Assembly (NCBI GenBank): GCA_007693385.1
Contig: REDR01000043.1
Location: 62,001-126,000 of the forward strand
Length of the DNA stretch: 64,000 nt
Source of the DNA: Anaerolineaceae bacterium
GTDB lineage: Bacteria > Chloroflexota > Anaerolineae > Aggregatilineales > Phototrophicaceae
Reading direction: 5' to 3'
Position 1 is the stretch's first letter, and each line of letters starts with the position of its first letter. The notes under the pieces are model-generated. The model saw nothing but the letters and a program-made list of their open reading frames with translations. It had not been told where the DNA came from and did no database searches. The position numbers and the translations under genes were made by a program. This document shows, in pieces, positions 1-64,000 of this stretch.

Positions 1-162
1 GGGCGCTTCATCCCGCGCCGGGATCATCACCGAGACGGACGGGGACGCGCCCGCCGTCGGCGCTTCTCCGGTCTTTAGGCGCGGAAAAAACAGCAAATTC
101 GATAGCGTTATCAGCAAGATGACGGTCAGCGCGGCGGCGGCGAATAGCGAGAGCCAGATCAT
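1..162 (-). CDS. Glycosyltransferase family 2, N-terminal part (CruG/CruC-like), cut by window edge
   Basis: Only the first 54 codons are in the window, and the frame is still open at the edge. The product starts with a hydrophobic segment of about 22 residues. It then has the entry of a GT-A fold, SVSVMIPARDEA at about residues 40-52, which is the usual first beta strand and nucleotide-sugar loop of membrane-anchored family 2 glycosyltransferases. Its ATG overlaps the plsY-like stop by 4 nt (ATGA at 159-162), so the two are translationally coupled. With cruF two genes upstream, a carotenoid glycosyltransferase (CruG or CruC type) is the natural guess. The sequence itself shows only family 2 membership. 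Confidence 0.75.
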   Translation of the reverse strand, partial: MIWLSLFAAAALTVILLITLSNLLFFPRLKTGEAPTAGASPSVSVMIPARDEAP

Positions 163-770
163 ACCGCGTCCCCTCCGGCGGATCGCGTCAGCAACTTGAG
201 GCGCGGCGGGTCGGTTAATTCGGTGCGGTGGTTGTAGATCATCAGCAGTGTGATGATACCCATGGCGGCCAGCCATTCGACGGGCGCGGCGGTCAGCAAC
301 AGATAGGCGATGACGCAGGCGGCGGTGAACATCACCGCCCAGCCGCTACGGGTCAAGACCAGATACCAGAACGTCAGCGCCACCATAGCGACCAGTGGCA
401 TCTGCCACAGCGACAGGCCGATCATCATGCCGCCGGTTGTCGCTATCGCTTTGCCGCCCTTGAAATGCAGGAATGGCGAAAACGCATGGCCGAAAACCGG
501 CGCGACGGCGATCAATACCAGCCCCGCGCCGGTCATGTTGAAGATATACGCGGCTAACCCAACCGGCGCCGCGCCCTTGCTGATGTCCAGCATCAGCGCC
601 AGCCCGCCCCATTTGACGCCACCGGCGCGGATTACGTTGAACGTGCCGGGGTTGCCGTCGCCATAGTCGCGGATGTCTACGCGCAGGAAGGCGAAGCCCA
701 CCCACAGCGAAAACGGCATCGCGCCCGCGAAGAACGCGACCAGCACCAGCACGACATGCTCAACGCCCAT
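159..770 (-). CDS. plsY: PlsY-type acyl-phosphate acyltransferase
   Basis: A 203-residue integral membrane protein of the PlsY family. These enzymes move an acyl chain from acyl-phosphate to glycerol-3-phosphate in the first step of phospholipid synthesis. The family motifs are visible: GDGNPGTFNV at about residues 37-46 (the phosphate-binding loop) and HAFSPFLHFKGGKAIAT at about 95-111. About five membrane segments surround them, and the length is normal. It starts inside the end of cruF (about 11 nt overlap) and ends on the start of the GT2 gene. It is therefore embedded in a carotenoid operon, which is unusual for plsY. It may be the housekeeping enzyme or an acyltransferase for glycosylated carotenoids; the second idea is inference only. 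Confidence 0.88.
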   Translation of the reverse strand: MGVEHVVLVLVAFFAGAMPFSLWVGFAFLRVDIRDYGDGNPGTFNVIRAGGVKWGGLALMLDISKGAAPVGLAAYIFNMTGAGLVLIAVAPVFGHAFSPFLHFKGGKAIATTGGMMIGLSLWQMPLVAMVALTFWYLVLTRSGWAVMFTAACVIAYLLLTAAPVEWLAAMGIITLLMIYNHRTELTDPPRLKLLTRSAGGDAV

Positions 771-1554
771 CTGCCGGTGCTTTCCAGTAGCAATACAGCG
801 CGGTGAACAGGATCGCCCCCATCACGACGCCGCCGACCAGCGCCGGGCCCGGTTGCTCCCAGAATAGCGCCTGTCCGACGCTCTGCAAGAACCACACCAC
901 CGCATAGACTGTCAGAAGCGGTGCGAGTGGTAGCGGTCGGCGATAGGGGCGGGCGGCGGCGGTGACGATGGCCGATACCAGCAACCAGCCGAAATAGTTC
1001 ATCAACGGGATGCCGAAGTACGCACCGTCTACCGTCCATGTCCAGAAGCCCCACGCCACCATTTGCGGATCGAGAAATAAATCCCACGCGGTCATCGCGC
1101 CGGCGCTGATGAGGATGAAGCGGAGCGCGTTATCGCGCCCGCCGATGACTTGCGCTACCGCCCACGATGGCACCAGCATCATGAACCACGCAAGCGGAAT
1201 CAGTAGCGGGACGTGGCCGACCTGCGGCTGTAGCAGATCGCTGTATACGTATTCGCCGAAGGGTAGGCCGGTTGATGAGCCGATGAACTCCGCCAGCCAC
1301 GTGAGAATCGCCACGATGCCCAGCGTGATTAACGTGCGACGCATTCCCCAACCGTTGAACATGGCGAAAGTCACGGCGGTGAATTGTATCATCAGCGCGA
1401 TGGTGATGGCCGTCGGGATGACTTCTTCGCCATACGTCCATTTGAGGATCGGCACGGCGATCATCGCTAGCATCCACACCACGACCAGACCGTATTGGAT
1501 GCCGTTCTTGCGGTTGATGTTCCAATCTCTTGTCAGTTCGATTAACGCTGTCAT
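760..1554 (-). CDS. cruF: Carotenoid 1,2-hydratase CruF-like membrane protein
   Basis: A 264-residue polytopic membrane protein of the CruF/DUF422 family. CruF adds water to the end group of acyclic or monocyclic carotenoids (bisanhydrobacterioruberin or gamma-carotene types), making the 1'-hydroxyl that is later glycosylated. Evidence includes about seven hydrophobic helices, the conserved segment around LPFGEYVYSDLLQPQVGHVP (residues about 97-116), and a second conserved run near AWDLFLDPQM. The start ATG overlaps the stop of the upstream tocopherol-cyclase-like gene by 4 nt (1551-1554), and the 3' end overlaps plsY. The operon order hydratase, acyltransferase, glycosyltransferase fits production of a carotenoid glycoside, possibly acylated. 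Confidence 0.85.
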   Translation of the reverse strand: MTALIELTRDWNINRKNGIQYGLVVVWMLAMIAVPILKWTYGEEVIPTAITIALMIQFTAVTFAMFNGWGMRRTLITLGIVAILTWLAEFIGSSTGLPFGEYVYSDLLQPQVGHVPLLIPLAWFMMLVPSWAVAQVIGGRDNALRFILISAGAMTAWDLFLDPQMVAWGFWTWTVDGAYFGIPLMNYFGWLLVSAIVTAAARPYRRPLPLAPLLTVYAVVWFLQSVGQALFWEQPGPALVGGVVMGAILFTALYCYWKAPADGR

Positions 1555-2534
1555 CGTGTGTTGAGTAGCCTCTCCAAGTCTCCGTGTACTTCGAGCGCCG
1601 CGTTTCTGCCGCGCCCCTCAAAGATGGTCTGGCCGCTACGGGTGGATAGCCGCACGTCGAGATCGGAGCGCATGGTTTCATCAACGCGCTTGTGCATCTC
1701 GGTGCGGATTGGCGCTTTGAGCAGGCCGCCGGATTGACGCACCGCCGCTAGTTCGACGCGATGCGAACGGTCGGCGATGGTCAGATAAACGTGATCGTCG
1801 GTCAATTTCAGCGTCTCGACTTCCGCGCCGGTGTGCGTGGCGAACGGGTACAGCCGACCTTGAAAATAGAAGCCCATCAAGAAGCCGCGCCACACGCGCC
1901 CTAGCGATGGGATCAACGCCGCCGACGCGAACAGGCTGGTTAGCGGCACGTCGAAATGGTTGGATTGTGCCCAGACGTAGGCCGACGGGAAGTTCTGCCC
2001 CCAGTCTTTTTCCATGTAGCCGCGCCCGCCGGAGAAATCTATCGTCGTGCCATCGACGCGCAGTTCGCCTTCGATGCGATGATCGAAGCTGACGACACCG
2101 TGATAGCACTCCATGAACGGGAGCCACGCATACCAGCCCATCACGCCCGGCGATAGCCAGCTAACCGGCCAACCCTCGCCGCCGATGAATTTCAATTCGC
2201 CATGAATTCGCGCTTGCTCGTCGTCGATGTTGAGCGACAGGCCATCGCGCCAGAAGCGGCTATCGCCGACGCGCACATCGAACGACTCTTCGTGTGCGTA
2301 GAAAGCATCCGCCGGATATTGATGATAGGTGGCGTGGCCGTTCATGCCGTCTAGCACTTGTATGAAAGCGTGATCGTCGCCGCCTTCGCCTTTGAAGATG
2401 CCGGGAATCACCGCGTAGCGGCTTTGTTCGTCGGCGCTGATGAGCTTGTAGTACCAGCCCTCGAAATAGGGGCGGTCTTTGTTATGCCCGTGATAGATTT
2501 CCGGGCGCATTGTCTCGTAGATATAGCGACGCAT
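1551..2534 (-). CDS. Tocopherol-cyclase-family (CrtC-like) protein
   Basis: A soluble 327-residue protein with the signature of the tocopherol cyclase family. The N-terminal YFEGWYYK (about residues 23-30) and the central GRGYMEKDWGQNFPSAYVW (about 171-189) are the two most conserved blocks. No signal peptide or membrane helix is seen. In cyanobacteria and plants the family closes the chromanol ring of vitamin E, and the fold is related to the CrtC carotenoid hydratases. Tocopherol synthesis is not expected in Chloroflexota, and the gene is coupled to cruF. I therefore infer action on a carotenoid or another prenyl lipid rather than on a tocopherol. Substrate unknown. Confidence 0.8.
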   Translation of the reverse strand: MRRYIYETMRPEIYHGHNKDRPYFEGWYYKLISADEQSRYAVIPGIFKGEGGDDHAFIQVLDGMNGHATYHQYPADAFYAHEESFDVRVGDSRFWRDGLSLNIDDEQARIHGELKFIGGEGWPVSWLSPGVMGWYAWLPFMECYHGVVSFDHRIEGELRVDGTTIDFSGGRGYMEKDWGQNFPSAYVWAQSNHFDVPLTSLFASAALIPSLGRVWRGFLMGFYFQGRLYPFATHTGAEVETLKLTDDHVYLTIADRSHRVELAAVRQSGGLLKAPIRTEMHKRVDETMRSDLDVRLSTRSGQTIFEGRGRNAALEVHGDLERLLNTR

Positions 2535-2541
2535 CAGATCG

Positions 2542-3378
2542 TCATGCCCTCCGTTGTTTTTGCGCGAATTCGATTATGTGCTGGCTGACTGCCTCCCATG
2601 CGGAGGTATCCGGTAGCACGGTGTTATGTTCGGCCTCAACTTCATGATACCGCACGGTGGCACGAAAGCGGGAGATGAGCTTCTGCGTCAGTTCTGGCCG
2701 CACCAGCTCGTCCGCCGCCCCTTGAATCACCAGCGATGGCACGCGCACTCCCGCCGCGTGACGATAGGCGGCGTGTCCGGCGCGGCGAATCTCGGCGAAC
2801 ATCTTCACCGGAATGCGCGACCCGCGAATTTCTTCGCGTACTGCCGGATCGTCTAAATCGGCGTCCGGCATGAAGTTGTGGATGCCTTCCCGCACGTCGG
2901 GATCGTCGAAGTCGAGCGTTAGGTATTTGAATAACTGCGGCTGGGGCAGTAGCAAGCTGATGAACGGCAAAGCCGACCACGCAATATGATTGATCTTCCA
3001 GAATGGCGCGAACAGGATCAGCGCGTCGGGGCGATTATCGGATGTGGCCGTACTCTCGATTGCTAGCGCCCCGCCCATCGAATTCCCGACTAAGATCACC
3101 GTCTCATGCTCCTGACGCAGGCGCGATAACTCGTCGTTGATCGCCCCCAGCCAGTCCTCTTTGCGCTTGTTGACGATATCTTCAAATTCCGCGCCGAAGC
3201 CCGGCAGGAGCATCCCCCGCGCCGTCCAGCCCGCTTCGTTGAGCCGCGTCGCAATCGGGCGCATCTCCGCCGGACTGCCCGGGAAGCCATGCACCAGCAA
3301 GGCGGCGGCTTTCCCGCCGGTCAGTGTGAACGGGCGATGCGCTTCGCCTTGAAATGCGTTGAGTTTATCCGCCGCCAT
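2542..3378 (-). CDS. Alpha/beta hydrolase (carboxylesterase / monoacylglycerol-lipase like)
   Basis: A 278-residue serine hydrolase. It shows the oxyanion-hole motif HGFPGSP at about residues 30-36, the nucleophile elbow GNSMGG at about 98-103, a late Asp in the GAADELV strand (about 218-224), and a His in EAEHNTV (about 248-254). These complete a Ser-Asp-His triad. Length and layout match Est30-like carboxylesterases. No signal peptide is visible, so it is probably cytoplasmic. It is the first gene of the carotenoid operon, 7 nt before the tocopherol-cyclase-like gene, and diverges from the mevalonate operon. The substrate cannot be read from the sequence; a lipid or carotenoid ester is a reasonable guess from context. 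Confidence 0.82.
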   Translation of the reverse strand: MAADKLNAFQGEAHRPFTLTGGKAAALLVHGFPGSPAEMRPIATRLNEAGWTARGMLLPGFGAEFEDIVNKRKEDWLGAINDELSRLRQEHETVILVGNSMGGALAIESTATSDNRPDALILFAPFWKINHIAWSALPFISLLLPQPQLFKYLTLDFDDPDVREGIHNFMPDADLDDPAVREEIRGSRIPVKMFAEIRRAGHAAYRHAAGVRVPSLVIQGAADELVRPELTQKLISRFRATVRYHEVEAEHNTVLPDTSAWEAVSQHIIEFAQKQRRA

Positions 3379-3473
3379 GTCGTTTCCTTGAACTTTTGTA
3401 TAACGTTAGAATTTTCACAAGTGACGCTGTGTATAGCAATAGCGCCACGTTAAAAACGGCTGAGTCGCGCTAT

Positions 3474-3497
3474 CAAAAGCTGTCATGAGAGCTTTTG
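3474..3497. promoter_or_regulatory. Perfect inverted repeat upstream of HMG-CoA reductase gene
   Basis: Arms CAAAAGCT (3474-3481) and AGCTTTTG (3490-3497) flank an 8-base centre. The repeat ends 28 bases before the chosen start codon, in the only intergenic space between the divergent carotenoid and mevalonate operons. That is a good place for an operator controlling either operon. A related word (GCTATCAAAGC) recurs in another inverted repeat at 7045-7064. No regulator has been identified. Confidence 0.4.
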
Positions 3498-3524
3498 CAA
3501 GCGGCGCTCTGCTATCATGGGCGC

Positions 3525-4805
3525 ATGGACATGAGAAAAACTTCACGAATTGCAGGATTCTACAAACTAACGCCGGATGAGCGCAGACGCCACGTGCAAG
3601 CGTGGCTGGGCGATGACGCCGACCTGCCGACCGACGGCGGCCTATCCGCCGAACAAGCGGACGCGATGATCGAGAACGTCATCGGGCGTTACGGGTTGCC
3701 GTTCGGCATCGCCACCAACTTTTTGATTGACGGGCGCGACCATCTGATTCCGATGGTGATTGAGGAGCCGTCCGTCGTGGCCGCGTGTAGCAACGCCGCC
3801 CGACTGTTCCGCGCTGGTGGCGGCTTCACCACGTCCGCTGATGATCCGGTGATGATCGGGCAGATTCAGGTGTTGGACGTGCCCGACATAGCGCGGGCAC
3901 AGTCAGCGATAACCGCGCACCGTGATGAACTGCTGGCCGAAGTGAACGCGGCGGGCGGGAGCATCGTGGCGCGGGGTGGCGGAGCGCGTGACATTGAAAT
4001 GCGCGTGTTTCCGCAGACCGCCGTCGGCGCTCTGCTGGTCGTACATCTGTTGATGGACACCCGCGACGCGATGGGGGCGAACGCGATCAATACGGCGGTG
4101 GAGATGCTCGCCCCGCGCATCGAAGCGCTGACCGGCGGGCGCGTTAATCTACGCATCCTCAGCAACCTGACCGACCGCCGCAAAGCCCGCGCTGAGGGCG
4201 TCGTGCCTGCTAACCAGCTAGCCAGCGCTGATCTGAGTGGTGCGGATGTCGTCCGCGCTATCGTGGAGGCGGGAGTGTTCGCGGAGGTCGATCCGTACCG
4301 CGCCGCCACGCACAACAAGGGCGTGATGAACGGCATCGACGCGGTTGTGCTGGCAACCGGCAACGACTGGCGGGCGGTGGCGGCAGGCGCTCATGCTTAT
4401 GCGGCGCGTGACGGCGCGTATACCAGCCTGACGCGCTGGTGGGCGGATGATGACGGCAACTTGCGCGGCAGTATCGAACTGCCGCTAGCGGTGGGCATCG
4501 TCGGCGGCGCGACCCGCGTGCATCCGATGGCGCAATTAGCGCTGAAAATTCTCGGCGTCGATTCGGCGTCGCATCTGGCGCGGGTGATGGCGGCTGTTGG
4601 TCTGGCGCAGAACTTCGCCGCGATCCGCGCTCTAGCTACCGATGGCATTCAGCGCGGTCACATGCGTTTGCACGCCCGTCAGATGGCGATGGCGGCGGGC
4701 GCGGGGCCGGAGCAAGTCGCGCAGATCGCGCAAACCATGATCGAAGAAGGCAACATCCGTCTGGAGCGTGCGAGAGCGCTCGTCGCGGATTTACAAAAGG
4801 AGTGA
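3525..4805 (+). CDS. mvaA: Hydroxymethylglutaryl-CoA reductase, class II
   Basis: Reduces HMG-CoA to mevalonate (or the reverse in catabolic relatives). The 426-residue product carries class II signatures: [13 protein letters not shown] near residues 55-67 followed by [11 protein letters not shown] with the catalytic Glu, [17 protein letters not shown] (acidic substrate loop), [12 protein letters not shown] with the catalytic Lys, and the C-terminal [12 protein letters not shown] with the catalytic His. I place the start at ATG 3525 (MDMRKTSR); a TTG at 3495 is in frame but lies in the promoter-like repeat, and an ATG at 3531 is also possible. It is first in an operon with HMG-CoA synthase, a thiolase homologue and DUF35 pieces, so a biosynthetic role in isoprenoid supply is likely. 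Confidence 0.92.
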
Positions 4806-4812
4806 AATCAAT

Positions 4813-5883
4813 ATGACTGACAACGGCTTTAATCCGTTAATGCGGCCTGATCGTCAGGTCGGCATCGTCGGTTATGGCGCGTATGTGCCGCGTTATCGGC
4901 TATCCGGCGCGGAAGTTTCCCGCGTGTGGACGGGCGGGCTGGGTGGCACGCCGATCAAAGAGAAAGCAGTCGCCGGACTAGATGAAGATGTCACTACGAT
5001 GTCTATCGAAGCCGGACGGAACGCGGTCGCCCGCGCTAACATCGACCCGCAACTGATCCGTGCGGTGTGGGTGGGGAGCGAGAGCCACCCCTACGCCGTG
5101 AAGCCGACCAGCACCATCGTCGCGGAGGCTGTCGGCACGTCAGCCAACATTCAGGCCGCCGACTGGGAATTCGCGTGTAAAGCCGGTACGGAAGCGGTGC
5201 AAGCGTCAATCGGCATGGTGGGCAGTGGCATGAACGTCTACACGCTGAGTATTGGCATGGATACCGCGCAGGGGCGGCCGGGCGATGCGCTAGAATATAC
5301 CGCCGCATCCGGCGGCGCGGCGTTTCTCATCGGTCCGGCGGCGGAATCCGTCGCGGTGTATCAGGGTAGTTATAGCTACGTCACCGATACGCCCGACTTC
5401 TGGCGGCGCTCCGGCGAGACGTATCCTTCGCACGGAGATCGCTTCACCGGTGAACCGGCGTACTTCGGCCACATCACCACCGCCGCCGCCAAGCTGATGG
5501 AATTGATGGGCACGACGGCGAGCGATTATCGTTACGCGGTGTTCCATCAGCCGAATTACAAGTTCCCGTCGCGGGTTGGTAAGGTGCTGGGCTTCAGCGA
5601 TGAGCAGATGGTGGATGGCTTGCTGGTCAACGACATCGGCAATGTGTATTCCGGCTCTTGCATGGTCGGGCTGACCGCGATTCTAGATGTCGCCCAGCCG
5701 GGTGAACGTATTTTGATGGTGAGTTATGGCAGTGGCGCGGGATCGGATGCTTTCGATCTGGTGGTGACGGAGCGCATCAACGCGGCGCGGCATCGCGCAC
5801 CGGCCACCCGTGATTATGTCAACCGGCGCACGCCGATTGACTACGCCACTTATTGCCGTTTCCGCGATAAGCTAAAGGACTAG
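4813..5883 (+). CDS. Hydroxymethylglutaryl-CoA synthase, archaeal type
   Basis: Condenses acetyl-CoA with acetoacetyl-CoA to HMG-CoA. The 356-residue protein resembles the short archaeal enzymes, not the longer Gram-positive MvaS. It starts [15 protein letters not shown] and carries the acyl-accepting Cys in [10 protein letters not shown] (Cys122) and the His of FHQPN (His245). It also has the conserved [12 protein letters not shown] and [12 protein letters not shown] blocks. I choose ATG 4813 because AAAAGGAG lies about 10 nt upstream; an earlier in-frame ATG at 4768 lies inside the reductase gene. In archaea this enzyme forms a stable complex with a thiolase and a DUF35 scaffold; the same three components follow here, in altered form. 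Confidence 0.92.
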
Positions 5884-5888
5884 ATACG

Positions 5889-7076
5889 ATGCGCGAAGTA
5901 GCGATTATCGGCGTCGGCATGACGCCTGTTACCGAACATTGGTCAAGCGGCCTGCGCGAATTGGCCGCCGAGAGTTTACACGCCGCCTTGCAGGATGGCG
6001 CGGCGGGACGCCCGGACGCGCTGTATGTGGCGAACGCATACGGGGCGCTTTCCAGCAGTCAGGCGCATCTGGGGGCGCTGGTCGCTGATTTTAGCGGGCT
6101 GACCGGCATCGAAGCATCTACGATTGAGTCCGGCGATGCTTCCGGTGGCGCGGCCTTGCGTGCCGGTTATCTGGCGGTGGCGAGTGGCGCGGCGGATGTG
6201 GTGGCGGTGGTCGGCGTGGAGAAGTCGGCGGACGCCATCGGCGCGGCGCAGACGGAGTCGCGCTCGGTCAGTCTGGATGCGGACTATGAGGCGATTCACG
6301 GGTTGACACTGACCGCACAGGCCGCCTTGTTGATGCGCCGCTATATGTACGAACACGGCGTCGAGATCGGCGCGTTTGAGGGCTTCAGCATCAACGCGCA
6401 CGCCAACGGCAAGCGCAATCCCCGCGCCATGTATCGCAACGCGATGCGGGCGGGCGCGTTCGCCAAAGCGCCGATGGTGGCCGATCCGGTCAATCTGTTT
6501 GATAGTGCGCCGGACGCGGACGGCGCGGCGACGGTCATCCTCGCGCCGCTAGAGCGGGCGCTGGATATGGTTGCGCGGCCAATTGTGATCGCCGGAAGCG
6601 CGGCGGCGACGGATACGCTAGCCTTGCATGATCGTCCCGATCCGCTATTCCTGAGCGCGGTGGCACGTTCAACACAATTGGCGCTGGGGCAGGCGCAGGC
6701 CACGCCCGATGATGTGCGCCTGTTTGAACTGCATGATGCCTTCACCATCCTCACCGCGCTGAGTCTTGAGGCGGCGGGCTTTGCGGAGCGTGGCAAGGGC
6801 TGGCAGTGGGCGAGCGACGACATCGCGCTGAATGGCCGTTTGCCGATCAGCACATTCGGCGGCCTGAAGAGTCGCGGCAATCCGGCGGGCGCAACCGGCG
6901 TCTATCAAGCGGCGGAGGCCGTGTTGCAACTGCGCGGTGAAGCGGGTGAAAATCAGGTGAGTGCCGCTACACAAGGCTCTCAGACCGCGCTCATACAGTC
7001 CGTCGGCGGGCTGGGGAGTAGCGTTTTCACCCATGTTTTGAGAGGCTTTGAGAGCTATCAAAGCGGCAGGCGATAG
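5889..7076 (+). CDS. Thiolase-like protein (archaeal SCP2 type) lacking the catalytic Cys
   Basis: A 395-residue thiolase-superfamily protein of the archaeal acetyl-CoA acetyltransferase type, 5 nt after the HMG-CoA synthase gene. The fold blocks are intact: REVAIIGVGMTPV at the start, ASGGAALRAGYLAVASG, FELHDAFT (His282), and a C-terminal GGLKSRGNPAGATG. At the position of the nucleophilic Cys (normally VEAACASG) the sequence reads IESGDASG, with Asp83 encoded by GAT at 6135-6137. The oxyanion-hole His of GHP is Asn331. Both losses argue against normal acetoacetyl-CoA synthesis through an acetyl-Cys intermediate. The protein may be structural in the HMG-CoA synthase complex, or may do another acyl-CoA reaction. 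An inverted repeat (7045-7064) lies in its 3' end. Confidence 0.85.
   Translation: MREVAIIGVGMTPVTEHWSSGLRELAAESLHAALQDGAAGRPDALYVANAYGALSSSQAHLGALVADFSGLTGIEASTIESGDASGGAALRAGYLAVASGAADVVAVVGVEKSADAIGAAQTESRSVSLDADYEAIHGLTLTAQAALLMRRYMYEHGVEIGAFEGFSINAHANGKRNPRAMYRNAMRAGAFAKAPMVADPVNLFDSAPDADGAATVILAPLERALDMVARPIVIAGSAAATDTLALHDRPDPLFLSAVARSTQLALGQAQATPDDVRLFELHDAFTILTALSLEAAGFAERGKGWQWASDDIALNGRLPISTFGGLKSRGNPAGATGVYQAAEAVLQLRGEAGENQVSAATQGSQTALIQSVGGLGSSVFTHVLRGFESYQSGRR
7045..7064. promoter_or_regulatory. Inverted repeat in the 3' end of the thiolase-like gene
   Basis: GCTTTGA (7045-7051) and TCAAAGC (7058-7064) are perfect complements around a 6-base centre. It shares the word GCTATCAAARGC with the region just upstream of the HMG-CoA reductase gene (3469-3480). 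It sits 86 bases before the first DUF35 half-gene, so it could be a second binding site for the same regulator. Evidence is pattern only. Confidence 0.25.
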
Positions 7077-7149
7077 GTTTTGAGAGCGCCCAAGCGCTAT
7101 ACTGATGTCAACTTTGTTCCGTTTGTAACAAACGTGAGGAGTAAGTGAG

Positions 7150-7329
7150 ATGCAAATTACACGTCATTGGCGTATGAAACCGACCCGTTACCGTCTGGAA
7201 GGTGTGCGTTATCAGGATGGCACGGTAGACTTACAGGGACGCGCCCGCCAGACTTATGAACCGCAAAACGAAGCGTCGTCGGTGCCGGTACAGGTCGAGC
7301 GTCAAAACCAGACCGTGCCCGCCGCCTAG
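7150..7329 (+). CDS. Small protein: DUF35 N-terminal (rubredoxin-like) half with all Cys lost
   Basis: A 59-residue product with a good Shine-Dalgarno (GAGGAG, about 9 nt before the ATG). Its start, RHWRMKPTRYRLEG, matches the usual beginning of DUF35 acyl-CoA-binding proteins, where it leads into a zinc ribbon of the form CxxCG...CxxC. Here the following residues are VRYQDGTVDLQGRARQTYE and no cysteine occurs anywhere. The protein then ends in a Gln-rich tail. The next gene supplies the OB-fold half. So the usual two-domain DUF35 protein is split here and its metal site is gone. Homology rests on a short segment, but operon position after HMG-CoA synthase and thiolase supports it. Confidence 0.6.
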   Translation: MQITRHWRMKPTRYRLEGVRYQDGTVDLQGRARQTYEPQNEASSVPVQVERQNQTVPAA

Positions 7330-7354
7330 CGCCGCCCACACGGGAAGGTGACTT

Positions 7355-7672
7355 ATGAGCCATAGCACAAAGCCTGTCGAGATGGCGAAAGAGCGTTTCG
7401 CGTTCGCCGGTACGGGCGAAATCTACAGTTTTACGACGGTGCAGGCCGCGCCGGAGTCCTTCATGGCACATGCGCCGTATGTGGTGGCGCTGGTCAAGCT
7501 GGATGAAGGCCGTCTGATTACCGCGCAGATCACCGACATTGATCCGGACGATCCGCCGCAGATCGGCGAGCGTGTGGAGATGGTGACGCGCAAATTGACG
7601 ACAGAGGGCGAACGCGGCATGATCGTTTACGGCTATAAATTCCGCAAGGTATTGCCGCCGCACACTGTCTAA
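7355..7672 (+). CDS. DUF35 OB-fold protein (HMG-CoA synthase/thiolase partner)
   Basis: A 105-residue protein equal to the C-terminal OB-fold domain of DUF35 proteins. It shows FAGTGEIYSFTTV, the conserved APESFMAHAPYVVALVKLDEG, ITAQITDIDPDDPPQIGERVEMV, and the ending IVYGYKFRKV. In archaea, DUF35 proteins bridge thiolase and HMG-CoA synthase and carry the shared CoA channel. It has its own ribosome site (GGAAGGTGA) and lies in a different frame from the upstream half-gene, with 25 nt between, so this is not a simple stop-codon mutation. It is the last gene of the operon; a terminator follows at 7709. Confidence 0.82.
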   Translation: MSHSTKPVEMAKERFAFAGTGEIYSFTTVQAAPESFMAHAPYVVALVKLDEGRLITAQITDIDPDDPPQIGERVEMVTRKLTTEGERGMIVYGYKFRKVLPPHTV

Positions 7673-7708
7673 CCGCGTGCAGTTCACCAGACAATCCAAT
7701 AACTAAAA

Positions 7709-7732
7709 AAAGGCCGCAGATTTGCGGCCTTT
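7709..7732. terminator. Bidirectional intrinsic terminator
   Basis: AAAGGCCGCA (7709-7718) pairs perfectly with TGCGGCCTTT (7723-7732) around a 4-base loop. A-rich sequence lies on the left and T-rich on the right, so it can end both the mevalonate operon (plus) and the ABC ATPase gene (minus). Confidence 0.85.
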
Positions 7733-7757
7733 GTGTATAACAAGCTATGGAAGCGAC

Positions 7758-8900
7758 CTATGAAATGATCTTGGCGAGGTCGCGCTCTTGCTTCCACTCG
7801 TACGCCAGCGAACTCTCGTTGTCGGCGTCGAATAGGTGCATGTTGTCCATGTTGAAGACGAAATTGGTCTTGCCGCCGATACGTGCTTCGGTACGCGGAT
7901 CAACGCGGGCGATGAAATTCTTACCTTCTCTTTCGAGATACAGGATCATCTCGTTACCCATTTGCTCGATCACGTCCACCGTCGCTTCTACGTCGGCGGG
8001 GGAGATGCCGGGCGGCTGGTATTGCTTGTCGTGGATGTCTTCCGGACGGACGCCGAGAATCGTCTTTTTACCGGCGTGCGCCTCATACGGTTCGGTGCGT
8101 TCCTTCGGAATGTACAGCTTGAACACGCCCGCGTCGATGAAGAAGCCGTTATCGTCCTTGCCGATGGTGGCGTCGAAGAAGTTCATGGACGGGCTACCGA
8201 TGAAGCCAGCGACGAACACGTTACGCGGGTTGTGATACAGGTTGAACGGCGAGTCGATCTGCTGTAGCTCACCAGCGTTCAAAACGCAGATGCGCGTACC
8301 CATCGTCATCGCTTCGACCTGATCGTGCGTCACGTAGATGAACGTCGTCTCGAGGCGTTGGTGCAGTTTACTGATGAAAGACCGCGCTTCGACACGTAGC
8401 TTAGCGTCGAGGTTGGAGAGCGGCTCGTCCATCAAGAAGACTTTCGGCTCGCGCACGATGGCGCGTCCCACCGCCACACGCTGACGCTGACCACCCGACA
8501 ACTGACGCGGACGACGGTCTAACAACGGCGTAATGCCCAGACTTTCCGCCGCTTCGCGCACGCGCTGGTCGATCACCTGCTTGGGGGTTTTGCGGAGCTT
8601 AAGACCGAACGCCATGTTGTCGTATACTGTCATGTGCGGATAAAGCGCATAGCTCTGGAAAACCATAGCGATGTCGCGGTCTTTGGGGGCGACGTTGTTC
8701 ACGACGCGGCCATCAATGCTGACTTCGCCTTCGCTGATTTCTTCCAGACCGGCAAGCATTCGCAGGCTGGTGGATTTACCACAGCCCGAAGGCCCGACAA
8801 AAACAACAAATTCTTTATCCTCAATATGAATATTTAAGTCTTTTACAGCTGTGATGTTGCCATAGTGCTTATATACCTTGTCAAATACGACGTCTGCCAC
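7758..8900 (-). CDS. Sugar ABC transporter ATPase, MalK/UgpC/MsmK family
   Basis: A 380-residue ATP-binding subunit for CUT1-type carbohydrate importers. Motifs: Walker A GPSGCGKST, Q-loop in VFQSYALYPHMTV, signature LSGGQRQRVA, Walker B VFLMDEPLSNLD, and switch His in YVTHDQ. A C-terminal regulatory TOBE-like region follows (from about residue 235), with GVRPEDI typical of MalK. I choose the GTG at 8900 because GGAGG precedes it by 7 nt and the product then begins as the family usually does; the frame stays open further upstream. No permease or binding protein is adjacent, so it probably serves several transporters encoded elsewhere. Long arms TTGTGCA/TGCACAA (8939-8945 and 8972-8978) in its upstream region could be an operator. 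Confidence 0.93.
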   Translation of the reverse strand: MADVVFDKVYKHYGNITAVKDLNIHIEDKEFVVFVGPSGCGKSTSLRMLAGLEEISEGEVSIDGRVVNNVAPKDRDIAMVFQSYALYPHMTVYDNMAFGLKLRKTPKQVIDQRVREAAESLGITPLLDRRPRQLSGGQRQRVAVGRAIVREPKVFLMDEPLSNLDAKLRVEARSFISKLHQRLETTFIYVTHDQVEAMTMGTRICVLNAGELQQIDSPFNLYHNPRNVFVAGFIGSPSMNFFDATIGKDDNGFFIDAGVFKLYIPKERTEPYEAHAGKKTILGVRPEDIHDKQYQPPGISPADVEATVDVIEQMGNEMILYLEREGKNFIARVDPRTEARIGGKTNFVFNMDNMHLFDADNESSLAYEWKQERDLAKIIS

Positions 8901-9083
8901 AGGTCTACCTCCGTTTTTAAGTCTTGTATACAGATGTTTTGTGCATTTGTTCCCGTTATTTTTGTAAAATGTGCACAAGGATTTTGCAATGTAGATACAC
9001 GCAAGCCCCTCAGCAAATTATAATGTAAATTCGGCTTTTTGCCAAAAGTCAACTTGGGAATTTTAATCAACGGATGGAAAAAC

Positions 9084-10322
9084 ATGACGAAAAGCACTAG
9101 TGCAGAGATCATCAGCATTGGCACGGAGATTTTATTGGGAGAATTAACCGACACCAATTCGGTCTATATCGCTCGTGTCTTGCGCGATTTAGGGATTGAT
9201 GTTTACCGGATGCTATCGGTTGGCGACAACCGTCAGCGCATCGCCGACGCGATTGCGTCATCGCTGACGCGCTGTGACATTGTAATCACATGCGGCGGGT
9301 TAGGGCCGACGGTGGACGACATGACGCGGCAAGCGGTGGCCTCTGCAACCGGACGCGGGTTGACTTTTCACCAGACGCTACTCGACCAGATCGCGGAGCG
9401 CTTCGCCGCCTTCCGCGTGCAGATGACCGACAACAACCGCCAGCAGGCTTATCTGCCGGATGACGCTATCTGCATTGAGAATCCGGTGGGGACTGCGCCG
9501 GCTTTCGTTGTGGAGCAAAACGGGCGATGCGTCATCAGCTTGCCCGGCGTCCCGCGTGAGATGAAATTCCTGATGGAACACAGCGTCGTGCCGTATCTGC
9601 GCCAGAAGTATTCGCTAGGCACGATCAAAGCGCGTATCCTCAAGGCGGCCGGCATCGGCGAAAGTGCGCTGGATGAACTGCTCGGTCATGATCTACTGCA
9701 ACGCGGCAACCCGACTATCGGCCTCGCCGCCCACATGGGGCAGATCGACATTCGCATCACCGCGAAGGCCGACGACGAAGCGCAGGCCGACGCGATGATC
9801 GCCACGATGGAAGCCGACGTGATGGCGCGGGTGGGTGATTTCATCTTCGGGACGGATGATGACACGCTAGAGGCGGTGTTGGTCGGCTTGTTGCGCGGTC
9901 AGGATGCCCGCGTGACCGTCGTGCAGGCGGGCATTGGCGATGTGCTGGTCGGCGCGTTGAGTACCGTTGAGCGTGGCGCGGATTGTATCGTCGCGCCGCA
10001 GATTTTCACCGATCCGGCCAGCTTACGCGCCGATTACGGGCTGGTTGATGATTTATCCCTGCGCGAATTGGCGCGGATTGTAGCACAGAAAGCGTGCGAA
10101 GCGACATCTGCGGCCGCCGCGCTGGTTGCGCTCAGCGATCCGACGGTGGCCGAAGGCGCGGATTCCGAAGAAGCGACGGTGATCGGTGTGTATACGACGG
10201 CGGGTTATCGTGATCGCGTTTATGGCTTCGGCGCACAATCGGATTTCGCCCGCCTGTGGGGTAAGTCGTGGCTGTTATCGACCACATGGCACGCGCTCAA
10301 GGAGTCGCACCATGTCGGTTAG
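9084..10322 (+). CDS. cinA: CinA family protein with degenerate C-terminal deamidase domain
   Basis: A 412-residue two-domain protein. The N-terminal part (about 1-250) is a clear molybdopterin-binding-like CinA domain: IISIGTEILLGELTDTNS, CGGLGPTVDD, ENPVGTAPAF and LPGVPREMKFL. This domain has ADP-ribose/CoA pyrophosphatase activity in relatives. The C-terminal part lies where PncC-type NMN deamidase should be, but the catalytic motif AESCTGG is replaced by VQAGIGDVL, with no Ser at the nucleophile position. That half is probably inactive. Start chosen at ATG 9084 (MTKSTS), the family start; a frame extends to 9039. The stop overlaps the next gene's start, making it translationally coupled to the PyrF-like gene. 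Confidence 0.85.
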   Translation: MTKSTSAEIISIGTEILLGELTDTNSVYIARVLRDLGIDVYRMLSVGDNRQRIADAIASSLTRCDIVITCGGLGPTVDDMTRQAVASATGRGLTFHQTLLDQIAERFAAFRVQMTDNNRQQAYLPDDAICIENPVGTAPAFVVEQNGRCVISLPGVPREMKFLMEHSVVPYLRQKYSLGTIKARILKAAGIGESALDELLGHDLLQRGNPTIGLAAHMGQIDIRITAKADDEAQADAMIATMEADVMARVGDFIFGTDDDTLEAVLVGLLRGQDARVTVVQAGIGDVLVGALSTVERGADCIVAPQIFTDPASLRADYGLVDDLSLRELARIVAQKACEATSAAAALVALSDPTVAEGADSEEATVIGVYTTAGYRDRVYGFGAQSDFARLWGKSWLLSTTWHALKESHHVG

Positions 10323-10926
10323 CTTCTGGCAAAAGCTCGAGGCCGCCCGCGCTGATTCTGGCTCGGACATCCTGCTGAACATCCGGCCAGCCGTGACGCG
10401 CCTGCCGTCCCCCATCCGTCGCTATGATGATCCGTTTCTACCGTTCGGGCGGGCGGTTATCAAAGCGACGAGCGCTGTCCTGTGTGGCTACGTGTTCGAC
10501 TTCGCGGCGTATCTGAGTATCGGCGCGGCGGGGGCGGTGGCGCTGGAACGCACGCTCAACGCGCTACCCGATAACCGGCTGGCGATCTTAGACGGGCGAT
10601 TCGCGGGGAGTGCTTATGCGGATTTGACCGACGAAATCGCGTTCGTCAGCGATGGGCTGACTCTGGCCTCTGCCGAGCATGTGGCGGATTATCTGCGCCG
10701 CGCTGATCGTTGTCCGCTAGTGTACGGTGCGCCGTCACTGCTGGCGGATTTGCCGTCGTCGGCTGGCGTGTTCTGCCCGCCACAGATCAGCATCAAGGGC
10801 GTGGATGGGACGACACAGACGCTACGCATCGCCGGTGATGATGTGCTGTATTGCGCCAGTGGCGACGACTTCACCGATCACATCCGCGCCGCGCTGGTAG
10901 CGATGAACCGTGAGGGGGGTATATGA
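10312..10926 (+). CDS. Degenerate orotidine-5'-phosphate decarboxylase-like protein
   Basis: A 204-residue protein that aligns by eye with family 2 PyrF: FWQKLEAAR at the start, RLPSPIRRYDDPFLPFGRAVIKATSAVLCGYVFD, then AVALERTLNALP and LAILDGR. The catalytic elements are missing. GLD after the first strand reads NIR, and the DAKRGDIGNT catalytic loop reads DGRFAGSAYA. It is shorter than active enzymes (usually 270 or more residues). Start ATG 10312 has AAGGAG 7 nt upstream and overlaps the cinA stop by 11 nt. The gene runs by ATGA overlap into a PyrE-like gene. I read it as a maintained pseudoenzyme, since the frame is intact and coupled. Function unknown. Confidence 0.65.
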   Translation: MSVSFWQKLEAARADSGSDILLNIRPAVTRLPSPIRRYDDPFLPFGRAVIKATSAVLCGYVFDFAAYLSIGAAGAVALERTLNALPDNRLAILDGRFAGSAYADLTDEIAFVSDGLTLASAEHVADYLRRADRCPLVYGAPSLLADLPSSAGVFCPPQISIKGVDGTTQTLRIAGDDVLYCASGDDFTDHIRAALVAMNREGGI

Positions 10927-11462
10927 ACGACTTATACGGGCGATTGTTGCATGATGGTCTGGTGCAGTTTGGCACGTTCAACGGTGCGCCGTATCTGCTG
11001 AATACCGGCCTGTTGCCGTCTTATCCGGCGGCGCTGGCTCTGCTTGCGGAACGCGCCGCGCCACTGATCGGGCAAGCCGCGCCGGTGGATCGGCTGGTGT
11101 GTACGGCGTCGGCATGGCCTATCGGGATGGCGCTAAGTTTGCGCTTGCGTCTGCCGTTGGTCTACAGTCTGGGCACGGACGCGGCGGGCGTGCATGATCT
11201 GATCGGCGCGTATGACATGGGGCATCCGGCGTGTTTGCTGGTCAACCTGTGGGACGGCGACGCGGCGATCCGCGAATTGATCGACAAGGCGCGGCGTGTG
11301 GGGTTGATGATCGATTCGGTGGTGGCGCTGTTCGGCTGGGCGGAGCGTCCGCTAGATGGGGTGGCGGTGCATGTGCTGGTTGATCTGCCGCAGATGGCGC
11401 GGGCGCTGGCTGACGGGGGCGAAATCCCGCCGGAATTGCGGACGGTATTCGATGAGGTATAA
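10923..11462 (+). CDS. Degenerate orotate phosphoribosyltransferase-like protein
   Basis: A 179-residue protein with the outline of PyrE. It has LLHDGLVQFGTF, LLNTGLLPSYPAALALLAERAAPL, SAWPIGMALSLRLRLPLVY and a HVLVDLPQMARAL C-terminus. The PRPP-binding loop of active enzymes (LLVDDLITTGGS) is replaced by LLVNLWDGDAAI, and the usual Lys-rich catalytic loop is absent. An enzymatic role is therefore unlikely. Together with the preceding PyrF-like gene it mirrors the order of a split UMP synthase (decarboxylase then phosphoribosyltransferase). A terminator forms over its stop codon. Confidence 0.62.
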   Translation: MNDLYGRLLHDGLVQFGTFNGAPYLLNTGLLPSYPAALALLAERAAPLIGQAAPVDRLVCTASAWPIGMALSLRLRLPLVYSLGTDAAGVHDLIGAYDMGHPACLLVNLWDGDAAIRELIDKARRVGLMIDSVVALFGWAERPLDGVAVHVLVDLPQMARALADGGEIPPELRTVFDEV

Positions 11463-11486
11463 GGGGCGCACCGCCGCGCCCCTTAT
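11459..11486. terminator. Intrinsic terminator between convergent genes
   Basis: ATAAGGGGCGC (11459-11469) pairs perfectly with GCGCCCCTTAT (11476-11486) around a 6-base loop. The left arm contains the stop codon of the PyrE-like gene. No long T run follows, but the symmetric GC-rich stem between convergent genes fits a shared terminator. Confidence 0.65.
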
Positions 11487-11495
11487 GATTAGCCG

Positions 11496-13295
11496 TTAAT
11501 CGTTGTCGAGGCTCAGGAGCGACATGAATGCCTCTTGCGGCACTTCGACATTGCCGACCATCTTCATACGCTTCTTGCCCTTCTTCTGCTTTTCCAGCAA
11601 TTTCTTCTTGCGCGTCACATCGCCGCCGTAGCACTTGGCTAACACGTCCTTACGCAGGGCTTTGACGTTGGCGCGTGAGAGGATTTTCTTGCCGACAGCC
11701 GCCTGAATCGGGATGACGAACATCTGACGCGGGATCAGGTCTTTCAGCTTGGTGATGAGCTTCTGGCCTTTATCGTAGGCGTGATCGCGGTGGACGATCA
11801 GCGAGAGCGCGTCTAGCGGCTCGCCATTGACCAGCACATCCATCTTGACCAGATTTTCGGCGCGATATTCTTTGAACGCATAGTCCAGACTGGCATAACC
11901 GCGTGACGCGCTTTTCAGTCGATCATAATAATCGACGATGATCTCCGATAACGGCATCTCGAAATGCAGGATGACGCGGGTAGCGTCCAGATATTCCATC
12001 GTGCCATAGACGCCGCGCTTCTTCATGGTCAAATCCATGATCGCGCCGATGTAATCCTGCGGCGTGTAAATCTGCACGTCCATCCACGGCTCTTCGATGG
12101 CTTCGACGACGCTTTCATCGGGCAGTTGCGCCGGACTGTCAATTTCGATGACGCTATCGTTATGCTTGATGACGCGATACTTGACGCTGGGGGCGGTCAC
12201 GATGATGTCGATGTCGTATTCGCGTTCCAGTCGCTCCTGCACGATCTCCATGTGAAACAGCCCCAGAAAGCCGACGCGAAAGCCGAAATTGAGCGCCTGC
12301 GAATTCTCTGGCTCGTAGATCAGCGCCGCGTCGTTGAGCTGTAGTTTCTCTAGCGCGTCTTTTAGCTCTTGATAGTCGTCGTTTTCCGTCGGGTAGATTC
12401 CGGCGAAAACCATCGGCTTGGCCGGATCGTAGCCGGGTAGCGCTTGCGTCGCGCCGCCATCGCGTAGCGTGATGGTATCGCCGACACGACATTCGCGCAC
12501 CGTCTTGAGGCCGGTGGCGATGTAGCCCACCTGACCGGCCTGCAACGAATCGATCTGTTGCATATTCGGGTTGAATATGCCGATTTCAATCGGCTCGAAG
12601 CGAGCGTTCGTCGCCATCAACTTGAGCACGTTCTTGCGGTTGACGCTCCCATCGAACAGGCGCACATAGGCGATCACGCCTTTGTAGGAGTCGTAGTGTG
12701 AGTCGAATACCATCGCCCGCAGGGGGACGCCGAGTTCATCGCGGGGCGGTGGCACGCGCTCGATGACCGCGTGCAGGACTTCCGCCACACCGATACCGCT
12801 TTTGGCGGAGATGCGTAAAATTTCTTCTTCTGGCACGCCGATCAAGTCAGCGACTTCTTGCGCGATGTCGTCGGGGCGGGCGGCGGGCAGGTCGATCTTG
12901 TTGATGACCGGGATGATCTCCAAATCCTGCTCCAGCGCCAGATAGACATTGGTCAATGTCTGCGCTTCGATGCCCTGACTGGCGTCCACTACCAGCACCG
13001 CGCCCTCGCACGCTTGCAAGGCGCGGCTGACCTCGTATGTGAAATCGACATGGCCGGGCGTGTCGATCAGGTTAATCAGGTATTCCTGACCTTGATATTC
13101 GTACTTCATGCGGACGGCGGAAGCCTTGATCGTGACGCCGCGTTCGCGTTCTAAGTCCATGCCATCCAGCAATTGATCCTGCATGTCGCGCTCGCTGATG
13201 GTGCTGGTTAGCTGGAGCATCCGGTCTGCAAGCGTCGATTTGCCGTGATCGACATGGGCGATAATGCAAAAATTCCGAATTCTTTTGTGATCCAT
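11496..13295 (-). CDS. lepA: Elongation factor 4 (LepA), ribosome back-translocating GTPase
   Basis: A 599-residue translational GTPase of normal length. G1 [10 protein letters not shown] (about 12-21), switch I region with [11 protein letters not shown]3 DTPGHVDF, G4 NKIDLP. The C-terminal LepA-specific domain ends with [18 protein letters not shown] and [20 protein letters not shown]-type sequence (here [12 protein letters not shown]). LepA promotes back-translocation and helps ribosome assembly. The start is set at ATG 13295 (MDHKRIRNF), which matches the family; the frame continues upstream without support. The gene is separated from tlyA by about 210 bases and is likely expressed on its own; a TATAAT-like hexamer lies at 13396-13401 on the same strand. 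Confidence 0.97.
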
Positions 13296-13504
13296 ATTGA
13301 CGTTAAAATTCCTTAGCACTCTAGTCATGCCAACGGTAGGGATGAGGCACTGTGCCGTCCGCACGACGGATGACCGCGTGCGCTGGCTATCCTGTATTAT
13401 ACACGACAAGATGACTGTATTTGAGGCTATAACAAACCGGCGGGTGCATTTCAGATTGTTGGCAATATCGCATAGGCGAGCTTAGCACGCTACGCCGCTA
13501 CCGG
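13296..13504. other. Intergenic region lepA / tlyA
   Basis: About 210 bases without a credible gene. On the minus strand a TATAAT hexamer (complement of 13396-13401) lies about 100 bases before the lepA start and could be a -10 box, though no good -35 accompanies it. Nothing else stands out. Confidence 0.35.
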
Positions 13505-14299
13505 TTAATTTCCGCCGATGCCGGTCATCGTGGCGATACGTGCGTCGAGATCGTCGCAGGGGGGCGGCTGGTATCCCCACGCGAACCATGCCAGAAACTC
13601 GACGTTACCCGCCGGGCCTTTGATCGGTGATGTGGTCAGTCCGGCCAGCGCCAGCCCCTCAGAGAGCGCGAAGTCGATTACCTCGCGGATAACCCGCGCA
13701 TGGACTTCGCCGGAGCGCACCACGCCGCCTTTGCCGACATCGGACTTTCCGGCCTCGAATTGCGGCTTTATCAACGTGACGAGATCGGCTTGCGGCGTCA
13801 GCCAGCCTTTGATGGCGGGCAACAGCAACTTGAGCGAGATGAACGACGCATCGACCACCACTAGATCAACCGGCTCGGCCAGACGCTCGACGTGGCGGGC
13901 GTTGGTGCGCTCCATGACGATCACACGCTCATCAGCGCGGAGCGTGTAGTCCAGTATGCCGTAGCCGACATCCAGCGCGTAGACGCGGCTCGCGCCATGC
14001 TGTAGCAGGCAATCGGTGAAGCCGCCGGTACTCGCGCCGACATCGGCGCAGATACGCGCTGTCACATCCAGCGTGAAATCGCGCAATGCGCCCGCCAGCT
14101 TATCGCCGCCTCTGCTGACGTAGGCCGGTTTGCTTTTCAGGGTGATTTCGTCGGCGTCGCTGACGCGAAAGCCGGGCTTATCGACCATCGCGCCATTCAC
14201 GCTGACTTCACCGGCCATAATCATGCCCTGTGCTTTGGCGCGGCTGATGGTCAGCCCGCGCCGATGTACTGCGATGTCGAGTCGTTCTTTCTGGCTCAT
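13505..14299 (-). CDS. tlyA: TlyA-family 2'-O-rRNA methyltransferase (hemolysin A family)
   Basis: A 264-residue S4 plus FtsJ-type methyltransferase. The N-terminal S4 RNA-binding domain (about 1-60) reads MSQKERLDIAVHRRGL, then SRAKAQGMIMAGEVSVNG. The methyltransferase domain has the SAM motif ADVGASTGGFTDCLLQHGA (about 85-103) and ALDVGYG, then DLVVVDASFISL and VTLIKPQFEAGK. Relatives methylate C1409 of 16S and C1920 of 23S rRNA. It follows a secreted protease gene by 5 nt and probably ends the four-gene operon running down from 18057. Confidence 0.93.
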   Translation of the reverse strand: MSQKERLDIAVHRRGLTISRAKAQGMIMAGEVSVNGAMVDKPGFRVSDADEITLKSKPAYVSRGGDKLAGALRDFTLDVTARICADVGASTGGFTDCLLQHGASRVYALDVGYGILDYTLRADERVIVMERTNARHVERLAEPVDLVVVDASFISLKLLLPAIKGWLTPQADLVTLIKPQFEAGKSDVGKGGVVRSGEVHARVIREVIDFALSEGLALAGLTTSPIKGPAGNVEFLAWFAWGYQPPPCDDLDARIATMTGIGGN

Positions 14300-14304
14300 C
14301 GACG

Positions 14305-16545
14305 TTAACCTCGCGTCAGTGGGATGATGATTTCTAGCGGGTTGTCCGTCTCCGCATTGACGCGCACCACATCAGACGCTATCGGCAGATAACCCCGCGC
14401 ATTAATCAGCACACTGTAGCGCGTGTCGAACTCTAATAGGCGGTCAAGCTGGAAATAGCCGTTGCTATCTGATGTGGCGATGACGTGGACTTGATCGTTG
14501 TTCCACACGAACGAACTCACGAAAAATTCGTCGCTGATGAAGATGACCGACACGCCCGCGAGTCCTTCGCCGGTGTCGGCATCAATCACCCAACCGTTGA
14601 GTTGCACGCCTTCGGTGACGGCGAAGGGGTCAATGGGTAGCTGGCCGACGCCGATAGCGGCTTCCGCTTCCGCCAGCACCACATTATTGACGATAATCTC
14701 CATTGTGTAGCGGCCATCCGGTAGGCTACCACTGGCCGAAGATAGCCGCGTGATGAACCCCTGACCGGTTCGGCTGTTCGACCATGGCACGGTTTCCTCG
14801 AAGAAGCGCGTGCCGTCTACCAGCCAGCGCATCGTCCAGAGCGTGCCGGGTTCCAGTAATTCCCAGTCAAATGTGCTGTACAGTTCCATGCGCCCGCTAG
14901 AGAATGTGCTGGCGGCGCTGGCGGTGGGGACTTCGGCGGGGCGGGTGGTACTAACAAAGCGCGTGTTATCGAACACAAGCGGGAATGCGCCCTCCTGTGC
15001 GCCGGCGATGGTGAACTCCGACAAGGTACTCAGCCGGTTGTTGATGAATAACGCCAGCCGGTACGGGCCCGGTTCAAGCGGCAGGCCGGGTTCCTCATTG
15101 GTGATACTCAGGGCGCGAGTGTCTGAACCATCCGGCGACCATACATTCTCTTCGCAGGCTAGCGGCGCATTCTGGTAATACCAGCAGGCCGTCCATGGTG
15201 TCCCGTCAACCATGTTGCGATGGATGAAACGCGCATTGGCGACTGCACCGGCGGGCAGGACGTTGTTCAGGCCGAACAGACTGCCGCTACGTTCATCCAG
15301 AATGCCGAACGAGATATTGCTGAAAGAAGGTGGCGGCTCGCCGGGCTGTGCGCCGATGTTGATGCGGGCTGTTCCGCTAGCGATGCCATCCAGAAACAGC
15401 GTGAACTCGTAGATGCCATTCGGCCAGACCTGCCCGCTACTGCCGATGTACCACAGGCCATCGCGCCCGCCACTCCAGCGTACCGGCGCAAGGCTGAACG
15501 TTCGGCTTGGCCTGTCGTTGATGGTCACGCGCAATTCATAGATGGTGTTGGGCGTCATGTTGCGGTAGTCGAAGAACAGATAGAGGCTGGTCGTGCCTGT
15601 CGGCAGATTGGCGGCGGCGGTGGTCGGCATCCCGTTGGTGATGGATGGCGAGAAGAACAGATTCGAGAATTCTGGACTGCCACTGGCGGCGGTGGTGGCC
15701 GCACGCTGGCTGATTTTCTCCACCTGTAGGCCGAGCGATGCGCCGCGCAAAAGCGGGCGGATGAAACGCGCCGGACGTAGCGCATTGATGAACGCGCCCA
15801 ACGGCACGCATGAATCGGCGCGGTTGATGAGGCCGTCGTTGTTGGTGTCCTGTATGATGGGGCAGGTCACATCGGCGGCGGAGGGGATGATGGGCACGGT
15901 GGTCGGCACGGCGACCAATTGCCCCTCCAGATTGTAGACGCCGCCGCCGCTCATCGTGCCCGGGATGGTGGCGTCGGTCTTGATCCAAGAGCGATCCCCG
16001 CCGCTTGGTTCGGAGACGAAGCCGGTTACTGTGCCGCTAATGACGGTGATCGCGTCCTCATCGCCCAGCCCGGGATAGCCGATCACGGCGATGGTGTCAT
16101 CCAGATCAATCTGGCCGGAGTCGGCGACATCGACGAACGGCAAGCTGAGCGTGTCCGGCTCGATGATGCGCCCGCTTAAATCCTGCGTGATGCGTAGAAT
16201 CGCCAGATCAAGCCCTTCGTTGGCTTGCGCGACTTCGGCGTAGTAGGTGGTGATGGGCGGTTCACCCGGACGGATGGTGAGCGCGATGACCAGTTGATCG
16301 CCCGGGCAGTCCGGATTGGGGACGGTGTTGTGGGCGTTGGTCAATATCAGCCCATCGCGGCTGACCAGTGTGCCGGAGCCGACACAGGTGATGATGGCAT
16401 TATTGCCGACGGTGCGCGTCTGCATCACAAAGACCGTCGCTCGTTGGATACGCGCCAGATCGAACAGTTCATCCGCTTGTTGGGCGCGGGCGTCCAGCGT
16501 CAGGCCGACGGCCAGCGCCAATAGCATAATCCATCTATAGAGCAT
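14305..16545 (-). CDS. Secreted trypsin-like serine protease with repeated beta domains
   Basis: A 746-residue exported protein. A signal peptide of about 21 residues ends ARAQ. A trypsin/HtrA-like protease domain follows (about 30-250) with the catalytic His in LTNAHNTV, Asp in LDLAILRI and Ser in PGTMSGGGVYN (one residue longer than the usual PGNSGG). A short Ca-binding-like insertion DTNNDGLINRADSC follows. Next come three similar modules of about 110 residues (about 290-640), each holding a pattern of FSN/FDN start, FFDYRNM or FDWELLEPGTLW core and PxGxYxxxLFLDG end. The C-terminus (about 655-746) is a carboxypeptidase-regulatory-like domain (LNGWVIDADTGEGLAGVSV). No transmembrane anchor is seen at the C-terminus. 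Confidence 0.8.
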   Translation of the reverse strand: MLYRWIMLLALAVGLTLDARAQQADELFDLARIQRATVFVMQTRTVGNNAIITCVGSGTLVSRDGLILTNAHNTVPNPDCPGDQLVIALTIRPGEPPITTYYAEVAQANEGLDLAILRITQDLSGRIIEPDTLSLPFVDVADSGQIDLDDTIAVIGYPGLGDEDAITVISGTVTGFVSEPSGGDRSWIKTDATIPGTMSGGGVYNLEGQLVAVPTTVPIIPSAADVTCPIIQDTNNDGLINRADSCVPLGAFINALRPARFIRPLLRGASLGLQVEKISQRAATTAASGSPEFSNLFFSPSITNGMPTTAAANLPTGTTSLYLFFDYRNMTPNTIYELRVTINDRPSRTFSLAPVRWSGGRDGLWYIGSSGQVWPNGIYEFTLFLDGIASGTARINIGAQPGEPPPSFSNISFGILDERSGSLFGLNNVLPAGAVANARFIHRNMVDGTPWTACWYYQNAPLACEENVWSPDGSDTRALSITNEEPGLPLEPGPYRLALFINNRLSTLSEFTIAGAQEGAFPLVFDNTRFVSTTRPAEVPTASAASTFSSGRMELYSTFDWELLEPGTLWTMRWLVDGTRFFEETVPWSNSRTGQGFITRLSSASGSLPDGRYTMEIIVNNVVLAEAEAAIGVGQLPIDPFAVTEGVQLNGWVIDADTGEGLAGVSVIFISDEFFVSSFVWNNDQVHVIATSDSNGYFQLDRLLEFDTRYSVLINARGYLPIASDVVRVNAETDNPLEIIIPLTRG

Positions 16546-16548
16546 ATT

Positions 16549-17148
16549 TTAGAACTCCAAACTGCTCAGGAGGCGTTCAAAGAAGACTAAATCCGCGTCG
16601 AACGTGTTGGCATCACTGCGAAAGGTGACGATGAGCGCCTGTTCGCCGCGCCGTACCAGTACATCCCAGCCGATGACCACTACCGGCACAGTCTGTAGGA
16701 ATTTGTTCGGCTCGTCATCGACAAACGTGTATGTCATGCGCGTGGCCGCCGTGCCGTCAGGCATTGTGTACGGTTCGATGGCCTGCACATCGTAGGAATT
16801 GAGGCGTAACGGACGCGAGATGTTCACCACGTCGAGGATATTGCGATTTGACGCGCTACCGCCTGCCGGTGCCAGCGTGATCTGAATGGTGGTCTTGTAA
16901 CCGATGCGGCGCATATCGCGCAGGCGCACCACATAATCGCCGTCCGTGTCCAGTAGCCACGCCACCGGATAATCCATGCTGATGCCAGCCCGCACATTGT
17001 TATAAGGTTGCGTGGCGAAAATCGCCCCGTCGCGTAGATTCAGCCCGTACAGTAGGCCGACGACGATCAGCGCTACCGTCAGCAGGTGGCCGAGCCGGAA
17101 TTGGCGTTCGGTGCGTTCGTCACGCCCTAGAATCTCGATGACAGCCAT
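16549..17148 (-). CDS. Membrane-anchored protein of unknown function (PsbP-like outline)
   Basis: A 199-residue protein with one N-terminal membrane helix (about 21-38) and an exposed C-terminal domain. The exported part resembles small PsbP/Mog1-like folds: ISMDYPVAWLLDTDGDYVVRLRD near the start, FQ/TYTF strands, and an ending around FRSDANTFDADLVFFERLLSSLEF that is typical of such domains (a last helix packing a surface). This assignment is by pattern only. It sits 3 nt after the PrsW-like membrane protein gene and 3 nt before the secreted protease gene, so it probably works with that protease at the cell surface. Confidence 0.55.
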   Translation of the reverse strand: MAVIEILGRDERTERQFRLGHLLTVALIVVGLLYGLNLRDGAIFATQPYNNVRAGISMDYPVAWLLDTDGDYVVRLRDMRRIGYKTTIQITLAPAGGSASNRNILDVVNISRPLRLNSYDVQAIEPYTMPDGTAATRMTYTFVDDEPNKFLQTVPVVVIGWDVLVRRGEQALIVTFRSDANTFDADLVFFERLLSSLEF

Positions 17149-17151
17149 CCG

Positions 17152-18057
17152 TTATTCACCCCGCCCTTCGCGTGCTTCGCGTGATTGACGCTCGGACACG
17201 TTGAACAGAAACAACATGCTCAGCATACCGGCAAAAACCAATCCGGCGGAAAATCCCAGCCCGAAAAGTGGCCGCGTGCCGCCGACTCCCAGCACGAATC
17301 CGCCACTGCTGAAATTCGTGCGGAAGGTGATACCGACGCCGATCAACACGGCGGCGATCAACAATGTGAGTGGCAAGGTGTAATACAGCTTGGGTTGAAA
17401 GCGCAGTTCCGCCAGCCCATACGCCAGCACGACGGCGGCCAATAGCGCCAGCGATGTATTGGTGAATACGCGCAGGGCGACGACATCGGCATTCGGCGCG
17501 TCCACCCAGACGGCATACAGGTTCAACACGGTGATGTAACCGACGGCGGAGGCTGTGGTGAAGGCGATGGCGTCCTCACGGATGCGGTAAGCGTCCGGCC
17601 ATGTGATGAAGCGTACCACCAGATATTGCAGACCGATTTGAATGATGCCCACCGTGAAGGCATAGCCGAGTATGCGATCAAAGACGCCGGTGAAGGTTAG
17701 CCACTGTGCGGGCTGTAGCCAGTCTAGTACCGGGATGGCGATGGCGTTGGCGGTCAGCGCACTGATGACCGCGATGCCCAGCAGATGCCGTCGTCCTTCG
17801 GGGACGCGGCGCTCCGCCCAAAGCGAGAAGATGCCCCATAGCGCCGCCGGAGTCAGCGCCAGCGCGATATTCAAGCCGCCGGATAGCGGGCGCGGCACGC
17901 CGAATCCGGCGATACCTACCGCGCCGTAGATCAACACGGTCAGCGCGAACAGCACGCCGAGTTCAATTGTCAGGCTACGCCACACGCGACGATAAGGATA
18001 GATGCTTTCTTCTTCGCGTGGTGGTGTGATGAGTTTTGCGCTTGTGTATTGGCTCAC
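17152..18057 (-). CDS. Multi-pass membrane protein, PrsW-like but without catalytic Glu residues
   Basis: A 301-residue protein with about eight hydrophobic helices. Part of it looks like the PrsW family of intramembrane proteases: PEGRRHLLGIAVISALTANAI, then a segment aligned with the catalytic helix, then AFTTASAVGYITVLNL. In PrsW the catalytic helix has EExxK and the later motif contains ENL; here the first reads QIGLQ and the second LNL, so the protein is probably not a protease. It begins the four-gene minus-strand operon with a PsbP-like protein, a secreted protease and TlyA. The assignment is tentative; it may be an unrelated membrane protein. Confidence 0.5.
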   Translation of the reverse strand: MSQYTSAKLITPPREEESIYPYRRVWRSLTIELGVLFALTVLIYGAVGIAGFGVPRPLSGGLNIALALTPAALWGIFSLWAERRVPEGRRHLLGIAVISALTANAIAIPVLDWLQPAQWLTFTGVFDRILGYAFTVGIIQIGLQYLVVRFITWPDAYRIREDAIAFTTASAVGYITVLNLYAVWVDAPNADVVALRVFTNTSLALLAAVVLAYGLAELRFQPKLYYTLPLTLLIAAVLIGVGITFRTNFSSGGFVLGVGGTRPLFGLGFSAGLVFAGMLSMLFLFNVSERQSREAREGRGE

Positions 18058-18146
18058 GATTTCCGTTCGTTAAAACTTGATTTATGGTAAACTGTCTAGC
18101 GATTTTCCGAATCCTAGCGCATCGTCTGTGACTAAGAAAGGCTAAA

Positions 18147-19754
18147 ATGGCTGTTAAACGCTCGTTCGTCCTATGTGGCCTGTTATGTGGCATGTTGTTG
18201 TTCGCGTTGATGGGCTGTGCGAGTGGCGATGATTTTGAGCCGCGTAACCCCATCGTGTACGGTCTGACGTTACAACCTTCCGGCTTTGATCCGCATGTAC
18301 ACGCTTCAGCGGAATTGGGAATTGTCCTGCGGCAAGTTTACGATACATTGGTTTATCGCCATCCGCAGACAAACGAGATTGTGCCCGGTCTGGCGACAGG
18401 CTGGACGATTTCCGATGATGGGCTGGTGTATACGTTCATGCTCCGTGAGGGCGTCACCTTCCATGATGGTACACCGTTCAACGCGCAAGCGGTAGCGGCT
18501 AATCTGGATCGCATCATCGCGCCGGAAACCGGCTCGCAGAGGGCGCGTTTTATGCTCGGCCCGTATAGCGGCCATAATGTGCTGGATACTTACATCATTC
18601 AGATCACACTCAGCGAGCGCTTTGTCCCGCTTCTGGATTCACTGAGTCAGGTCTATCTGGGCATGGCTAGCCCGACGGCATTCAACGAATATTCACCGAC
18701 GCGCTATCAGTTTCATCAGGTGGGCACCGGGCCGTATCGCTTCATCAAATTCACGCCGGGCGATGAGATCATCCTGCGGCGCAATGAGGCGTACACATGG
18801 GGTCCGGAATTCTATGATCTGGAGCTGGAAAATACCGTCGATCAAATCACCTATCGCTTTTTCACCGACGCGGCCACCCGTGCCACCGCGATAGAAAACG
18901 GCGAAGCGCACATCATGGGCGAGATTCCGCCAGCATTCGCGCTGACGCTGGCCGGTACGGATGCCGAGTTATTGCCGGTGGAAGTGCCCGGCTTGCCGTT
19001 GCAATTCATGATGAACACCGCCCGCCCGCCGACGGATGATCTGCTGGTGCGGCAGGCGCTCATCCACGCCACCAACCGCCCGCTTATCGTCGATACTGTG
19101 TATCGTGGCTTCTCGCCGGTGGCGTGGGGGCCGCTATCGCGGGCGACATTGCACTATAGCCGCGCTGTGGAGGGCACGTACCCCTATGATGTGGACATCG
19201 CACGGGCTTCGTTGGAAGCGGCGGGCTTCGAGTACGTGAGCGGCGTCGGCTTCGTGCAGGGTGAAGACGACGCCGAACCGCTAGAAATCATCGTGCTGGT
19301 GCCGCCGTGGGGTGGTCTGCCCGATGTCGCACAGTTGATGCAGGCGCAATGGCGCGAAATCGGCGTCAATGCGCGTCTGGTGCAGGTGTCCGGCCTCTCC
19401 GCCCTGCGCGAACGGGTGGAAAGCGGCGACTATCATCTGGTGGCGTTTGACAGCGCGGGCTTTGATCCGTATGTGATGAACTCTTTTTACGCTTCGGACG
19501 GCGCGAACAACTTCACCAATTACCAGAATCCGCGACTGGATGCGGCGCTCATCACCGCCGTGCAGGAGCTTTCGCCGGAGACGCGGCGCGTCGCCTATGC
19601 GGAGATTCAACAGTTCATCATGGGGCAGGCGTTGATCTTGCCGATCCGCGATTATATCAACCTCAACGCGACTGTGCCGACGATTGACCGGTTGATGTTC
19701 GATAGTTACGGCTGGTTCCCGTTGATGCACAATGTCGCCAACGTAGCGGACTGA
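18147..19754 (+). CDS. ABC transporter substrate-binding lipoprotein, family 5 (peptide/nickel type)
   Basis: A 535-residue extracellular solute-binding protein. Signal peptide with lipobox FALMGC (Cys24) marks it as a lipoprotein. Family 5 hallmarks: LTLQPSGFDPHVHAS after the lipid anchor, GLATGWTISDDGLVYTFMLREGVTFHDGTPFNA (residues about 85-117, given here in family terms), VGTGPYRF, and RQALIHATNRPLIV. The ligand may be an oligopeptide, nickel or a sugar oligomer; it cannot be decided by eye. Two permease genes follow, 13 nt away and by ATGA overlap, but no ATPase genes are present. Confidence 0.92.
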   Translation: MAVKRSFVLCGLLCGMLLFALMGCASGDDFEPRNPIVYGLTLQPSGFDPHVHASAELGIVLRQVYDTLVYRHPQTNEIVPGLATGWTISDDGLVYTFMLREGVTFHDGTPFNAQAVAANLDRIIAPETGSQRARFMLGPYSGHNVLDTYIIQITLSERFVPLLDSLSQVYLGMASPTAFNEYSPTRYQFHQVGTGPYRFIKFTPGDEIILRRNEAYTWGPEFYDLELENTVDQITYRFFTDAATRATAIENGEAHIMGEIPPAFALTLAGTDAELLPVEVPGLPLQFMMNTARPPTDDLLVRQALIHATNRPLIVDTVYRGFSPVAWGPLSRATLHYSRAVEGTYPYDVDIARASLEAAGFEYVSGVGFVQGEDDAEPLEIIVLVPPWGGLPDVAQLMQAQWREIGVNARLVQVSGLSALRERVESGDYHLVAFDSAGFDPYVMNSFYASDGANNFTNYQNPRLDAALITAVQELSPETRRVAYAEIQQFIMGQALILPIRDYINLNATVPTIDRLMFDSYGWFPLMHNVANVAD

Positions 19755-19767
19755 CGCGGCGAAGACT

Positions 19768-20667
19768 ATGCGGCGGGTTCTGGATTTCGTGCTGGTGATC
19801 TGGCTGGCGGCGACGCTGGCCTTTATGCTGTTGCGCGTCCTACCCGGCGATGCGATCAGCGCGCAACTGGCGCTGAGTGGCGCGAGTCGCGCTGAGATTG
19901 AGGCGATACGCGACGATATGGGCTTATCCGCGCCGCTATCACGCCAATACCTGAGCTACATCGGCGGGCTGTTGCGTGGCGATATGGGCTACTCGCTGAC
20001 CAGCACGTTACCCGTCGTCGAGGTGATCGCGCCGCGCCTTCTGCCGACGCTGATACTCGCGCTGACTTCCGGCGTGTGTGCGGCGGTGGGCGGCGTGTTA
20101 ATCGGCGCGGCCTGCCTGAATACCGGCGGAGTCGGGCGCATCGCCCGCGCTGTTGTGAATCTGTCGCTTAGTCTGCCGATCTACTGGACGGGCACATTAG
20201 CCATCATCGTGTTCTCGTCGTGGCTGGGATGGTTGCCGTCGTCGGGCACACACGGCGCGGATCGTCTGATCTTGCCGGTGCTGGTATTGAGCATCCATGT
20301 CATGGCGCCGGTGGCGCGGGTGACGTATGCCAACCTGCGCCAGATACACGACGCGACGTTCGTCCGCGTCGCCCGCGCTAAAGGTCTGCCGGAATTACTG
20401 ATCTTGCGGCGGCACATCCTCCGCGCCGCGCTCGGCCCGGTGATCGCGGTCATCGCTTTGCAAACCGGCTTCCTGCTCAGTGGGGCGGTCATCACGGAGA
20501 GCGTTTTCGCCCGTTCCGGCGTCGGTCAATTGCTTCTGGTCAGCACGCTTGACCGTGATTATCCAGTCGTACAGGGGATTGTCGTGCTGTCGGCGGTGTT
20601 TTACATGCTGGTCAATGTTATTGCGGACTGGTCAACCCGCCTGCTTGATCCGCGTATCGTGTCATGA
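19768..20667 (+). CDS. ABC transporter permease, DppB/OppB type
   Basis: A 299-residue inner-membrane permease. It begins with a helix (DFVLVIWLAATLAFMLLRVLPGD), then the N-terminal family motif with YLSYIGGLLRGDMGYSL, about six helices in all, and the EAA coupling loop around VRVARAKGLPELLILRRHILRAAL (about 205-228). It pairs with the downstream permease to form the heterodimeric channel. The stop overlaps the next ATG (ATGA at 20664-20667). Confidence 0.9.
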   Translation: MRRVLDFVLVIWLAATLAFMLLRVLPGDAISAQLALSGASRAEIEAIRDDMGLSAPLSRQYLSYIGGLLRGDMGYSLTSTLPVVEVIAPRLLPTLILALTSGVCAAVGGVLIGAACLNTGGVGRIARAVVNLSLSLPIYWTGTLAIIVFSSWLGWLPSSGTHGADRLILPVLVLSIHVMAPVARVTYANLRQIHDATFVRVARAKGLPELLILRRHILRAALGPVIAVIALQTGFLLSGAVITESVFARSGVGQLLLVSTLDRDYPVVQGIVVLSAVFYMLVNVIADWSTRLLDPRIVS

Positions 20668-21434
20668 TGCGACGGGTACGCTGGCCGCATCTGCTCGTGT
20701 TGCTGTTCGTCCTGCTGGCGGTCTTCGCGCCGCAGATCAGCCCGCACGATCCCGCCACCATCCACCCGACCATCTTAGCGCCGCCATCATCCGCGCACCT
20801 CTTCGGCACGGACGCGCTAGGCCGTGATTTATTCAGCCGCGTGCTGTATGGCGGGCGACAGACTCTCGGCGTGGCGACTGTGGCGGCGGCGGTGGCGCTG
20901 GCTCCCGGCCTTCTGCTCGGCGTGCTGTGGGGGATCGCGCCGCGCCCGCTCGTCCCGTCGCTGACCGCGCTATTCAGCGCTCTGCTGGCGGTGCCCGGCT
21001 TGCTAGTGGCGCTGGTCTTGCTGGCGGTCATCGGGCGCGGTATGGGGCAGATCGCGCTGGCTGTCGGCCTATCGCAGATCGCTATGGTGGCGCAGGTCAC
21101 GCGGGGGGCGGTGGTCAACGTGCGCGACGCCCCGTACATCGAGAGCGCCCACGCCATCGGCGCGACGCCACGCCACATCATCCGCCGCTATGTGTTGCCC
21201 AATATCTGGCCGGTGGTCGTCGCTTATGCCGGTGTGACGTTCAGCTATAGCGTGCTGAATGGGGCGGCGCTGTCTTTTCTCGGGCTGGGTGAATTGGGCG
21301 TGCCGGATTGGGGCGTCATCCTGGCGGAGGGGCGGGCGGTATTCAACGCCGCGCCGTGGGTGTCGATCTTCCCGGGATTGGCGATCACCGCGTTGGTGTT
21401 CGCGGTCAATGCGCTGGTGGATCGCATGTTGTGA
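20664..21434 (+). CDS. ABC transporter permease, DppC/OppC type
   Basis: A 256-residue second permease. It has APQISPHDPATIHP and the conserved LFGTDALGRDLFSRVLYGGRQTL near residues 47-69, followed by about five helices and the EAA loop around SAHAIGATPRHIIRRYVLPN. The C-terminal FLGLGELGVPDWGVILAEGR is typical of DppC. It is coupled to the upstream permease. An intrinsic terminator follows directly, so the operon ends without ATPase genes; those must be supplied from elsewhere. Confidence 0.9.
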   Translation: MMRRVRWPHLLVLLFVLLAVFAPQISPHDPATIHPTILAPPSSAHLFGTDALGRDLFSRVLYGGRQTLGVATVAAAVALAPGLLLGVLWGIAPRPLVPSLTALFSALLAVPGLLVALVLLAVIGRGMGQIALAVGLSQIAMVAQVTRGAVVNVRDAPYIESAHAIGATPRHIIRRYVLPNIWPVVVAYAGVTFSYSVLNGAALSFLGLGELGVPDWGVILAEGRAVFNAAPWVSIFPGLAITALVFAVNALVDRML

Positions 21435-21446
21435 GGTCAAATAAAA

Positions 21447-21479
21447 AACCCGCCTTAAGATGCGCTGGCGGGGATTTTT
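21447..21479 (+). terminator. Intrinsic terminator after the ABC permease operon
   Basis: CCCGCC (21449-21454) pairs with GGCGGG (21467-21472) around a 12-base loop, followed by GATTTTT. A run of A to the left lets it also serve the small minus-strand gene that ends at 21499. Confidence 0.7.
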
Positions 21480-21498
21480 CTGCGGCCTGTCGCTGATT

Positions 21499-21738
21499 TT
21501 AGTCCGGCCAGATGCGGGTATCCATGAAGTGATCGAGGATGGTGACGAACATCAGCGCGAGCGGGCCAGCCGTCCACAGGAAATACTGGATGCCGTATTC
21601 CATCACGCCAATCGGACGCTCGCCGGGATCCGGGCTGAGCGCGGGCAGAGCGAACCAGATAATCAACAGGCTGATAATCACGCCGAGCGCGATAGACACG
21701 CCCCACACGATCAAGCGGCGCACAAACAATGAGGACAT
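21499..21738 (-). CDS. Small two-helix membrane protein, unknown function
   Basis: A 79-residue product with two predicted helices (about 8-32 and 48-68) and a short polar tail ending HFMDTRIWPD. No known domain recognised. The start ATG is followed by a basic segment (FVRRL), as expected for membrane insertion, and AGGAGACG lies upstream. It lies between the ABC operon and the tRNA gene and is probably monocistronic. Confidence 0.6.
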   Translation of the reverse strand: MSSLFVRRLIVWGVSIALGVIISLLIIWFALPALSPDPGERPIGVMEYGIQYFLWTAGPLALMFVTILDHFMDTRIWPD

Positions 21739-21889
21739 AACTTAACGTCTCCTACCGTTCCATCAACACGCGGCTATTGTAGCGCAATGCGGGACGGGTT
21801 GGCAAGTTACTTTATAGGCCGCGCTATTTTTATCCTGACTTGATAGGGCGTTCCCAAGTGTGGCGTTTTGCGCTACAATTCGGGTCAAT

Positions 21890-21962
21890 GTCCCCGTAGT
21901 TCAGCGGATAGAACAACGGTCTTCTAAACCGTGTGTCGCAGGTTCGAGTCCTGCCGGGGGCG
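21890..21962 (+). tRNA. tRNA-Arg (anticodon UCU)
   Basis: A 73-base cloverleaf. Acceptor GTCCCCG (21890-21896) pairs with CGGGGGC (21955-21961, one G-T pair). The anticodon stem ACGGT/ACCGT holds loop CTTCTAA, so the anticodon is TCT. The T arm is GCAGG TTCGAGT CCTGC. The 3' CCA is not encoded. A terminator follows 9 bases later. Confidence 0.95.
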
Positions 21963-21970
21963 CAGACCAA

Positions 21971-22009
21971 AAAGGCGCAGTCTATACAGACCGCGCCTTT
22001 GTTGTTTTT
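21971..22009 (+). terminator. Intrinsic terminator after tRNA-Arg
   Basis: AAAGGCGC (21971-21978) pairs with GCGCCTTT (21993-22000). Inside it, GTCT pairs with AGAC with a single mismatch between the two stems. GTTGTTTTT follows. It ends the tRNA transcript and may also stop the pullulanase transcript coming from the other side. Confidence 0.85.
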
Positions 22010-22040
22010 CGTGATGGGACGGTTAGCCCATCATCTGGTT

Positions 22041-25000
22041 TTAACGCGGGGCGACGAAGACCGCCGTCGTGCGTTCCGGCACGTTCAGGATGCCGTCGGC
22101 GTATGTCGCTTCGCGCACGACGCTATCTTCGGATTCAGCCAGCACCGGATGCAACACAAATTCCATGCCATCCGGCAAGCCGACATCGAGCGATACATCA
22201 TCGGGGCGCGAATTGAACACCACGACGATCATCTGGTGCGCGTCGTCGAGTATCGGCGCGTTCGGGATTAAATCCGACAGCGACATGACGATCACGCCCG
22301 GCACCTGATCCGGGCCGGTGTTGTGGAAAGCCACCCGCTCCTGTATCTGCTCCGCCGTTTGCAGGCGGAATAGCGGCGAGCTGTATCTGATCTGCAACAT
22401 CTCGCGCATGTGGTTGACGGCGCTCACGATGTCGTCGGTATCCACCGTCAGGCGCTCGTCGCCCAGTAGCGGCGCGATGATGTCCCAGTTATCGCGGCTA
22501 CTCGGTGGCAGGCCGCCGCCCCAGTTGTTGGTCTGATAGGTGAAGTCCAGCCGGTTGAACCAGTCGCCGGAGTTATAGCTGTCGCGGTCTAGCGACTTGG
22601 AGCGCAACATATCATCACCGGCATGGAAGAACGGCACGCCCTGACTGAGCGCCACCAGACTGACGCCGAGATTGTTCATCCGCACGCGCTGGTCAATGCT
22701 CAAGCCTTCCGGCGCTTTGTATTGCACGGTGTCCCATAGCGTTTCGTTATCATGCGCGGCGACATAGATGATGTTTTCCTGCGGCGATAGCGTGTAGCCC
22801 ACCGGATTACCGTTGTAGCTGATGTCCGCACCGGTCACCGCTTCGCCTTGCGCGTTGATGAAGGTGTAGTCGCGCAGATTACCGGCCAGCCCCACGCGGA
22901 TTTGATCGCTGAATAGCAACAGCCGCGCCATCTGCTCGGCATCCGAGCCGGGCGTGAATTCGTTGGGTTCGGTTGCCAATCCGGTGATGAAGCCCTGATG
23001 CTGTTGCCCATCAAACGGACTGCCGCCCCGTGCCGCGTCACGCAGGCGATCATTAAATACGCCGATGCCGGTGCCGCCGATGTTGAGCTGTGTCGCGTTG
23101 ACGCCGCGAGCGTTGTTGGCAACTTCGCCGAAGTCCCAGCCCTCGCCGTACACGTAGATCATCGCGCCGTCCACGCCGTCATCTTCCAGCGTCAGGCCAT
23201 CGAGCATCTCGCGCACTTCGATCATGTTATCCAGCATGTGATGCCCCATCAGGTCAACGCGGAAGCCGTCCACGCGATAGGCAACCGCCCACGTATGCAA
23301 CGAATCGACCATGAAGCGTTGCATCATGTTGTGTTCGGTGGCGGTGTTCTGACAACAGGTGCTGGTCATCACGTTGCCGTTAGCGTCCAGCCGATGATAA
23401 TAGCCGGGCACGATGCGATCAAACACGGATTTGTCGCCCTGTCCGGCGGCGTTGGTGTGGTTGTAGACGACATCCTTCACCACGCGCAAGCCCATCTCGT
23501 TGAGTGCTTGCACCATCTGGCGGAACTCGATGATGCGCTGAACGCCGTCCGGCTCGGTGGAATAACTGCCTTCCGGCGCGGTGAAGTGGAACGGATCATA
23601 ACCCCAGTTGAACGGGTCTTGATCGCGTATCGGGTCGATGAGGTTGGTCTGCTCTTCGGAGTCCGGTGGGAACGCGGCCAGTTCTTCAAAGTCGAGCATC
23701 ACCCATGTGTCTTTATCCTCGTCGATGGTGGCGATGTCGAACACCGGCAGAAGGTGTAGGTGCGTCAGGCCGGATTCAGCCAGCCCGCGCAGGTGACGGA
23801 CGCCGTAGCTATTCGGCAGGGCGAAGGCGGCGAATGTGCCGACCAATTCTTCCGGCACTTCGGGATCGCTCACGCTGAAGTCGCGGACGTGGATCTCGTA
23901 CACTGCGATGTCGTTAAACGACGCTAGCGGCGGCTTCTGCGCGGTCTGCCAGCCGTCCGGCATGAGTGCCGGATCGTTGTAGATGTCTACGATCTGACTG
24001 CGCGTGCTGTTCATCGCCAGACTGTACGAATACGGGTCAGTCACCATGTTGGTGACGATGCGCCCGACGGTTGGCGCGAAGACTTGTACTTCAAACAGAT
24101 AGAATTGATACGTCCAATCCGGCTCGCCGGTGATGCGCCACACGCCGTTATCAGCGTCATGCGTCATGTCCAGCACTTCGGCCTCGTCCGTCGCCGAATC
24201 AGCGAATAGATGCAAGCGGACGTTCTGTGCGGTAGGCGCCCAGACCGCGATGCTCGGCGTGTCGCCGTCGTATGTCACGCCTAACGCGCCGTCATATGTG
24301 TATAGATCATCCAGCACGCCGGGAATCTGTAGCGCCGTCCCGCCGATTAGCTCATCGCCTTCGTAGGCGGCCACCGCGAACTGCCCGCGCAGGATTTCCG
24401 GCACGAGCGCGGCGTCGGCTTCGCTGATCTGTAGCGCGTTGAGTCCGGCCAGATGCGGGAATTTATCTAGCACTTGCTGGCTGAGTCCGTCGGCGTTCAG
24501 CGTCAATGCCAGCGATTCGCCGCCGGTGATCTGCCCGCCGTCGCTTTCCAGCGCGGCGTCGGCGGAGTAATGCAGGACGTAGCGCACATCGTCACCGTCG
24601 GGCGCATCCCACGCGACGGTCTGCGCGTCTACCCAATACGCCTGTGTCCGCCGTAGATTGACCGTGACCACGCGCCCCAATACCACCGGCTCGCCGACGC
24701 TGACCGTCAATTTGTTGTCGGATTCGTTGTACACAAATAGCACCTTTACGCCGTCTTCCGGCACGCTGAACGGGATATTGGCGCCATCACGCACGCCGTC
24801 CGCGCCGTAATTTATCGCCCAGCTCTGGCCGATGGCGACCTTCACTTCATAGTCGCCCGCCGGTATCAAGTCGGTGGCGAAGGTATAAACGCCGTCGCCG
24901 TCAGTATCCTGTAGCCATGCCCGCATACAATCCGGTTGCCATTCGCCGCTACAGCCCACCGCCGGATTGTAACTGCCCGGCGCGGTCACGATCTGGTTAT

Positions 25001-26063
25001 TGACGCTATCCGCGACCCAGTTGGTGAAGTGGTCATAGTAGAAGGTCACGGTGGCGTCTTCTGTCAGCGATAGCGGGATGTCCGCGCCGCCAGCTTCGGC
25101 GTTGATGCCGTAATTTTCTTCCCAGCTACCGTCGATAGCGACCTTGTAAGCGTAATCACCCGCCGGTAGGTCGAACTCGCCGCGCCAGATGTCGAACTCC
25201 GGCAGATAGGTCAGCGCGGTGGCTTCACAATTCGGTTGCCAGTCGCCATCACAGCCGAGAACCGATTGAATCGTGCCCGGCAATACCACCAGATCGGGCT
25301 GTTCGATTTCTAACGGACGCACCGGCGCGTCAATCGTCAAACCGGCATCAGCGACGGATGGATCGCGGATTTCGGTTGAGCCATCGGTATTGATGGTCAG
25401 CACGTTGTCTTCGGTGTTGAACAGGAATACGACCAGATCGCCGTCGTCCATCACGTCAAACGGGATGTTGGCGCCGTCCGGTTGGCCGTCCACGCCATAG
25501 TTCAGTGACCAGCTCTCGTTAAGCGCGACTTTCGCCTCGTAGCTACCGGCGGGGATGGCGTCCGTCATGAAGGTGTAAATGCCATCACCTTCAGGGTCTT
25601 GTAGCCATGTCCGCAGGCAGGAGGGCGCCCAGTCACCGCCCGCGCCGAGATTGGACGGGCATCCCAGTTCGGTCTGGAAGCTACCCGGCACGTTCGCCAC
25701 GATATGGTTGACGTTATCGGCAAACCATCCGGTTTGATGGCTGTACAGGAACATCACGGCGCGATCACCGTCTAAACTCAACGATACCGCCTCATCTTCG
25801 TCCCATTCGCCATCGACGGCGACGCTGTAAACATAATCGCCCGCCGGTAAATCCAACCGCGCCCGCCAAATCAGGCCGGCCTCGTCGAATTCAAACGCGG
25901 TTGCATCACAGTCGGCTTGCCATTCATCGCAATCGAAAGCGCTCTGGAATGTGCCGACAAGCGTCACCGTGTCCGGTTGTGCGGGGATGTCGTCATCCGC
26001 CGCCACGAATCCGGCGGCCAGTAAGAGCAGGACAAGAGCAGAAATAAAACGATATTTTTTCAA
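22041..26063 (-). CDS. Secreted pullulanase (GH13) with four X25/SusE-type starch-binding modules
   Basis: A 1340-residue exported alpha-1,6-glucan hydrolase. Signal peptide about 1-22 (ends FVAAD). About 25-460 holds four modules of roughly 105 residues in A-B-A-B order. A units carry (V/L)xGTxQSxxxC and B units carry PGSxxxxxGC plus a Ca-binding-like DxxGDGxYTF loop. A pullulanase-type E-set domain follows (APTAQNVRLHLF at about 610). The catalytic barrel has the pullulanase marker FNWGYDPFHF (about 820), VYNHTN, the nucleophile in GFRVDLMGHH (about 929), the acid in VYGEGWDFGE (about 974) and AAHDNETLWD (about 1100). It attacks branch points of starch, glycogen or pullulan outside the cell. 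Monocistronic. Confidence 0.93.
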   Translation of the reverse strand: MKKYRFISALVLLLLAAGFVAADDDIPAQPDTVTLVGTFQSAFDCDEWQADCDATAFEFDEAGLIWRARLDLPAGDYVYSVAVDGEWDEDEAVSLSLDGDRAVMFLYSHQTGWFADNVNHIVANVPGSFQTELGCPSNLGAGGDWAPSCLRTWLQDPEGDGIYTFMTDAIPAGSYEAKVALNESWSLNYGVDGQPDGANIPFDVMDDGDLVVFLFNTEDNVLTINTDGSTEIRDPSVADAGLTIDAPVRPLEIEQPDLVVLPGTIQSVLGCDGDWQPNCEATALTYLPEFDIWRGEFDLPAGDYAYKVAIDGSWEENYGINAEAGGADIPLSLTEDATVTFYYDHFTNWVADSVNNQIVTAPGSYNPAVGCSGEWQPDCMRAWLQDTDGDGVYTFATDLIPAGDYEVKVAIGQSWAINYGADGVRDGANIPFSVPEDGVKVLFVYNESDNKLTVSVGEPVVLGRVVTVNLRRTQAYWVDAQTVAWDAPDGDDVRYVLHYSADAALESDGGQITGGESLALTLNADGLSQQVLDKFPHLAGLNALQISEADAALVPEILRGQFAVAAYEGDELIGGTALQIPGVLDDLYTYDGALGVTYDGDTPSIAVWAPTAQNVRLHLFADSATDEAEVLDMTHDADNGVWRITGEPDWTYQFYLFEVQVFAPTVGRIVTNMVTDPYSYSLAMNSTRSQIVDIYNDPALMPDGWQTAQKPPLASFNDIAVYEIHVRDFSVSDPEVPEELVGTFAAFALPNSYGVRHLRGLAESGLTHLHLLPVFDIATIDEDKDTWVMLDFEELAAFPPDSEEQTNLIDPIRDQDPFNWGYDPFHFTAPEGSYSTEPDGVQRIIEFRQMVQALNEMGLRVVKDVVYNHTNAAGQGDKSVFDRIVPGYYHRLDANGNVMTSTCCQNTATEHNMMQRFMVDSLHTWAVAYRVDGFRVDLMGHHMLDNMIEVREMLDGLTLEDDGVDGAMIYVYGEGWDFGEVANNARGVNATQLNIGGTGIGVFNDRLRDAARGGSPFDGQQHQGFITGLATEPNEFTPGSDAEQMARLLLFSDQIRVGLAGNLRDYTFINAQGEAVTGADISYNGNPVGYTLSPQENIIYVAAHDNETLWDTVQYKAPEGLSIDQRVRMNNLGVSLVALSQGVPFFHAGDDMLRSKSLDRDSYNSGDWFNRLDFTYQTNNWGGGLPPSSRDNWDIIAPLLGDERLTVDTDDIVSAVNHMREMLQIRYSSPLFRLQTAEQIQERVAFHNTGPDQVPGVIVMSLSDLIPNAPILDDAHQMIVVVFNSRPDDVSLDVGLPDGMEFVLHPVLAESEDSVVREATYADGILNVPERTTAVFVAPR

Positions 26064-26164
26064 GCTGTATCTCCTTATGCAACTCTAATCAAAAGCAAAC
26101 TCTACTTTACATGCTTCATGAAAAAGCGCCAATACCTTTCGTCATTAGAAAACAGGAGGAATCA
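26064..26164. other. Upstream region of the pullulanase gene
   Basis: About 100 AT-rich bases between the pullulanase start and the terminator of the BTAD gene. GGAGATAC precedes the pullulanase ATG. No repeat or clear promoter hexamer pair could be supported. Confidence 0.3.
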
Positions 26165-26192
26165 AAACAACCTGCATGACGGCAGGTTGTTT
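26165..26192 (-). terminator. Intrinsic terminator of the BTAD regulator gene
   Basis: AAACAACCTGC (26165-26175) and GCAGGTTGTTT (26182-26192) form a perfect 11-bp stem with a 6-base loop. On the minus strand the stem is followed by TTTTGATT, giving a normal terminator 17 bases past the stop of the regulator. Confidence 0.85.
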
Positions 26193-26208
26193 GTGAGGGG
26201 AACGTCGC

Positions 26209-27519
26209 CTAGCTCTTGAGAGAGCGGTAATATTCGGTTAATCGCTCGCTGACCTTGCGTTTGGCTTTTTTTGCTTTGTCGGCCAGCGCTTTGTAATGGG
26301 CGATGCTTTCGCTACGCCGGCCGGTTTCATCCAGAATCCGCATGATAAGCAGGTGGATTTCCTCATGGCGTGGCGCGTCATTATCGGCGATGCTGGCCGC
26401 TTTCCTCAGTATCGTGAGCGCCATCTCGCTTTGACTGCGCTCGTACCAGACCTGCGCCATGCCGATCACGGCTTCTACGTAGCCGTCGCAAAACTCGGCG
26501 CGACGCTCCACGATCCAGCGTTCATTGTGGCTTTGCAGGAATGGCCCGCGATAAAGGTCGGAAGCGTGGAGCCAATTGACCATTTTGACCTCTTCATCGT
26601 CGGTGCGACGGGCGGCGGTCAGCGCTTCCACGAATTCCAGCACATCGTAATAGACCGGTAGTTCCGGGTTGAGCTGGTAATAGCCGTCTTCATGCACGAG
26701 TACATCGGCCTGTAGCGCTTTGTGTAGGCGACGCTTGGTGACGTGAAACACGTTGACGCCCTGTTCCGGTTCCAAATCCGGCCAGAATGCTTCGCAGATT
26801 TCCGAACGGGTGATGAGCGGGCGCTCCAGCATGAAGAAGAATAGCAAGCGCGGCAGATGGCCTTCCCACGTGTCGATCATCCGGCTATCGGTCATCACGA
26901 AGCCGGGACCAAGCGTGTAAACCTGTAGCGTCGTGTCGTCTTCGCGGTCCGCGTTGTCGTCCCCATAGAGGCGTCCGGTGATGATCCGGTCATCCTTGAT
27001 GATGCTGGGGCGTCCCTGTGCCATCATGGATAGCCACGGCAGACGCGGGAGCGTGCGGCTGTTGATGATGATGCGAGCATGGGGTGGCAGGGCATTGGAG
27101 AGGCGTTCCACGAAGCGCTGTACTTCGTCAGCGCGATCACTGATGTCGTATTCGTCCAAGATCAGGAAGAACAGATCGTCGCTCAGTTCGCTGATGTCAC
27201 GCACAAAAGCCGCCAGCACGGTGTCGAAATGGGCGATGGGGTCTTTGTGCATGTAGTGGGGTAATACGTTGGTGTGACGCCCGAATGAGGGGTGTTGGGC
27301 GGCTAGTCTGTTGAGCATGTTATTCAAAAGATATTTCAGGTTCACGTCGTCCGCGTTGATTGCGTAGTAAAATGTTTGTACATCCTCACTCAGCATCAAT
27401 TGTGCGATGAGCAAGGAACGCAGACGACTGTGTGGGTGCAATAGTAATAACCGTGATTTCTGTGCCTCTTGCAGTAATCTTTCCTGCAATCTTAAGAGTT
27501 GTTGGTATTGTCTGGTCAT
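26209..27519 (-). CDS. BTAD-domain transcriptional regulator with degenerate MalT-type ATPase domain
   Basis: A 436-residue regulator. The first half resembles the STAND ATPase core of MalT-like proteins: a Walker B strand FFLILDEYDISD, then VERLSNALPPHARIIINSRTLPRLPW. At the Walker A position, however, it reads LLLHPHSRLRSLLIAQL with no GKT/S, so nucleotide binding is doubtful. The middle (about 215-290) is a winged helix (LLFFFMLERPLITRSEICEAFWPD, FHVTKRRLHKAL). The C-terminal (about 295-430) is a helical BTAD repeat domain. I place the start at ATG 27519 (MTRQYQQ); the frame is open further upstream but lacks support. It is divergent from a small membrane protein gene and 145 bases from the pullulanase gene; control of either is possible but unproven. 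Confidence 0.75.
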   Translation of the reverse strand: MTRQYQQLLRLQERLLQEAQKSRLLLLHPHSRLRSLLIAQLMLSEDVQTFYYAINADDVNLKYLLNNMLNRLAAQHPSFGRHTNVLPHYMHKDPIAHFDTVLAAFVRDISELSDDLFFLILDEYDISDRADEVQRFVERLSNALPPHARIIINSRTLPRLPWLSMMAQGRPSIIKDDRIITGRLYGDDNADREDDTTLQVYTLGPGFVMTDSRMIDTWEGHLPRLLFFFMLERPLITRSEICEAFWPDLEPEQGVNVFHVTKRRLHKALQADVLVHEDGYYQLNPELPVYYDVLEFVEALTAARRTDDEEVKMVNWLHASDLYRGPFLQSHNERWIVERRAEFCDGYVEAVIGMAQVWYERSQSEMALTILRKAASIADNDAPRHEEIHLLIMRILDETGRRSESIAHYKALADKAKKAKRKVSERLTEYYRSLKS

Positions 27520-27669
27520 GGTAGCTTGGTCTCTGTCGGATACGTATTCGGTTTTTATATGGTTGAGATTATAGCAAGGTTCGGCGCATCGCGCTAATTT
27601 TGTCTTAAGTGTGTGGGTGATATTACATGATTGACTTGCTAGCAATAATATGGGGAGGTAAAACGCCGG

Positions 27670-28227
27670 ATGAACACACATGATCGAAAACCCGCCCGCC
27701 CGTTCGGGGTTACGCTGGCGATCTTGCTTTGTGTGCTTTTCTTCTCGGTGATCCCGTTGATCTCGGTGGGGTCGCGGGTGATGATCGAGCGTCATATCGC
27801 GGGGAATCAGACATTTATGATGCCGGATGGCTCGACGGTGGATGCGGTTTCCGGCGTGGATGAGGGCGGCGCACTGGATGATGACGCGGTGCGCGTGCAA
27901 ATCGCGGTGAGCGTCGTGTTCATCGTCGTGGCTTTCTTCGCGTGGCGTGGCCGTTCAAACGTGATGCGCTATCTGTTCATGGCGGCGGTGATCGGTATTG
28001 CGCTGGTTTTGCTATATCAGAATTTCGTGCTGTTCCGTGATTCCGGCTTTGAAGGCGGGACGGGGGCGGCGTTGTTGGGGTTTGTACGGAATATCAACAT
28101 CCTGTTCTTGATCTTGCTACCGGCCTATGTGGTGTGGTATTTGAACCGCGCCCCTGCACGCGCTTTTTATCGTGGTTATTACCTGAAGAAAGAGCTGGAC
28201 TGGTTGGCGGCGCAAGATGAAGATTGA
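27670..28227 (+). CDS. Membrane protein of unknown function
   Basis: A 185-residue protein with about four membrane helices (about 13-33, 76-92, 98-116, 128-148) and a charged C-terminal tail (YYLKKELDWLAAQDED). GGGGAGG lies about 10 nt before the ATG. I do not recognise a family. It faces the BTAD regulator across a 150-base divergent spacer and ends in its own terminator, so it is a single-gene unit that could be a target of that regulator. Confidence 0.65.
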   Translation: MNTHDRKPARPFGVTLAILLCVLFFSVIPLISVGSRVMIERHIAGNQTFMMPDGSTVDAVSGVDEGGALDDDAVRVQIAVSVVFIVVAFFAWRGRSNVMRYLFMAAVIGIALVLLYQNFVLFRDSGFEGGTGAALLGFVRNINILFLILLPAYVVWYLNRAPARAFYRGYYLKKELDWLAAQDED

Positions 28228-28232
28228 TGGAT

Positions 28233-28261
28233 TGACGGGGCGTTGACTTCACGCCCCGTCA
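28233..28261. terminator. Strong symmetric terminator between convergent genes
   Basis: TGACGGGGCGT (28233-28243) and ACGCCCCGTCA (28251-28261) form a perfect 11-bp stem with a 7-base loop between the convergent membrane protein and acyl-CoA ligase genes. No T run on either side, so efficiency is uncertain. Confidence 0.6.
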
Positions 28262-28283
28262 GGTGATGGTCTTTAGCGTCGCG

Positions 28284-30026
28284 TTACTGCGACTCGGTCT
28301 CCATGCGGATTAACTCGCGGCGGAGAGTCTTGCCGATGGCGGTTTTGGGTAGCTCGTCAATGAAACTGATGCGGCGCGGGATTTCATAAGGTGCTAGACG
28401 GCTTTCGCAGTGTTTGACCAGTTCTTCGCTGGTCACGCTCTGGTCGGGCTTGAGTACCACCCACGCCTTGAGCGTCTCTTGCCCCTCTTTTTCCGGATGC
28501 GGCACAGCGGCCACGCCGACCTCTAACACCGCCGGATGATCTTTGATGGCGTTCTCGACGGCGGCGGGGTACACGTTGAAGCCGCCGATCAGCGCCATGT
28601 CTTTCTTGCGGTCTACGATGTAGAAGTAGCCGTCCTCATCCATGCGGGCGATGTCGCCGGTGTATAGCCATGTTTGGCCGTCGATCTCGCGCAGGGAATT
28701 CGCTGTCTCGGTGGGCATCCCGTGATAGCCCTTCATGATATTCGGCCCGGCCATAATCAACTCGCCGGGTTCACCGACGGGAATTTCGGTGACGCCATCT
28801 TCAAGGCTGACGATGCGGCAATCAATATCGGGCAAGGGCAAGCCGATTGAGCCGATACGGTTTTCGCCTTTGACCGGATTGACGTGGGTGGCGGTGGGCG
28901 CTTCGCTCATGCCGAAGCCTTCCATCAAGGACGCACCGCTAAGGCGCTCGAATTCGCGCTTGGTAGCGTCCGGCAATGGCGCGGAACCGCTGACGCATAG
29001 CCGGATGGATTTCAGGCTGACTTCGCCCGCCGTGACTTTCGGATGGTTGTTGATGGCGTTGTATAGCGCCGGTACGCCGTGAAATAGCGACGGCTTGAAG
29101 TGGTTGATGACATCGACAACATCATCAATGTCGCGGGCGTTGGGCACGAGTACGATCTTCGCCCCCATGTGAATGCCGACGCTCAAGACCGCCACCATGC
29201 CGAACACATGGAACATCGGGATCGCGCCGAGCATGATCTCTTTTTCGCCCGGAATATCATCAACGGTCAGGAAGGCTTCTTGCTGTAGCACGTTGGCGAC
29301 TAACCCGCGATGGGTAGACATCGCCGCTTTGGAGACGCCAGTCGTGCCGCCGGTGTACTGGAACAGCGCCAGATCATTCGGGCTGACCGTCACTTTCGGC
29401 TTCTGGCCGTCGTACTTCTTGAGTAAATCCTGCAACCAGTAATCGCCGGATTTCAACGCTTCGACGCGGTGGCCTTCTTTTTTCTCTTTGGCGATGGTGA
29501 ACAGGAACTTCGCGGCGGCGGGCAGATATTCCTTGATGTTGGCGGCGATGATGTGCTTGACCTTGGTCTTGGGCTGGATGCTCTTGACCAGATCATAGAA
29601 CAGGGTGAGCGCCAGCACGATCTCGGCGTCACTATCGTTGATCTGATACGCCATCTTATCCGGCGGATAAGTCGGGTTGGTGGCGGCGACCACGCCCCCC
29701 GCTTTGAGGATGGCATAGAAGCCGATGCAGAACGCGACGCTGTTCGGCATGACGATAGCGACACGATCACCGGGCTTTAAGCCCAGTTCGACCAGCGCGA
29801 CGGCCAGCGCGTCGGATGCGCGTTCCAGTTCGGCGTATGTTACGCCTTTTTCCAGCCGTCCAACCACCGGCAGGGCGGCGCTTGTGACCAGCGCGACGCT
29901 ATTAGGTACCCGTTGCGCCGTCTCGCGCAGGAATTGCGGCAAGATGGCTTTCTCAGGATATTCTAAGGTGTTGGATACACCCTCATCATACTTCTTAACC
30001 CACGGACGATCTTTGTAAGTAATCAT
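28284..30026 (-). CDS. Long-chain fatty acid--CoA ligase (FadD-like)
   Basis: A 580-residue member of the ANL (adenylate-forming) superfamily. It activates fatty acids to acyl-CoA through acyl-AMP. Motifs: P-loop-like YTGGTTGVSKAA (about 230-241), YGMSE-equivalent GFGMSEAPTATH (about 370-381), the hinge region WLYTGDIARMDEDGYFYIVDRKKD (about 455-478), and the C-terminal catalytic Lys in PKTAIGKTLRREL. It lacks any signal peptide, as expected for a cytoplasmic or membrane-peripheral enzyme. A YbgC-like thioesterase gene lies about 80 bases upstream on the same strand. Confidence 0.93.
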   Translation of the reverse strand: MITYKDRPWVKKYDEGVSNTLEYPEKAILPQFLRETAQRVPNSVALVTSAALPVVGRLEKGVTYAELERASDALAVALVELGLKPGDRVAIVMPNSVAFCIGFYAILKAGGVVAATNPTYPPDKMAYQINDSDAEIVLALTLFYDLVKSIQPKTKVKHIIAANIKEYLPAAAKFLFTIAKEKKEGHRVEALKSGDYWLQDLLKKYDGQKPKVTVSPNDLALFQYTGGTTGVSKAAMSTHRGLVANVLQQEAFLTVDDIPGEKEIMLGAIPMFHVFGMVAVLSVGIHMGAKIVLVPNARDIDDVVDVINHFKPSLFHGVPALYNAINNHPKVTAGEVSLKSIRLCVSGSAPLPDATKREFERLSGASLMEGFGMSEAPTATHVNPVKGENRIGSIGLPLPDIDCRIVSLEDGVTEIPVGEPGELIMAGPNIMKGYHGMPTETANSLREIDGQTWLYTGDIARMDEDGYFYIVDRKKDMALIGGFNVYPAAVENAIKDHPAVLEVGVAAVPHPEKEGQETLKAWVVLKPDQSVTSEELVKHCESRLAPYEIPRRISFIDELPKTAIGKTLRRELIRMETESQ

Positions 30027-30109
30027 CTAATCTTTCGCTCCACTAAAACTTTTTTGGGGAGATTTCGTCAAACTACAAGTCAAGATTATAGCGCTATCGG
30101 GGGGCGGGG

Positions 30110-30517
30110 TCAATCAAGTGACCAATCTCGCCACGCTTCGGGCAGACGCGCCGCTTTGCCGTCACGGGTGATGCAGATGTGTTTGGTGCTACCCGTCACC
30201 AGCAGATCGCCGTTTTCGGCGTCGCGTATCTCGTAGGCGAAGCTCAGCCCGCGACTTTGCACACCGGTGAGCCGCGTCCGCAATGTGATGATCTGATCGT
30301 ATACGGCGGGGCGCATATAACGCACGTTGACCTCCGTCACGGCGAGAAAATAACCGGCACGCTCTAGCTCGGTGACTGGATGCCCCGTCGCCCGCCCGAA
30401 GTCACTGCGGCCTTCTTCAAAATAGACGATGTAATTGCTGTGATGCACGATGCCCATGGTGTCCGTCTCGGCATAACGTACCCGTATTGTGGTATCTACA
30501 AAGTCCTTGTCGCTCAT
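30110..30517 (-). CDS. Acyl-CoA thioesterase, YbgC/4HBT hotdog family
   Basis: A 135-residue single-hotdog thioesterase. It has RVRYAETDTMGIVHHSNYIVYFEEGR, where the Asp and the following helix form the active site of 4-hydroxybenzoyl-CoA-thioesterase-like enzymes, and the core strands ITLRTRL and SFAYEIRD. The likely substrate is an acyl-CoA. It is on the same strand as the acyl-CoA ligase gene, so the two may form a small fatty-acyl unit. Confidence 0.88.
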   Translation of the reverse strand: MSDKDFVDTTIRVRYAETDTMGIVHHSNYIVYFEEGRSDFGRATGHPVTELERAGYFLAVTEVNVRYMRPAVYDQIITLRTRLTGVQSRGLSFAYEIRDAENGDLLVTGSTKHICITRDGKAARLPEAWRDWSLD

Positions 30518-30610
30518 CTACATGCCGCCTGTCTGTGATATTGCCAATAATCCGAAACACACGTCTATAGTTTATCAGATGCTGTTGGTCAATTGATTTT
30601 ATCGCCATTT

Positions 30611-30731
30611 ATCCCTCATCCCCCGGCCCCTTCTCCCAAACGCTATGCTGGGAGAAGGGGAGAAAAACACGCTTTGAAGTCCCTCTCCCAACTGCGTAGC
30701 GGTGTTTGGGAGAGGGATTTAGGGTGAGGGC
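30611..30731. repeat. Palindromic REP/MITE-like element with two nested hairpins
   Basis: A 121-base non-coding element with near-matched ends, CCCTCATCC and GGGTGAGGG. Inside are two perfect hairpins. CCCCTTCTCCC (30627-30637) pairs with GGGAGAAGGGG (30650-30660). TCCCTCTCCCAA (30680-30691) pairs with TTGGGAGAGGGA (30706-30717). C-rich on one half and G-rich on the other, it looks like the dispersed small palindromes of many bacterial genomes. It fills the spacer between the divergent thioesterase and yraN genes. A single copy is seen in this window. Confidence 0.75.
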
Positions 30732-30814
30732 TTGATTCGCCAACAGTAATTTATCACGTTGGACAACATCCGCGCTTTGGTCTATTATTTGAAAAAAGTT
30801 TGAAAGCGAGATTA

Positions 30815-31177
30815 ATGGGTAATCGGGAAATCGGCCAGCGTGGGGAACAGTACGCGGTCAATTATCTGCGCCAGAAAGATTATGACATTGTGGCGCGGAA
30901 TTGGCGGTGTGTTTACGGCGAAATTGACATCATCGCGCAGGATGGCGCGGCGCTGGTCTTCGTTGAAGTGCGCACCCGTACCACATCACTTGATGATGCG
31001 CTGGTCAGCATCACGCCGCGCAAGCAGTCGCGGATTCTGCGGGCGGTTTATGCTTACCTCAACGCGCACGACATCCCCGACGATGCGGCGTGGCGTGTCG
31101 ATGTCATCGCGGTACTGTGTGACCGCGCTGATAGCGCGAAGATTACACATGTGGAGGCGGCGCTTGATTGCTGGTGA
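30815..31177 (+). CDS. YraN-family (UPF0102) nuclease-fold protein
   Basis: A 120-residue protein of the restriction-endonuclease-like UPF0102 family. Signatures: GQRGEQYAVNYLRQKDYDIVARNWR, GEIDIIAQDG with the metal-binding Asp, LVFVEVRTRT with the E-x-K/R pair of the PD-(D/E)xK core (here VEVR), and a C-terminal WRVDVIAV. The start is ATG 30815 (MGNREIGQ). Its exact job is unknown; relatives have been linked to DNA uptake and Holliday-junction resolvase-like folds. It overlaps the start of miaA by 14 nt. Confidence 0.88.
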   Translation: MGNREIGQRGEQYAVNYLRQKDYDIVARNWRCVYGEIDIIAQDGAALVFVEVRTRTTSLDDALVSITPRKQSRILRAVYAYLNAHDIPDDAAWRVDVIAVLCDRADSAKITHVEAALDCW

Positions 31178-32135
31178 TTCTGCTAAAAAGCCGCTTATCA
31201 CGCTGGTCGGCGCGACGGCTACCGGCAAGACCGGCGTGGCGATTCAGCTAGCGGAGGCGCTTGACGGCGAGATCGTCGGGGCGGATAGCCGTCAGGTTTA
31301 TCGCCAGATGGCGATAGGCACGGCGCAACCGACGGCGGCACAACGCGCCCGCGTCCCGCATCATCTGATTGACTTCATCACGCCCGACGATAACCTGACA
31401 CTGGCACGTTACCAGTCTCTGGCTTATGCTCAAATTGACGACATTCACCGGCGCGGCAAGATTCCGTTGCTGGTTGGTGGCACCGGTCAATACGTGACGG
31501 CGGTCATTGATGGCTGGTCGATTCCGCAGGTTGCACCGAACGCGATATTTCGCGCCCAGCTAGAGGCGTTCGCCCGTTCATCGCCCGCCGCCCGCGACAT
31601 CCTATTTCGTCGTCTGCAAACGCTGGATGCGGCCTCCGCGCAGATTATCCACCCGAATAATCTGCGCCGTGTGATACGGGCGCTGGAAGTTTACGAAGAA
31701 ACCGGCTCGCGCTTTAGCGATTTGCGGCGCAAAAAGCCGCCGCCTTACGCGATTCTGGAACTTGGCTTGACGTTAGAACGTCATACACTATATCAGCGTG
31801 CTGATGCGCGTGTTGATGCGATGGTCGAGGCGGGCTTCGTCGAGGAGGTGGCGGGACTGCTGGTGGCGGGATATGATCGGCATTTGCCCGCAATGAGTGG
31901 TCTGGGGTACAGTCAAATGGCGGCGCATCTGCTGGATGGCTTGCCGCTACATGGCGCTGTGCAAGATACGAAATCCGCCACGCATGATTTCATACGACGG
32001 CAGTTAACGTGGTATCGTAAGTATAGCGGTGATGTGCGCTGGTATAATGCGCTGGCGGTTAAGCCGCAAGCGTTGATACAGGTTTGTGCTGATTGGTTAA
32101 GTGAGCAAAATACCGTATGGGGTTCTTCAGGGTAA
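31164..32135 (+). CDS. miaA: tRNA dimethylallyltransferase MiaA
   Basis: Transfers a dimethylallyl group to A37 of tRNAs that read UNN codons. The 323-residue product shows LVGATATGKTGVAI (P-loop), GEIVGADSRQVYRQMAIGTAQPT, PHHLIDFITPDD, LVGGTGQYVTAVIDGW, NNLRRVIRALEVYEETG, and QLTWYRKY near the end. The start is best read as TTG 31164: GGAGG lies 7 nt upstream and the N-terminus LIAGDSAKKPLITLVGA matches the family. Longer reading upstream would only duplicate yraN in another frame. The substrate, dimethylallyl diphosphate, links the enzyme to the isoprenoid genes at 3525-7672. Its 3' end overlaps the next gene by 19 nt. Confidence 0.93.
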   Translation: MIAGDSAKKPLITLVGATATGKTGVAIQLAEALDGEIVGADSRQVYRQMAIGTAQPTAAQRARVPHHLIDFITPDDNLTLARYQSLAYAQIDDIHRRGKIPLLVGGTGQYVTAVIDGWSIPQVAPNAIFRAQLEAFARSSPAARDILFRRLQTLDAASAQIIHPNNLRRVIRALEVYEETGSRFSDLRRKKPPPYAILELGLTLERHTLYQRADARVDAMVEAGFVEEVAGLLVAGYDRHLPAMSGLGYSQMAAHLLDGLPLHGAVQDTKSATHDFIRRQLTWYRKYSGDVRWYNALAVKPQALIQVCADWLSEQNTVWGSSG

Positions 32136-32818
32136 GAGAAAATCCGAACGCGATTTTTTACCTGCTGTTTCTGGTTATGCTGGCGATCTTCGCCGCGCCG
32201 AACGTGTTGCCGAGTTTGCTCGCCCAGCTTGTGCCGTTCGTGGACGAAGGCGTGCCGTGTTCGCGTTTGCGCGTCAGTCAGGATCGCGCTTATCATCAAT
32301 CGTTACTGGGGCGGGCGGTCAGTGAAGAGCGTGGCGCGGATGTCGCGCCGTTCAGCCTGTCGGTCAGCACCAGCGCACCATCGGCGGCGGGGGGCGGTTC
32401 GGTGATGGTGACGATTGTCGTGGTCAATCGCTCGATTGGCACCGTGCCGATCATCATTCGTCCCGGTCAACTCGTAGACCCGAACGGGACACAGCAGGGC
32501 TTGGGCGTGGTAGTCGGCAATAATCCGCTTTCGCCACCCGGAGAGGTCGCGCCACAGCAGGCCAACATCGCGCCGGAGGACGTGCGCTTGCTTGGTCCGC
32601 GCCAGCGCTGTGTGCATCGCGTAGAGGTGACGACGAATGTATCGCAGTTCATAGACGGGGTGGCCGTCCGCGCTTTCTACCGCAATAACTCGGCGGCGCA
32701 GGCCACGCCCAGACGCAACTATGATTTCGCGCCGGTTTTCAACGATCAAGGGCTTTGGGTGGGGCTGGTGACCAGTCCGCCGTTCACCGTTCCGCGTGCT
32801 TCGGCACTCGCACCGTAA
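32117..32818 (+). CDS. Membrane-anchored exported protein, unknown function
   Basis: A 233-residue protein with one N-terminal helix (about 13-36) and an exported beta-rich domain. The domain starts with SVSTSAPSAAGGGSVMVTIVVVNRSIGTVPIIIRPGQ, which is the look of an Ig-like or cohesin-type strand pattern. Two Cys residues (in PCSRLRV and RQRCVHRV) could form a disulfide. No known family recognised. It overlaps the end of miaA by 19 nt and is followed by a 64-base spacer with a TATAAT hexamer (32828-32833) before the FHA gene. Confidence 0.65.
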   Translation: MGFFRVRENPNAIFYLLFLVMLAIFAAPNVLPSLLAQLVPFVDEGVPCSRLRVSQDRAYHQSLLGRAVSEERGADVAPFSLSVSTSAPSAAGGGSVMVTIVVVNRSIGTVPIIIRPGQLVDPNGTQQGLGVVVGNNPLSPPGEVAPQQANIAPEDVRLLGPRQRCVHRVEVTTNVSQFIDGVAVRAFYRNNSAAQATPRRNYDFAPVFNDQGLWVGLVTSPPFTVPRASALAP

Positions 32819-32882
32819 GAAACGCGGTATAATGGTATTGTATAGACAGTTTTTTTGGATGAAACGTCAGGGAATTTGAGAG

Positions 32883-33584
32883 ATGTCCAACGACGATAAA
32901 AACGTAAATAAACCAGCACTCAAGATCATCGAAGGTCTTGTCAAAGGGCGATCTGCAAATAACGATAACGATTCGGTTGTCTATCTGCACAAAGCACAGA
33001 CCATCATCGGGCGTGATGATGACTGTGATGTGATTGTGCTGGAGCGCGACGTGTCGCGTCATCATGCCTGCTTGCATATTGAAGGAGATAACTACTTCAT
33101 CGAAGACCTCAACAGCAGGAATGGGACACAGGTCAATGATATTCCGATTACCGGTAAAGTCCCCATCTTTAGTCAAAGCGAGATTGTGCTGGCTGGACAA
33201 TTAAAACTGCGGTTTTACAACCGGTTTGATACGATGAGTTTGAAAAGCGTCCCGACGGTTTTGGGCGGGCTTCTACGCATTGACATGCGTTCGCGCCGCG
33301 TTTTCATCGGTGATGACGAGATTCTGCCATCGCTCAGTTTACCGCAATATCGCTTGCTGGAATTGCTCTACAACAATCACGGGAACGTCTGTACCCGCGA
33401 TGAAGTGGTGCAGGCGGTGTGGCCGGATGCTGTTGGTGAGGGCGTCAGCGAACAGGCGATTGACGCGCTGGTGCGTCGCCTGCGGGATCGTCTGGCTGAT
33501 TATGCGGAAGACAAAGATTTCATCATCACGGTGCGCGGGCACGGTTTCCGTTTGGCTAATCCGTCGATGATTGAGGAAAATTAG
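32883..33584 (+). CDS. FHA domain fused to OmpR-type winged-helix DNA-binding domain
   Basis: A 233-residue predicted regulator. The FHA domain (about 28-110) has TIIGRDDDCDVIVLERDVSRHHACL and FIEDLNSRNGTQVND, including the phosphothreonine-binding Arg, Ser-Arg-His and Asn-Gly. The C-terminal domain (about 128-225) is a response-regulator-type winged helix: LSLPQYRLLELLYNNHGNVCTRDEVVQAVWPD, then AIDALVRRLRDRL and VRGHGFRL. No receiver domain. Binding to a phosphorylated partner probably sets its activity. Its own TATAAT box (32828-32833) lies about 50 bases upstream. It ends about 100 bases before the lysine leader, but there is no evidence that it controls lysine genes. Confidence 0.88.
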   Translation: MSNDDKNVNKPALKIIEGLVKGRSANNDNDSVVYLHKAQTIIGRDDDCDVIVLERDVSRHHACLHIEGDNYFIEDLNSRNGTQVNDIPITGKVPIFSQSEIVLAGQLKLRFYNRFDTMSLKSVPTVLGGLLRIDMRSRRVFIGDDEILPSLSLPQYRLLELLYNNHGNVCTRDEVVQAVWPDAVGEGVSEQAIDALVRRLRDRLADYAEDKDFIITVRGHGFRLANPSMIEEN

Positions 33585-33681
33585 TCCTTGCGTTTTTCCG
33601 CGAGCGATGTTAGTCTATAGCGCGTTGCGCCCTGCTATTTATGCGGACGTGCGCGAACGTATACAAACAAGAGATTTCGAC

Positions 33682-33738
33682 ATGACATACAGCGATCTGT
33701 TCAGCAAGAAGACGAAGAAGGCCATCACCCGTACATAG
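33682..33738 (+). CDS. Leader peptide 1, 18 residues with four Lys codons
   Basis: ATG 33682 to TAG 33736. Codons 9, 10, 12 and 13 are AAG (33706-33711 and 33715-33720), giving KKTKK. An AAGAGA-type ribosome site lies about 7 nt upstream. The stop codon lies just before the strand CCGGGCG (33740-33746), so a ribosome finishing the peptide would cover that strand and leave terminator 1 free to form. A ribosome waiting at the Lys codons would leave it open. CCCG (33728-33731) can pair with CGGG (33741-33744), which is the expected protector hairpin. The peptide itself is probably without function. Confidence 0.7.
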   Translation: MTYSDLFSKKTKKAITRT

Positions 33739-33739
33739 T

Positions 33740-33799
33740 CCGGGCGCTTTCGCTTTCCTGTCTCTGAACAGCGTAACGAAGTGAGCATCACCCGCCCGG
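33740..33799 (+). promoter_or_regulatory. Antiterminator 1 (competes with terminator 1)
   Basis: CCGGGCG (33740-33746) is the exact reverse complement of CGCCCGG (33793-33799). The latter overlaps the 5' arm of terminator 1 (33790-33796), so the two helices exclude each other. Confidence 0.65.
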
Positions 33800-33816
33800 T
33801 CTGGCGGGTTTTTTGT
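33790..33816 (+). terminator. Attenuator terminator 1
   Basis: ACCCGCC (33790-33796) pairs with GGCGGGT (33803-33809) around a 6-base loop and is followed by TTTTTT. It sits between two lysine leader ORFs, where a constitutive terminator would make no sense for the genes downstream. Confidence 0.85.
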
Positions 33817-33846
33817 TTTATAGTGACTTGAGGACGATTGAAGATC

Positions 33847-33927
33847 ATGCGACAACTGACCGCAACCAAGAAGGCCAAGAAGCATAGTAAACATCCAATC
33901 TTTTCTGGATTGCGGTGCGATTTTTGA
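33847..33927 (+). CDS. Leader peptide 2, 26 residues with five Lys codons
   Basis: ATG 33847 to TGA 33925. Codons 8, 9, 11, 12 and 15 are Lys (33868-33873, 33877-33882, 33889-33891), giving KKAKKHSK. GAGGA (33830-33834) lies upstream. Just past the last Lys codon, ATCCA (33893-33897) can pair with TGGAT (33906-33910). The antiterminator strand GGATTGCGGT (33907-33916) lies within the last codons of the ORF. A ribosome stalled on Lys would mask the first segment and free the second; a ribosome at the stop would mask the second. Confidence 0.7.
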   Translation: MRQLTATKKAKKHSKHPIFSGLRCDF

Positions 33928-33960
33928 TCCCCACCGTATAGGCCAAGCCAACCGCCATCC
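33907..33960 (+). promoter_or_regulatory. Antiterminator 2 (competes with terminator 2)
   Basis: GGATTGCGGT (33907-33916) pairs at 9 of 10 positions with ACCGCCATCC (33951-33960). That segment is the 5' arm of terminator 2, so the helices are mutually exclusive. Confidence 0.65.
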
Positions 33961-33982
33961 AGAATAGGACGGCGGTTTTTTA
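33950..33982 (+). terminator. Attenuator terminator 2
   Basis: AACCGCC-A-TCC (33950-33960) pairs with GGA-C-GGCGGTT (33967-33977) with one A-C mismatch and a 6-base loop, followed by TTTTTAT. The lysW start lies 52 bases further on. Confidence 0.85.
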
Positions 33983-34034
33983 TTGAACATTTTCACGCTA
34001 GTTTATCGAATTGATCGTAGGAGAGAGAAAACCC

Positions 34035-34214
34035 ATGATAACCAATCAGACAGCCAATTGTCCGGAATGTGACGCGACACTCAACATCCCCGCCGACGCT
34101 ATGCAGAATGAATTGATCGCCTGTGCGGATTGCGGCGCGGAGCTGGAAATCATCAGCCTTGATCCAATTGAACTTGATCTCGCGCCGGAAGTCGAAGAGG
34201 ATTGGGGCGAATGA
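34035..34214 (+). CDS. lysW: LysW amino-group carrier protein
   Basis: A 59-residue acidic carrier protein for lysine synthesis via alpha-aminoadipate. The N-terminal zinc ribbon has CPEC (about residues 9-12) and CADC (about 30-33). The C-terminus ends EDWGE, the defining motif whose terminal Glu is joined to alpha-aminoadipate by LysX. Start ATG 34035 has GTAGGAG upstream at 34018-34024; an in-frame start at 34011 would add eight residues not found in the family. The stop overlaps the lysX start (ATGA). First gene of lysWXYZJK, behind the tandem attenuator. Confidence 0.96.
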   Translation: MITNQTANCPECDATLNIPADAMQNELIACADCGAELEIISLDPIELDLAPEVEEDWGE

Positions 34215-35092
34215 TGCGCGTTGGATTGCTGGTGACGCACATTCGCGCTGAGGAGAAAGCGCTCATCGCGGCATTTGAAGCGGCGGGCGTCCAGCCGGAT
34301 GTCATCCTTGACCGTGACGTGAACATCGACCTGAACGCGGGCGCGGGGCAAATCGCGCCATCCGGCTATGCGTGGAGCGACTACGGCTTGATCGTCGAGC
34401 GTTGCGTCAGCACATCACGCGGGCTGTACTTGCTGGCGGTCTTTGCGACGTGGGGCATCCCCACCGTCAACGACTACCAGACCGCCGCCGTGTGTGCCGA
34501 TAAAGTGCGCACGACTTTAGCGTTAGCGGAACAAGGCATCGCGCAACCGCAAACGCGGCTGGCCTTCACGCCGGATAGCGCCATCGAAGCGATTGAGGCG
34601 GTGGGTTATCCCGCCGTGCTGAAACCGGCTACCGGATCGTGGGGGCGTCTGTTGGCGCGGGTGAATGACCGCGAGAGCGCCGAAGCCATCATCGAGCATC
34701 GCCAGACGCTGGGCGATTACAACCACCACACGTACTACGTACAGGCTTACGTCGCCAAACCTCAGCGCGACATTCGCGCCTTCGTCGTCGGCGATCAGAC
34801 GGTGTGCGCCATCTATCGCCACGCGGAACACTGGATCACCAACACAGCACGCGGCGGATCAGCCAGCAATTGCGCGGTGACGCCGGAGCTAGACGCGATC
34901 TGCCGTTCTGCGGCGCGGGCGGTGGGCGGCGGCGTGCTGGCTGTCGATCTGCTGGAGACACCGGCGGGTGATTTGCTGGTGAACGAGATCAACCACACGA
35001 TGGAATTTCGCAATAGTAGCGCCCCGACTGGTGTGGACATCGCACAGGTCGCCGTCGCCTACATGCTGGAACAGATGCGGGTGATAGCATGA
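34211..35092 (+). CDS. lysX: LysW--alpha-aminoadipate ligase LysX
   Basis: A 293-residue ATP-grasp enzyme that couples alpha-aminoadipate to the C-terminal Glu of LysW. Motifs: VERCVSTSRGLYLLAVFATWGIPTVNDYQT in the N-terminal part, VLKPATGSWGRLL (ATP-binding loop), YVQAYVAKPQRDIRAFVVGD, WITNTARGGSASN, and DLLVNEINHTMEFRN with metal ligands. Length is normal. The start is ATG 34211 or the next ATG at 34214, both overlapping the lysW stop. ArgX homologues have the same fold, but the lysine leader and lysW context favour lysine. The 3' end overlaps lysY by 4 nt. Confidence 0.94.
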   Translation: MMRVGLLVTHIRAEEKALIAAFEAAGVQPDVILDRDVNIDLNAGAGQIAPSGYAWSDYGLIVERCVSTSRGLYLLAVFATWGIPTVNDYQTAAVCADKVRTTLALAEQGIAQPQTRLAFTPDSAIEAIEAVGYPAVLKPATGSWGRLLARVNDRESAEAIIEHRQTLGDYNHHTYYVQAYVAKPQRDIRAFVVGDQTVCAIYRHAEHWITNTARGGSASNCAVTPELDAICRSAARAVGGGVLAVDLLETPAGDLLVNEINHTMEFRNSSAPTGVDIAQVAVAYMLEQMRVIA

Positions 35093-36114
35093 TTCGGGCG
35101 GGCATCATTGGCGGCAGTGGTTACACCGGCGGCGAATTATTGCGCCTGTTGTTGTTTCATCCACACGTTGAAGTGACACAGATCACCAGTCGCGGGCAGG
35201 TCGGGCGCTATGTGCATACCGTCCATCCCAATCTGCGCGGGGTGACGACGCTACAATTCATCCATCCGGACGCGGTGCAACCGTGCGACGTGCTGTTCCT
35301 GTGTTTGCCGCATGGCGAATCCGCCGCGCAGATGGCGCACTATGCCGCGCTCGCACCGCGCATCGTTGATCTTTCCGCCGATTTCCGGTTGAATTCGCCG
35401 GAACTGTACGCGACATGGTACGGCGGTCAGCATCCGGCGCCGGACTGGTTAGCGCGTTTCGTGTACGGCCTGCCGGAACTCAACCGTGAGGCGATACGCG
35501 GCGCGACGCATGTTAGCGGGGTAGGGTGCAACGCGACGGCGCTCAATCTGGCGTTGTATCCGCTGGCGTCCGCCGGATTGCTGGGGCAGGCCAGCGTCGA
35601 ATTAAAAGTCGGCTCGTCGGAGGGCGGCAACAGCCCTAATGCTGGTTCGCATCATCCGGCGCGTAGCGGCGCGGTACGCACTTACAGCGCGACGCGCCAT
35701 CGCCACATGGCGGAAGTCCAGATGATGCTGGGCGCGGATGTGGCGGTTCGCTTCGCAGTGACCGCGATTGAGATGGTGCGCGGCGTGCATCTGCTGGCGC
35801 ATGTTGACTTGACGGCGGCACAGGCCGAGCGCGACATCTGGCGGCTGTATCGTGGCGCGTACCGTGACGAGCCATTTGTGCGGCTGGTCGCCAGCAAAAG
35901 CGGCCTGCATCGCGTGCCGGAGCCGCGCATTGTGGCCGGTACTAACTACTGCGACATCGGCTTCGAGCTGGACGCGGACGGCGAGCATCTGGTGGTCATC
36001 GCCGCGCTGGATAATCTGGGCAAGGGCGCGGCGGGCAGTGCGGTGCAGTGTATGAATTTGATGCACGATTTTGACGAAACAGCCGGCCTGACATTTCCCG
36101 GCATTTATCCGTAA
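35089..36114 (+). CDS. lysY: LysW-gamma-aminoadipyl-phosphate reductase LysY
   Basis: A 341-residue homologue of ArgC. It reduces the phosphorylated LysW-bound aminoadipate to the semialdehyde with NADPH. Motifs: nucleotide-binding GIIGGSGYTGGELLRLL at the start, the substrate-binding SADFRL, the catalytic Cys in VSGVGCNATAL (about residues 144-154), and SEGGNSPNAGSHHPARS. Coupled to lysX by ATGA. The next gene starts 48 nt later with its own ribosome site. Confidence 0.95.
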   Translation: MIRAGIIGGSGYTGGELLRLLLFHPHVEVTQITSRGQVGRYVHTVHPNLRGVTTLQFIHPDAVQPCDVLFLCLPHGESAAQMAHYAALAPRIVDLSADFRLNSPELYATWYGGQHPAPDWLARFVYGLPELNREAIRGATHVSGVGCNATALNLALYPLASAGLLGQASVELKVGSSEGGNSPNAGSHHPARSGAVRTYSATRHRHMAEVQMMLGADVAVRFAVTAIEMVRGVHLLAHVDLTAAQAERDIWRLYRGAYRDEPFVRLVASKSGLHRVPEPRIVAGTNYCDIGFELDADGEHLVVIAALDNLGKGAAGSAVQCMNLMHDFDETAGLTFPGIYP

Positions 36115-36162
36115 GCGTGATGTGTTGTTGATCGTATTGAGAGTGAACAGGGAGAACTAGCG

Positions 36163-36963
36163 ATGAGTCAGGATATTCTGGTTGTGAAAATTGGTGGCGG
36201 CGCCGGTCTGGACTTAGCGCAGACTTGCGCTGATCTGGCGGAAGTGGCGCGTCAGCGTCCGGTGGTGATCGTACATGGCGTCAGCGCGATGATGGCCGAT
36301 CTCGCGGCGGAGCGCGGCCTGACGGAGCGCATGTTGACTTCACCAAGCGGCCACCGTTCGCGCTATACCGACGCGCCCACCCGTGATCTATTCGTGCAGG
36401 CTTCGGGGCGCGTGGCGGAGCAAATCGGCGGTTATATGGGCGCGGGCGGCGTGCAAATCGCCCATCTCGCGGACTGCATCACCGGAACGCGCAAACGTGC
36501 GATCCGCGCTGTGGTTGATGGCCGTGTGCGCGTCATCCGCGATGATTATTCCGGCTCGATTCAATCGGTCAATACCGCGCCGATTCTGGGAGCGCTCGCG
36601 GCTGGTCAGGTGCCGGTCATCTCCCCGATGGCGCTGGATATGGCCGACGGCCTGCTGAATATCGACGGTGATCGGGCGGCGGCGGCGGTGGCTTCCGCGC
36701 TGGGTGCGTCGATGCTGGTCATCCTCAGCAATGTGCGCGGGCTGTATCGTCAATTCCCTGATGAGTCGTCGTTCGTGTCGCGCATCGCGCCGGAGCAGAT
36801 CGAACGGGCGATGGATTGGGCACAAGGCCGCATGAAACGTAAAGTCTTGGGCGCACAGGAAGCGCTGGCCGGTGGCGTCCGGCAGGTTGTGGTCAGCGAT
36901 GGGCGCATCCATCATCCGGTGACGGCGGCGCTATCCGGCGCGGGGACGGTGTTCGCCCCATGA
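36163..36963 (+). CDS. lysZ: LysW-aminoadipate kinase LysZ
   Basis: A 266-residue amino-acid kinase of the ArgB family. It phosphorylates LysW-bound alpha-aminoadipate. Motifs: VVKIGGGAGLD at the start, VIVHGVSAMMADLA, GRVRVIRDDYSGSI, PVISPMALDMADGLLNIDGDRAAAAVASALGA, and a late GRMKRKVLGAQEALAGG. GGGAG lies about 8 nt before the ATG. Ends by overlap with the lysJ start. Confidence 0.95.
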   Translation: MSQDILVVKIGGGAGLDLAQTCADLAEVARQRPVVIVHGVSAMMADLAAERGLTERMLTSPSGHRSRYTDAPTRDLFVQASGRVAEQIGGYMGAGGVQIAHLADCITGTRKRAIRAVVDGRVRVIRDDYSGSIQSVNTAPILGALAAGQVPVISPMALDMADGLLNIDGDRAAAAVASALGASMLVILSNVRGLYRQFPDESSFVSRIAPEQIERAMDWAQGRMKRKVLGAQEALAGGVRQVVVSDGRIHHPVTAALSGAGTVFAP

Positions 36964-38141
36964 TTGCTTACGATGAAGACATCCGCACCACCGAAGACCG
37001 CCACACATCCGGCGCGTATTCCAAGCGCCCGTTAACGCTGGTGCGCGGCGAAGGCGTGCGCGTGTGGGATGATGCCGATAACGAATATATCGACGCGACA
37101 AGCGGGCAGGGCGTGGCGTTGCTCGGCCATGCACACCCGCAGATCACGGCGGCCATCAGCGCTCAGTCGGGGGCGCTCATCACCTGTCCGGAAATTTTCT
37201 ACAATGATCGCCGCGCCGAACTTTATCGCCTGCTGGCGTCGGTCATGCCGGATGGCATGGATCGCTTCTTCCTGTGCAATAGCGGCGCGGAGGCGATGGA
37301 GGGCGCGTTGAAGGCGGCGCGACTGTTGACCGAACGGCGCGGCGTGGTGGCGGCGGTGCGCGGCTTTCACGGGCGCACATTGGGCGCTCTGGCGTTGACG
37401 TGGAACAAGAAATATCGCCAACCGTTCGCCGGATGGACGGCGGAAGATGTCGCCCATGTCGCCTATAACGATCTGGATGCGGCGCGGGCGGTCATCGGCG
37501 CGGAGACGGCGGCGGTGGTGGTCGAAGCGGTGCAAGGAGAGGGCGGCGTGCATCCGGCGGATGTCGATTATCTGCGCGGCCTGCGTCAGATTTGCGACGA
37601 AACCGGCGCGTTGTTGATCGTCGATGAAGTGCAGACCGGCTTCGGGCGTACCGGACGCTGGTTCGCGTTTGAACATGCGGACATCATCCCCGATATTGTG
37701 GCGCTGGGAAAGGGCATCGCGGGCGGCGTGCCGATGGGGGCGGTGGCGTGGCGTTCGGCGCTGGGCGCGTTGCCGCGAGGCTCACACGGTAGTACATTCG
37801 GCGGCAATCCGCTAGCGTGCGCGGCGGCGTCGGCCACCATCGAGACATTAGCGGCGGAGGACTTGCCCGCACATTCGGCGGAGTTGGGCGCTTGGGCGCG
37901 GGAGGAGATCAATCGGCGCGATTGGTCGGCGGTGCGCGAGGTGCGCGGGCTGGGCTTGATGATCGGCATAGAATTGCGCGGGCGCGTCACGCCGATATTG
38001 CAAGGGTTACAGGCGCGGGGCGTGCTGGCATTACCGGCAGGCTTGAACGTGTTGCGCCTTCTGCCGCCGTTGATTATCAGCCGTGATGAATTGCTGGCCG
38101 TCATCGACGCGATTGGGGATACATTGCATGATAACGCCTGA
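36960..38141 (+). CDS. lysJ: LysW-aminoadipate semialdehyde aminotransferase LysJ
   Basis: A 393-residue class III PLP aminotransferase, ArgD/LysJ type. Motifs: NEYIDATSGQGVALLGHAHP, NSGAEAMEGALKAARLLT, GFHGRTLGALALT, VEAVQGEGGVHPA, LLIVDEVQTGFGRTGRWFAFEH and the PLP-binding Lys in VALGKGIAGGVPMGA (about residues 247-261). Coupled to lysZ by ATGA; its 3' end overlaps the lysK start by 14 nt. Confidence 0.95.
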   Translation: MIAYDEDIRTTEDRHTSGAYSKRPLTLVRGEGVRVWDDADNEYIDATSGQGVALLGHAHPQITAAISAQSGALITCPEIFYNDRRAELYRLLASVMPDGMDRFFLCNSGAEAMEGALKAARLLTERRGVVAAVRGFHGRTLGALALTWNKKYRQPFAGWTAEDVAHVAYNDLDAARAVIGAETAAVVVEAVQGEGGVHPADVDYLRGLRQICDETGALLIVDEVQTGFGRTGRWFAFEHADIIPDIVALGKGIAGGVPMGAVAWRSALGALPRGSHGSTFGGNPLACAAASATIETLAAEDLPAHSAELGAWAREEINRRDWSAVREVRGLGLMIGIELRGRVTPILQGLQARGVLALPAGLNVLRLLPPLIISRDELLAVIDAIGDTLHDNA

Positions 38142-39183
38142 AACCGCCGAGCGCTTGCTGTACGATCTGGTCGCTATCCCCAGCCCGTCGCACGAAGAAG
38201 CGGCGGCAGTACGCTATCTAGTCGATTGGATGGCGGCGCAGGGTTACGATGAGGCTTACGTGGACGCGGCGGGGAACGCGGTGGGCATCATCGGGCGCGG
38301 TGAGCGCGAGATCGTCCTGCTTGGTCACATTGACACGTTCGGCGGATTCCCGACGCCACACATCGACGGAGCGCGGCGTTTGTACGGGCGCGGCGCGGTG
38401 GATGCGAAAGGCGCGTTATGCACGTTTGCCGTCGCCGCGTTGCGGGCGAGCTTGCCGGATGATCTGCGCGTGGTGGTGGTCGGCGCGGTGGAAGAAGAGG
38501 CGGCCACCAGCAAGGGCGCACGCCACATCGCCGCGCAATTCACGCCGGAACTATGCATCATCGGCGAGCCGTCCAATTGGGATCGCATCACGCTAGGCTA
38601 TAAAGGGCGGCTGGTGTTGTCGTGGTCGTGGTCGGGAGCGCTGGCGCACAGCGCCGCCGATACACCCTCCGCGCCGGAACGCGCCTTCGCGTATTGGGCG
38701 CGGGTGCAAGCGTATTGCGCGGCGTTCAACGACGGGCGCGAGTCGCCGTTTGCGCGTTTATTGCCGCGTTTGCAGGCCATTCATAGCGATGACGATGGCG
38801 TGCATGGCCGCGCTGAGATGACCGTCGGCTTTCGTCTGCCGCCGGATTTATCGCCGCCGGATGTTCTGGACGCGCTGGGCGAAGATGGCGACGCCCGCAT
38901 CGCGTGTTATGGCGCGGAGCAGACCGTCGTTGCGGAGCGTGATAGCGTGCTGACCCGTGCGCTACGCGGCGCTATCCGCGCTGAAGGCGGTAAGCCGCGC
39001 TTCGTGTACAAGACTGGCACCGCCGATATGAACGTGGTCGCGCCGGTGTGGGGATGCCCGATTGTGGCGTATGGGCCGGGCGACTCCGCGCTGGATCATA
39101 CGCCGGACGAGCATATTCATCTCGATGAATACCAGCAGGCGATCAACGTACTGGCCGATGCGCTGGGGCGTCTGGGCGGATGA
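38128..39183 (+). CDS. lysK: LysW-lysine hydrolase LysK
   Basis: A 351-residue M20 metallopeptidase that releases lysine from LysW in the last step. Metal ligands are visible in LLGHIDTFGGF, GRGAVDAKGALCT and VEEEAATSKGARH; a late catalytic region TGTADMNVVAP fits the family. Start ATG 38128 (MITPETAERLL); an in-frame start at 38083 lies inside lysJ and is not supported. Together lysWXYZJK cover the LysW-bound half of the pathway. The early steps (homocitrate synthase, homoaconitase, homoisocitrate dehydrogenase, LysN) are not in this window. Confidence 0.93.
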   Translation: MITPETAERLLYDLVAIPSPSHEEAAAVRYLVDWMAAQGYDEAYVDAAGNAVGIIGRGEREIVLLGHIDTFGGFPTPHIDGARRLYGRGAVDAKGALCTFAVAALRASLPDDLRVVVVGAVEEEAATSKGARHIAAQFTPELCIIGEPSNWDRITLGYKGRLVLSWSWSGALAHSAADTPSAPERAFAYWARVQAYCAAFNDGRESPFARLLPRLQAIHSDDDGVHGRAEMTVGFRLPPDLSPPDVLDALGEDGDARIACYGAEQTVVAERDSVLTRALRGAIRAEGGKPRFVYKTGTADMNVVAPVWGCPIVAYGPGDSALDHTPDEHIHLDEYQQAINVLADALGRLGG

Positions 39184-39189
39184 TCGCGC

Positions 39190-40002
39190 TTAACGGCGTT
39201 GTGGCGGTTGCGGGCGCTCCGGTTTGGGCGGCATCGGGATGAACGCTGACGTGCGCCGGATGTAGGCGGCGTAAGCCGGGCGCTTCTTCATGTCGCGCTC
39301 TAGCAGTGCCGCGCCGGTGACGCGCATCAACAGGTAAGTCATCAGCACGGGTGCGAAGATGGTCAGCAAGCCCCACGGCGCGGCCACCGCCACCAGATAC
39401 AGCCCCCACCACACCAGCGAATCGCCGAAGTAGTTGGGGTGGCGGGTGTAGCGCCACAGCCCGCGATCTAGTATCTTGCCCTTGTTGGCCGGATTTGCTT
39501 TGAAGCGGGCGAGTTGCCAGTCGCCCACCGTCTCGAAGAGCAGGCCGACCATCCACACGAAAACGCCGACGAGATCGAACAGCGTCAGCGTGCGCGGCCC
39601 GCCGTGAAATTGCGCGGCGAGCAACGGCGCGGAAATAATCCACATCGCCACGCCTTGCAACAGGAACACTTTGAAGAAACTGATCCACCACCAGTCTTCA
39701 CCGTGCTTCTCGCGCCAGCGCTGGTAACGCGGGTCTTCGCCTTTGCCGATGTTGCGCCAGCCGAGATATAGCGTCAACCGCAAGCCCCAGACCGTGACCA
39801 GAATCAGTATGATTAAGCGGCGCACGCCCCAGCCGTTAGTCAGCGCGAAATAAGCCAGCGCGACGACCACGAAGCCCAGCCCCCACACAATATCAACGAT
39901 GCTACTATCTTTGACCACCAGACTGATGAGCCAGACCGTCGTCATCAACATCAAGATGACCACTAAACCGCTTAAATAGACTCCGATGAATGTCACGATC
40001 AT
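39190..40002 (-). CDS. DUF1295 / steroid 5-alpha-reductase-like membrane protein
   Basis: A 270-residue membrane protein of the isoprenylcysteine methyltransferase / 5-alpha-reductase superfamily. The DUF1295 marks are SIVDIVWGLGFV near residues 34-45, RLTLYLGWRNIGKGEDPRYQRWR, and the C-terminal LDRGLWRYTRHPNYFGD with YAAYIRRTSAFIP. About six helices. Its NADPH- or SAM-binding region is the RHPNY part. The substrate is unknown. It is convergent with lysK (6 nt apart) and divergent from the PlsC-type gene. Confidence 0.88.
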   Translation of the reverse strand: MIVTFIGVYLSGLVVILMLMTTVWLISLVVKDSSIVDIVWGLGFVVVALAYFALTNGWGVRRLIILILVTVWGLRLTLYLGWRNIGKGEDPRYQRWREKHGEDWWWISFFKVFLLQGVAMWIISAPLLAAQFHGGPRTLTLFDLVGVFVWMVGLLFETVGDWQLARFKANPANKGKILDRGLWRYTRHPNYFGDSLVWWGLYLVAVAAPWGLLTIFAPVLMTYLLMRVTGAALLERDMKKRPAYAAYIRRTSAFIPMPPKPERPQPPQRR

Positions 40003-40098
40003 TCGCCTTAGAACTTTTGCTTTTGCCCCATTGTATCGCTAATATAGCTGATGTGCATGTGTGCGTTTTATGAGCTATCTCAGTGAGGAGAATACCCC

Positions 40099-40695
40099 GT
40101 GCGTCGTCGAATTGCCGCGTTAATCGTCCGCCTGTTGACCGCACCTTTTACGCTGTTATGGCGCTTGAGTGGCTGGCGCGGGGAGGGGCAGATGCCCGAT
40201 GTTGATAAGTTCGTGATGATCGCTGTGCCGCATACGTCTAATTGGGACTTTTTCCACATGATTCCGCTTGCGATTCACTTCAAGCGCAGGCCGATGACGC
40301 TGATTAAGTCGGCGGTGTTTCGCTGGCCGTTGATCGGCTGGCTGGTGCGGCGGATCGGCGGCATCGCGGTTGATCGCTCGCGTTCGTCGGATTTCGTCAA
40401 TCAAGCTGTGGAAGTGATCGCCGCGCACGAGCGTTTCGTGCTGGTGGTCGCGCCGGAAAGCACGCGGTCACGCGGCGAATATTGGCGCAGTGGCTTCTAC
40501 TACATCGCGCTGAAGGCCGGAATCCCCATCGTGCCCGGCTATCTGGATTACCGGCGCAAGGTGGGCGGCGTCGGCCCGGCGCTGTATCCGTCGGGCGACA
40601 TCGAGGCCGATATAGCGATATTGCGCCGCTTTTATGCCGGATACGGTCATGGTAAATATCCCGATCAGGCGACGCCGGTTCGCGTCAAACGTTGA
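40099..40695 (+). CDS. 1-acyl-glycerol-3-phosphate acyltransferase-like protein (PlsC family)
   Basis: A 198-residue PlsC-fold acyltransferase. The catalytic HxxxxD is in PHTSNWDF (about residues 45-52), and the later block is PESTRSR in place of the classical EGTR. One hydrophobic segment near the N-terminus anchors it. It starts with GTG 40099, preceded by GAGGAG 8 nt upstream. Close family members act on lysophosphatidic acid, but this small subgroup may have other acceptors. Ends 5 nt before the convergent helicase gene. Confidence 0.82.
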   Translation: MRRRIAALIVRLLTAPFTLLWRLSGWRGEGQMPDVDKFVMIAVPHTSNWDFFHMIPLAIHFKRRPMTLIKSAVFRWPLIGWLVRRIGGIAVDRSRSSDFVNQAVEVIAAHERFVLVVAPESTRSRGEYWRSGFYYIALKAGIPIVPGYLDYRRKVGGVGPALYPSGDIEADIAILRRFYAGYGHGKYPDQATPVRVKR

Positions 40696-40700
40696 GGCGA

Positions 40701-43541
40701 TCAGCGCCGGAAGCAACGATCACAAACGCCGTGCCGGTGTGTGTTAGGGAGTCGTCGGCCACATTGCGAACAACGGCGGGCGGTGTCAATTTTACGTAGT
40801 AGCGCCTCGTCGATCTGCGTTGACCAGTAGCCGCGTGCCGCCCGCACTTCGATGTCTTCCGCGCCGTATTGCGTGAATTCTCGCCGCCGCGATAGCCACA
40901 TATAAATATCGGCGCAGGAGATAGCGCTCTCTGTCGTTTCCAGATCGCGACTATTTTTGATGGTGCGTGGCGCGGCGGGCGGTAGCGGCATCTGTCGGCG
41001 GTTGATGATGGCGCGGGCGCAACTGAGCCAGTAAGCGCGACTGCTCTGGCGGGTGGGCGCGTTGACCAGCCGCAGGGCGGCATCCAGCCCGAGCGCGGCC
41101 ACGTCATCGTCGGTCAGCATCCGCGCTAGTTCGATGCGCTCGTCGAGGTCGGTTGTCTTGATCGAATCGCGCAGGGCTTCCGGGATCGAATCCAGCGCCC
41201 GCCATTGTTCCAGCCGTTCGGCCAGATGGCCGGGGATTAATTCCAGATCGGCGACGGTGGGCGCGACATGTGCGTGAGTCAACACGCCCGGGTCGGCGTA
41301 GAACGACTTGCGGACGAGTTGCAGGTCGGCGGGGTAGACCGCGCCGACTTCACCGGCTTTTGAATAGCCGTAACGTCCGGCACGCCCGCCGATCTGCTGG
41401 AGTTCGCTCGGCTTCAGTGGGCGCACCTGTTCGCCGTCGTATTTCTCGACTTCGTAGAAGCACACATAATCCGCCGGTAGGTTGAGTCCCATGCCGACGG
41501 CATCCGTCGCTACGCAGATTTCCGTCTCGCCGTCCGCGAAGCGATCCGCCTGTTTGCGGCGCACTTCCGGCGGCAGAGCGCCATACACGACGGATACCGA
41601 GCGCTTGAGCGCTTCCAGCTCGCTTTTGAGGTGCAACACCATCCGCCGCGAGAAAGCGACGAGAATCGTGCGTGGCTTGAGCATCTCTAGCGGCCATGCT
41701 TGATCGGCGACTTTGATCGGCGCGAGGCGTTGATGATGCACGACGGTGTGCGGTATCTCCGCGCCGGTGACCAGCTTGCGAATGAGGTCATGTGTGGTAT
41801 CGGGCGCGATGACGTGAATCTCCGGCGTCCGCGCTTCCATCAGGGCGCGAGTCCACGCCCAGCCGCGATCTGTGTCTGCTAGCATTTGCGCTTCGTCGAT
41901 GATGATGCAGTCGCCGCTATTTTCTGGATTGAACATCTCAATCGTGGCGGCGGTGATCTGTGCGCCGGGAACCGGGATGTATTCTTCGCCGGTCAGCAAA
42001 TTACACGGCACGCCGCGTTGATTCAGCCTGTCGAAAATCTCGAAGGCCAGCAAGCGCAACGGCGCGAGATACCAGCCCGCGCCCGCCGCGATCAGCGCTT
42101 CCAGCGATTGATGCGTTTTGCCGCTGTTGGGCGGGCCGATGTGGAGCGATACGTGCTGGTCGGCGCGGCCATCGTGTCGCCACGACGGGAACGACTCCAG
42201 CAAGCGCTGGCGTAGCGCTTCGCGTTCGCGCCGTTCCGCTTCGCGCTGGGCTTCGGCTAGCTGGCGCATCTGCTCGCGCTCGGCGTCGCGCTGGCGCTGT
42301 TGTTCGGCCAGCAGGCCGTCCAGCTTCTCGACATAATCGACATAATACGACGGCAAATTCCACTGGCCGCGCAGTTTGCGCCATGTCGGTTTAGCGTGCT
42401 TGATCCCCATGCGACGCAAGCGGCGGCGGATTGTGCTATAGCTGACGCTCTCCACAATCGCCAGATCACGCGGGCGCAGGATTTCGTAGGCGGTGATGGC
42501 CTCATGTTGTTCGCGGTCTTCGATGGCGGCTTCGATCTGATAAGCGGGGATGCGAAGGCGGCCTTCGGGATCGGTGAAGGTCATCAGCAAATCGTCATCT
42601 AAGGCGCTGTTGAGGGCACGAACTGACACCGCTAATCGCGTGGCGGCGCGTTTGACGTTGTACGAACGCGCAACTACCTGTGAGCGTAATGTGCTGGCAT
42701 CTTTAGCGCCGGGGCGCGTTACATCGCCGCACAGTACCAGCATCGGCTCCCATTCGGCGTCGGGGATGCGTACCGCTTGCTGGGCGATGCTACGCGCTTT
42801 TTTGCTGTCCGCACCTTTTAAGATCAGCCACGTTGATTTGTATGGCGGCTTCTTCATCCTGACGCTGAATGACGCGATCGCTTTGTCGTCCAGCGCATGT
42901 TGGATGATCGCGTCGTCGAACGCCTTACTGATGGCTTCCTGCGGGGCGGTGTGGCCGGTTTCCGCCTGCAACACTTCGCATAGTCGCTCGACCTGCGTCT
43001 GATAATATCGCTGTGTCAGTACATGCTCAACGGTTTGTGCGCTGAGGCGTAGCGGATCGTAGATTAACCCGTCGATGCGGCCTAGCACGCCGACGCCGAT
43101 CAGATCATCAACGATGCGCTGATCGTCCGTGCTGTGGATGAGCGCCGACTCCGTGAGGTAGCCTTGCTCGCTCTGTTCGACTTGCCGCACGATCTGGACG
43201 TAATCCGTCGCCGTCGATTCGGCCAGTTGATTCTGACGCTCGCGCCGTTGAATGTCGATCGGGCGATCCCGCAGGATGCCGCCGTCGGTTATGGCGGGGA
43301 AGCCCGGGTTACACCAGTCGCCCATCGCTTTGACCTGTTCCGGCGTGCATCGCTCGGGATCGTAGTAGAACGGGTCGAGCCAGCCGACATAACCCAGCGC
43401 AATCGCCCGCCGGAATGCCGGTGCGTTCTTCCGGCGGCTCTTTTCGATGTGAGGGGTTAGCTGTGCTTGATGGAGGAAGCCCTCCGGCACGCGCTCGATG
43501 ATTGCCCGCAGTAGCTCCGGCGTCGGCCTCAATTTTGGCAT
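40701..43541 (-). CDS. SUV3-like DEAD/DEAH helicase with long N-terminal region and C-terminal zinc finger
   Basis: A 946-residue superfamily 2 helicase closer to mitochondrial SUV3 than to usual bacterial helicases. Core (about 460-800): Walker A GPPNSGKTHQ, PLRLLAFEIFDRLN, VPCNLLTGEE, Walker B IIIDEAQMLADTDRGWAWTRAL, VATDAVGMGLNLP and QIGGRAGRYG. The first ~455 residues hold two related segments with the pattern YDPxR followed by a helix (near 55-75 and 155-180), then a helix-turn-helix-like run and a coiled-coil (about 415-460, rich in Gln, Arg and Glu). The C-terminus has CSQCG...CDRC, a zinc finger. SUV3 unwinds RNA in the mitochondrial degradosome; RNA decay is the guess here. An HNH nuclease gene lies 61 bases upstream on the same strand. 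Confidence 0.85.
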   Translation of the reverse strand: MPKLRPTPELLRAIIERVPEGFLHQAQLTPHIEKSRRKNAPAFRRAIALGYVGWLDPFYYDPERCTPEQVKAMGDWCNPGFPAITDGGILRDRPIDIQRRERQNQLAESTATDYVQIVRQVEQSEQGYLTESALIHSTDDQRIVDDLIGVGVLGRIDGLIYDPLRLSAQTVEHVLTQRYYQTQVERLCEVLQAETGHTAPQEAISKAFDDAIIQHALDDKAIASFSVRMKKPPYKSTWLILKGADSKKARSIAQQAVRIPDAEWEPMLVLCGDVTRPGAKDASTLRSQVVARSYNVKRAATRLAVSVRALNSALDDDLLMTFTDPEGRLRIPAYQIEAAIEDREQHEAITAYEILRPRDLAIVESVSYSTIRRRLRRMGIKHAKPTWRKLRGQWNLPSYYVDYVEKLDGLLAEQQRQRDAEREQMRQLAEAQREAERREREALRQRLLESFPSWRHDGRADQHVSLHIGPPNSGKTHQSLEALIAAGAGWYLAPLRLLAFEIFDRLNQRGVPCNLLTGEEYIPVPGAQITAATIEMFNPENSGDCIIIDEAQMLADTDRGWAWTRALMEARTPEIHVIAPDTTHDLIRKLVTGAEIPHTVVHHQRLAPIKVADQAWPLEMLKPRTILVAFSRRMVLHLKSELEALKRSVSVVYGALPPEVRRKQADRFADGETEICVATDAVGMGLNLPADYVCFYEVEKYDGEQVRPLKPSELQQIGGRAGRYGYSKAGEVGAVYPADLQLVRKSFYADPGVLTHAHVAPTVADLELIPGHLAERLEQWRALDSIPEALRDSIKTTDLDERIELARMLTDDDVAALGLDAALRLVNAPTRQSSRAYWLSCARAIINRRQMPLPPAAPRTIKNSRDLETTESAISCADIYMWLSRRREFTQYGAEDIEVRAARGYWSTQIDEALLRKIDTARRCSQCGRRLPNTHRHGVCDRCFRR

Positions 43542-43602
43542 TGATGCATTTTCCTAGTTGACTGACAGAACATACACGCGGATTTTATCACAGTTTCGGC
43601 GG

Positions 43603-44016
43603 TCATTCTGATGCGTCATCGTCGAATAGACGCGGCTGGGTGGCGATGTCGCCCCCGTAATGGGCGATCAATCGCCGCGTGAAATCGGTATGGCTTCCGG
43701 TGGCGACGGCGATTTCGGCGGCGAATCGTGCCGGATGCTTGTCCGATTTCTGGCGGTTACAGCGCACGCAAGACACCACCAGATTCGGCGCGGTGTTGCT
43801 TCCGCCCGCGCTCAGGCTGATGATGTGGTCTATCTCAAACGGCTGGCCGACTAGCTTCACGCCGCACCATTCGCAGTGCCCGCCACATTCGAGGATGCGA
43901 TGGCGCAGGCTGGCGACATCAACGCGCCCCCGCGCATCGCATCGCGTCGCCCGCGCATTAATCGCCCGTGCGTATTCGTTTAACGCGCTCTCGTCGAGTA
44001 AATCCGCATAGATCAT
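43603..44016 (-). CDS. HNH endonuclease family protein
   Basis: A 137-residue protein with a compact HNH domain (about 45-95). The zinc-binding pair is CEWCGVKL and CVRCNRQKSD, and the catalytic core has EIDHIISLSAGGSN followed by PNLVVSC. Both the zinc ribbon and the His-Asn-His core are intact. Helices on either side have no family match. It lies between an amidohydrolase gene and the SUV3-like helicase gene on the same strand, so it may be co-transcribed with the helicase. A restriction or repair role is possible; nothing in the window decides it. Confidence 0.85.
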   Translation of the reverse strand: MIYADLLDESALNEYARAINARATRCDARGRVDVASLRHRILECGGHCEWCGVKLVGQPFEIDHIISLSAGGSNTAPNLVVSCVRCNRQKSDKHPARFAAEIAVATGSHTDFTRRLIAHYGGDIATQPRLFDDDASE

Positions 44017-44046
44017 GTGATCGCATTCCCTGATGAAAAGTTGCTT

Positions 44047-44069
44047 TACGCCTTTTCTAAGAAGGCGTC
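44047..44069 (-). terminator. Possible weak terminator at the amidohydrolase stop
   Basis: ACGCCTT (44048-44054) and AAGGCGT (44062-44068) form a 7-bp stem overlapping the stop codon. On the minus strand the T run is weak, so this is only a candidate. Confidence 0.35.
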
Positions 44070-46033
44070 ATCTCCAGATAGTCCTGACGCACGGCGGCAC
44101 CCTGCGGTAAGTCGAGAATGTCCATCATGCGGCTGATGCCGTCCGCTTTGTGTTGCGCGTCCAGTAGCGACCATGTGCGCGACTTGATCTCGATGAACAT
44201 ATCACGCATTTTCGGCTCGGTTAAGCTGTCAATGTTGATGTAATACAGCACGCCTTGATAGTGGATGTGCCAGCGCTGACGTTCTTTTTCCAACACCTGT
44301 ACATCCGCGCCCTGAAAGTATTCCTGATAGAAGCGTAACGGACGGTCAGCAGGGGCGATGAAGCGCGAATGGGACAGCAACACGGCGGAGTTAAAGACGC
44401 GCTCTTTGGTCGGCATGGTGAACGTCAGGCGGGCGCGAACTTCGGACACTTCGCCGCGCTCGTCGATGCGGTCATCCTCACGGTAGCGCACGCGCCCCAT
44501 ATCGTGATCGTCGAACGTGAAATATGTGTCGTATTGGCGATAGTTCATCCGCTTCAACACTTCAACGTCCGGGTGGTCGAGTAATTTCTGCACGAGATCG
44601 GCGTCGTCGATACGTGCTTTCATCTGCACTTCAAAGCTCTCGGCGCGTTCCAGTCCGCCGACGGCTAGTAATTTGCTCACTACGTCGTTTTCGTGTGAGG
44701 ACAGGAAATCATCAACCTTCTGCGCGAAGTCGTGCGCCTGCCCCATGATCTTGCTGAGATCGAGCGTCTGCAACTGGCGATCACGCATCAGCCAGCGCCC
44801 ATGACACATCACGGACTCGACATCGGAACTCTTGCCCGCATATACGATCTGCGAGTAGATGGCGTTTTCGTCGCGCTGGAAATGCGGCCAATTGTGTACT
44901 GTGCTGGCCTGCATGGTGATGATGTCGGCGTATTTACCGGCTTCCAGACTGCCGGTTTTGTCGCCCATGAATAGCGCCCGTGCGCCGTCGCGAGTCGCCA
45001 TCGTCAGCGCCTGGCGGGCGGGTAGCGCGGTGGGATTGTTGGTGAACGACTTCGCCAGTAGCGCGGCGGTTCGCATTTCCTCGAACATATCCAGATCGTT
45101 ATTGCTGGCCGGGCCGTCCGTGCCGATACCCACCGTCAGGTGATTTTCCAGCATATCGCTGACTGGCGCGACGCCGTTCGCCAGCTTGAGGTTGGCCTGC
45201 GGGTTGTGCGATACGGTCACGTCATGTTCGTACAACGTCGCCATATCGCTCTTGTTGATGTGGACGCAATGCGCGGCCAGCACTTTCGCGTTGAGCAGGC
45301 CGGTAGTCTTCAGCCACGGCACGACGCGCAAGCCATGTTCCGCGAAGTTGTCTTCTTCTTCCTGTGCGGATTCGGAGATGTGAATGATGATCGGCACATC
45401 GTATTGCATGGCTAACTGGGCGCACAGCTTGAGCATGTCCTTTGTGCTGGAATACGGCGCGTGCGGCGCGACGGAGGGCGTGATGCGCTCGTGTTGATGC
45501 CACTTCTCGACGAATGCGCGGGCGGCTTCCAGACTGCCTTCATACGATTCGGCGTCCGGCGCGGGGAATTTGAGGATCGTCTGGCCGAGCAAAGCCCGCA
45601 TTCCGGCCTGTTCGGTGGTCTCTGCGATGTCGTCCTCGAAGTAATACATATCGGCGAAGGTGGTCACGCCGCCCATAATCATCTCGGCGCAGGCTAATTT
45701 CGTACCCAGACGACAAAATTCTGGACTGACAAATTCGCGCTCGGTTGGCATGATATACCCCATCAACCAGACATCCAGCCGTAAGTCATCGGCTAGCCCG
45801 CGTAATAGCGTCATCGGGGCATGGGTGTGCGCGTTGATTAAGCCGGGCAAAATGTATTTGCCGTCACATGGTATGATTTCATCGGCGGTGTATTCTGCGC
45901 GGATGTCCGCGCTGGGGCCAATAGCCACAATCTGGCTATCCTGTATAGCGACTGCGCCATCGACAAAAACGTCATAGTTGTCGTTCATCGTCACGACAGT
46001 GCCGCCGGTTAGTATGGTGCTTACTTTAGTCAT
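44057..46033 (-). CDS. Amidohydrolase (MtaD-like adenosine/SAH deaminase) fused to CYTH-like domain
   Basis: A 658-residue fusion. Residues about 1-440 are an amidohydrolase of the 5'-methylthioadenosine/S-adenosylhomocysteine deaminase type: HTHAPMTLLRGLADD (metal-binding HxH), PHAPYSSTKDML, IIIHISES, AAHCVHI, and GTDGPASNNDLDM. Residues about 475-650 look like a CYTH (triphosphate tunnel) domain: EVQMKARI in place of the ExExK start (middle Glu is Gln), YDTYF, RVRYREDD, RLTFTM, and FIEIKSRTW. CYTH domains bind triphosphates such as ATP or thiamine triphosphate. I have not met this fusion as a standard architecture. The two parts share one continuous frame with no sign of an assembly error. 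Normal amidohydrolase length would be about 440. Confidence 0.8.
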   Translation of the reverse strand: MTKVSTILTGGTVVTMNDNYDVFVDGAVAIQDSQIVAIGPSADIRAEYTADEIIPCDGKYILPGLINAHTHAPMTLLRGLADDLRLDVWLMGYIMPTEREFVSPEFCRLGTKLACAEMIMGGVTTFADMYYFEDDIAETTEQAGMRALLGQTILKFPAPDAESYEGSLEAARAFVEKWHQHERITPSVAPHAPYSSTKDMLKLCAQLAMQYDVPIIIHISESAQEEEDNFAEHGLRVVPWLKTTGLLNAKVLAAHCVHINKSDMATLYEHDVTVSHNPQANLKLANGVAPVSDMLENHLTVGIGTDGPASNNDLDMFEEMRTAALLAKSFTNNPTALPARQALTMATRDGARALFMGDKTGSLEAGKYADIITMQASTVHNWPHFQRDENAIYSQIVYAGKSSDVESVMCHGRWLMRDRQLQTLDLSKIMGQAHDFAQKVDDFLSSHENDVVSKLLAVGGLERAESFEVQMKARIDDADLVQKLLDHPDVEVLKRMNYRQYDTYFTFDDHDMGRVRYREDDRIDERGEVSEVRARLTFTMPTKERVFNSAVLLSHSRFIAPADRPLRFYQEYFQGADVQVLEKERQRWHIHYQGVLYYINIDSLTEPKMRDMFIEIKSRTWSLLDAQHKADGISRMMDILDLPQGAAVRQDYLEMTPS

Positions 46034-46125
46034 TTGGCCGGCTCCTTACTCGTCATAAATTTGACGGATTATACACCCGTTGTAAACTTTGTGCAGGGTG
46101 CTTAATAGCTCGTTAACCGTAGGAG

Positions 46126-48252
46126 ATGCGCGTGATCAAACGCTTGCGTTCAATTTTCCCACTTGATCTGATGTACATTGTCGAAGCCAGCGTCGTGATG
46201 CTGTTCTTCGTGCAGGCGCTCCGGTACGCTATCGGCGCGATGTATGCTCGCATCGGTAGCGCGTCTATTTATCCGGCGCTTGATCCGGCTTTGATCGACC
46301 CGACCCTGCCCGGCCTGATTGATCCGGCGACTGTGACCGGTGAGTTATCGCTGTTCGCCTACATGATCGCGTTGACGCTGGTCGCGTTTCTGCTCGGGCG
46401 CTGGCATGTATTGATCGTCCCGGCGGCGGGTTTGGCCGCTATCGGGCGCTATGTGATGGCGGCGGGCGGCGGGACATTGCCGGACGTGACCGGCGCGGCG
46501 CTGACTATCGGCGCGGGATTCCTGTATATCGCGCTGTTGGTCAGGCATCGTGCTATTGCTCTGCCGTATGCGTTCATCTTCGCCATCAGCGCCGATCAAC
46601 TGTATCGCGCATGGGGCGACACGCTCGATCCGTCGTGGTCGCCGCGTTATCTGGATATTCAATTGATATTGACCGCTTTCGTCGTCATTTTCGCCATTAT
46701 AACATTTATCCGCGCTCGCTCCGCCTCTGCGACTAAGGCCACCGATGCCAACCCGCATCACGGCTTGATGACGTTCTGGGGTGGGGTGGCGCTGGGCGCG
46801 TTGCTATTCCTGCAATTCTCTCTGCTGGCGTTGCCTAATGCGATAGGCGGGCGTTCCGGTACGAACCTGTATACGTTGATCGTTCCGGCGGTGCTGATCG
46901 CTACATTATTGCCAATCATTCCGGCGGTGCGGATGCAGGCGCGACGCTTCATCAGCTTATTCGATAGCGGTCTGCGCGGCTGGGTCTGGATGCTGATGAC
47001 CATGCTATTCATCGTGATCGGGACGCGGCTAGGGACGATCATCGCGGCGCTGTCGCTGGTGGCCGCGCAATTCATGGTCAGCATGATGTGGTGGTGGCTG
47101 TATCGTCCACGAGCGCGAAAAGAGCGCGACTTCAGCGCGTTGTGGGTGCTGGTCGGCGCGTTGGTCTTTATCGTGTTCGGCGTGTTCGACATCTTCACGT
47201 ATGAATACGCCTACGTGCGCGACTTCGCGCCGCCGCTTGAGGCGCTGAATCCGGTCGTGCCGTCGCTCCTGCGCGGCTTTCGCGGGTTGGGGCTGGCGGT
47301 GATCTTGCTGGCGGTCTTCCTGTCGATCTTGCCGATGGTGTTCATGCAGAAGCGCATTGCGTGGGCGCCGGGACTTGCGCCGCGTTACGCGCTATCGATT
47401 CTCGGCGTGGCGTTGATCGCGGTGGTCAGTACCGCGTCGGTCTACTTCTCGCGCCCGCCGGTGGTGACAGCCGTCATCGAGCCGCAGGTCGCCCGCATCG
47501 GTACGTATAACATTCACGCCGGATTTAACGAGTTCTTCTACTTTGATCTGGAGATGATCGCCCGCACGATTGAATTTAGCGGCGCGAACGTCGTGTTATT
47601 GCAAGAAGTCGAAGCCGGGCGGATGACCAGCTTCGGCGTCGATCAAGCGCTGTGGCTATCGCGGCGGTTAGGCATGGATGCCCGCTTCTTCCCGACGAAT
47701 GAGGGGCTTCAGGGGTTGGCGGTGATCTCCAATATCCCGATTGTGTTTGATGATGGCGTCCTGCTGACCAGTCCGGGCAGTCAGACCGGCTTACAGCGCG
47801 TGCAGGTGCTACCGGATGATAACGTTATCACGCTGTATAACACATGGTTAGAGCCGCTATTGGAGACCAGCGCCACGCAATCTATCGCGGAACTTGAGGC
47901 GGCGCAAGATCGCCAATTGACGGAGGTCATCGCCACGATTGCCGGACATTATCCCGACGGGCGACGCGGGCGGCTGGTCATCGGCGGGACGTTCAACAAT
48001 ATCCCCGATTCCGATTTAATCCGGCGTATGGCGGCGCTCGGCTTCGATGATCCATTCGCCGACCAACAGCCGGAACTAGCCGCGACGTTCAGCCGGACAG
48101 GGGTGCAGGCGCGGCTGGATTATGTGTGGACAACCGTCGCCAATAACTTTCAGGTGGTGGAATCCGGCGTCATCAATGATTTCTCGCGGCAGATCATCCC
48201 GCATCAGCCGTCCGATCATCTGCTAGCGATGGTCGTCGTCCGTCTGCGCTGA
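46126..48252 (+). CDS. Membrane-bound endonuclease/exonuclease/phosphatase (EEP) family protein
   Basis: A 708-residue protein. The first ~440 residues hold about ten membrane helices; the C-terminal part (about 455-708) is an EEP domain with GTYNIHAGFN, VVLLQEVEAG (catalytic Glu), LDYVWT and a final PSDHLLAM (catalytic Asp-His). The usual GDFN motif reads GGTFNNIPDS, so the Asp expected there is Thr and the catalytic set is incomplete. Substrates of relatives range from nucleic acid to phospholipids such as sphingomyelin. The EEP part probably faces one side of the membrane. Its 3' end overlaps the rnc gene on the opposite strand by 30 nt (48223-48252). Confidence 0.82.
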   Translation: MRVIKRLRSIFPLDLMYIVEASVVMLFFVQALRYAIGAMYARIGSASIYPALDPALIDPTLPGLIDPATVTGELSLFAYMIALTLVAFLLGRWHVLIVPAAGLAAIGRYVMAAGGGTLPDVTGAALTIGAGFLYIALLVRHRAIALPYAFIFAISADQLYRAWGDTLDPSWSPRYLDIQLILTAFVVIFAIITFIRARSASATKATDANPHHGLMTFWGGVALGALLFLQFSLLALPNAIGGRSGTNLYTLIVPAVLIATLLPIIPAVRMQARRFISLFDSGLRGWVWMLMTMLFIVIGTRLGTIIAALSLVAAQFMVSMMWWWLYRPRARKERDFSALWVLVGALVFIVFGVFDIFTYEYAYVRDFAPPLEALNPVVPSLLRGFRGLGLAVILLAVFLSILPMVFMQKRIAWAPGLAPRYALSILGVALIAVVSTASVYFSRPPVVTAVIEPQVARIGTYNIHAGFNEFFYFDLEMIARTIEFSGANVVLLQEVEAGRMTSFGVDQALWLSRRLGMDARFFPTNEGLQGLAVISNIPIVFDDGVLLTSPGSQTGLQRVQVLPDDNVITLYNTWLEPLLETSATQSIAELEAAQDRQLTEVIATIAGHYPDGRRGRLVIGGTFNNIPDSDLIRRMAALGFDDPFADQQPELAATFSRTGVQARLDYVWTTVANNFQVVESGVINDFSRQIIPHQPSDHLLAMVVVRLR

Positions 48253-49014
48253 TTCTGGCGCGGTGAATTGTAGCCGCCCCCTGCTGAGTAGATCGAGCGC
48301 GGTGGTGGCGGCGGATTGCGCGGCGGCGCGTTTACTGCGCCCGCGCCCTTCGGCCACGCTCTGCGCTCCGAGATGGGCTTCGACGACGAACTCGATCTCG
48401 TGTTCGGGGCCGTCCGTGCCAGTGACGTGAAATGTCGGGGTGATGCCGTGAACCGCCTGCGCCCATTCTTGAAACTGGCTTCGCGGGTCTTTGTTGATGG
48501 CGTCGTCCATCACGCTATCTTGCAGGGCATTGAAGCGCGGGATGACGAAATCGCGCACTGTTTCCAGCCCTTTGTCGAGATAAATCGCGCCGATCAGCGC
48601 CTCGAATGCGCGGCAGACGTTGGTTTCGCGTTCGCGGCCGCCGCTTCGCTCTTCGCCCCTGCCCATGCGTAGCGCTTCTCCGATGCGGCACTCCGCGCCC
48701 AGCTTGGCGAGCGCCTCCGTGCGTACCAGCGCCGCCCGCACCCGCGTCATCTCACCTTCGGTCATGTTCGGGAAGCGCCGGAACAGCATGTCGGCGACGA
48801 TGAAATCGAGAATGGCATCGCCCAGAAATTCCAGACGCTCGTTATTCTGCACGCCGTCCGGCGCGTTCTCGTTAGCGTAAGAGCGATGGGTCAGCGCACG
48901 CTCCAGTACCGCGCTATCCTCAAATTGCACGCCGAGAATCGTCTGGAACGCTTCCGGGTCGATCAACGCCGGTTTATATTCGGTTGTATCCGTCGTGTTA
49001 TCGTCCTGCGCCAT
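48223..49014 (-). CDS. rnc: Ribonuclease III
   Basis: A 263-residue double-strand-specific endoribonuclease that processes rRNA precursors and structured mRNAs. The RNase III signature NERLEFLGDAILDFIVADML (about 59-78) supplies catalytic acid residues, followed by CRAFEALIGAIYLDKG with the second pair. The C-terminal double-stranded-RNA-binding domain (about 175-250) ends RGRSKRAAAQSAATTALDLL. N-terminal acidic extension of about 15 residues. It follows fabF by 2 nt, an order common in bacteria (acpP, fabF, rnc), though acpP is not in the window. Confidence 0.96.
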   Translation of the reverse strand: MAQDDNTTDTTEYKPALIDPEAFQTILGVQFEDSAVLERALTHRSYANENAPDGVQNNERLEFLGDAILDFIVADMLFRRFPNMTEGEMTRVRAALVRTEALAKLGAECRIGEALRMGRGEERSGGRERETNVCRAFEALIGAIYLDKGLETVRDFVIPRFNALQDSVMDDAINKDPRSQFQEWAQAVHGITPTFHVTGTDGPEHEIEFVVEAHLGAQSVAEGRGRSKRAAAQSAATTALDLLSRGRLQFTAPESAQTDDDHR

Positions 49015-49016
49015 AC

Positions 49017-50258
49017 CTATATCTTTTTGAATATCAGCGAGGCGTTGTGCCCGCCGAAGCCGAAAGCGTTGTTCATGGCGACATCAATACGTTGATCGCG
49101 GGATGCGTTCGCCACATAATCCAGATCACAGGCCGGATCGGGCGTGTCAAGATGCATGGTGGGCGGCGCGACTTGATCGCGGATCGCCAGTATGCAAAAC
49201 GCCGATTCCAGTGCGGCGGTCATGCCCATGCCATGTCCGGTCATGCTCTTGGTGGAACTGATCGCCACGTTATACGCATGATCGCCCAGCGCCATCTTGA
49301 CCGCCTGCGTCTCCATCGGGTCGTTGAGTGGGGTGGCGGTGCCGTGTGCGCTGATGTAGTCGATTTGCTCCGCATTCAACGCGGCATCTTCCAGCGCTAG
49401 CTTGATAGCGCCACTCGCGCCGGAGCCGTCCGGTAATGGCGCGGTGACGTGGAAGGCGTCCGATGTGCAACCGTAGCCGACGATCTCCGCGAGGATGTCC
49501 GCGCCACGCTCGACGGCTGTTTCGTAGGCTTCCAGCGCCAGCACCGCCGCGCCTTCGGAAAAGACCAGCCCTTCACGGTCAGCCGAGAAGGGGCGCATCG
49601 CCCGTGCCGGTTCGTCATTGCAATGCGATGTCGCCCCCATGCGGTCAAACGCGGCGATGCCGATGGCTAAGATCGGCGCTTCGCCGCATCCGGCCAGCGC
49701 ACGGTCTACGCGCCCCGATTGGATCAGCCCGTAGGCGAAGCCGATGCAATCCGAGCCAGTCGCGCAGGCGGAAGCCAGCGTTTGCGTCGGCCCATTCGCG
49801 CCGATGCCGATGCTGACCATGTTGCTACCGCCGTTGACGACCAGCATCGGGATGCCGAACGGCGACACTTTTCGCAGGTTGTTCGTGCGGTTGACCAGTA
49901 GGACTTGCTCCTCAAAGCTGAGCATACCGCCCACCGACGAGCCGACGATGACGCTGGTGCGGGCGCGTTCGCGCTCCGTGCTGATCGTCATGCCGGATTG
50001 TTCCCATGCTTGCATAGCCGCCGCATAGCTGAATAGCTGGTAACGATCTTTGCGCCGGATTTCGCGGGCGTCTACGTAAGCTCCCGCGTCCCAGTCTTTG
50101 ATTTCCGCCGCGATCTGCACCGCATGGCCGGACGGGTCATAAGATGTGATTCGCTGAATGCCTGATCGCCCGTCTTTGATCGCCTGCCATGTTGAATCAA
50201 CATCGTGTCCTAGTGGCGTCACCATACCCAAACCCGTTACGACGACTCGTCTTGTCAT
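49017..50258 (-). CDS. fabF: 3-oxoacyl-ACP synthase II (FabF)
   Basis: A 413-residue condensing enzyme of fatty acid elongation. Start ATG 50258 (MTRRVVVTGLGMVTPLG) has CGAGGAG 9 nt upstream; the frame continues upstream into the MoaE region without support. Catalytic Cys in LASACATGSDCIGFA, His pair in SAHGTATPLNDPMET and TKSMTGHGMGMT, and the ending NNAFGFGGHNASLIF. All active-site residues are present, unlike the thiolase-like protein at 5889. Followed by rnc. Confidence 0.95.
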   Translation of the reverse strand: MTRRVVVTGLGMVTPLGHDVDSTWQAIKDGRSGIQRITSYDPSGHAVQIAAEIKDWDAGAYVDAREIRRKDRYQLFSYAAAMQAWEQSGMTISTERERARTSVIVGSSVGGMLSFEEQVLLVNRTNNLRKVSPFGIPMLVVNGGSNMVSIGIGANGPTQTLASACATGSDCIGFAYGLIQSGRVDRALAGCGEAPILAIGIAAFDRMGATSHCNDEPARAMRPFSADREGLVFSEGAAVLALEAYETAVERGADILAEIVGYGCTSDAFHVTAPLPDGSGASGAIKLALEDAALNAEQIDYISAHGTATPLNDPMETQAVKMALGDHAYNVAISSTKSMTGHGMGMTAALESAFCILAIRDQVAPPTMHLDTPDPACDLDYVANASRDQRIDVAMNNAFGFGGHNASLIFKKI

Positions 50259-50325
50259 GCGTTCAATCTCCTCGAAAGCGGTGTAATAATTTGATTCTGG
50301 TTGTACCACAATCCCCGATGATCTG

Positions 50326-51051
50326 CTAGATAGCGTCGGTGTCGCCGCCGTTCGCGTCTGGCCGATAGTCTCCCTCAACCCACGCATCGCCCGCCGCGCT
50401 GACTTCTTTCTTCCATACCGGCACGATCTGTTTCAGGCGATCAATGCCATAACGCGCCGCCTCGAAGCATCCGTCATCGCGGTGCGCGGCGGAACAGGCG
50501 ATCAGCACGGTGTTCTGGCCGACGGTCAGCCGTCCCAGCCGTTGCATAATGGCGATGCCCTGTACTAGCGGCCAGCGCTGGCGTATCTCGGCGGCGACCT
50601 GTCCCATCTTGTCTAAGGCCATCGCCTCATACGCTTCGTACAGCAGATAGTCGGTCTGCGGTGGATGCCCTTCGCGGGCGGTGTGGCCGCGCACCATGCC
50701 ACTGAACAGCGCTACCGCGCCGGTCTGCGGGGTGGTGATCGCGTCAATGATCGCGTCGTGGTCGATGGGTTCGGTGGGGAGCGCCAGCAGTAGCGGCCAA
50801 TCGCCCGCGCCGCCGCTCACCGGCGGGAAGAACGCCACTTCGTCGCCCGCGTTGACCGTATCGGTATCGGCGGCGAAGTCTCGATTTAGCGAAGCGATAG
50901 CGTATTCAACGTTAACATCCATGTGCGGGAAGCGCTCGACCAATGCGCGGCGCACGTCATTGATCGTCGCGCCTTCGTCCACGTCCAGAGTCAGGCGCGA
51001 TGTTCCGGCGCGGTCTTTGAGCGTGGCGAATAGCAAAATGTTAACCTGCAT
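50326..51051 (-). CDS. MoaD-MoaE fusion (molybdopterin synthase)
   Basis: A 241-residue fusion carrying both subunits of molybdopterin synthase. Residues about 1-80 are MoaD with the ubiquitin-like fold, ending PVSGG; here Ala-Gly-Asp-Trp follows directly, so the Gly-Gly is internal. Residues about 90-230 are MoaE, with [43 protein letters not shown] and the active-site Lys in VPVWKKE. MoaD works only with a free C-terminal Gly, so the fusion should need cleavage, as in MoaX-type proteins. Start at ATG 51051 (a second ATG at 51054 is possible). It follows moaC closely. Confidence 0.88.
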
Positions 51052-51538
51052 CATCCACCTCTTCCGCGTGATAGTCGCCGCGCACACCGCCGCGCTTTTC
51101 CAGCAAGCGAATCCCGCCGATCTGCATGGCGCGGTCTACCGCCTTCGCCATGTCGTACACGGTCAGCGCCGCCACATTGACGGCGGTCAGCGCTTCCATC
51201 TCGACGCCGGTCTTGCCGGTGGTGCGGGCGGTGGCTTCGACGCGCACGCGATTTCCCGCGTGGTCGATGCTCAGTGTCACGCTGATCTTATGCAGGGGGA
51301 GCGGATGGCATAGCGGGATTAACTCCGATGTGCGCTTGGCGGCCATGATTCCGGCGATCCGCGCTACGCCGAAAACATCGCCTTTCGCCATGTCGCCCGC
51401 TTCGATTAAGGCCAGCGTTTCGGCTCGCATGTAGATATAGCCTTCGGCGACGGCGACACGGGCGCTATCCGGTTTATCGCCGACATCGACCATACTCGCC
51501 CGCCCGTATTCGTCGAGATGTGTCAGTTTATCGTCCAT
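51041..51538 (-). CDS. moaC: Cyclic pyranopterin monophosphate synthase MoaC
   Basis: A 165-residue enzyme of molybdenum cofactor synthesis. The family blocks [33 protein letters not shown] (here read in parts: [20 protein letters not shown]) and [27 protein letters not shown] (VEMEALTAV) are intact. It overlaps the start of the MoaD-MoaE gene. The pair makes the dithiolene-forming part of the cofactor from precursor Z; MoaA is not in this window. Confidence 0.95.
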
Positions 51539-51681
51539 TTTCGCGTGTCGATTCCTATCTGCTCATCGGCTTCGTAGATTGCATTATAACGCATCCGTCG
51601 GCTTGTTTTGCGGGTGCGGTATGTGTACACTGTGTGTACAATCGATTCATTTCACCGATTAATTCAGGGAGAGAATGGCCT
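51539..51681. promoter_or_regulatory. Divergent promoter region with a 17-base palindrome
   Basis: TGTACAC-TGT-GTGTACA at 51624-51640 is a perfect inverted repeat of the kind bound by many dimeric regulators. It lies 41 bases before the ftsY start and about 85 bases from moaC, so it could control either side. GTGAAATGAATCG and a GGGAGAGAA ribosome site follow on the ftsY side. Confidence 0.4.
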
Positions 51682-52572
51682 GTGAGCCTTTTTAATCGCG
51701 GACTTTCAAAGACCCGCAAATCGTTTTTTGGGCGCATCGCCGCCATGCTGGGCAGTAGCGAGATCACCGATGAAATCTGGGACGACATCGAAGCGATTTT
51801 GATACAGGCTGATCTAGGCGTGAATACCACGCTGACCTTGATTGATGACCTGCGCTCGCAGGGGATCACCAAGCAAGAAGAGCTACAAGTCGCCCTGCGC
51901 GGTTCGTTGCAATCGCTCCTGCAATTCCCGCCGCCATTGGACGTTAGCGGGCGCGAATTGTCGATTATCTTGGTGGTCGGCGTCAACGGAAGCGGCAAGA
52001 CCACATCTATCGGCAAGCTAGCGCATCGTTTGATGCTGGGACGGCGCAAGGTGATGCTGGCGGCGGCGGATACTTTCCGCGCGGCGGCCATCGACCAGTT
52101 GAAACTGTGGGGCGAGCGCGTCGGCGCGCCGGTCATCGCCAACAAGCCGAACAGCGATCCGGCGGCGGTGGTGTACGATGCGACGGCGGCGGCTAAAGCG
52201 CGGGGCTACGAAATTTTGATTGTGGATACCGCCGGACGCCTGCACACCAACTATAATCTGATGGAGGAGTTAGCCAAAATCCGGCAAGTATCGGGCAAGG
52301 TGGTGCCCGGCGCCCCGCATGAGGTTCTGTTGGTGCTGGACGGCACCACCGGACAGAACGCGCTCCAGCAGGCGAAGAAGTTCAAAGAGATGATCGATGT
52401 GACCGGCGTCATCGTCACCAAGCTGGACGGCACGCCGAAGGGCGGCATGGTGTTTTCCGTGTTTAATGACCTGCAATTGCCGGTGCATTACGTCGGGCTG
52501 GGCGAAGGTATGGACGACATGGTGCTGTTCAATCCGGAAATCTTCGTCAAGAGTTTGTTCGACGAGAACTAA
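51682..52572 (+). CDS. ftsY: Signal recognition particle receptor FtsY
   Basis: A 296-residue GTPase that docks SRP-ribosome complexes at the membrane. It consists of a short N domain and the NG GTPase core: GVNGSGKTTSIGKLA, AAADTFRAAAIDQL, VDTAGRLHTNYNLMEEL, TKLDGTPKGGMVFSV, and GLGEGMDDM. The acidic A domain of E. coli FtsY is absent, as in many short homologues. The best start is GTG 51682 (VSLFNRGLSK), preceded by AGGGAGAG; upstream frame is open but has no support. It is followed by a TrmH-type methyltransferase (gap 3 nt). Confidence 0.95.
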   Translation: MSLFNRGLSKTRKSFFGRIAAMLGSSEITDEIWDDIEAILIQADLGVNTTLTLIDDLRSQGITKQEELQVALRGSLQSLLQFPPPLDVSGRELSIILVVGVNGSGKTTSIGKLAHRLMLGRRKVMLAAADTFRAAAIDQLKLWGERVGAPVIANKPNSDPAAVVYDATAAAKARGYEILIVDTAGRLHTNYNLMEELAKIRQVSGKVVPGAPHEVLLVLDGTTGQNALQQAKKFKEMIDVTGVIVTKLDGTPKGGMVFSVFNDLQLPVHYVGLGEGMDDMVLFNPEIFVKSLFDEN

Positions 52573-52575
52573 AAC

Positions 52576-53373
52576 ATGGCTTCGGATTACCAGCAGATCA
52601 CCAGTTTTCAGAATAGTCGCGTCAAGCAGATCAAGAAATTGCGTGACAAACGCGGGCGCGAACGTGAATCGCGCTTCGTCATCGACGACGGGCGCGATCT
52701 GCGGCGGGCGCTGGCTTGTGGCTATGCGGTTGATTATGCGCTGTACGCGCCGCAATTGGGCGATCTGCCGCCGGAAGTACCCGCGCACGCGGTCTATGCC
52801 GTCACGCCGGACATCATGCAAAAGGCGGCTTACCGCCAGAACCCGTCAGCGATAGTTGCTGTCATGCACAGCAAGCCATCGCGCCAACCAGATGATGGCC
52901 GCGTCCCGTCCGATGCGCTGGTGCTGGTGCTGGTCGGCTTGAATAAGCCGGGCAATGTGGGCGCGTTGTTGCGTACCGCCGACGCCACCGGATGCACGGC
53001 GGTGTGGCTGGTGGATTGCGCGTTGGATCGCTATAACCCGAACATCATCCGCGCCAGTACCGGCGCGTGCTTCATGGACAACATCTACGAATTGACGGCA
53101 GACCGCGCTCTGGCGCATCTGCACGCGCACGATTACCGCATCACCGCCACGCTGGTTGATGGCGATGTCAGCCTGTTCGATGCCGATTTAAGCGGGCGTG
53201 TCGCGCTCGTCATGGGTACGGAGGAGGACGGACTGAGCGCGGAGTGGGCGCTGGCCGCCGCGCAGAAGCTGGTTATCCCGATGGCTGGACGCATGACGGA
53301 CTCGTTGAATGTTTCCGTTTCCGGTGCGCTGTGCCTGTACGAAGCCCTGCGTCAGCGCCGTGACAAATTGTGA
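52576..53373 (+). CDS. TrmH/SpoU-family RNA 2'-O-methyltransferase
   Basis: A 265-residue SPOUT enzyme that methylates ribose in rRNA or tRNA. An N-terminal RNA-binding substrate domain (about 1-105) precedes the trefoil-knot domain with GLNKPGNVGALLRTADATG, VALVMGTEEDGLS, and VIPMAGRMTDSLNVSVSGALCLYEA. All motifs are intact. The exact RNA target is unclear. Immediately after ftsY. Confidence 0.9.
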   Translation: MASDYQQITSFQNSRVKQIKKLRDKRGRERESRFVIDDGRDLRRALACGYAVDYALYAPQLGDLPPEVPAHAVYAVTPDIMQKAAYRQNPSAIVAVMHSKPSRQPDDGRVPSDALVLVLVGLNKPGNVGALLRTADATGCTAVWLVDCALDRYNPNIIRASTGACFMDNIYELTADRALAHLHAHDYRITATLVDGDVSLFDADLSGRVALVMGTEEDGLSAEWALAAAQKLVIPMAGRMTDSLNVSVSGALCLYEALRQRRDKL

Positions 53374-53442
53374 CCGGCGGAATCGCTTTCATTTTTTGAA
53401 CGATTCGAATGTATGCCGGTTTAGATAAGGGCGGAAATAACG

Positions 53443-54531
53443 ATGAGTAATCATGTCAACAAACTAAAGCAGATACAAACGCAGGTCGATCAGTTGATGC
53501 AACGGCTGGAAATCGACGCGAAGGCCGCAGAAGTCAGCGCGTTAGAAGCGGACGCGGCAAAGCCTGACTTATGGGACGATCCCGACGCGGCGCAGAAGAT
53601 CATGCAACGCATGTCAAAACTGCGGGAGTTCATCACGCCATGGCAGAAGCTATCAGCGCAGGTTGCGGATGCGCTGGAATTGGCCGAATTAGAGGGTGAT
53701 AGTCTGGATAGCGAGATGGAGCAGGAGGTCGTCGCTATCTCGGAGATTGTCGAGAAGATGTCGTTTCAGGCGATGCTCTCCGGTGAATATGACGACGGCG
53801 ACGCGATTCTGGCGATCCATGCAGGGGCGGGCGGCACGGACTCGCAGGATTGGGCGGAGATGCTGGAACGCATGTACATTCGCTGGGCGGAGCAAAACGG
53901 CTACAAAGTCGAGATCATCGAGCGTAGCGACGGCGACGAAGCTGGCATCAAAAGCGTGACGATGAGCATTAAAGGCGCGTATGCTTACGGCTATCTGCGT
54001 AGCGAACAGGGCGTGCATCGTCTGGTACGCCTCAGCCCGTTCGACTCGGCCAGCCGTCGCCATACATCGTTCACCAAGATCGAGTTATGGCCGGACATTC
54101 AAGGCGAGATCGACATTGAGATCAACGAGAAAGACTTGCGGATTGATACGTACCGCGCAAGCGGCGCGGGCGGTCAGCACGTCCAGAAGAACGACACCGC
54201 CGTTCGTATGACGCACCTGCCGACGGGCGTCGTCGTGCAATGTCAGAATCAGCGCAGTCAGGGGCAGAACCGTGACCGCGCCTTGCAGATTCTCAAGGCG
54301 CGTCTGCTGGAACTGGAGCGGCAAAAACAGGAAGCACAATTAGCCGTGCTGAAAGGCGAAAACGTCGATGCCGGTTGGGGCAACCAGATTCGCTCGTATG
54401 TGTTGCACCCGTACCAGATGGTCAAAGACCACCGCACCAATTACGAAGTCGGCAACGTCAACGCGGTGCTGGATGGTCGCCTCAATGAATTCATGGAGAC
54501 GTACCTGCGCGGGCAGGTCAGTACCACTTAA
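53443..54531 (+). CDS. prfB: Peptide chain release factor 2
   Basis: A 362-residue class I release factor reading UAA and UGA. It has the RF2-type tripeptide SPF in RLSPFDSASRRH (about 186-197), and the catalytic GGQ in GAGGQHVQKND (about 233-243). The protein aligns with RF2 from its first methionine, so no +1 programmed frameshift (the CUU-UGA site used by E. coli and many others) is present here. The stop overlaps the convergent MFS gene by 3 nt (54529-54531). Confidence 0.95.
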   Translation: MSNHVNKLKQIQTQVDQLMQRLEIDAKAAEVSALEADAAKPDLWDDPDAAQKIMQRMSKLREFITPWQKLSAQVADALELAELEGDSLDSEMEQEVVAISEIVEKMSFQAMLSGEYDDGDAILAIHAGAGGTDSQDWAEMLERMYIRWAEQNGYKVEIIERSDGDEAGIKSVTMSIKGAYAYGYLRSEQGVHRLVRLSPFDSASRRHTSFTKIELWPDIQGEIDIEINEKDLRIDTYRASGAGGQHVQKNDTAVRMTHLPTGVVVQCQNQRSQGQNRDRALQILKARLLELERQKQEAQLAVLKGENVDAGWGNQIRSYVLHPYQMVKDHRTNYEVGNVNAVLDGRLNEFMETYLRGQVSTT

Positions 54532-55877
54532 TCCGCCGCCACCGGCGCTAACTCGCGGCGCTTGATGCGCGGCAAAACCGCGATCCAGAAAAATAACGGA
54601 ATCAGGCTGACCACCCCTGTCCATAGCGTGATGACGCTCAAATTATGGGCGATGGCGGGGGCGGTCACCAGACCGACGTATTCGGTGATGACTGGCGACG
54701 ATTGCCCGTCCAGTAGCGGGATGCGGATTCCGGCGTTCACGACGTCGATGATCCAGCCGTGCAGGACGGTACTCAATACGGTCACCAGTTGGAAGAAAGC
54801 CATATCCAGCGAAAACACTCTGCCGAGATAGCGGTCAGGGACGGTCTTCTGGATGATGACCGAGCTATACGTCCAGTTAATCGAGCCGCCCGCCGCCCGA
54901 ATCGCGATGCCGGAAATGACCAGCGGCAATGCCATCAACCCTAAAATGCCCATGCCCGCGCCGAGCAACAACCAGCCCAGAAAGGCCAGCACGAACCCGC
55001 CAAGAATCAGGTCGCGCATCCGCACGATGCTCCCGTCGTTGACGTAGTTCATCACCAGCGGCCCGAGAATCGCGCCGACGCCGAAAGCGCTGTACAGGAT
55101 GCCGAGCGAGAGTTGCCCGCTAGAGCCGAGTATGAAGACCTGTGTCGCGTACACGGTGATGATCGTGTCGGGGTTGCCGATACTGCCGCCACCTTTGACG
55201 GTCATCACCGCCGCGATGCCGGGATTGTTGCGTAAATAGCGCAGACCTTCCAGCAAGCTACCGCTTTCGCCACTGACTTTTTCGATACGCGCCGGATTTT
55301 CGATTTCGATGCGTGAGATGAAATACGCGGCGAGGGCGAACGTCAGCGCGTCAACGACGATGGCTGTCTGAATGCCGAAGACCGCCGCCACGCCGCCGCC
55401 GATGATCGCGCCGACGGCCAGCATCGCTGACCATGTGATGCTGGTGAGTGTGTTGGCTAAGACCAGCCCTTCGCGCTTGACGATGGCTGGCATGATGGCC
55501 GACTGCCCCGGCTCGAATAGCGCCGACAGCACGAATTGAATCACGGTCAGCAGGTAGATCAACCACAGCATTTCCGGGCCGGTTGCCAGCAAAAAGCCCA
55601 GCACGACGAACACGCGTAAGGCGTTACAATAGATCAAGATGCGCTTGCGGTCAAAGCGATCAACCAGCACCCCCGCGAACGGGCCGAAGATCAGAGGCGG
55701 CAGGAATCGCGCCATCAAGAATAAGCTGATCGCTAGCCCACTGCCGCCGGTGTATTGCGCGATGAGGATGGATAACGCGATGGTGTTAAACCAATCCCCC
55801 AGCAGGCTGACCACCTGCGCTGACCATAGGCGGGCGAAATTCGGATTCTCGCGGAGTAAATTGGCGTATGGGCGCAA
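54528..55877 (-). CDS. MFS transporter (macrolide/drug-exporter like)
   Basis: A 449-residue protein with about 12 membrane helices. The N-terminal part reads NFARLWSAQVVSLLGDWFNTIALS, typical of the MFS_3 (enterobactin/macrolide exporter) family, with FAGVLVDRFDRKRI as the loop 2-3 motif and SAMLAVGAIIGG in the fifth helix. The start is TTG 55877 with AAAAAGGG upstream; the family usually starts just here. Substrate unknown. It diverges from the TPR gene across a 160-base spacer that carries two inverted repeats. Confidence 0.85.
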   Translation of the reverse strand: MRPYANLLRENPNFARLWSAQVVSLLGDWFNTIALSILIAQYTGGSGLAISLFLMARFLPPLIFGPFAGVLVDRFDRKRILIYCNALRVFVVLGFLLATGPEMLWLIYLLTVIQFVLSALFEPGQSAIMPAIVKREGLVLANTLTSITWSAMLAVGAIIGGGVAAVFGIQTAIVVDALTFALAAYFISRIEIENPARIEKVSGESGSLLEGLRYLRNNPGIAAVMTVKGGGSIGNPDTIITVYATQVFILGSSGQLSLGILYSAFGVGAILGPLVMNYVNDGSIVRMRDLILGGFVLAFLGWLLLGAGMGILGLMALPLVISGIAIRAAGGSINWTYSSVIIQKTVPDRYLGRVFSLDMAFFQLVTVLSTVLHGWIIDVVNAGIRIPLLDGQSSPVITEYVGLVTAPAIAHNLSVITLWTGVVSLIPLFFWIAVLPRIKRRELAPVAAD

Positions 55878-56038
55878 GCGGTTATACCCTTTTTGTCAGT
55901 CTTCTGGTCAAATGCTACCGTGTGGCGGTAGTTGTCCATATACTACCAGCCAATCGGCGCGAATCAACATGCTGTTGATATAATGCGTTAAAAGCGCTAC
56001 AAAAGACGGTAATCGGGATTATTTGAAGATGAAATCGC
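55878..56038. promoter_or_regulatory. Divergent spacer with two inverted repeats and a TATAAT box
   Basis: TCAACA-TGC-TGTTGA (55964-55978) partly overlaps TATAAT (55979-55984), the likely -10 box of the TPR gene. GGTAGT (55927-55932) and ACTACC (55942-55947) form a second inverted repeat closer to the MFS gene. Both are typical positions for repressor operators. A -35 box was not found. Confidence 0.35.
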
Positions 56039-58195
56039 ATGAACTTATTTGATCGAATCAGCGCGTGGCTAGGGGCAACCCCACCACAGAAAAATACAAA
56101 ACGGGACGACGTGGACGTATTTCACACGACGGTTAGCCGTGCGCGACACGCGATGCGCTCCGGTAAATATGAGGAGGCGCTGGCCGCGCTCAATGATGTG
56201 CTGGCGCGTCCGCCCGCGACATCGAACACTCTCCTGCTGATGAACCTGCAATTGAGCCGTGTCGCCGCGCTCTGTCGCCTGCAACGCTTCGACGTGGCGC
56301 GTGATGTGCTGGCGACAATCGAGCGCGAGCCATTTGCCGGTGATGCGCCGGTGCGCTCGGCGCATCTGCATATCGGGCGCGGGATGATAGCACAGGCCAA
56401 CGCCGACCCCGCGACGGCAGAAACGCACTACGAGGGGGCGCTCGCGCTGGCGAAGCAGACCAGTTTCCCCAGCATTGAAGGCCGCGCCGCCGGTCATCTG
56501 GCCGATATGTACTTGCGCGACGGCAACGCCAGCTATGCCGCCCATCTTCTGCAACAAGCTATCCCGAAGCTGAGTCCGCACCACGACATGGAAATGCGCT
56601 GTTACTTCACCGGACTGCACGGGCTGGCGTTGATCGAAGTGGGGCGAACGACGGAAGGCCAGCAACGGCTGGGGCAGGCGCTCCGGCTGGCGGAAAACAT
56701 GGAATACCGCGAATTTGAGATATTGTGGCGCGGCGCGTTGGCCGTCGAAGCCGCCGAGAAAAATCACTTTGAAGAAGTCCACCGCCATTTATTGCTGGTA
56801 TTGGCGCATGTCGGCGTCGGCGTGCATTACGGCGATCACCTGCTGGCGCTGTGTCGTATCAGCAAGGCGTGTTACCGTCTGGGGGATGTGTCCGCCGCAC
56901 TAGATTACGCGCAACAGGCGGTTGACCTGCTGGACGAAGACACCGCGCCCCGTCTGCGGGCGATGGCACATGCGGCGCTGGGCGTTGCGGCGCGGATAAC
57001 TGGCGACTATACGCTGGCGGTGGCGCACCTGACGCAGGCGGATGACGATTACGACCAGCTATCATTGACTCCCGCCGACTATCCGTATACCGAATTGTTG
57101 CGTAATATCGGCGCGGCTTACACCGAAACCGGCGACTATGCGGCGGCGATGGCCGCGTATGAGCGAGCGCTGGATTATGCACAGCAGAACGAACTGCACT
57201 TTGAAATCGCCGGTACACAGCGCGACATCGGCATTCACTACATGCGGCGCGGCGGGTATCAAGAGGCGGTCGGTATGTGGACGCAGGCGCTCCGGCGTTA
57301 CGAATCGCAGGAACAACACGCCGCCGTCGCCCGTCTGTATTGCGACATCGCCAACGTGCGGCGGCAGTTCGGGCAGGCTAAACGCGCCATGAAAGATTAC
57401 GAGCAAGCGCTGATGTTGCTCAATTCATTCGATGATCTGGAAACGCGGGGGCTGGTGTTGGCGAACGCGGCGACGGCCTATGTCGATCATGGTGATCTGG
57501 CAACCGCCGACGCCTTTTTCACCGAAGCGATTCAGATCGCGCAAAAGATGCGTGACCGTCCGACAGAAGCGCGGCGACGCGGCAATTACGGCTGGTTTTT
57601 GCTGAATACCGGACGCGCACGCGAAGCGCTGGATATGTTGCGCTATGCGTTACGGCAGAGCGAAAATCTTGACCTGACATTACAGGCCGCCGTGCAGACC
57701 GACAACATCGGACTAGCCTTAGATGAATTGGGCGATCATCAGCAGGCCATCGCCCATCATGGGCGGGCGTGGCAGATGCTCGGCGATAGCGATGAGGTCT
57801 ACTGGAAAGCGATGATTAGCGCCAATCTCGCGCATTCGCTGATCGCGGGTGACCAGCTAGACGACGCCGCGACACTGCTGGATTCCGCGCTGGAAATCGC
57901 CCGCCAGATCGAACGCTCGGACGTGATCGTGCGGGCGCTGTGTGGCATGGTGCGGCTGGCGCTGAAGCGCGATGGGCTATCCGGCGCATCTGATTTAGCG
58001 GCGGAAGCGGTGACGCTGGCGGAGGCGCTGAGTTCGCGGCGTTTGCTGGCCGATGCGCTGATCTTACGCAGTGAACTATACGCCCGCGCCGGTCAGATGG
58101 ATTCTGCGCGGGCGGATTGGGAACGCGCCGCGCAACTATTGACCATGCTACATCTGGATGTTTCCGTTCGTCAGCCACAATGGAAGACAGGTTAA
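56039..58195 (+). CDS. Large TPR-repeat protein
   Basis: A 718-residue cytoplasmic protein built almost fully of tetratricopeptide repeats (at least a dozen from about residue 35 to 700), such as GKYEEALAALNDVLARP, YAAAMAAYERALDYAQQNEL and DHQQAIAHHGRAWQMLG. No enzymatic domain is seen. It probably acts as a scaffold or as the sensing half of a regulatory system. It ends 1 base before a GT1 glycosyltransferase gene and is likely in one transcript with it. Confidence 0.85.
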   Translation: MNLFDRISAWLGATPPQKNTKRDDVDVFHTTVSRARHAMRSGKYEEALAALNDVLARPPATSNTLLLMNLQLSRVAALCRLQRFDVARDVLATIEREPFAGDAPVRSAHLHIGRGMIAQANADPATAETHYEGALALAKQTSFPSIEGRAAGHLADMYLRDGNASYAAHLLQQAIPKLSPHHDMEMRCYFTGLHGLALIEVGRTTEGQQRLGQALRLAENMEYREFEILWRGALAVEAAEKNHFEEVHRHLLLVLAHVGVGVHYGDHLLALCRISKACYRLGDVSAALDYAQQAVDLLDEDTAPRLRAMAHAALGVAARITGDYTLAVAHLTQADDDYDQLSLTPADYPYTELLRNIGAAYTETGDYAAAMAAYERALDYAQQNELHFEIAGTQRDIGIHYMRRGGYQEAVGMWTQALRRYESQEQHAAVARLYCDIANVRRQFGQAKRAMKDYEQALMLLNSFDDLETRGLVLANAATAYVDHGDLATADAFFTEAIQIAQKMRDRPTEARRRGNYGWFLLNTGRAREALDMLRYALRQSENLDLTLQAAVQTDNIGLALDELGDHQQAIAHHGRAWQMLGDSDEVYWKAMISANLAHSLIAGDQLDDAATLLDSALEIARQIERSDVIVRALCGMVRLALKRDGLSGASDLAAEAVTLAEALSSRRLLADALILRSELYARAGQMDSARADWERAAQLLTMLHLDVSVRQPQWKTG

Positions 58196-58196
58196 T

Positions 58197-59444
58197 ATGG
58201 CGAGATTCTGGTTTGTATCCGCGCCGCTATACAGTCATACCGACTGGGGCGGCTTCCTGAAAACGGCGCAGGCGCTCAAGTCTGCCGGTCATGATGTGTT
58301 GTGGATTAGCGGCGAATCGCTGGCAGGCGCGATGCGAAAGGCGGGGATTCCCTTCCGCGCCATCCGCGAGACGGGCTGGCTGTGGCCGCCGCCGCCACCG
58401 CCCGACCTCACCACGATCCCGCCACAGGAGGCGGTCATGATCCGCTACCGGCGGGCGCTGGATACGTGGATGAGTGAGGACATCGTGGCGGAAGCCACCC
58501 GCGCCTTGATCGAACTGGCTGATGAACTCACCCCGCCCGATGTGCTGGTGGCTGATCCGTTCCTGAGCGCGGCGGCACTGGCGGCGGAAGCGATGCGGAC
58601 GCGCTTCGCGGTGGCCGGTTGGCCGGCGCAGGGCGATCTATCGGCGGATGCGTTGTTTCCGGTTCAGCGCGATCTCGGCTCGGATAGCGTGGCGCGGTTG
58701 CGGCGTTTGCTGGAGACATTCGGGCTGAATGGCGATAATTTTTCCAGAGGCTCAACGCCGTCGATCATCAGCCCGCATTTGCATCTGTGCTATTTCGTCG
58801 GGCGCTGGTATAGCGCCGAGATGGATTTTTTGTTGCCGCAAAATCTGTTCGTCGGCGGGCACGCGCAAACCCCGACGGATGCGCCGCCGGAGTGGTTGGC
58901 CGCCATCCCTGAAGATGAACCGCTAGCGGTGATCACACTGGGCACGACATTCACCGGCGATCTCGGCTTCTTTAGCTGGGGCGCACAGGCGGCCAGCCGC
59001 GCCGGTTTGTTGCCGGTTGTGGCCGTCGGCTATAATCCCATCGCGCCGGAGAAAAAGCAGGAACTCATACGCGCTTTGCCGCAAGGCACGCGCCTGTTGA
59101 ATTTTGTGCCGTTCGATCATGTTCTGCCGCGCACCCGCTTGATGATCCATCATGGCGGCATGGGCACGACACACTACGCGGTGGTGCATGGTATCCCGCA
59201 GATCGTCGTCCCCCACGCGGCCGATCAGCGTGTGCAAGCGCGGCGCGTGGCACAGGCCAAAGTCGGCCTGAACTTGAGCGCTCATGATGTGCGGCAGGGT
59301 AAGCTGTGGGAAGGCGCACAGGCGCTGATGAATTATGATAACGTCCGGCAGGCGGCGCGGACTCTCGCGGAGGAGATGGCAGGGGCGGGCGGCGCGGTGC
59401 GGGCGGCGCGGGCGCTGGCTGATCTGGCGACGCGGGCGATCTAG
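58197..59444 (+). CDS. Family 1 glycosyltransferase (UGT/MGT type)
   Basis: A 415-residue GT-B enzyme. The N-terminal domain starts MARFWFVSAPLYSHTDWGGFLKTAQALKSAGHDVLWISG (shown here only in outline: a first strand, then WGGFLK-helix). The C-terminal donor-binding motif HHGGMGTTHYAVVHGIPQIVVPHAADQ (about 320-346) is the signature for UDP- or TDP-sugar donors. Acceptors in related enzymes include macrolides, sterols and carotenoids. Given a carotenoid operon in this genome, a role in carotenoid glycosylation is possible but unsupported. Start at ATG 58197; convergent with the methyltransferase gene by 4 nt. Confidence 0.85.
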   Translation: MARFWFVSAPLYSHTDWGGFLKTAQALKSAGHDVLWISGESLAGAMRKAGIPFRAIRETGWLWPPPPPPDLTTIPPQEAVMIRYRRALDTWMSEDIVAEATRALIELADELTPPDVLVADPFLSAAALAAEAMRTRFAVAGWPAQGDLSADALFPVQRDLGSDSVARLRRLLETFGLNGDNFSRGSTPSIISPHLHLCYFVGRWYSAEMDFLLPQNLFVGGHAQTPTDAPPEWLAAIPEDEPLAVITLGTTFTGDLGFFSWGAQAASRAGLLPVVAVGYNPIAPEKKQELIRALPQGTRLLNFVPFDHVLPRTRLMIHHGGMGTTHYAVVHGIPQIVVPHAADQRVQARRVAQAKVGLNLSAHDVRQGKLWEGAQALMNYDNVRQAARTLAEEMAGAGGAVRAARALADLATRAI

Positions 59445-60211
59445 TCCGGCTTGCGTCCGGCGATGATGACGTAGGCGTGCATGAAATCAGCGTAAGGCGT
59501 GCCGGTGTAGCGCGGCTGTAGATGTTGGCGGACTGCTGGCGGCGCTTGATGTAACATGATGTGTAATTTCTCGATGGTGGCGGCGTCGCAACGCTGGCGT
59601 TGTGCCCACGTCGTCAGGCCGCCCGCCGGACGCGATAGACGCTGTAAGGCTTCCACGCGCAGACCGGCATCTAAAAACATGCCGCGCCATTCGTAATCAG
59701 CATAAGCGCGGTGATGACTGCTATCGCGCAGGCGCTCGAACGCATCGAGATAGGCGGCGGTTTTTTCGTCGTCGGCGTTGCGTTGATCCTGTACAATAAG
59801 CAGGCCGTCGGGCTTCAGGCAACGCGCACTTTCCAGCACGAAGCGGTAACAATCGGCGAAGTGATGCGGCGCGATTCGACACGTGATACAATCCAGCGTG
59901 TTACTAGGGAAGGGCAATGTCTCCGCATCGGCGACACAGAACGTCACGTTAGGGTGTGCGTTGTGCTGGCGGGCGGCGTGTAACATGGCCGGTGTGAGGT
60001 CCGATGCGATCACCCGTTTGACGTATGGCGCGAAGGCTTGCGCGGTGTGTCCGCCGCCGGTGGCGATATCGAGTACCATCCAATCGGCTTCTGGATTGGC
60101 TAGCTGGCGCATGATGTCGAGCGCTTCGCGGTCAGTGTGCGCCGGACTGGTGATATAATCTGGCGCGGCGGCGGCAAAGCGGCGCTTGACGTTGCTTTTG
60201 TGTGTTGCCAT
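59441..60211 (-). CDS. SAM-dependent methyltransferase, UbiE/class I type
   Basis: A 256-residue class I methyltransferase. The SAM motif VLDIATGGGHTAQAFAPYV (about 46-64) is followed by ASDLTPAMLHAARQ, VADAETLPFPSNTLDCITCRIAPHHF, and ARCLKPDGLLIVQDQ. UbiE-like and Coq5-like enzymes share this layout. Target unknown. The stop overlaps the stop of the GT1 gene on the other strand. Confidence 0.88.
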   Translation of the reverse strand: MATHKSNVKRRFAAAAPDYITSPAHTDREALDIMRQLANPEADWMVLDIATGGGHTAQAFAPYVKRVIASDLTPAMLHAARQHNAHPNVTFCVADAETLPFPSNTLDCITCRIAPHHFADCYRFVLESARCLKPDGLLIVQDQRNADDEKTAAYLDAFERLRDSSHHRAYADYEWRGMFLDAGLRVEALQRLSRPAGGLTTWAQRQRCDAATIEKLHIMLHQAPPAVRQHLQPRYTGTPYADFMHAYVIIAGRKPD

Positions 60212-60219
60212 GTTTTTAA

Positions 60220-61404
<1,185 letters not shown>

Positions 61405-61413
61405 AGAGGCAGG

Positions 61414-62232
61414 ATGCGCTCCGCACGGTATACGCTCGCCATCGTCGCTATGACGACCACCATCGCCGCCTGTAGTAGTCAAGAACTACCGGCGACCACC
61501 CCCGCGATGACCGTCGATGTGCCCTCCGTACATGCGACGACGGCGACTGTGCCGCTTCTCAATGACCTGCTGGCCGCCTATCTGGAATCCGAAACCCCCG
61601 CCGACCCCGCACCGGCTAATTACCAGACACGGCTCGATCAGGTTTATCGTGGCGATGTGGCCTATTTCATCACCAACCATCTGCCGGTGGATAGCCCGCT
61701 ATGGGCGGCACCCATCGCGCAGGACGGGCTGGCCGTCGTGGTTAGCGCGTCTGCTGGCATCGAAAATCTGACGCTCGATCAACTGCGGGCGATCTATCAA
61801 GGGCGCATTACCTCATGGCAGGAAGTCGGCGGCGCGGCGTTGCCCATCACGGTATTCAGTCGTGAAGATGGTAGCGGCACGCGGGCGGAATTCGAGCGCA
61901 TGGTACTCGGCCATCGGACGGTGACGCGCAATGCACGGCTGGCCGCTTCTAGCGATCTGATGGTGCGGAGTGTGGCGCGGCAAATCGGCGCGATTGGCTA
62001 TGTGTCGCTGGGCTTCGGTGCGGTTGAGGGCGTGACGGTGGTGCAGGTCGAAGATGTGGCGGCGACCCGTCAGAATGTGGCGCTGGGATTGTATCCGCTA
62101 CGTTCGACGCTGTATATCGCCGGTCTGCGTGAACCGGAGGGCGGCGTCCGCGCTTTCATCGGCTGGGTGCAGTCACCGCCCGGCCAGCAGGCGGTTAACC
62201 GGCGGTACGTATCGCTGATGGGTGAGCGCTGA
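61414..62232 (+). CDS. PstS-like phosphate-binding lipoprotein
   Basis: A 272-residue exported solute-binding protein of the PstS type. Lipobox TTIAAC with Cys20 makes it a lipoprotein. The phosphate-binding motif SREDGSGTRAEFE (about 149-161) is intact, as are LTLDQLRAIYQGRITSWQEVGG and QIGAIGYVSLG. It is shorter than classical PstS (about 320 residues) and the early N-terminal TGAGAS-like loop is not obvious. No pstCAB genes follow. It may act as a sensor or an orphan binding protein. Only 9 nt separate it from tgt. Confidence 0.82.
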   Translation: MRSARYTLAIVAMTTTIAACSSQELPATTPAMTVDVPSVHATTATVPLLNDLLAAYLESETPADPAPANYQTRLDQVYRGDVAYFITNHLPVDSPLWAAPIAQDGLAVVVSASAGIENLTLDQLRAIYQGRITSWQEVGGAALPITVFSREDGSGTRAEFERMVLGHRTVTRNARLAASSDLMVRSVARQIGAIGYVSLGFGAVEGVTVVQVEDVAATRQNVALGLYPLRSTLYIAGLREPEGGVRAFIGWVQSPPGQQAVNRRYVSLMGER

Positions 62233-62241
62233 CCGGATTCA

Positions 62242-62643
62242 TCAAGCGCCCATCACCGACGCCGGATGAAATAATAGCATGGTCATCCACATGGCATTGA
62301 GCAAGAACACCACCATCAACCACATTAACCCCAGCGCGACATTGCGACGGGCGCGGAGGCGTTCGCGCCGGAATTCCATCAGGATTTCCTTCTCGCGCAG
62401 ACGGTAGAGTGCGCCCGCCGCCTGTACATTATTGGGATTGACACGCAATACATTATCCAGACACACCGCGCTTTGATCTAATGTATCCACGACAACCGCC
62501 ATCCACAGCCACGCTTCTTCAAAGTCGTTGTCGATGCGGATGATCTCCCGCAAGACTGCGCGTGCCGCTTCGCGCTGGTTGATCTTGACTAGCTCAATCG
62601 CATCAATCAGGCGGTCAATTTTGGCCTGTGGATCGCCATTCAT
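62242..62643 (-). CDS. Small TPR protein with C-terminal membrane helix
   Basis: A 133-residue protein. The first ~75 residues form tetratricopeptide-like helices (REAARAVLREIIRIDNDFEEAWLWMAVVVDTL and the next unit ending VNPNNVQAAGALY), read in parts. A single C-terminal hydrophobic helix (about 103-125) with positive residues before it (RRERLRARRN) anchors it to the membrane. Its ATG lies on the stop of the upstream PIG-L gene (4 nt overlap), so the two are coupled. Confidence 0.7.
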   Translation of the reverse strand: MNGDPQAKIDRLIDAIELVKINQREAARAVLREIIRIDNDFEEAWLWMAVVVDTLDQSAVCLDNVLRVNPNNVQAAGALYRLREKEILMEFRRERLRARRNVALGLMWLMVVFLLNAMWMTMLLFHPASVMGA

Positions 62644-63506
62644 GCTAGCGTCACCCCGTCGAACAGATCATCTTCGTCGATGCGGTTGTGATTCGGCGCG
62701 GGATGCACGCGGCGGAATCCTTGCCTTGCTCCGATTAATCGCCGCAACCACGCCGGGCCGAATCCGCCACCGCCGCCCTGACTGGCGTGACAGGCGTTGG
62801 CCTCCTGCCAGATGTCCATATAGTCGGTCACGTTGACGCGCACGTTGGGCGGCTCGGCATGGTCTAGTATGGCGATCATGTCGATGTCTTTGTTGATGCC
62901 CACCTTGCGCGGATTCTTGAAGCGCAACCGTGTGCGCCAGATGCCGAAGCGGATTAGCCCGATAGGGATGTTGGTGTAATACAGTTTTTGCGGCTGGTAC
63001 TCGCCGTCCGCCGCGCCTTCGCGGACACGGTTGAACGCGGCGACAGTGGCCGCCTGTACCGCGATATGGTCGGGATGACCGTAACCGCCGTATTCGTTGA
63101 ACGTGACCACTACTTGCGGCTGTACTTGTCGGATGATTTCTTCGATCTGCGCGATCAGGCGCTCCGGTTCATTCTGCCACACATACCATGAACACGCCGG
63201 ATCATTGGTCGATTCCGCACCCATCATGCCGCTATCTTTGTAACCCAGCTTGAACACCTCTTTGAAGCCTAATTTCGCGCTGGCACAATCCAATTCGGCC
63301 AGACGTAACGCGGCGATACTCTCATATTGATCGCGCAATGCCTGCGGGATCGTGCCGGCGTCGCCGTTGGTGGTGCAGATCAGCGAAACGTCCACCCCTT
63401 CCGCTACATATTTAGCAATCGCCCCGCCCATGCCGAAGCTCTCGTCGTCGGGGTGAGCGAAAGTTAATAACATCCGGCGTTCAGCCGCCCGGCTCTCAGC
63501 CGCCAT
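62640..63506 (-). CDS. PIG-L family N-deacetylase (LmbE-like)
   Basis: A 288-residue zinc-dependent deacetylase of the GlcNAc-PI / MshB / BshB group. The zinc site is AHPDDESFGMGGAIAKY (about 17-33) plus the second His in GYGHPDHIAVQAA (about 140-152), with ICTTNGDAGTIP between. Known members remove acetyl groups from GlcNAc-containing sugars, including thiol cofactors. The product here is unknown; Chloroflexota may use such enzymes for bacillithiol- or mycothiol-like compounds. Translationally coupled to the small TPR membrane protein. Confidence 0.9.
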   Translation of the reverse strand: MAAESRAAERRMLLTFAHPDDESFGMGGAIAKYVAEGVDVSLICTTNGDAGTIPQALRDQYESIAALRLAELDCASAKLGFKEVFKLGYKDSGMMGAESTNDPACSWYVWQNEPERLIAQIEEIIRQVQPQVVVTFNEYGGYGHPDHIAVQAATVAAFNRVREGAADGEYQPQKLYYTNIPIGLIRFGIWRTRLRFKNPRKVGINKDIDMIAILDHAEPPNVRVNVTDYMDIWQEANACHASQGGGGGFGPAWLRRLIGARQGFRRVHPAPNHNRIDEDDLFDGVTLA

Positions 63507-63662
63507 ATCGTTCTCCTCATTGCGTTCGTCGTCACACGATGAAATGCTACACTACGGATAGTAAACGGTTATGCGATGCTTGTCAAAATCCCCTGTGCAA
63601 TCATCATCATTGGCCTTATACTCGTCGCTTGTTTGTTCCGTTGAGATTTTAATGAGGCTTTT

Positions 63663-64000
63663 ATGCGCCGTCTGAGTGCTATCCTGTTTGTATCGCTGGT
63701 TTTATCGCTCGCTCTTTTGCTCCTGCGTCCGGAAGCTCCGGCGCTGAGTCAGGGATTCGCCACTAATACCCCGCGAGCAAATCCGCCGGGATTCGCCACC
63801 AACACACCACGCGGCCCTAGCGCCACACCTACCGATACATCAACGCCGACGCTTACATCAACGCCGACACTGACGCCTACCGAGACGCCGACCATCACGC
63901 CATCATCCACGCCGACACCGACGGCCACGCCCACCGAGACACCCACCGTCACGCCCAGCCCGACGCCGACTCCGGTGGGGCCGTTCAGCTATCCGGACGG
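63663..64000 (+). CDS. Secreted protein with Thr/Pro-rich linker, N-terminal part (cut by window edge)
   Basis: The frame is open to the window edge (112 codons). A signal peptide of about 28 residues ([23 protein letters not shown]-like, given in outline) is followed by two copies of [23 protein letters not shown] long Thr-Pro linker then repeats T-P-T and S-T-P units for about 55 residues, and a folded region begins with GPFSYPDG. Such linkers are common in exported proteins of Chloroflexota and are likely glycosylated. The main domain lies outside the window. Confidence 0.7.

Follow-up and report, generated by a model that had tools for sequence, protein, structure and literature searches.

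Two Predicted Lysine Leader-Peptide Attenuators in Series Upstream of the LysW-Type Lysine Operon in Anaerolineae

We found that the lysW operon of a Chloroflexota genome (Anaerolineae; 3.6 Mb in 137 contigs, with named relatives that include Phototrophicales and Anaerolineae MAGs) is preceded by two modules that we read, with high confidence, as ribosome-mediated transcription attenuators placed in series and sensing charged tRNA-Lys, the classical mechanism used twice. This assignment was made from DNA sequence, without expression data. Sequence and comparison with relatives support the predicted leaders and terminators, the antiterminator pairing, the geometry of these elements, the lack of promoter-like sequence between the modules, their conservation, and their presence at both lysine operons.

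Both modules lie in the intergenic stretch between the end of a winged-helix/FHA gene at 33584, which runs in the same direction, and the start of lysW at 34035. Coordinates are those of the window, by which we mean the whole 64-kb stretch of DNA that was analyzed, and all window features described here are on the + strand. A sequence-only reading of the same DNA had placed two KKxKK lysine modules at 33585–34034 ahead of a LysW operon; both are present, with leaders, terminators, and downstream genes that NCBIfam models identify. Six genes follow in the order lysW-lysX-lysY-lysZ-lysJ-lysK. The first, lysW (34035–34214; TIGR01206, above cut-off), encodes the amino-group carrier protein with the C-terminal sequence EDWGE and is followed by lysX (34211–35092; RimK-like ligase; TIGR02144, above cut-off), lysY (35089–36114; ArgC-like reductase; TIGR01850), and lysZ (36163–36963; [LysW]-aminoadipate kinase; NF010659, above cut-off). 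The aminotransferase gene lysJ (36960–38141) has LysJ NF042418 as its best match, under the cut-off of that model, and lysK (38083–39183; [LysW]-lysine hydrolase; NF003367, above cut-off) has an uncertain start codon. The LysW operon makes lysine, the amino acid that the leaders are predicted to sense, and the genome also has a homocitrate synthase above the family cut-off. It should be added that in a lysine riboswitch survey (PMC5584792) the name “lysW” denotes a transporter of the NhaC type that has no relation to the LysW carrier, and searches by name mix the two.

The first module opens with a leader peptide ORF (33682–33738) encoding MTYSDLFSKKTKKAITRT followed by a stop codon, in which a KKTKK run is specified by AAG AAG ACG AAG AAG at 33706–33720. 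Within this leader, a competitor segment (segment 1), CACCCG (33726–33731), can pair with CGGGCG and would thereby sequester the antiterminator 5′ arm. That arm, CCGGGCG (33740–33746), starts its helix ∼15 nt past the last Lys codon, and its predicted partner, CGCCCGG (33793–33799), overlaps the 5′ arm and loop of intrinsic terminator 1. The terminator (33790–33819) consists of the hairpin ACCCGCC-CGGTCT-GGCGGGT at 33790–33809 and the T tract TTTTTGTTTT. A covariance model of the family matched the module at 33706–33819 with 75.1 bits, the sequence itself being among the 35 from which the model was built. A hairpin over the leader 1 stop is conserved in relatives and is often followed by a T-rich stretch. 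At four loci (L003, L018, L024, and L219), the short hairpin across this stop codon and the T-rich stretch after it (e.g. TTTTTGCTT) resemble a small terminator or polymerase pause site.

The second module, matched by the same model at 33868–33985, has a leader peptide ORF (33847–33927) encoding MRQLTATKKAKKHSKHPIFSGLRCDF and a stop codon, with a KKAKK run from AAG AAG GCC AAG AAG at 33868–33882. Directly 5′ of these Lys codons lies a protector arm, ACCGCAACC (33859–33867), predicted to pair with GGATTGCGGT in ribosome-free RNA; a putative protector or pause hairpin is clear in this module, and in many relatives near the leader 1 stop, with no covariation data for it. The antiterminator 5′ arm, TTCTGGATTGCGG (33903–33915), is supported by covariation, duplex, and fold, and the 3′ arm, CCGCCATCCAGAA (33952–33964), overlaps the 5′ arm and loop of intrinsic terminator 2 (33950–33984), which is formed by the hairpin AACCGCCATCC-AGAATA-GGACGGCGGTT at 33950–33977 and a T tract. 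In both modules of the window, the antiterminator segment thus lies about 15–20 nt beyond the last Lys codon and pairs with the terminator 5′ arm. The antiterminator cores of the two modules are alike (GTCYGG with CCRGAC), whereas the leaders and the placement of their stop codons differ, and it is not settled whether both modules derive from one duplication.

Minimum-energy folding of single modules gave only modest z-scores (−1.9 and −2.4), and we therefore relied on comparative evidence for the antiterminators. In a duplex test of 126 modules, the sequence 3′ of the Lys run was paired with the 5′ arm and loop of the terminator; the best-pairing duplex had a median z of −3.0 against dinucleotide shuffles, and 83% of the modules fell below −1.64. 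In most modules, 13–19 nt separate the last Lys codon from the 5′ arm, 14–16 nt being the commonest spacing, and a ribosome that stalled on the Lys run would leave this position accessible. When terminators were swapped between modules, arms paired better with their own partner (−18.3 kcal/mol) than with swapped ones (−12.7 kcal/mol; Wilcoxon p 2e-17). This test is only moderately sharp because antiterminator cores are similar between loci; in half of the modules, fewer than 10% of foreign terminators paired equally well.

For covariation, 35 copies of module 1 and 19 copies of module 2 were aligned. For module 1, 92% of cells were paired, with CG, AU, GC, UG, and UA at columns 44/116 and 16 CG and 16 UA pairs at columns 45/115; the covariation score was 0.359, compared with 0.166 for shuffled and at most 0.065 for slid alignments. 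For module 2, 95.6% of cells were paired, with GC, UA, and AU at column 41/102. Shuffled and slid controls were far lower than the true antiterminator pairing. The covarying columns of module 1 are mostly in the terminator loop, so that terminator pairing does not explain them. The paired columns were picked after the sequences had been read; for module 1, however, RNAalifold, run on this alignment without guidance, arrived at a consensus with identical core pairs. Compensatory changes across relatives support the predicted antiterminator pairing in each module.

In folding of module 1, a ribosome placed on the last Lys codon gave the antiterminator, whereas the terminator was predicted once the ribosome was moved to the stop codon or left out. 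For module 2, the antiterminator was predicted to form before the terminator 3′ arm is transcribed, and free RNA was predicted to adopt the protector and the terminator. In the full module 2 RNA, the terminator beats the antiterminator thermodynamically, a result that we counted against our explanation; since this antiterminator can prevail only while the 3′ arm has yet to be transcribed, the model requires kinetic folding.

The gap between terminator 1 and leader 2 is mostly 20–45 nt across loci. None of the 36 gaps scanned contains a sigma-70-like match of at least 9/12, whereas 46% of loci have one ahead of leader 1. No strong sigma-70 promoter could be recognized at the latter position in the window, where the best match is 8/12. 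The lack of promoter-like sequence between the modules, together with the short gap, indicates that the modules are in series and that polymerase must pass both terminators. An arrangement in series on one transcript is thus supported at the level of sequence, with transcript starts unmapped. Two lysine attenuators in series were what the sequence-only reading had proposed, and each module indeed combines a leader that contains a Lys run with a terminator and an antiterminator supported by covariation.

The gene for homocitrate synthase (TIGR02146, above cut-off) is on a different contig from lysW and is followed by a homoaconitase-like gene. Upstream of it (L219:1154-1460, G000:C81) are tandem Lys leaders, MVKIMVMSISKQAKKHTPER and MTLHDIKKTKKHIPPD, each ending in a stop codon, and two terminators, the whole preceded by a near-consensus sigma-70 promoter, TTGACA-17-TATATT. 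The covariance model, built from the 35 first modules and including the first lysW module and none of the homocitrate synthase modules, gave exactly four matches in the whole genome (E ≤ 1): the pair ahead of lysW and the pair ahead of homocitrate synthase. Twenty-nine relatives with a close-type homocitrate synthase have no separate leader for it, and the gene is located 4–6 kb downstream of lysW where contigs allow. An unlinked homocitrate synthase has two modules in G007, G026, G021, and G023, as does lysW in these genomes, and one module in G078 and G081, where lysW likewise has one. Module number agrees between the two lysine operons in each genome with an unlinked homocitrate synthase that was checked.

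Of 98 genomes of the family, 83 retain the modules, and leader-terminator pairs stand upstream of lysW in nearly all of its members. Two leaders were found in 16 of the 22 genera by automatic count and by reading of the leaders; a single leader was found in genus g17, with its 34 genomes, and in a small number of others. Tandem modules are also present in four other Anaerolineae families, f22 (L164, L174), f40 (L166, L196), f8 (L095-L097, L099), and f3 (L102, L103). Absence from all relatives, which would have refuted the sequence-only reading by its own account, is thereby ruled out. As a negative control, 20 LysW loci from other Chloroflexota classes were scanned, and none had a Lys leader with a terminator. 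On a tree of LysX proteins, the tandem label requires only 3 changes, compared with 10.7 after shuffling, and it therefore looks like an old state that has been kept; near relatives add to this clustering. Many relatives are represented by draft MAGs; where a module appears to be missing, a contig end or the scanner thresholds may be the cause.

Some loci stood apart in this survey. Two from genus g19 (L009 and L010) have worn leaders, with KVKK only or no recognizable Lys run, and a terminator that persists, possibly a loss of lysine sensing. An Anaerolineae-like lysW with a Lys leader occurs on a contig filed under a Halieaceae MAG (L038), a gammaproteobacterial bin to which it was probably misassigned. 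In family f72 of another Chloroflexota class (L252/G503; G445, G475, G580, G642, G517, and G608), two to three lysW genes stand in tandem ∼200 bases apart; no Lys leaders were found upstream of those at L252.

These data bear on the possibility that only one module senses lysine and that the other is a relic or acts chiefly to end transcription of the upstream gene. The single module retained by genus g17 and some others would suit such an arrangement, as would the position of terminator 1, ∼200 nt past the end of the co-directional gene. However, leader, Lys run, and covarying antiterminator are conserved for each of the two modules separately, the majority of genera in the family keep two leaders, module number is equal for lysW and the unlinked homocitrate synthase operons, and the tandem state needs so few changes on the LysX tree. 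We consider a single sensing module improbable.

The Lys codons of the runs are 89% AAG, compared with 44% in lysX at the same loci (AAG:AAA 188:24 versus 93:117; Fisher p 4e-23). Theory holds that attenuators do best with codons of the isoacceptor that is first to lose its charge (PMC1183508). The AAG preference may thus mark a starvation-sensitive isoacceptor or, alternatively, avoidance of slippery A runs. The same preference could also be taken to mean that the leaders respond to something other than charged tRNA-Lys, either through intrinsically slow decoding of Lys or AAG runs or through a protein that binds purine-rich AAGAAG repeats. Among relatives, however, the runs vary (KKAKK, KKKQSKK, and KQKKQDKK, with AAA and AAG mixed and any codon between) and yet without exception share the frame of a start codon and of a stop codon close by, translation itself not being shown. 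Moreover, matches to the family model in this genome are confined to the two lysine operons, and the choice of AAG could also be predicted from selective charging of isoacceptors (PMC1183508). We regard a response of this other kind as very unlikely, and sensing of charged tRNA-Lys remains the preferred reading.

In other phyla, lysine genes that are regulated at the RNA level usually have a lysine riboswitch (L-box) or a T-box, and such an element might be in charge here, with the ORFs incidental. Covariance models for the two from Rfam were without a match, and at gathering level Rfam gave nothing but tRNAs, in the window, ten related loci, and the homocitrate synthase operon of the same genome; what is conserved instead is the leader, the antiterminator, and the terminator. 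We therefore give control by either element hardly any weight, and a known riboswitch or small RNA, the other finding that would have overturned the sequence-only reading, did not appear at this level. Sub-threshold Rfam matches to anti-hemB and DUF3800-IX scored far under gathering and were rejected as noise.

On both strands of the window, such a Lys run occurs in only 3 short ORFs, of which only 2, leaders 1 and 2, are followed by a terminator. In 2000 dinucleotide shuffles of 33585–34034, one Lys-run ORF appeared in 0.05%, and two such ORFs, or an ORF with a terminator, never did. An accidental placement of Lys-rich ORFs and terminators upstream of lysW is thus a negligible prospect in the face of these shuffles, of the covariation, and of the absence of the elements from the sampled LysW loci of other classes, and we count it as already refuted by the conservation seen in 83 of the 98 genomes.

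In the mechanism that we propose, RNA polymerase would transcribe the short ORF with a ribosome following behind. With plentiful charged tRNA-Lys, the ribosome would pass the Lys codons to the stop, where it covers or frees the downstream segment, allowing the terminator hairpin to form and stop transcription. With charged tRNA-Lys scarce, the ribosome would stall on the Lys run and leave the downstream segment exposed; this segment would then pair with the terminator 5′ arm as an antiterminator, and polymerase would continue. Module 2 would put the polymerase through the same test again ahead of lysW. Leader translation, ribosome stalling, termination at both sites, and the response to lysine are inferred steps, as is any sharpening or benefit from the series. 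Read-through would be approximately the product of two lysine-dependent probabilities. If these probabilities do multiply, it can be inferred that leak is multiplied down and that logarithmic gains, the definition of sensitivity taken from PMC1183508, are added. The sharper response that had been claimed for the tandem follows from this logic of the series and remains an inference.

Beyond this locus, we lean toward the view that the modules form a lineage-wide AND gate of same-signal attenuators, present at every lysine operon of the genome, kept equal in number between unlinked operons, and evolved for steepness and low leak, which would be the first conserved tandem sensing the same amino acid. 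Relatives with two or with one switch for the same input, equal in number on two unlinked operons in the genomes checked, offer a natural experiment on the tuning of leak and steepness. In addition, for Anaerolineae, a large and little-cultivated class, the modules delimit a lysine regulon and provide a marker by which LysW operons that serve lysine can be annotated.

Attenuation is a textbook mechanism that nearly always acts as a single switch per operon. The defining features of leader-peptide attenuators that sequence can address are satisfied here: a Lys-run leader, a terminator, a positioned antiterminator, and a lysine operon downstream. As in the enterobacterial trp, his, leu, thr, and phe attenuators, a leader rich in the cognate codon and mutually exclusive antiterminator and terminator hairpins precede an operon for the same amino acid; unlike in those systems, lysine is the amino acid sensed, the operon is of the LysW carrier-protein type, and each transcript would hold two complete attenuators. 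Lysine riboswitches (L-box) and T-boxes likewise control lysine genes at the RNA level, whereas the modules described here match neither family and would sense through translation. The sequence-only reading took attenuation of a LysW pathway to be undescribed. This is at odds with a report in the Journal of Biological Chemistry in 2005, in which the lysine (AAA/LysW) cluster of Thermus thermophilus is reported to be controlled by transcription attenuation through a Lys leader peptide. The Thermus thermophilus cluster shares the Lys codons in a leader peptide and the lysine pathway but reportedly has a single leader, whereas in Anaerolineae the leaders are in tandem and precede the homocitrate synthase operon as well as the lysW operon.

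Tandem controls are known from other systems. The Salmonella mgtCBR leader contains two attenuators, mgtM and mgtP, for which the authors stress different signals (PMC3641672). It likewise has two short ORFs, each controlling transcription into the operon; there, however, ATP and proline are sensed and no clear intrinsic terminators are present, whereas here both modules are predicted to respond to the same amino acid and each has a terminator. The leader of Bacillus clausii metE carries tandem riboswitches (cited in PMC3641672) and similarly has two transcription-termination controls in one leader; its RNA binds metabolites directly and reads two signals, in contrast to the single signal and the translated leaders proposed here. 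No report of tandem leader-peptide attenuators for the same amino acid was found in the literature searched, which is weak evidence because most subscription papers lay outside it. We conclude that the leader-peptide mechanism is not new, nor, given the Thermus thermophilus report, is Lys attenuation of the LysW pathway; what is new is the conserved tandem for a single signal and its regulon-wide use.
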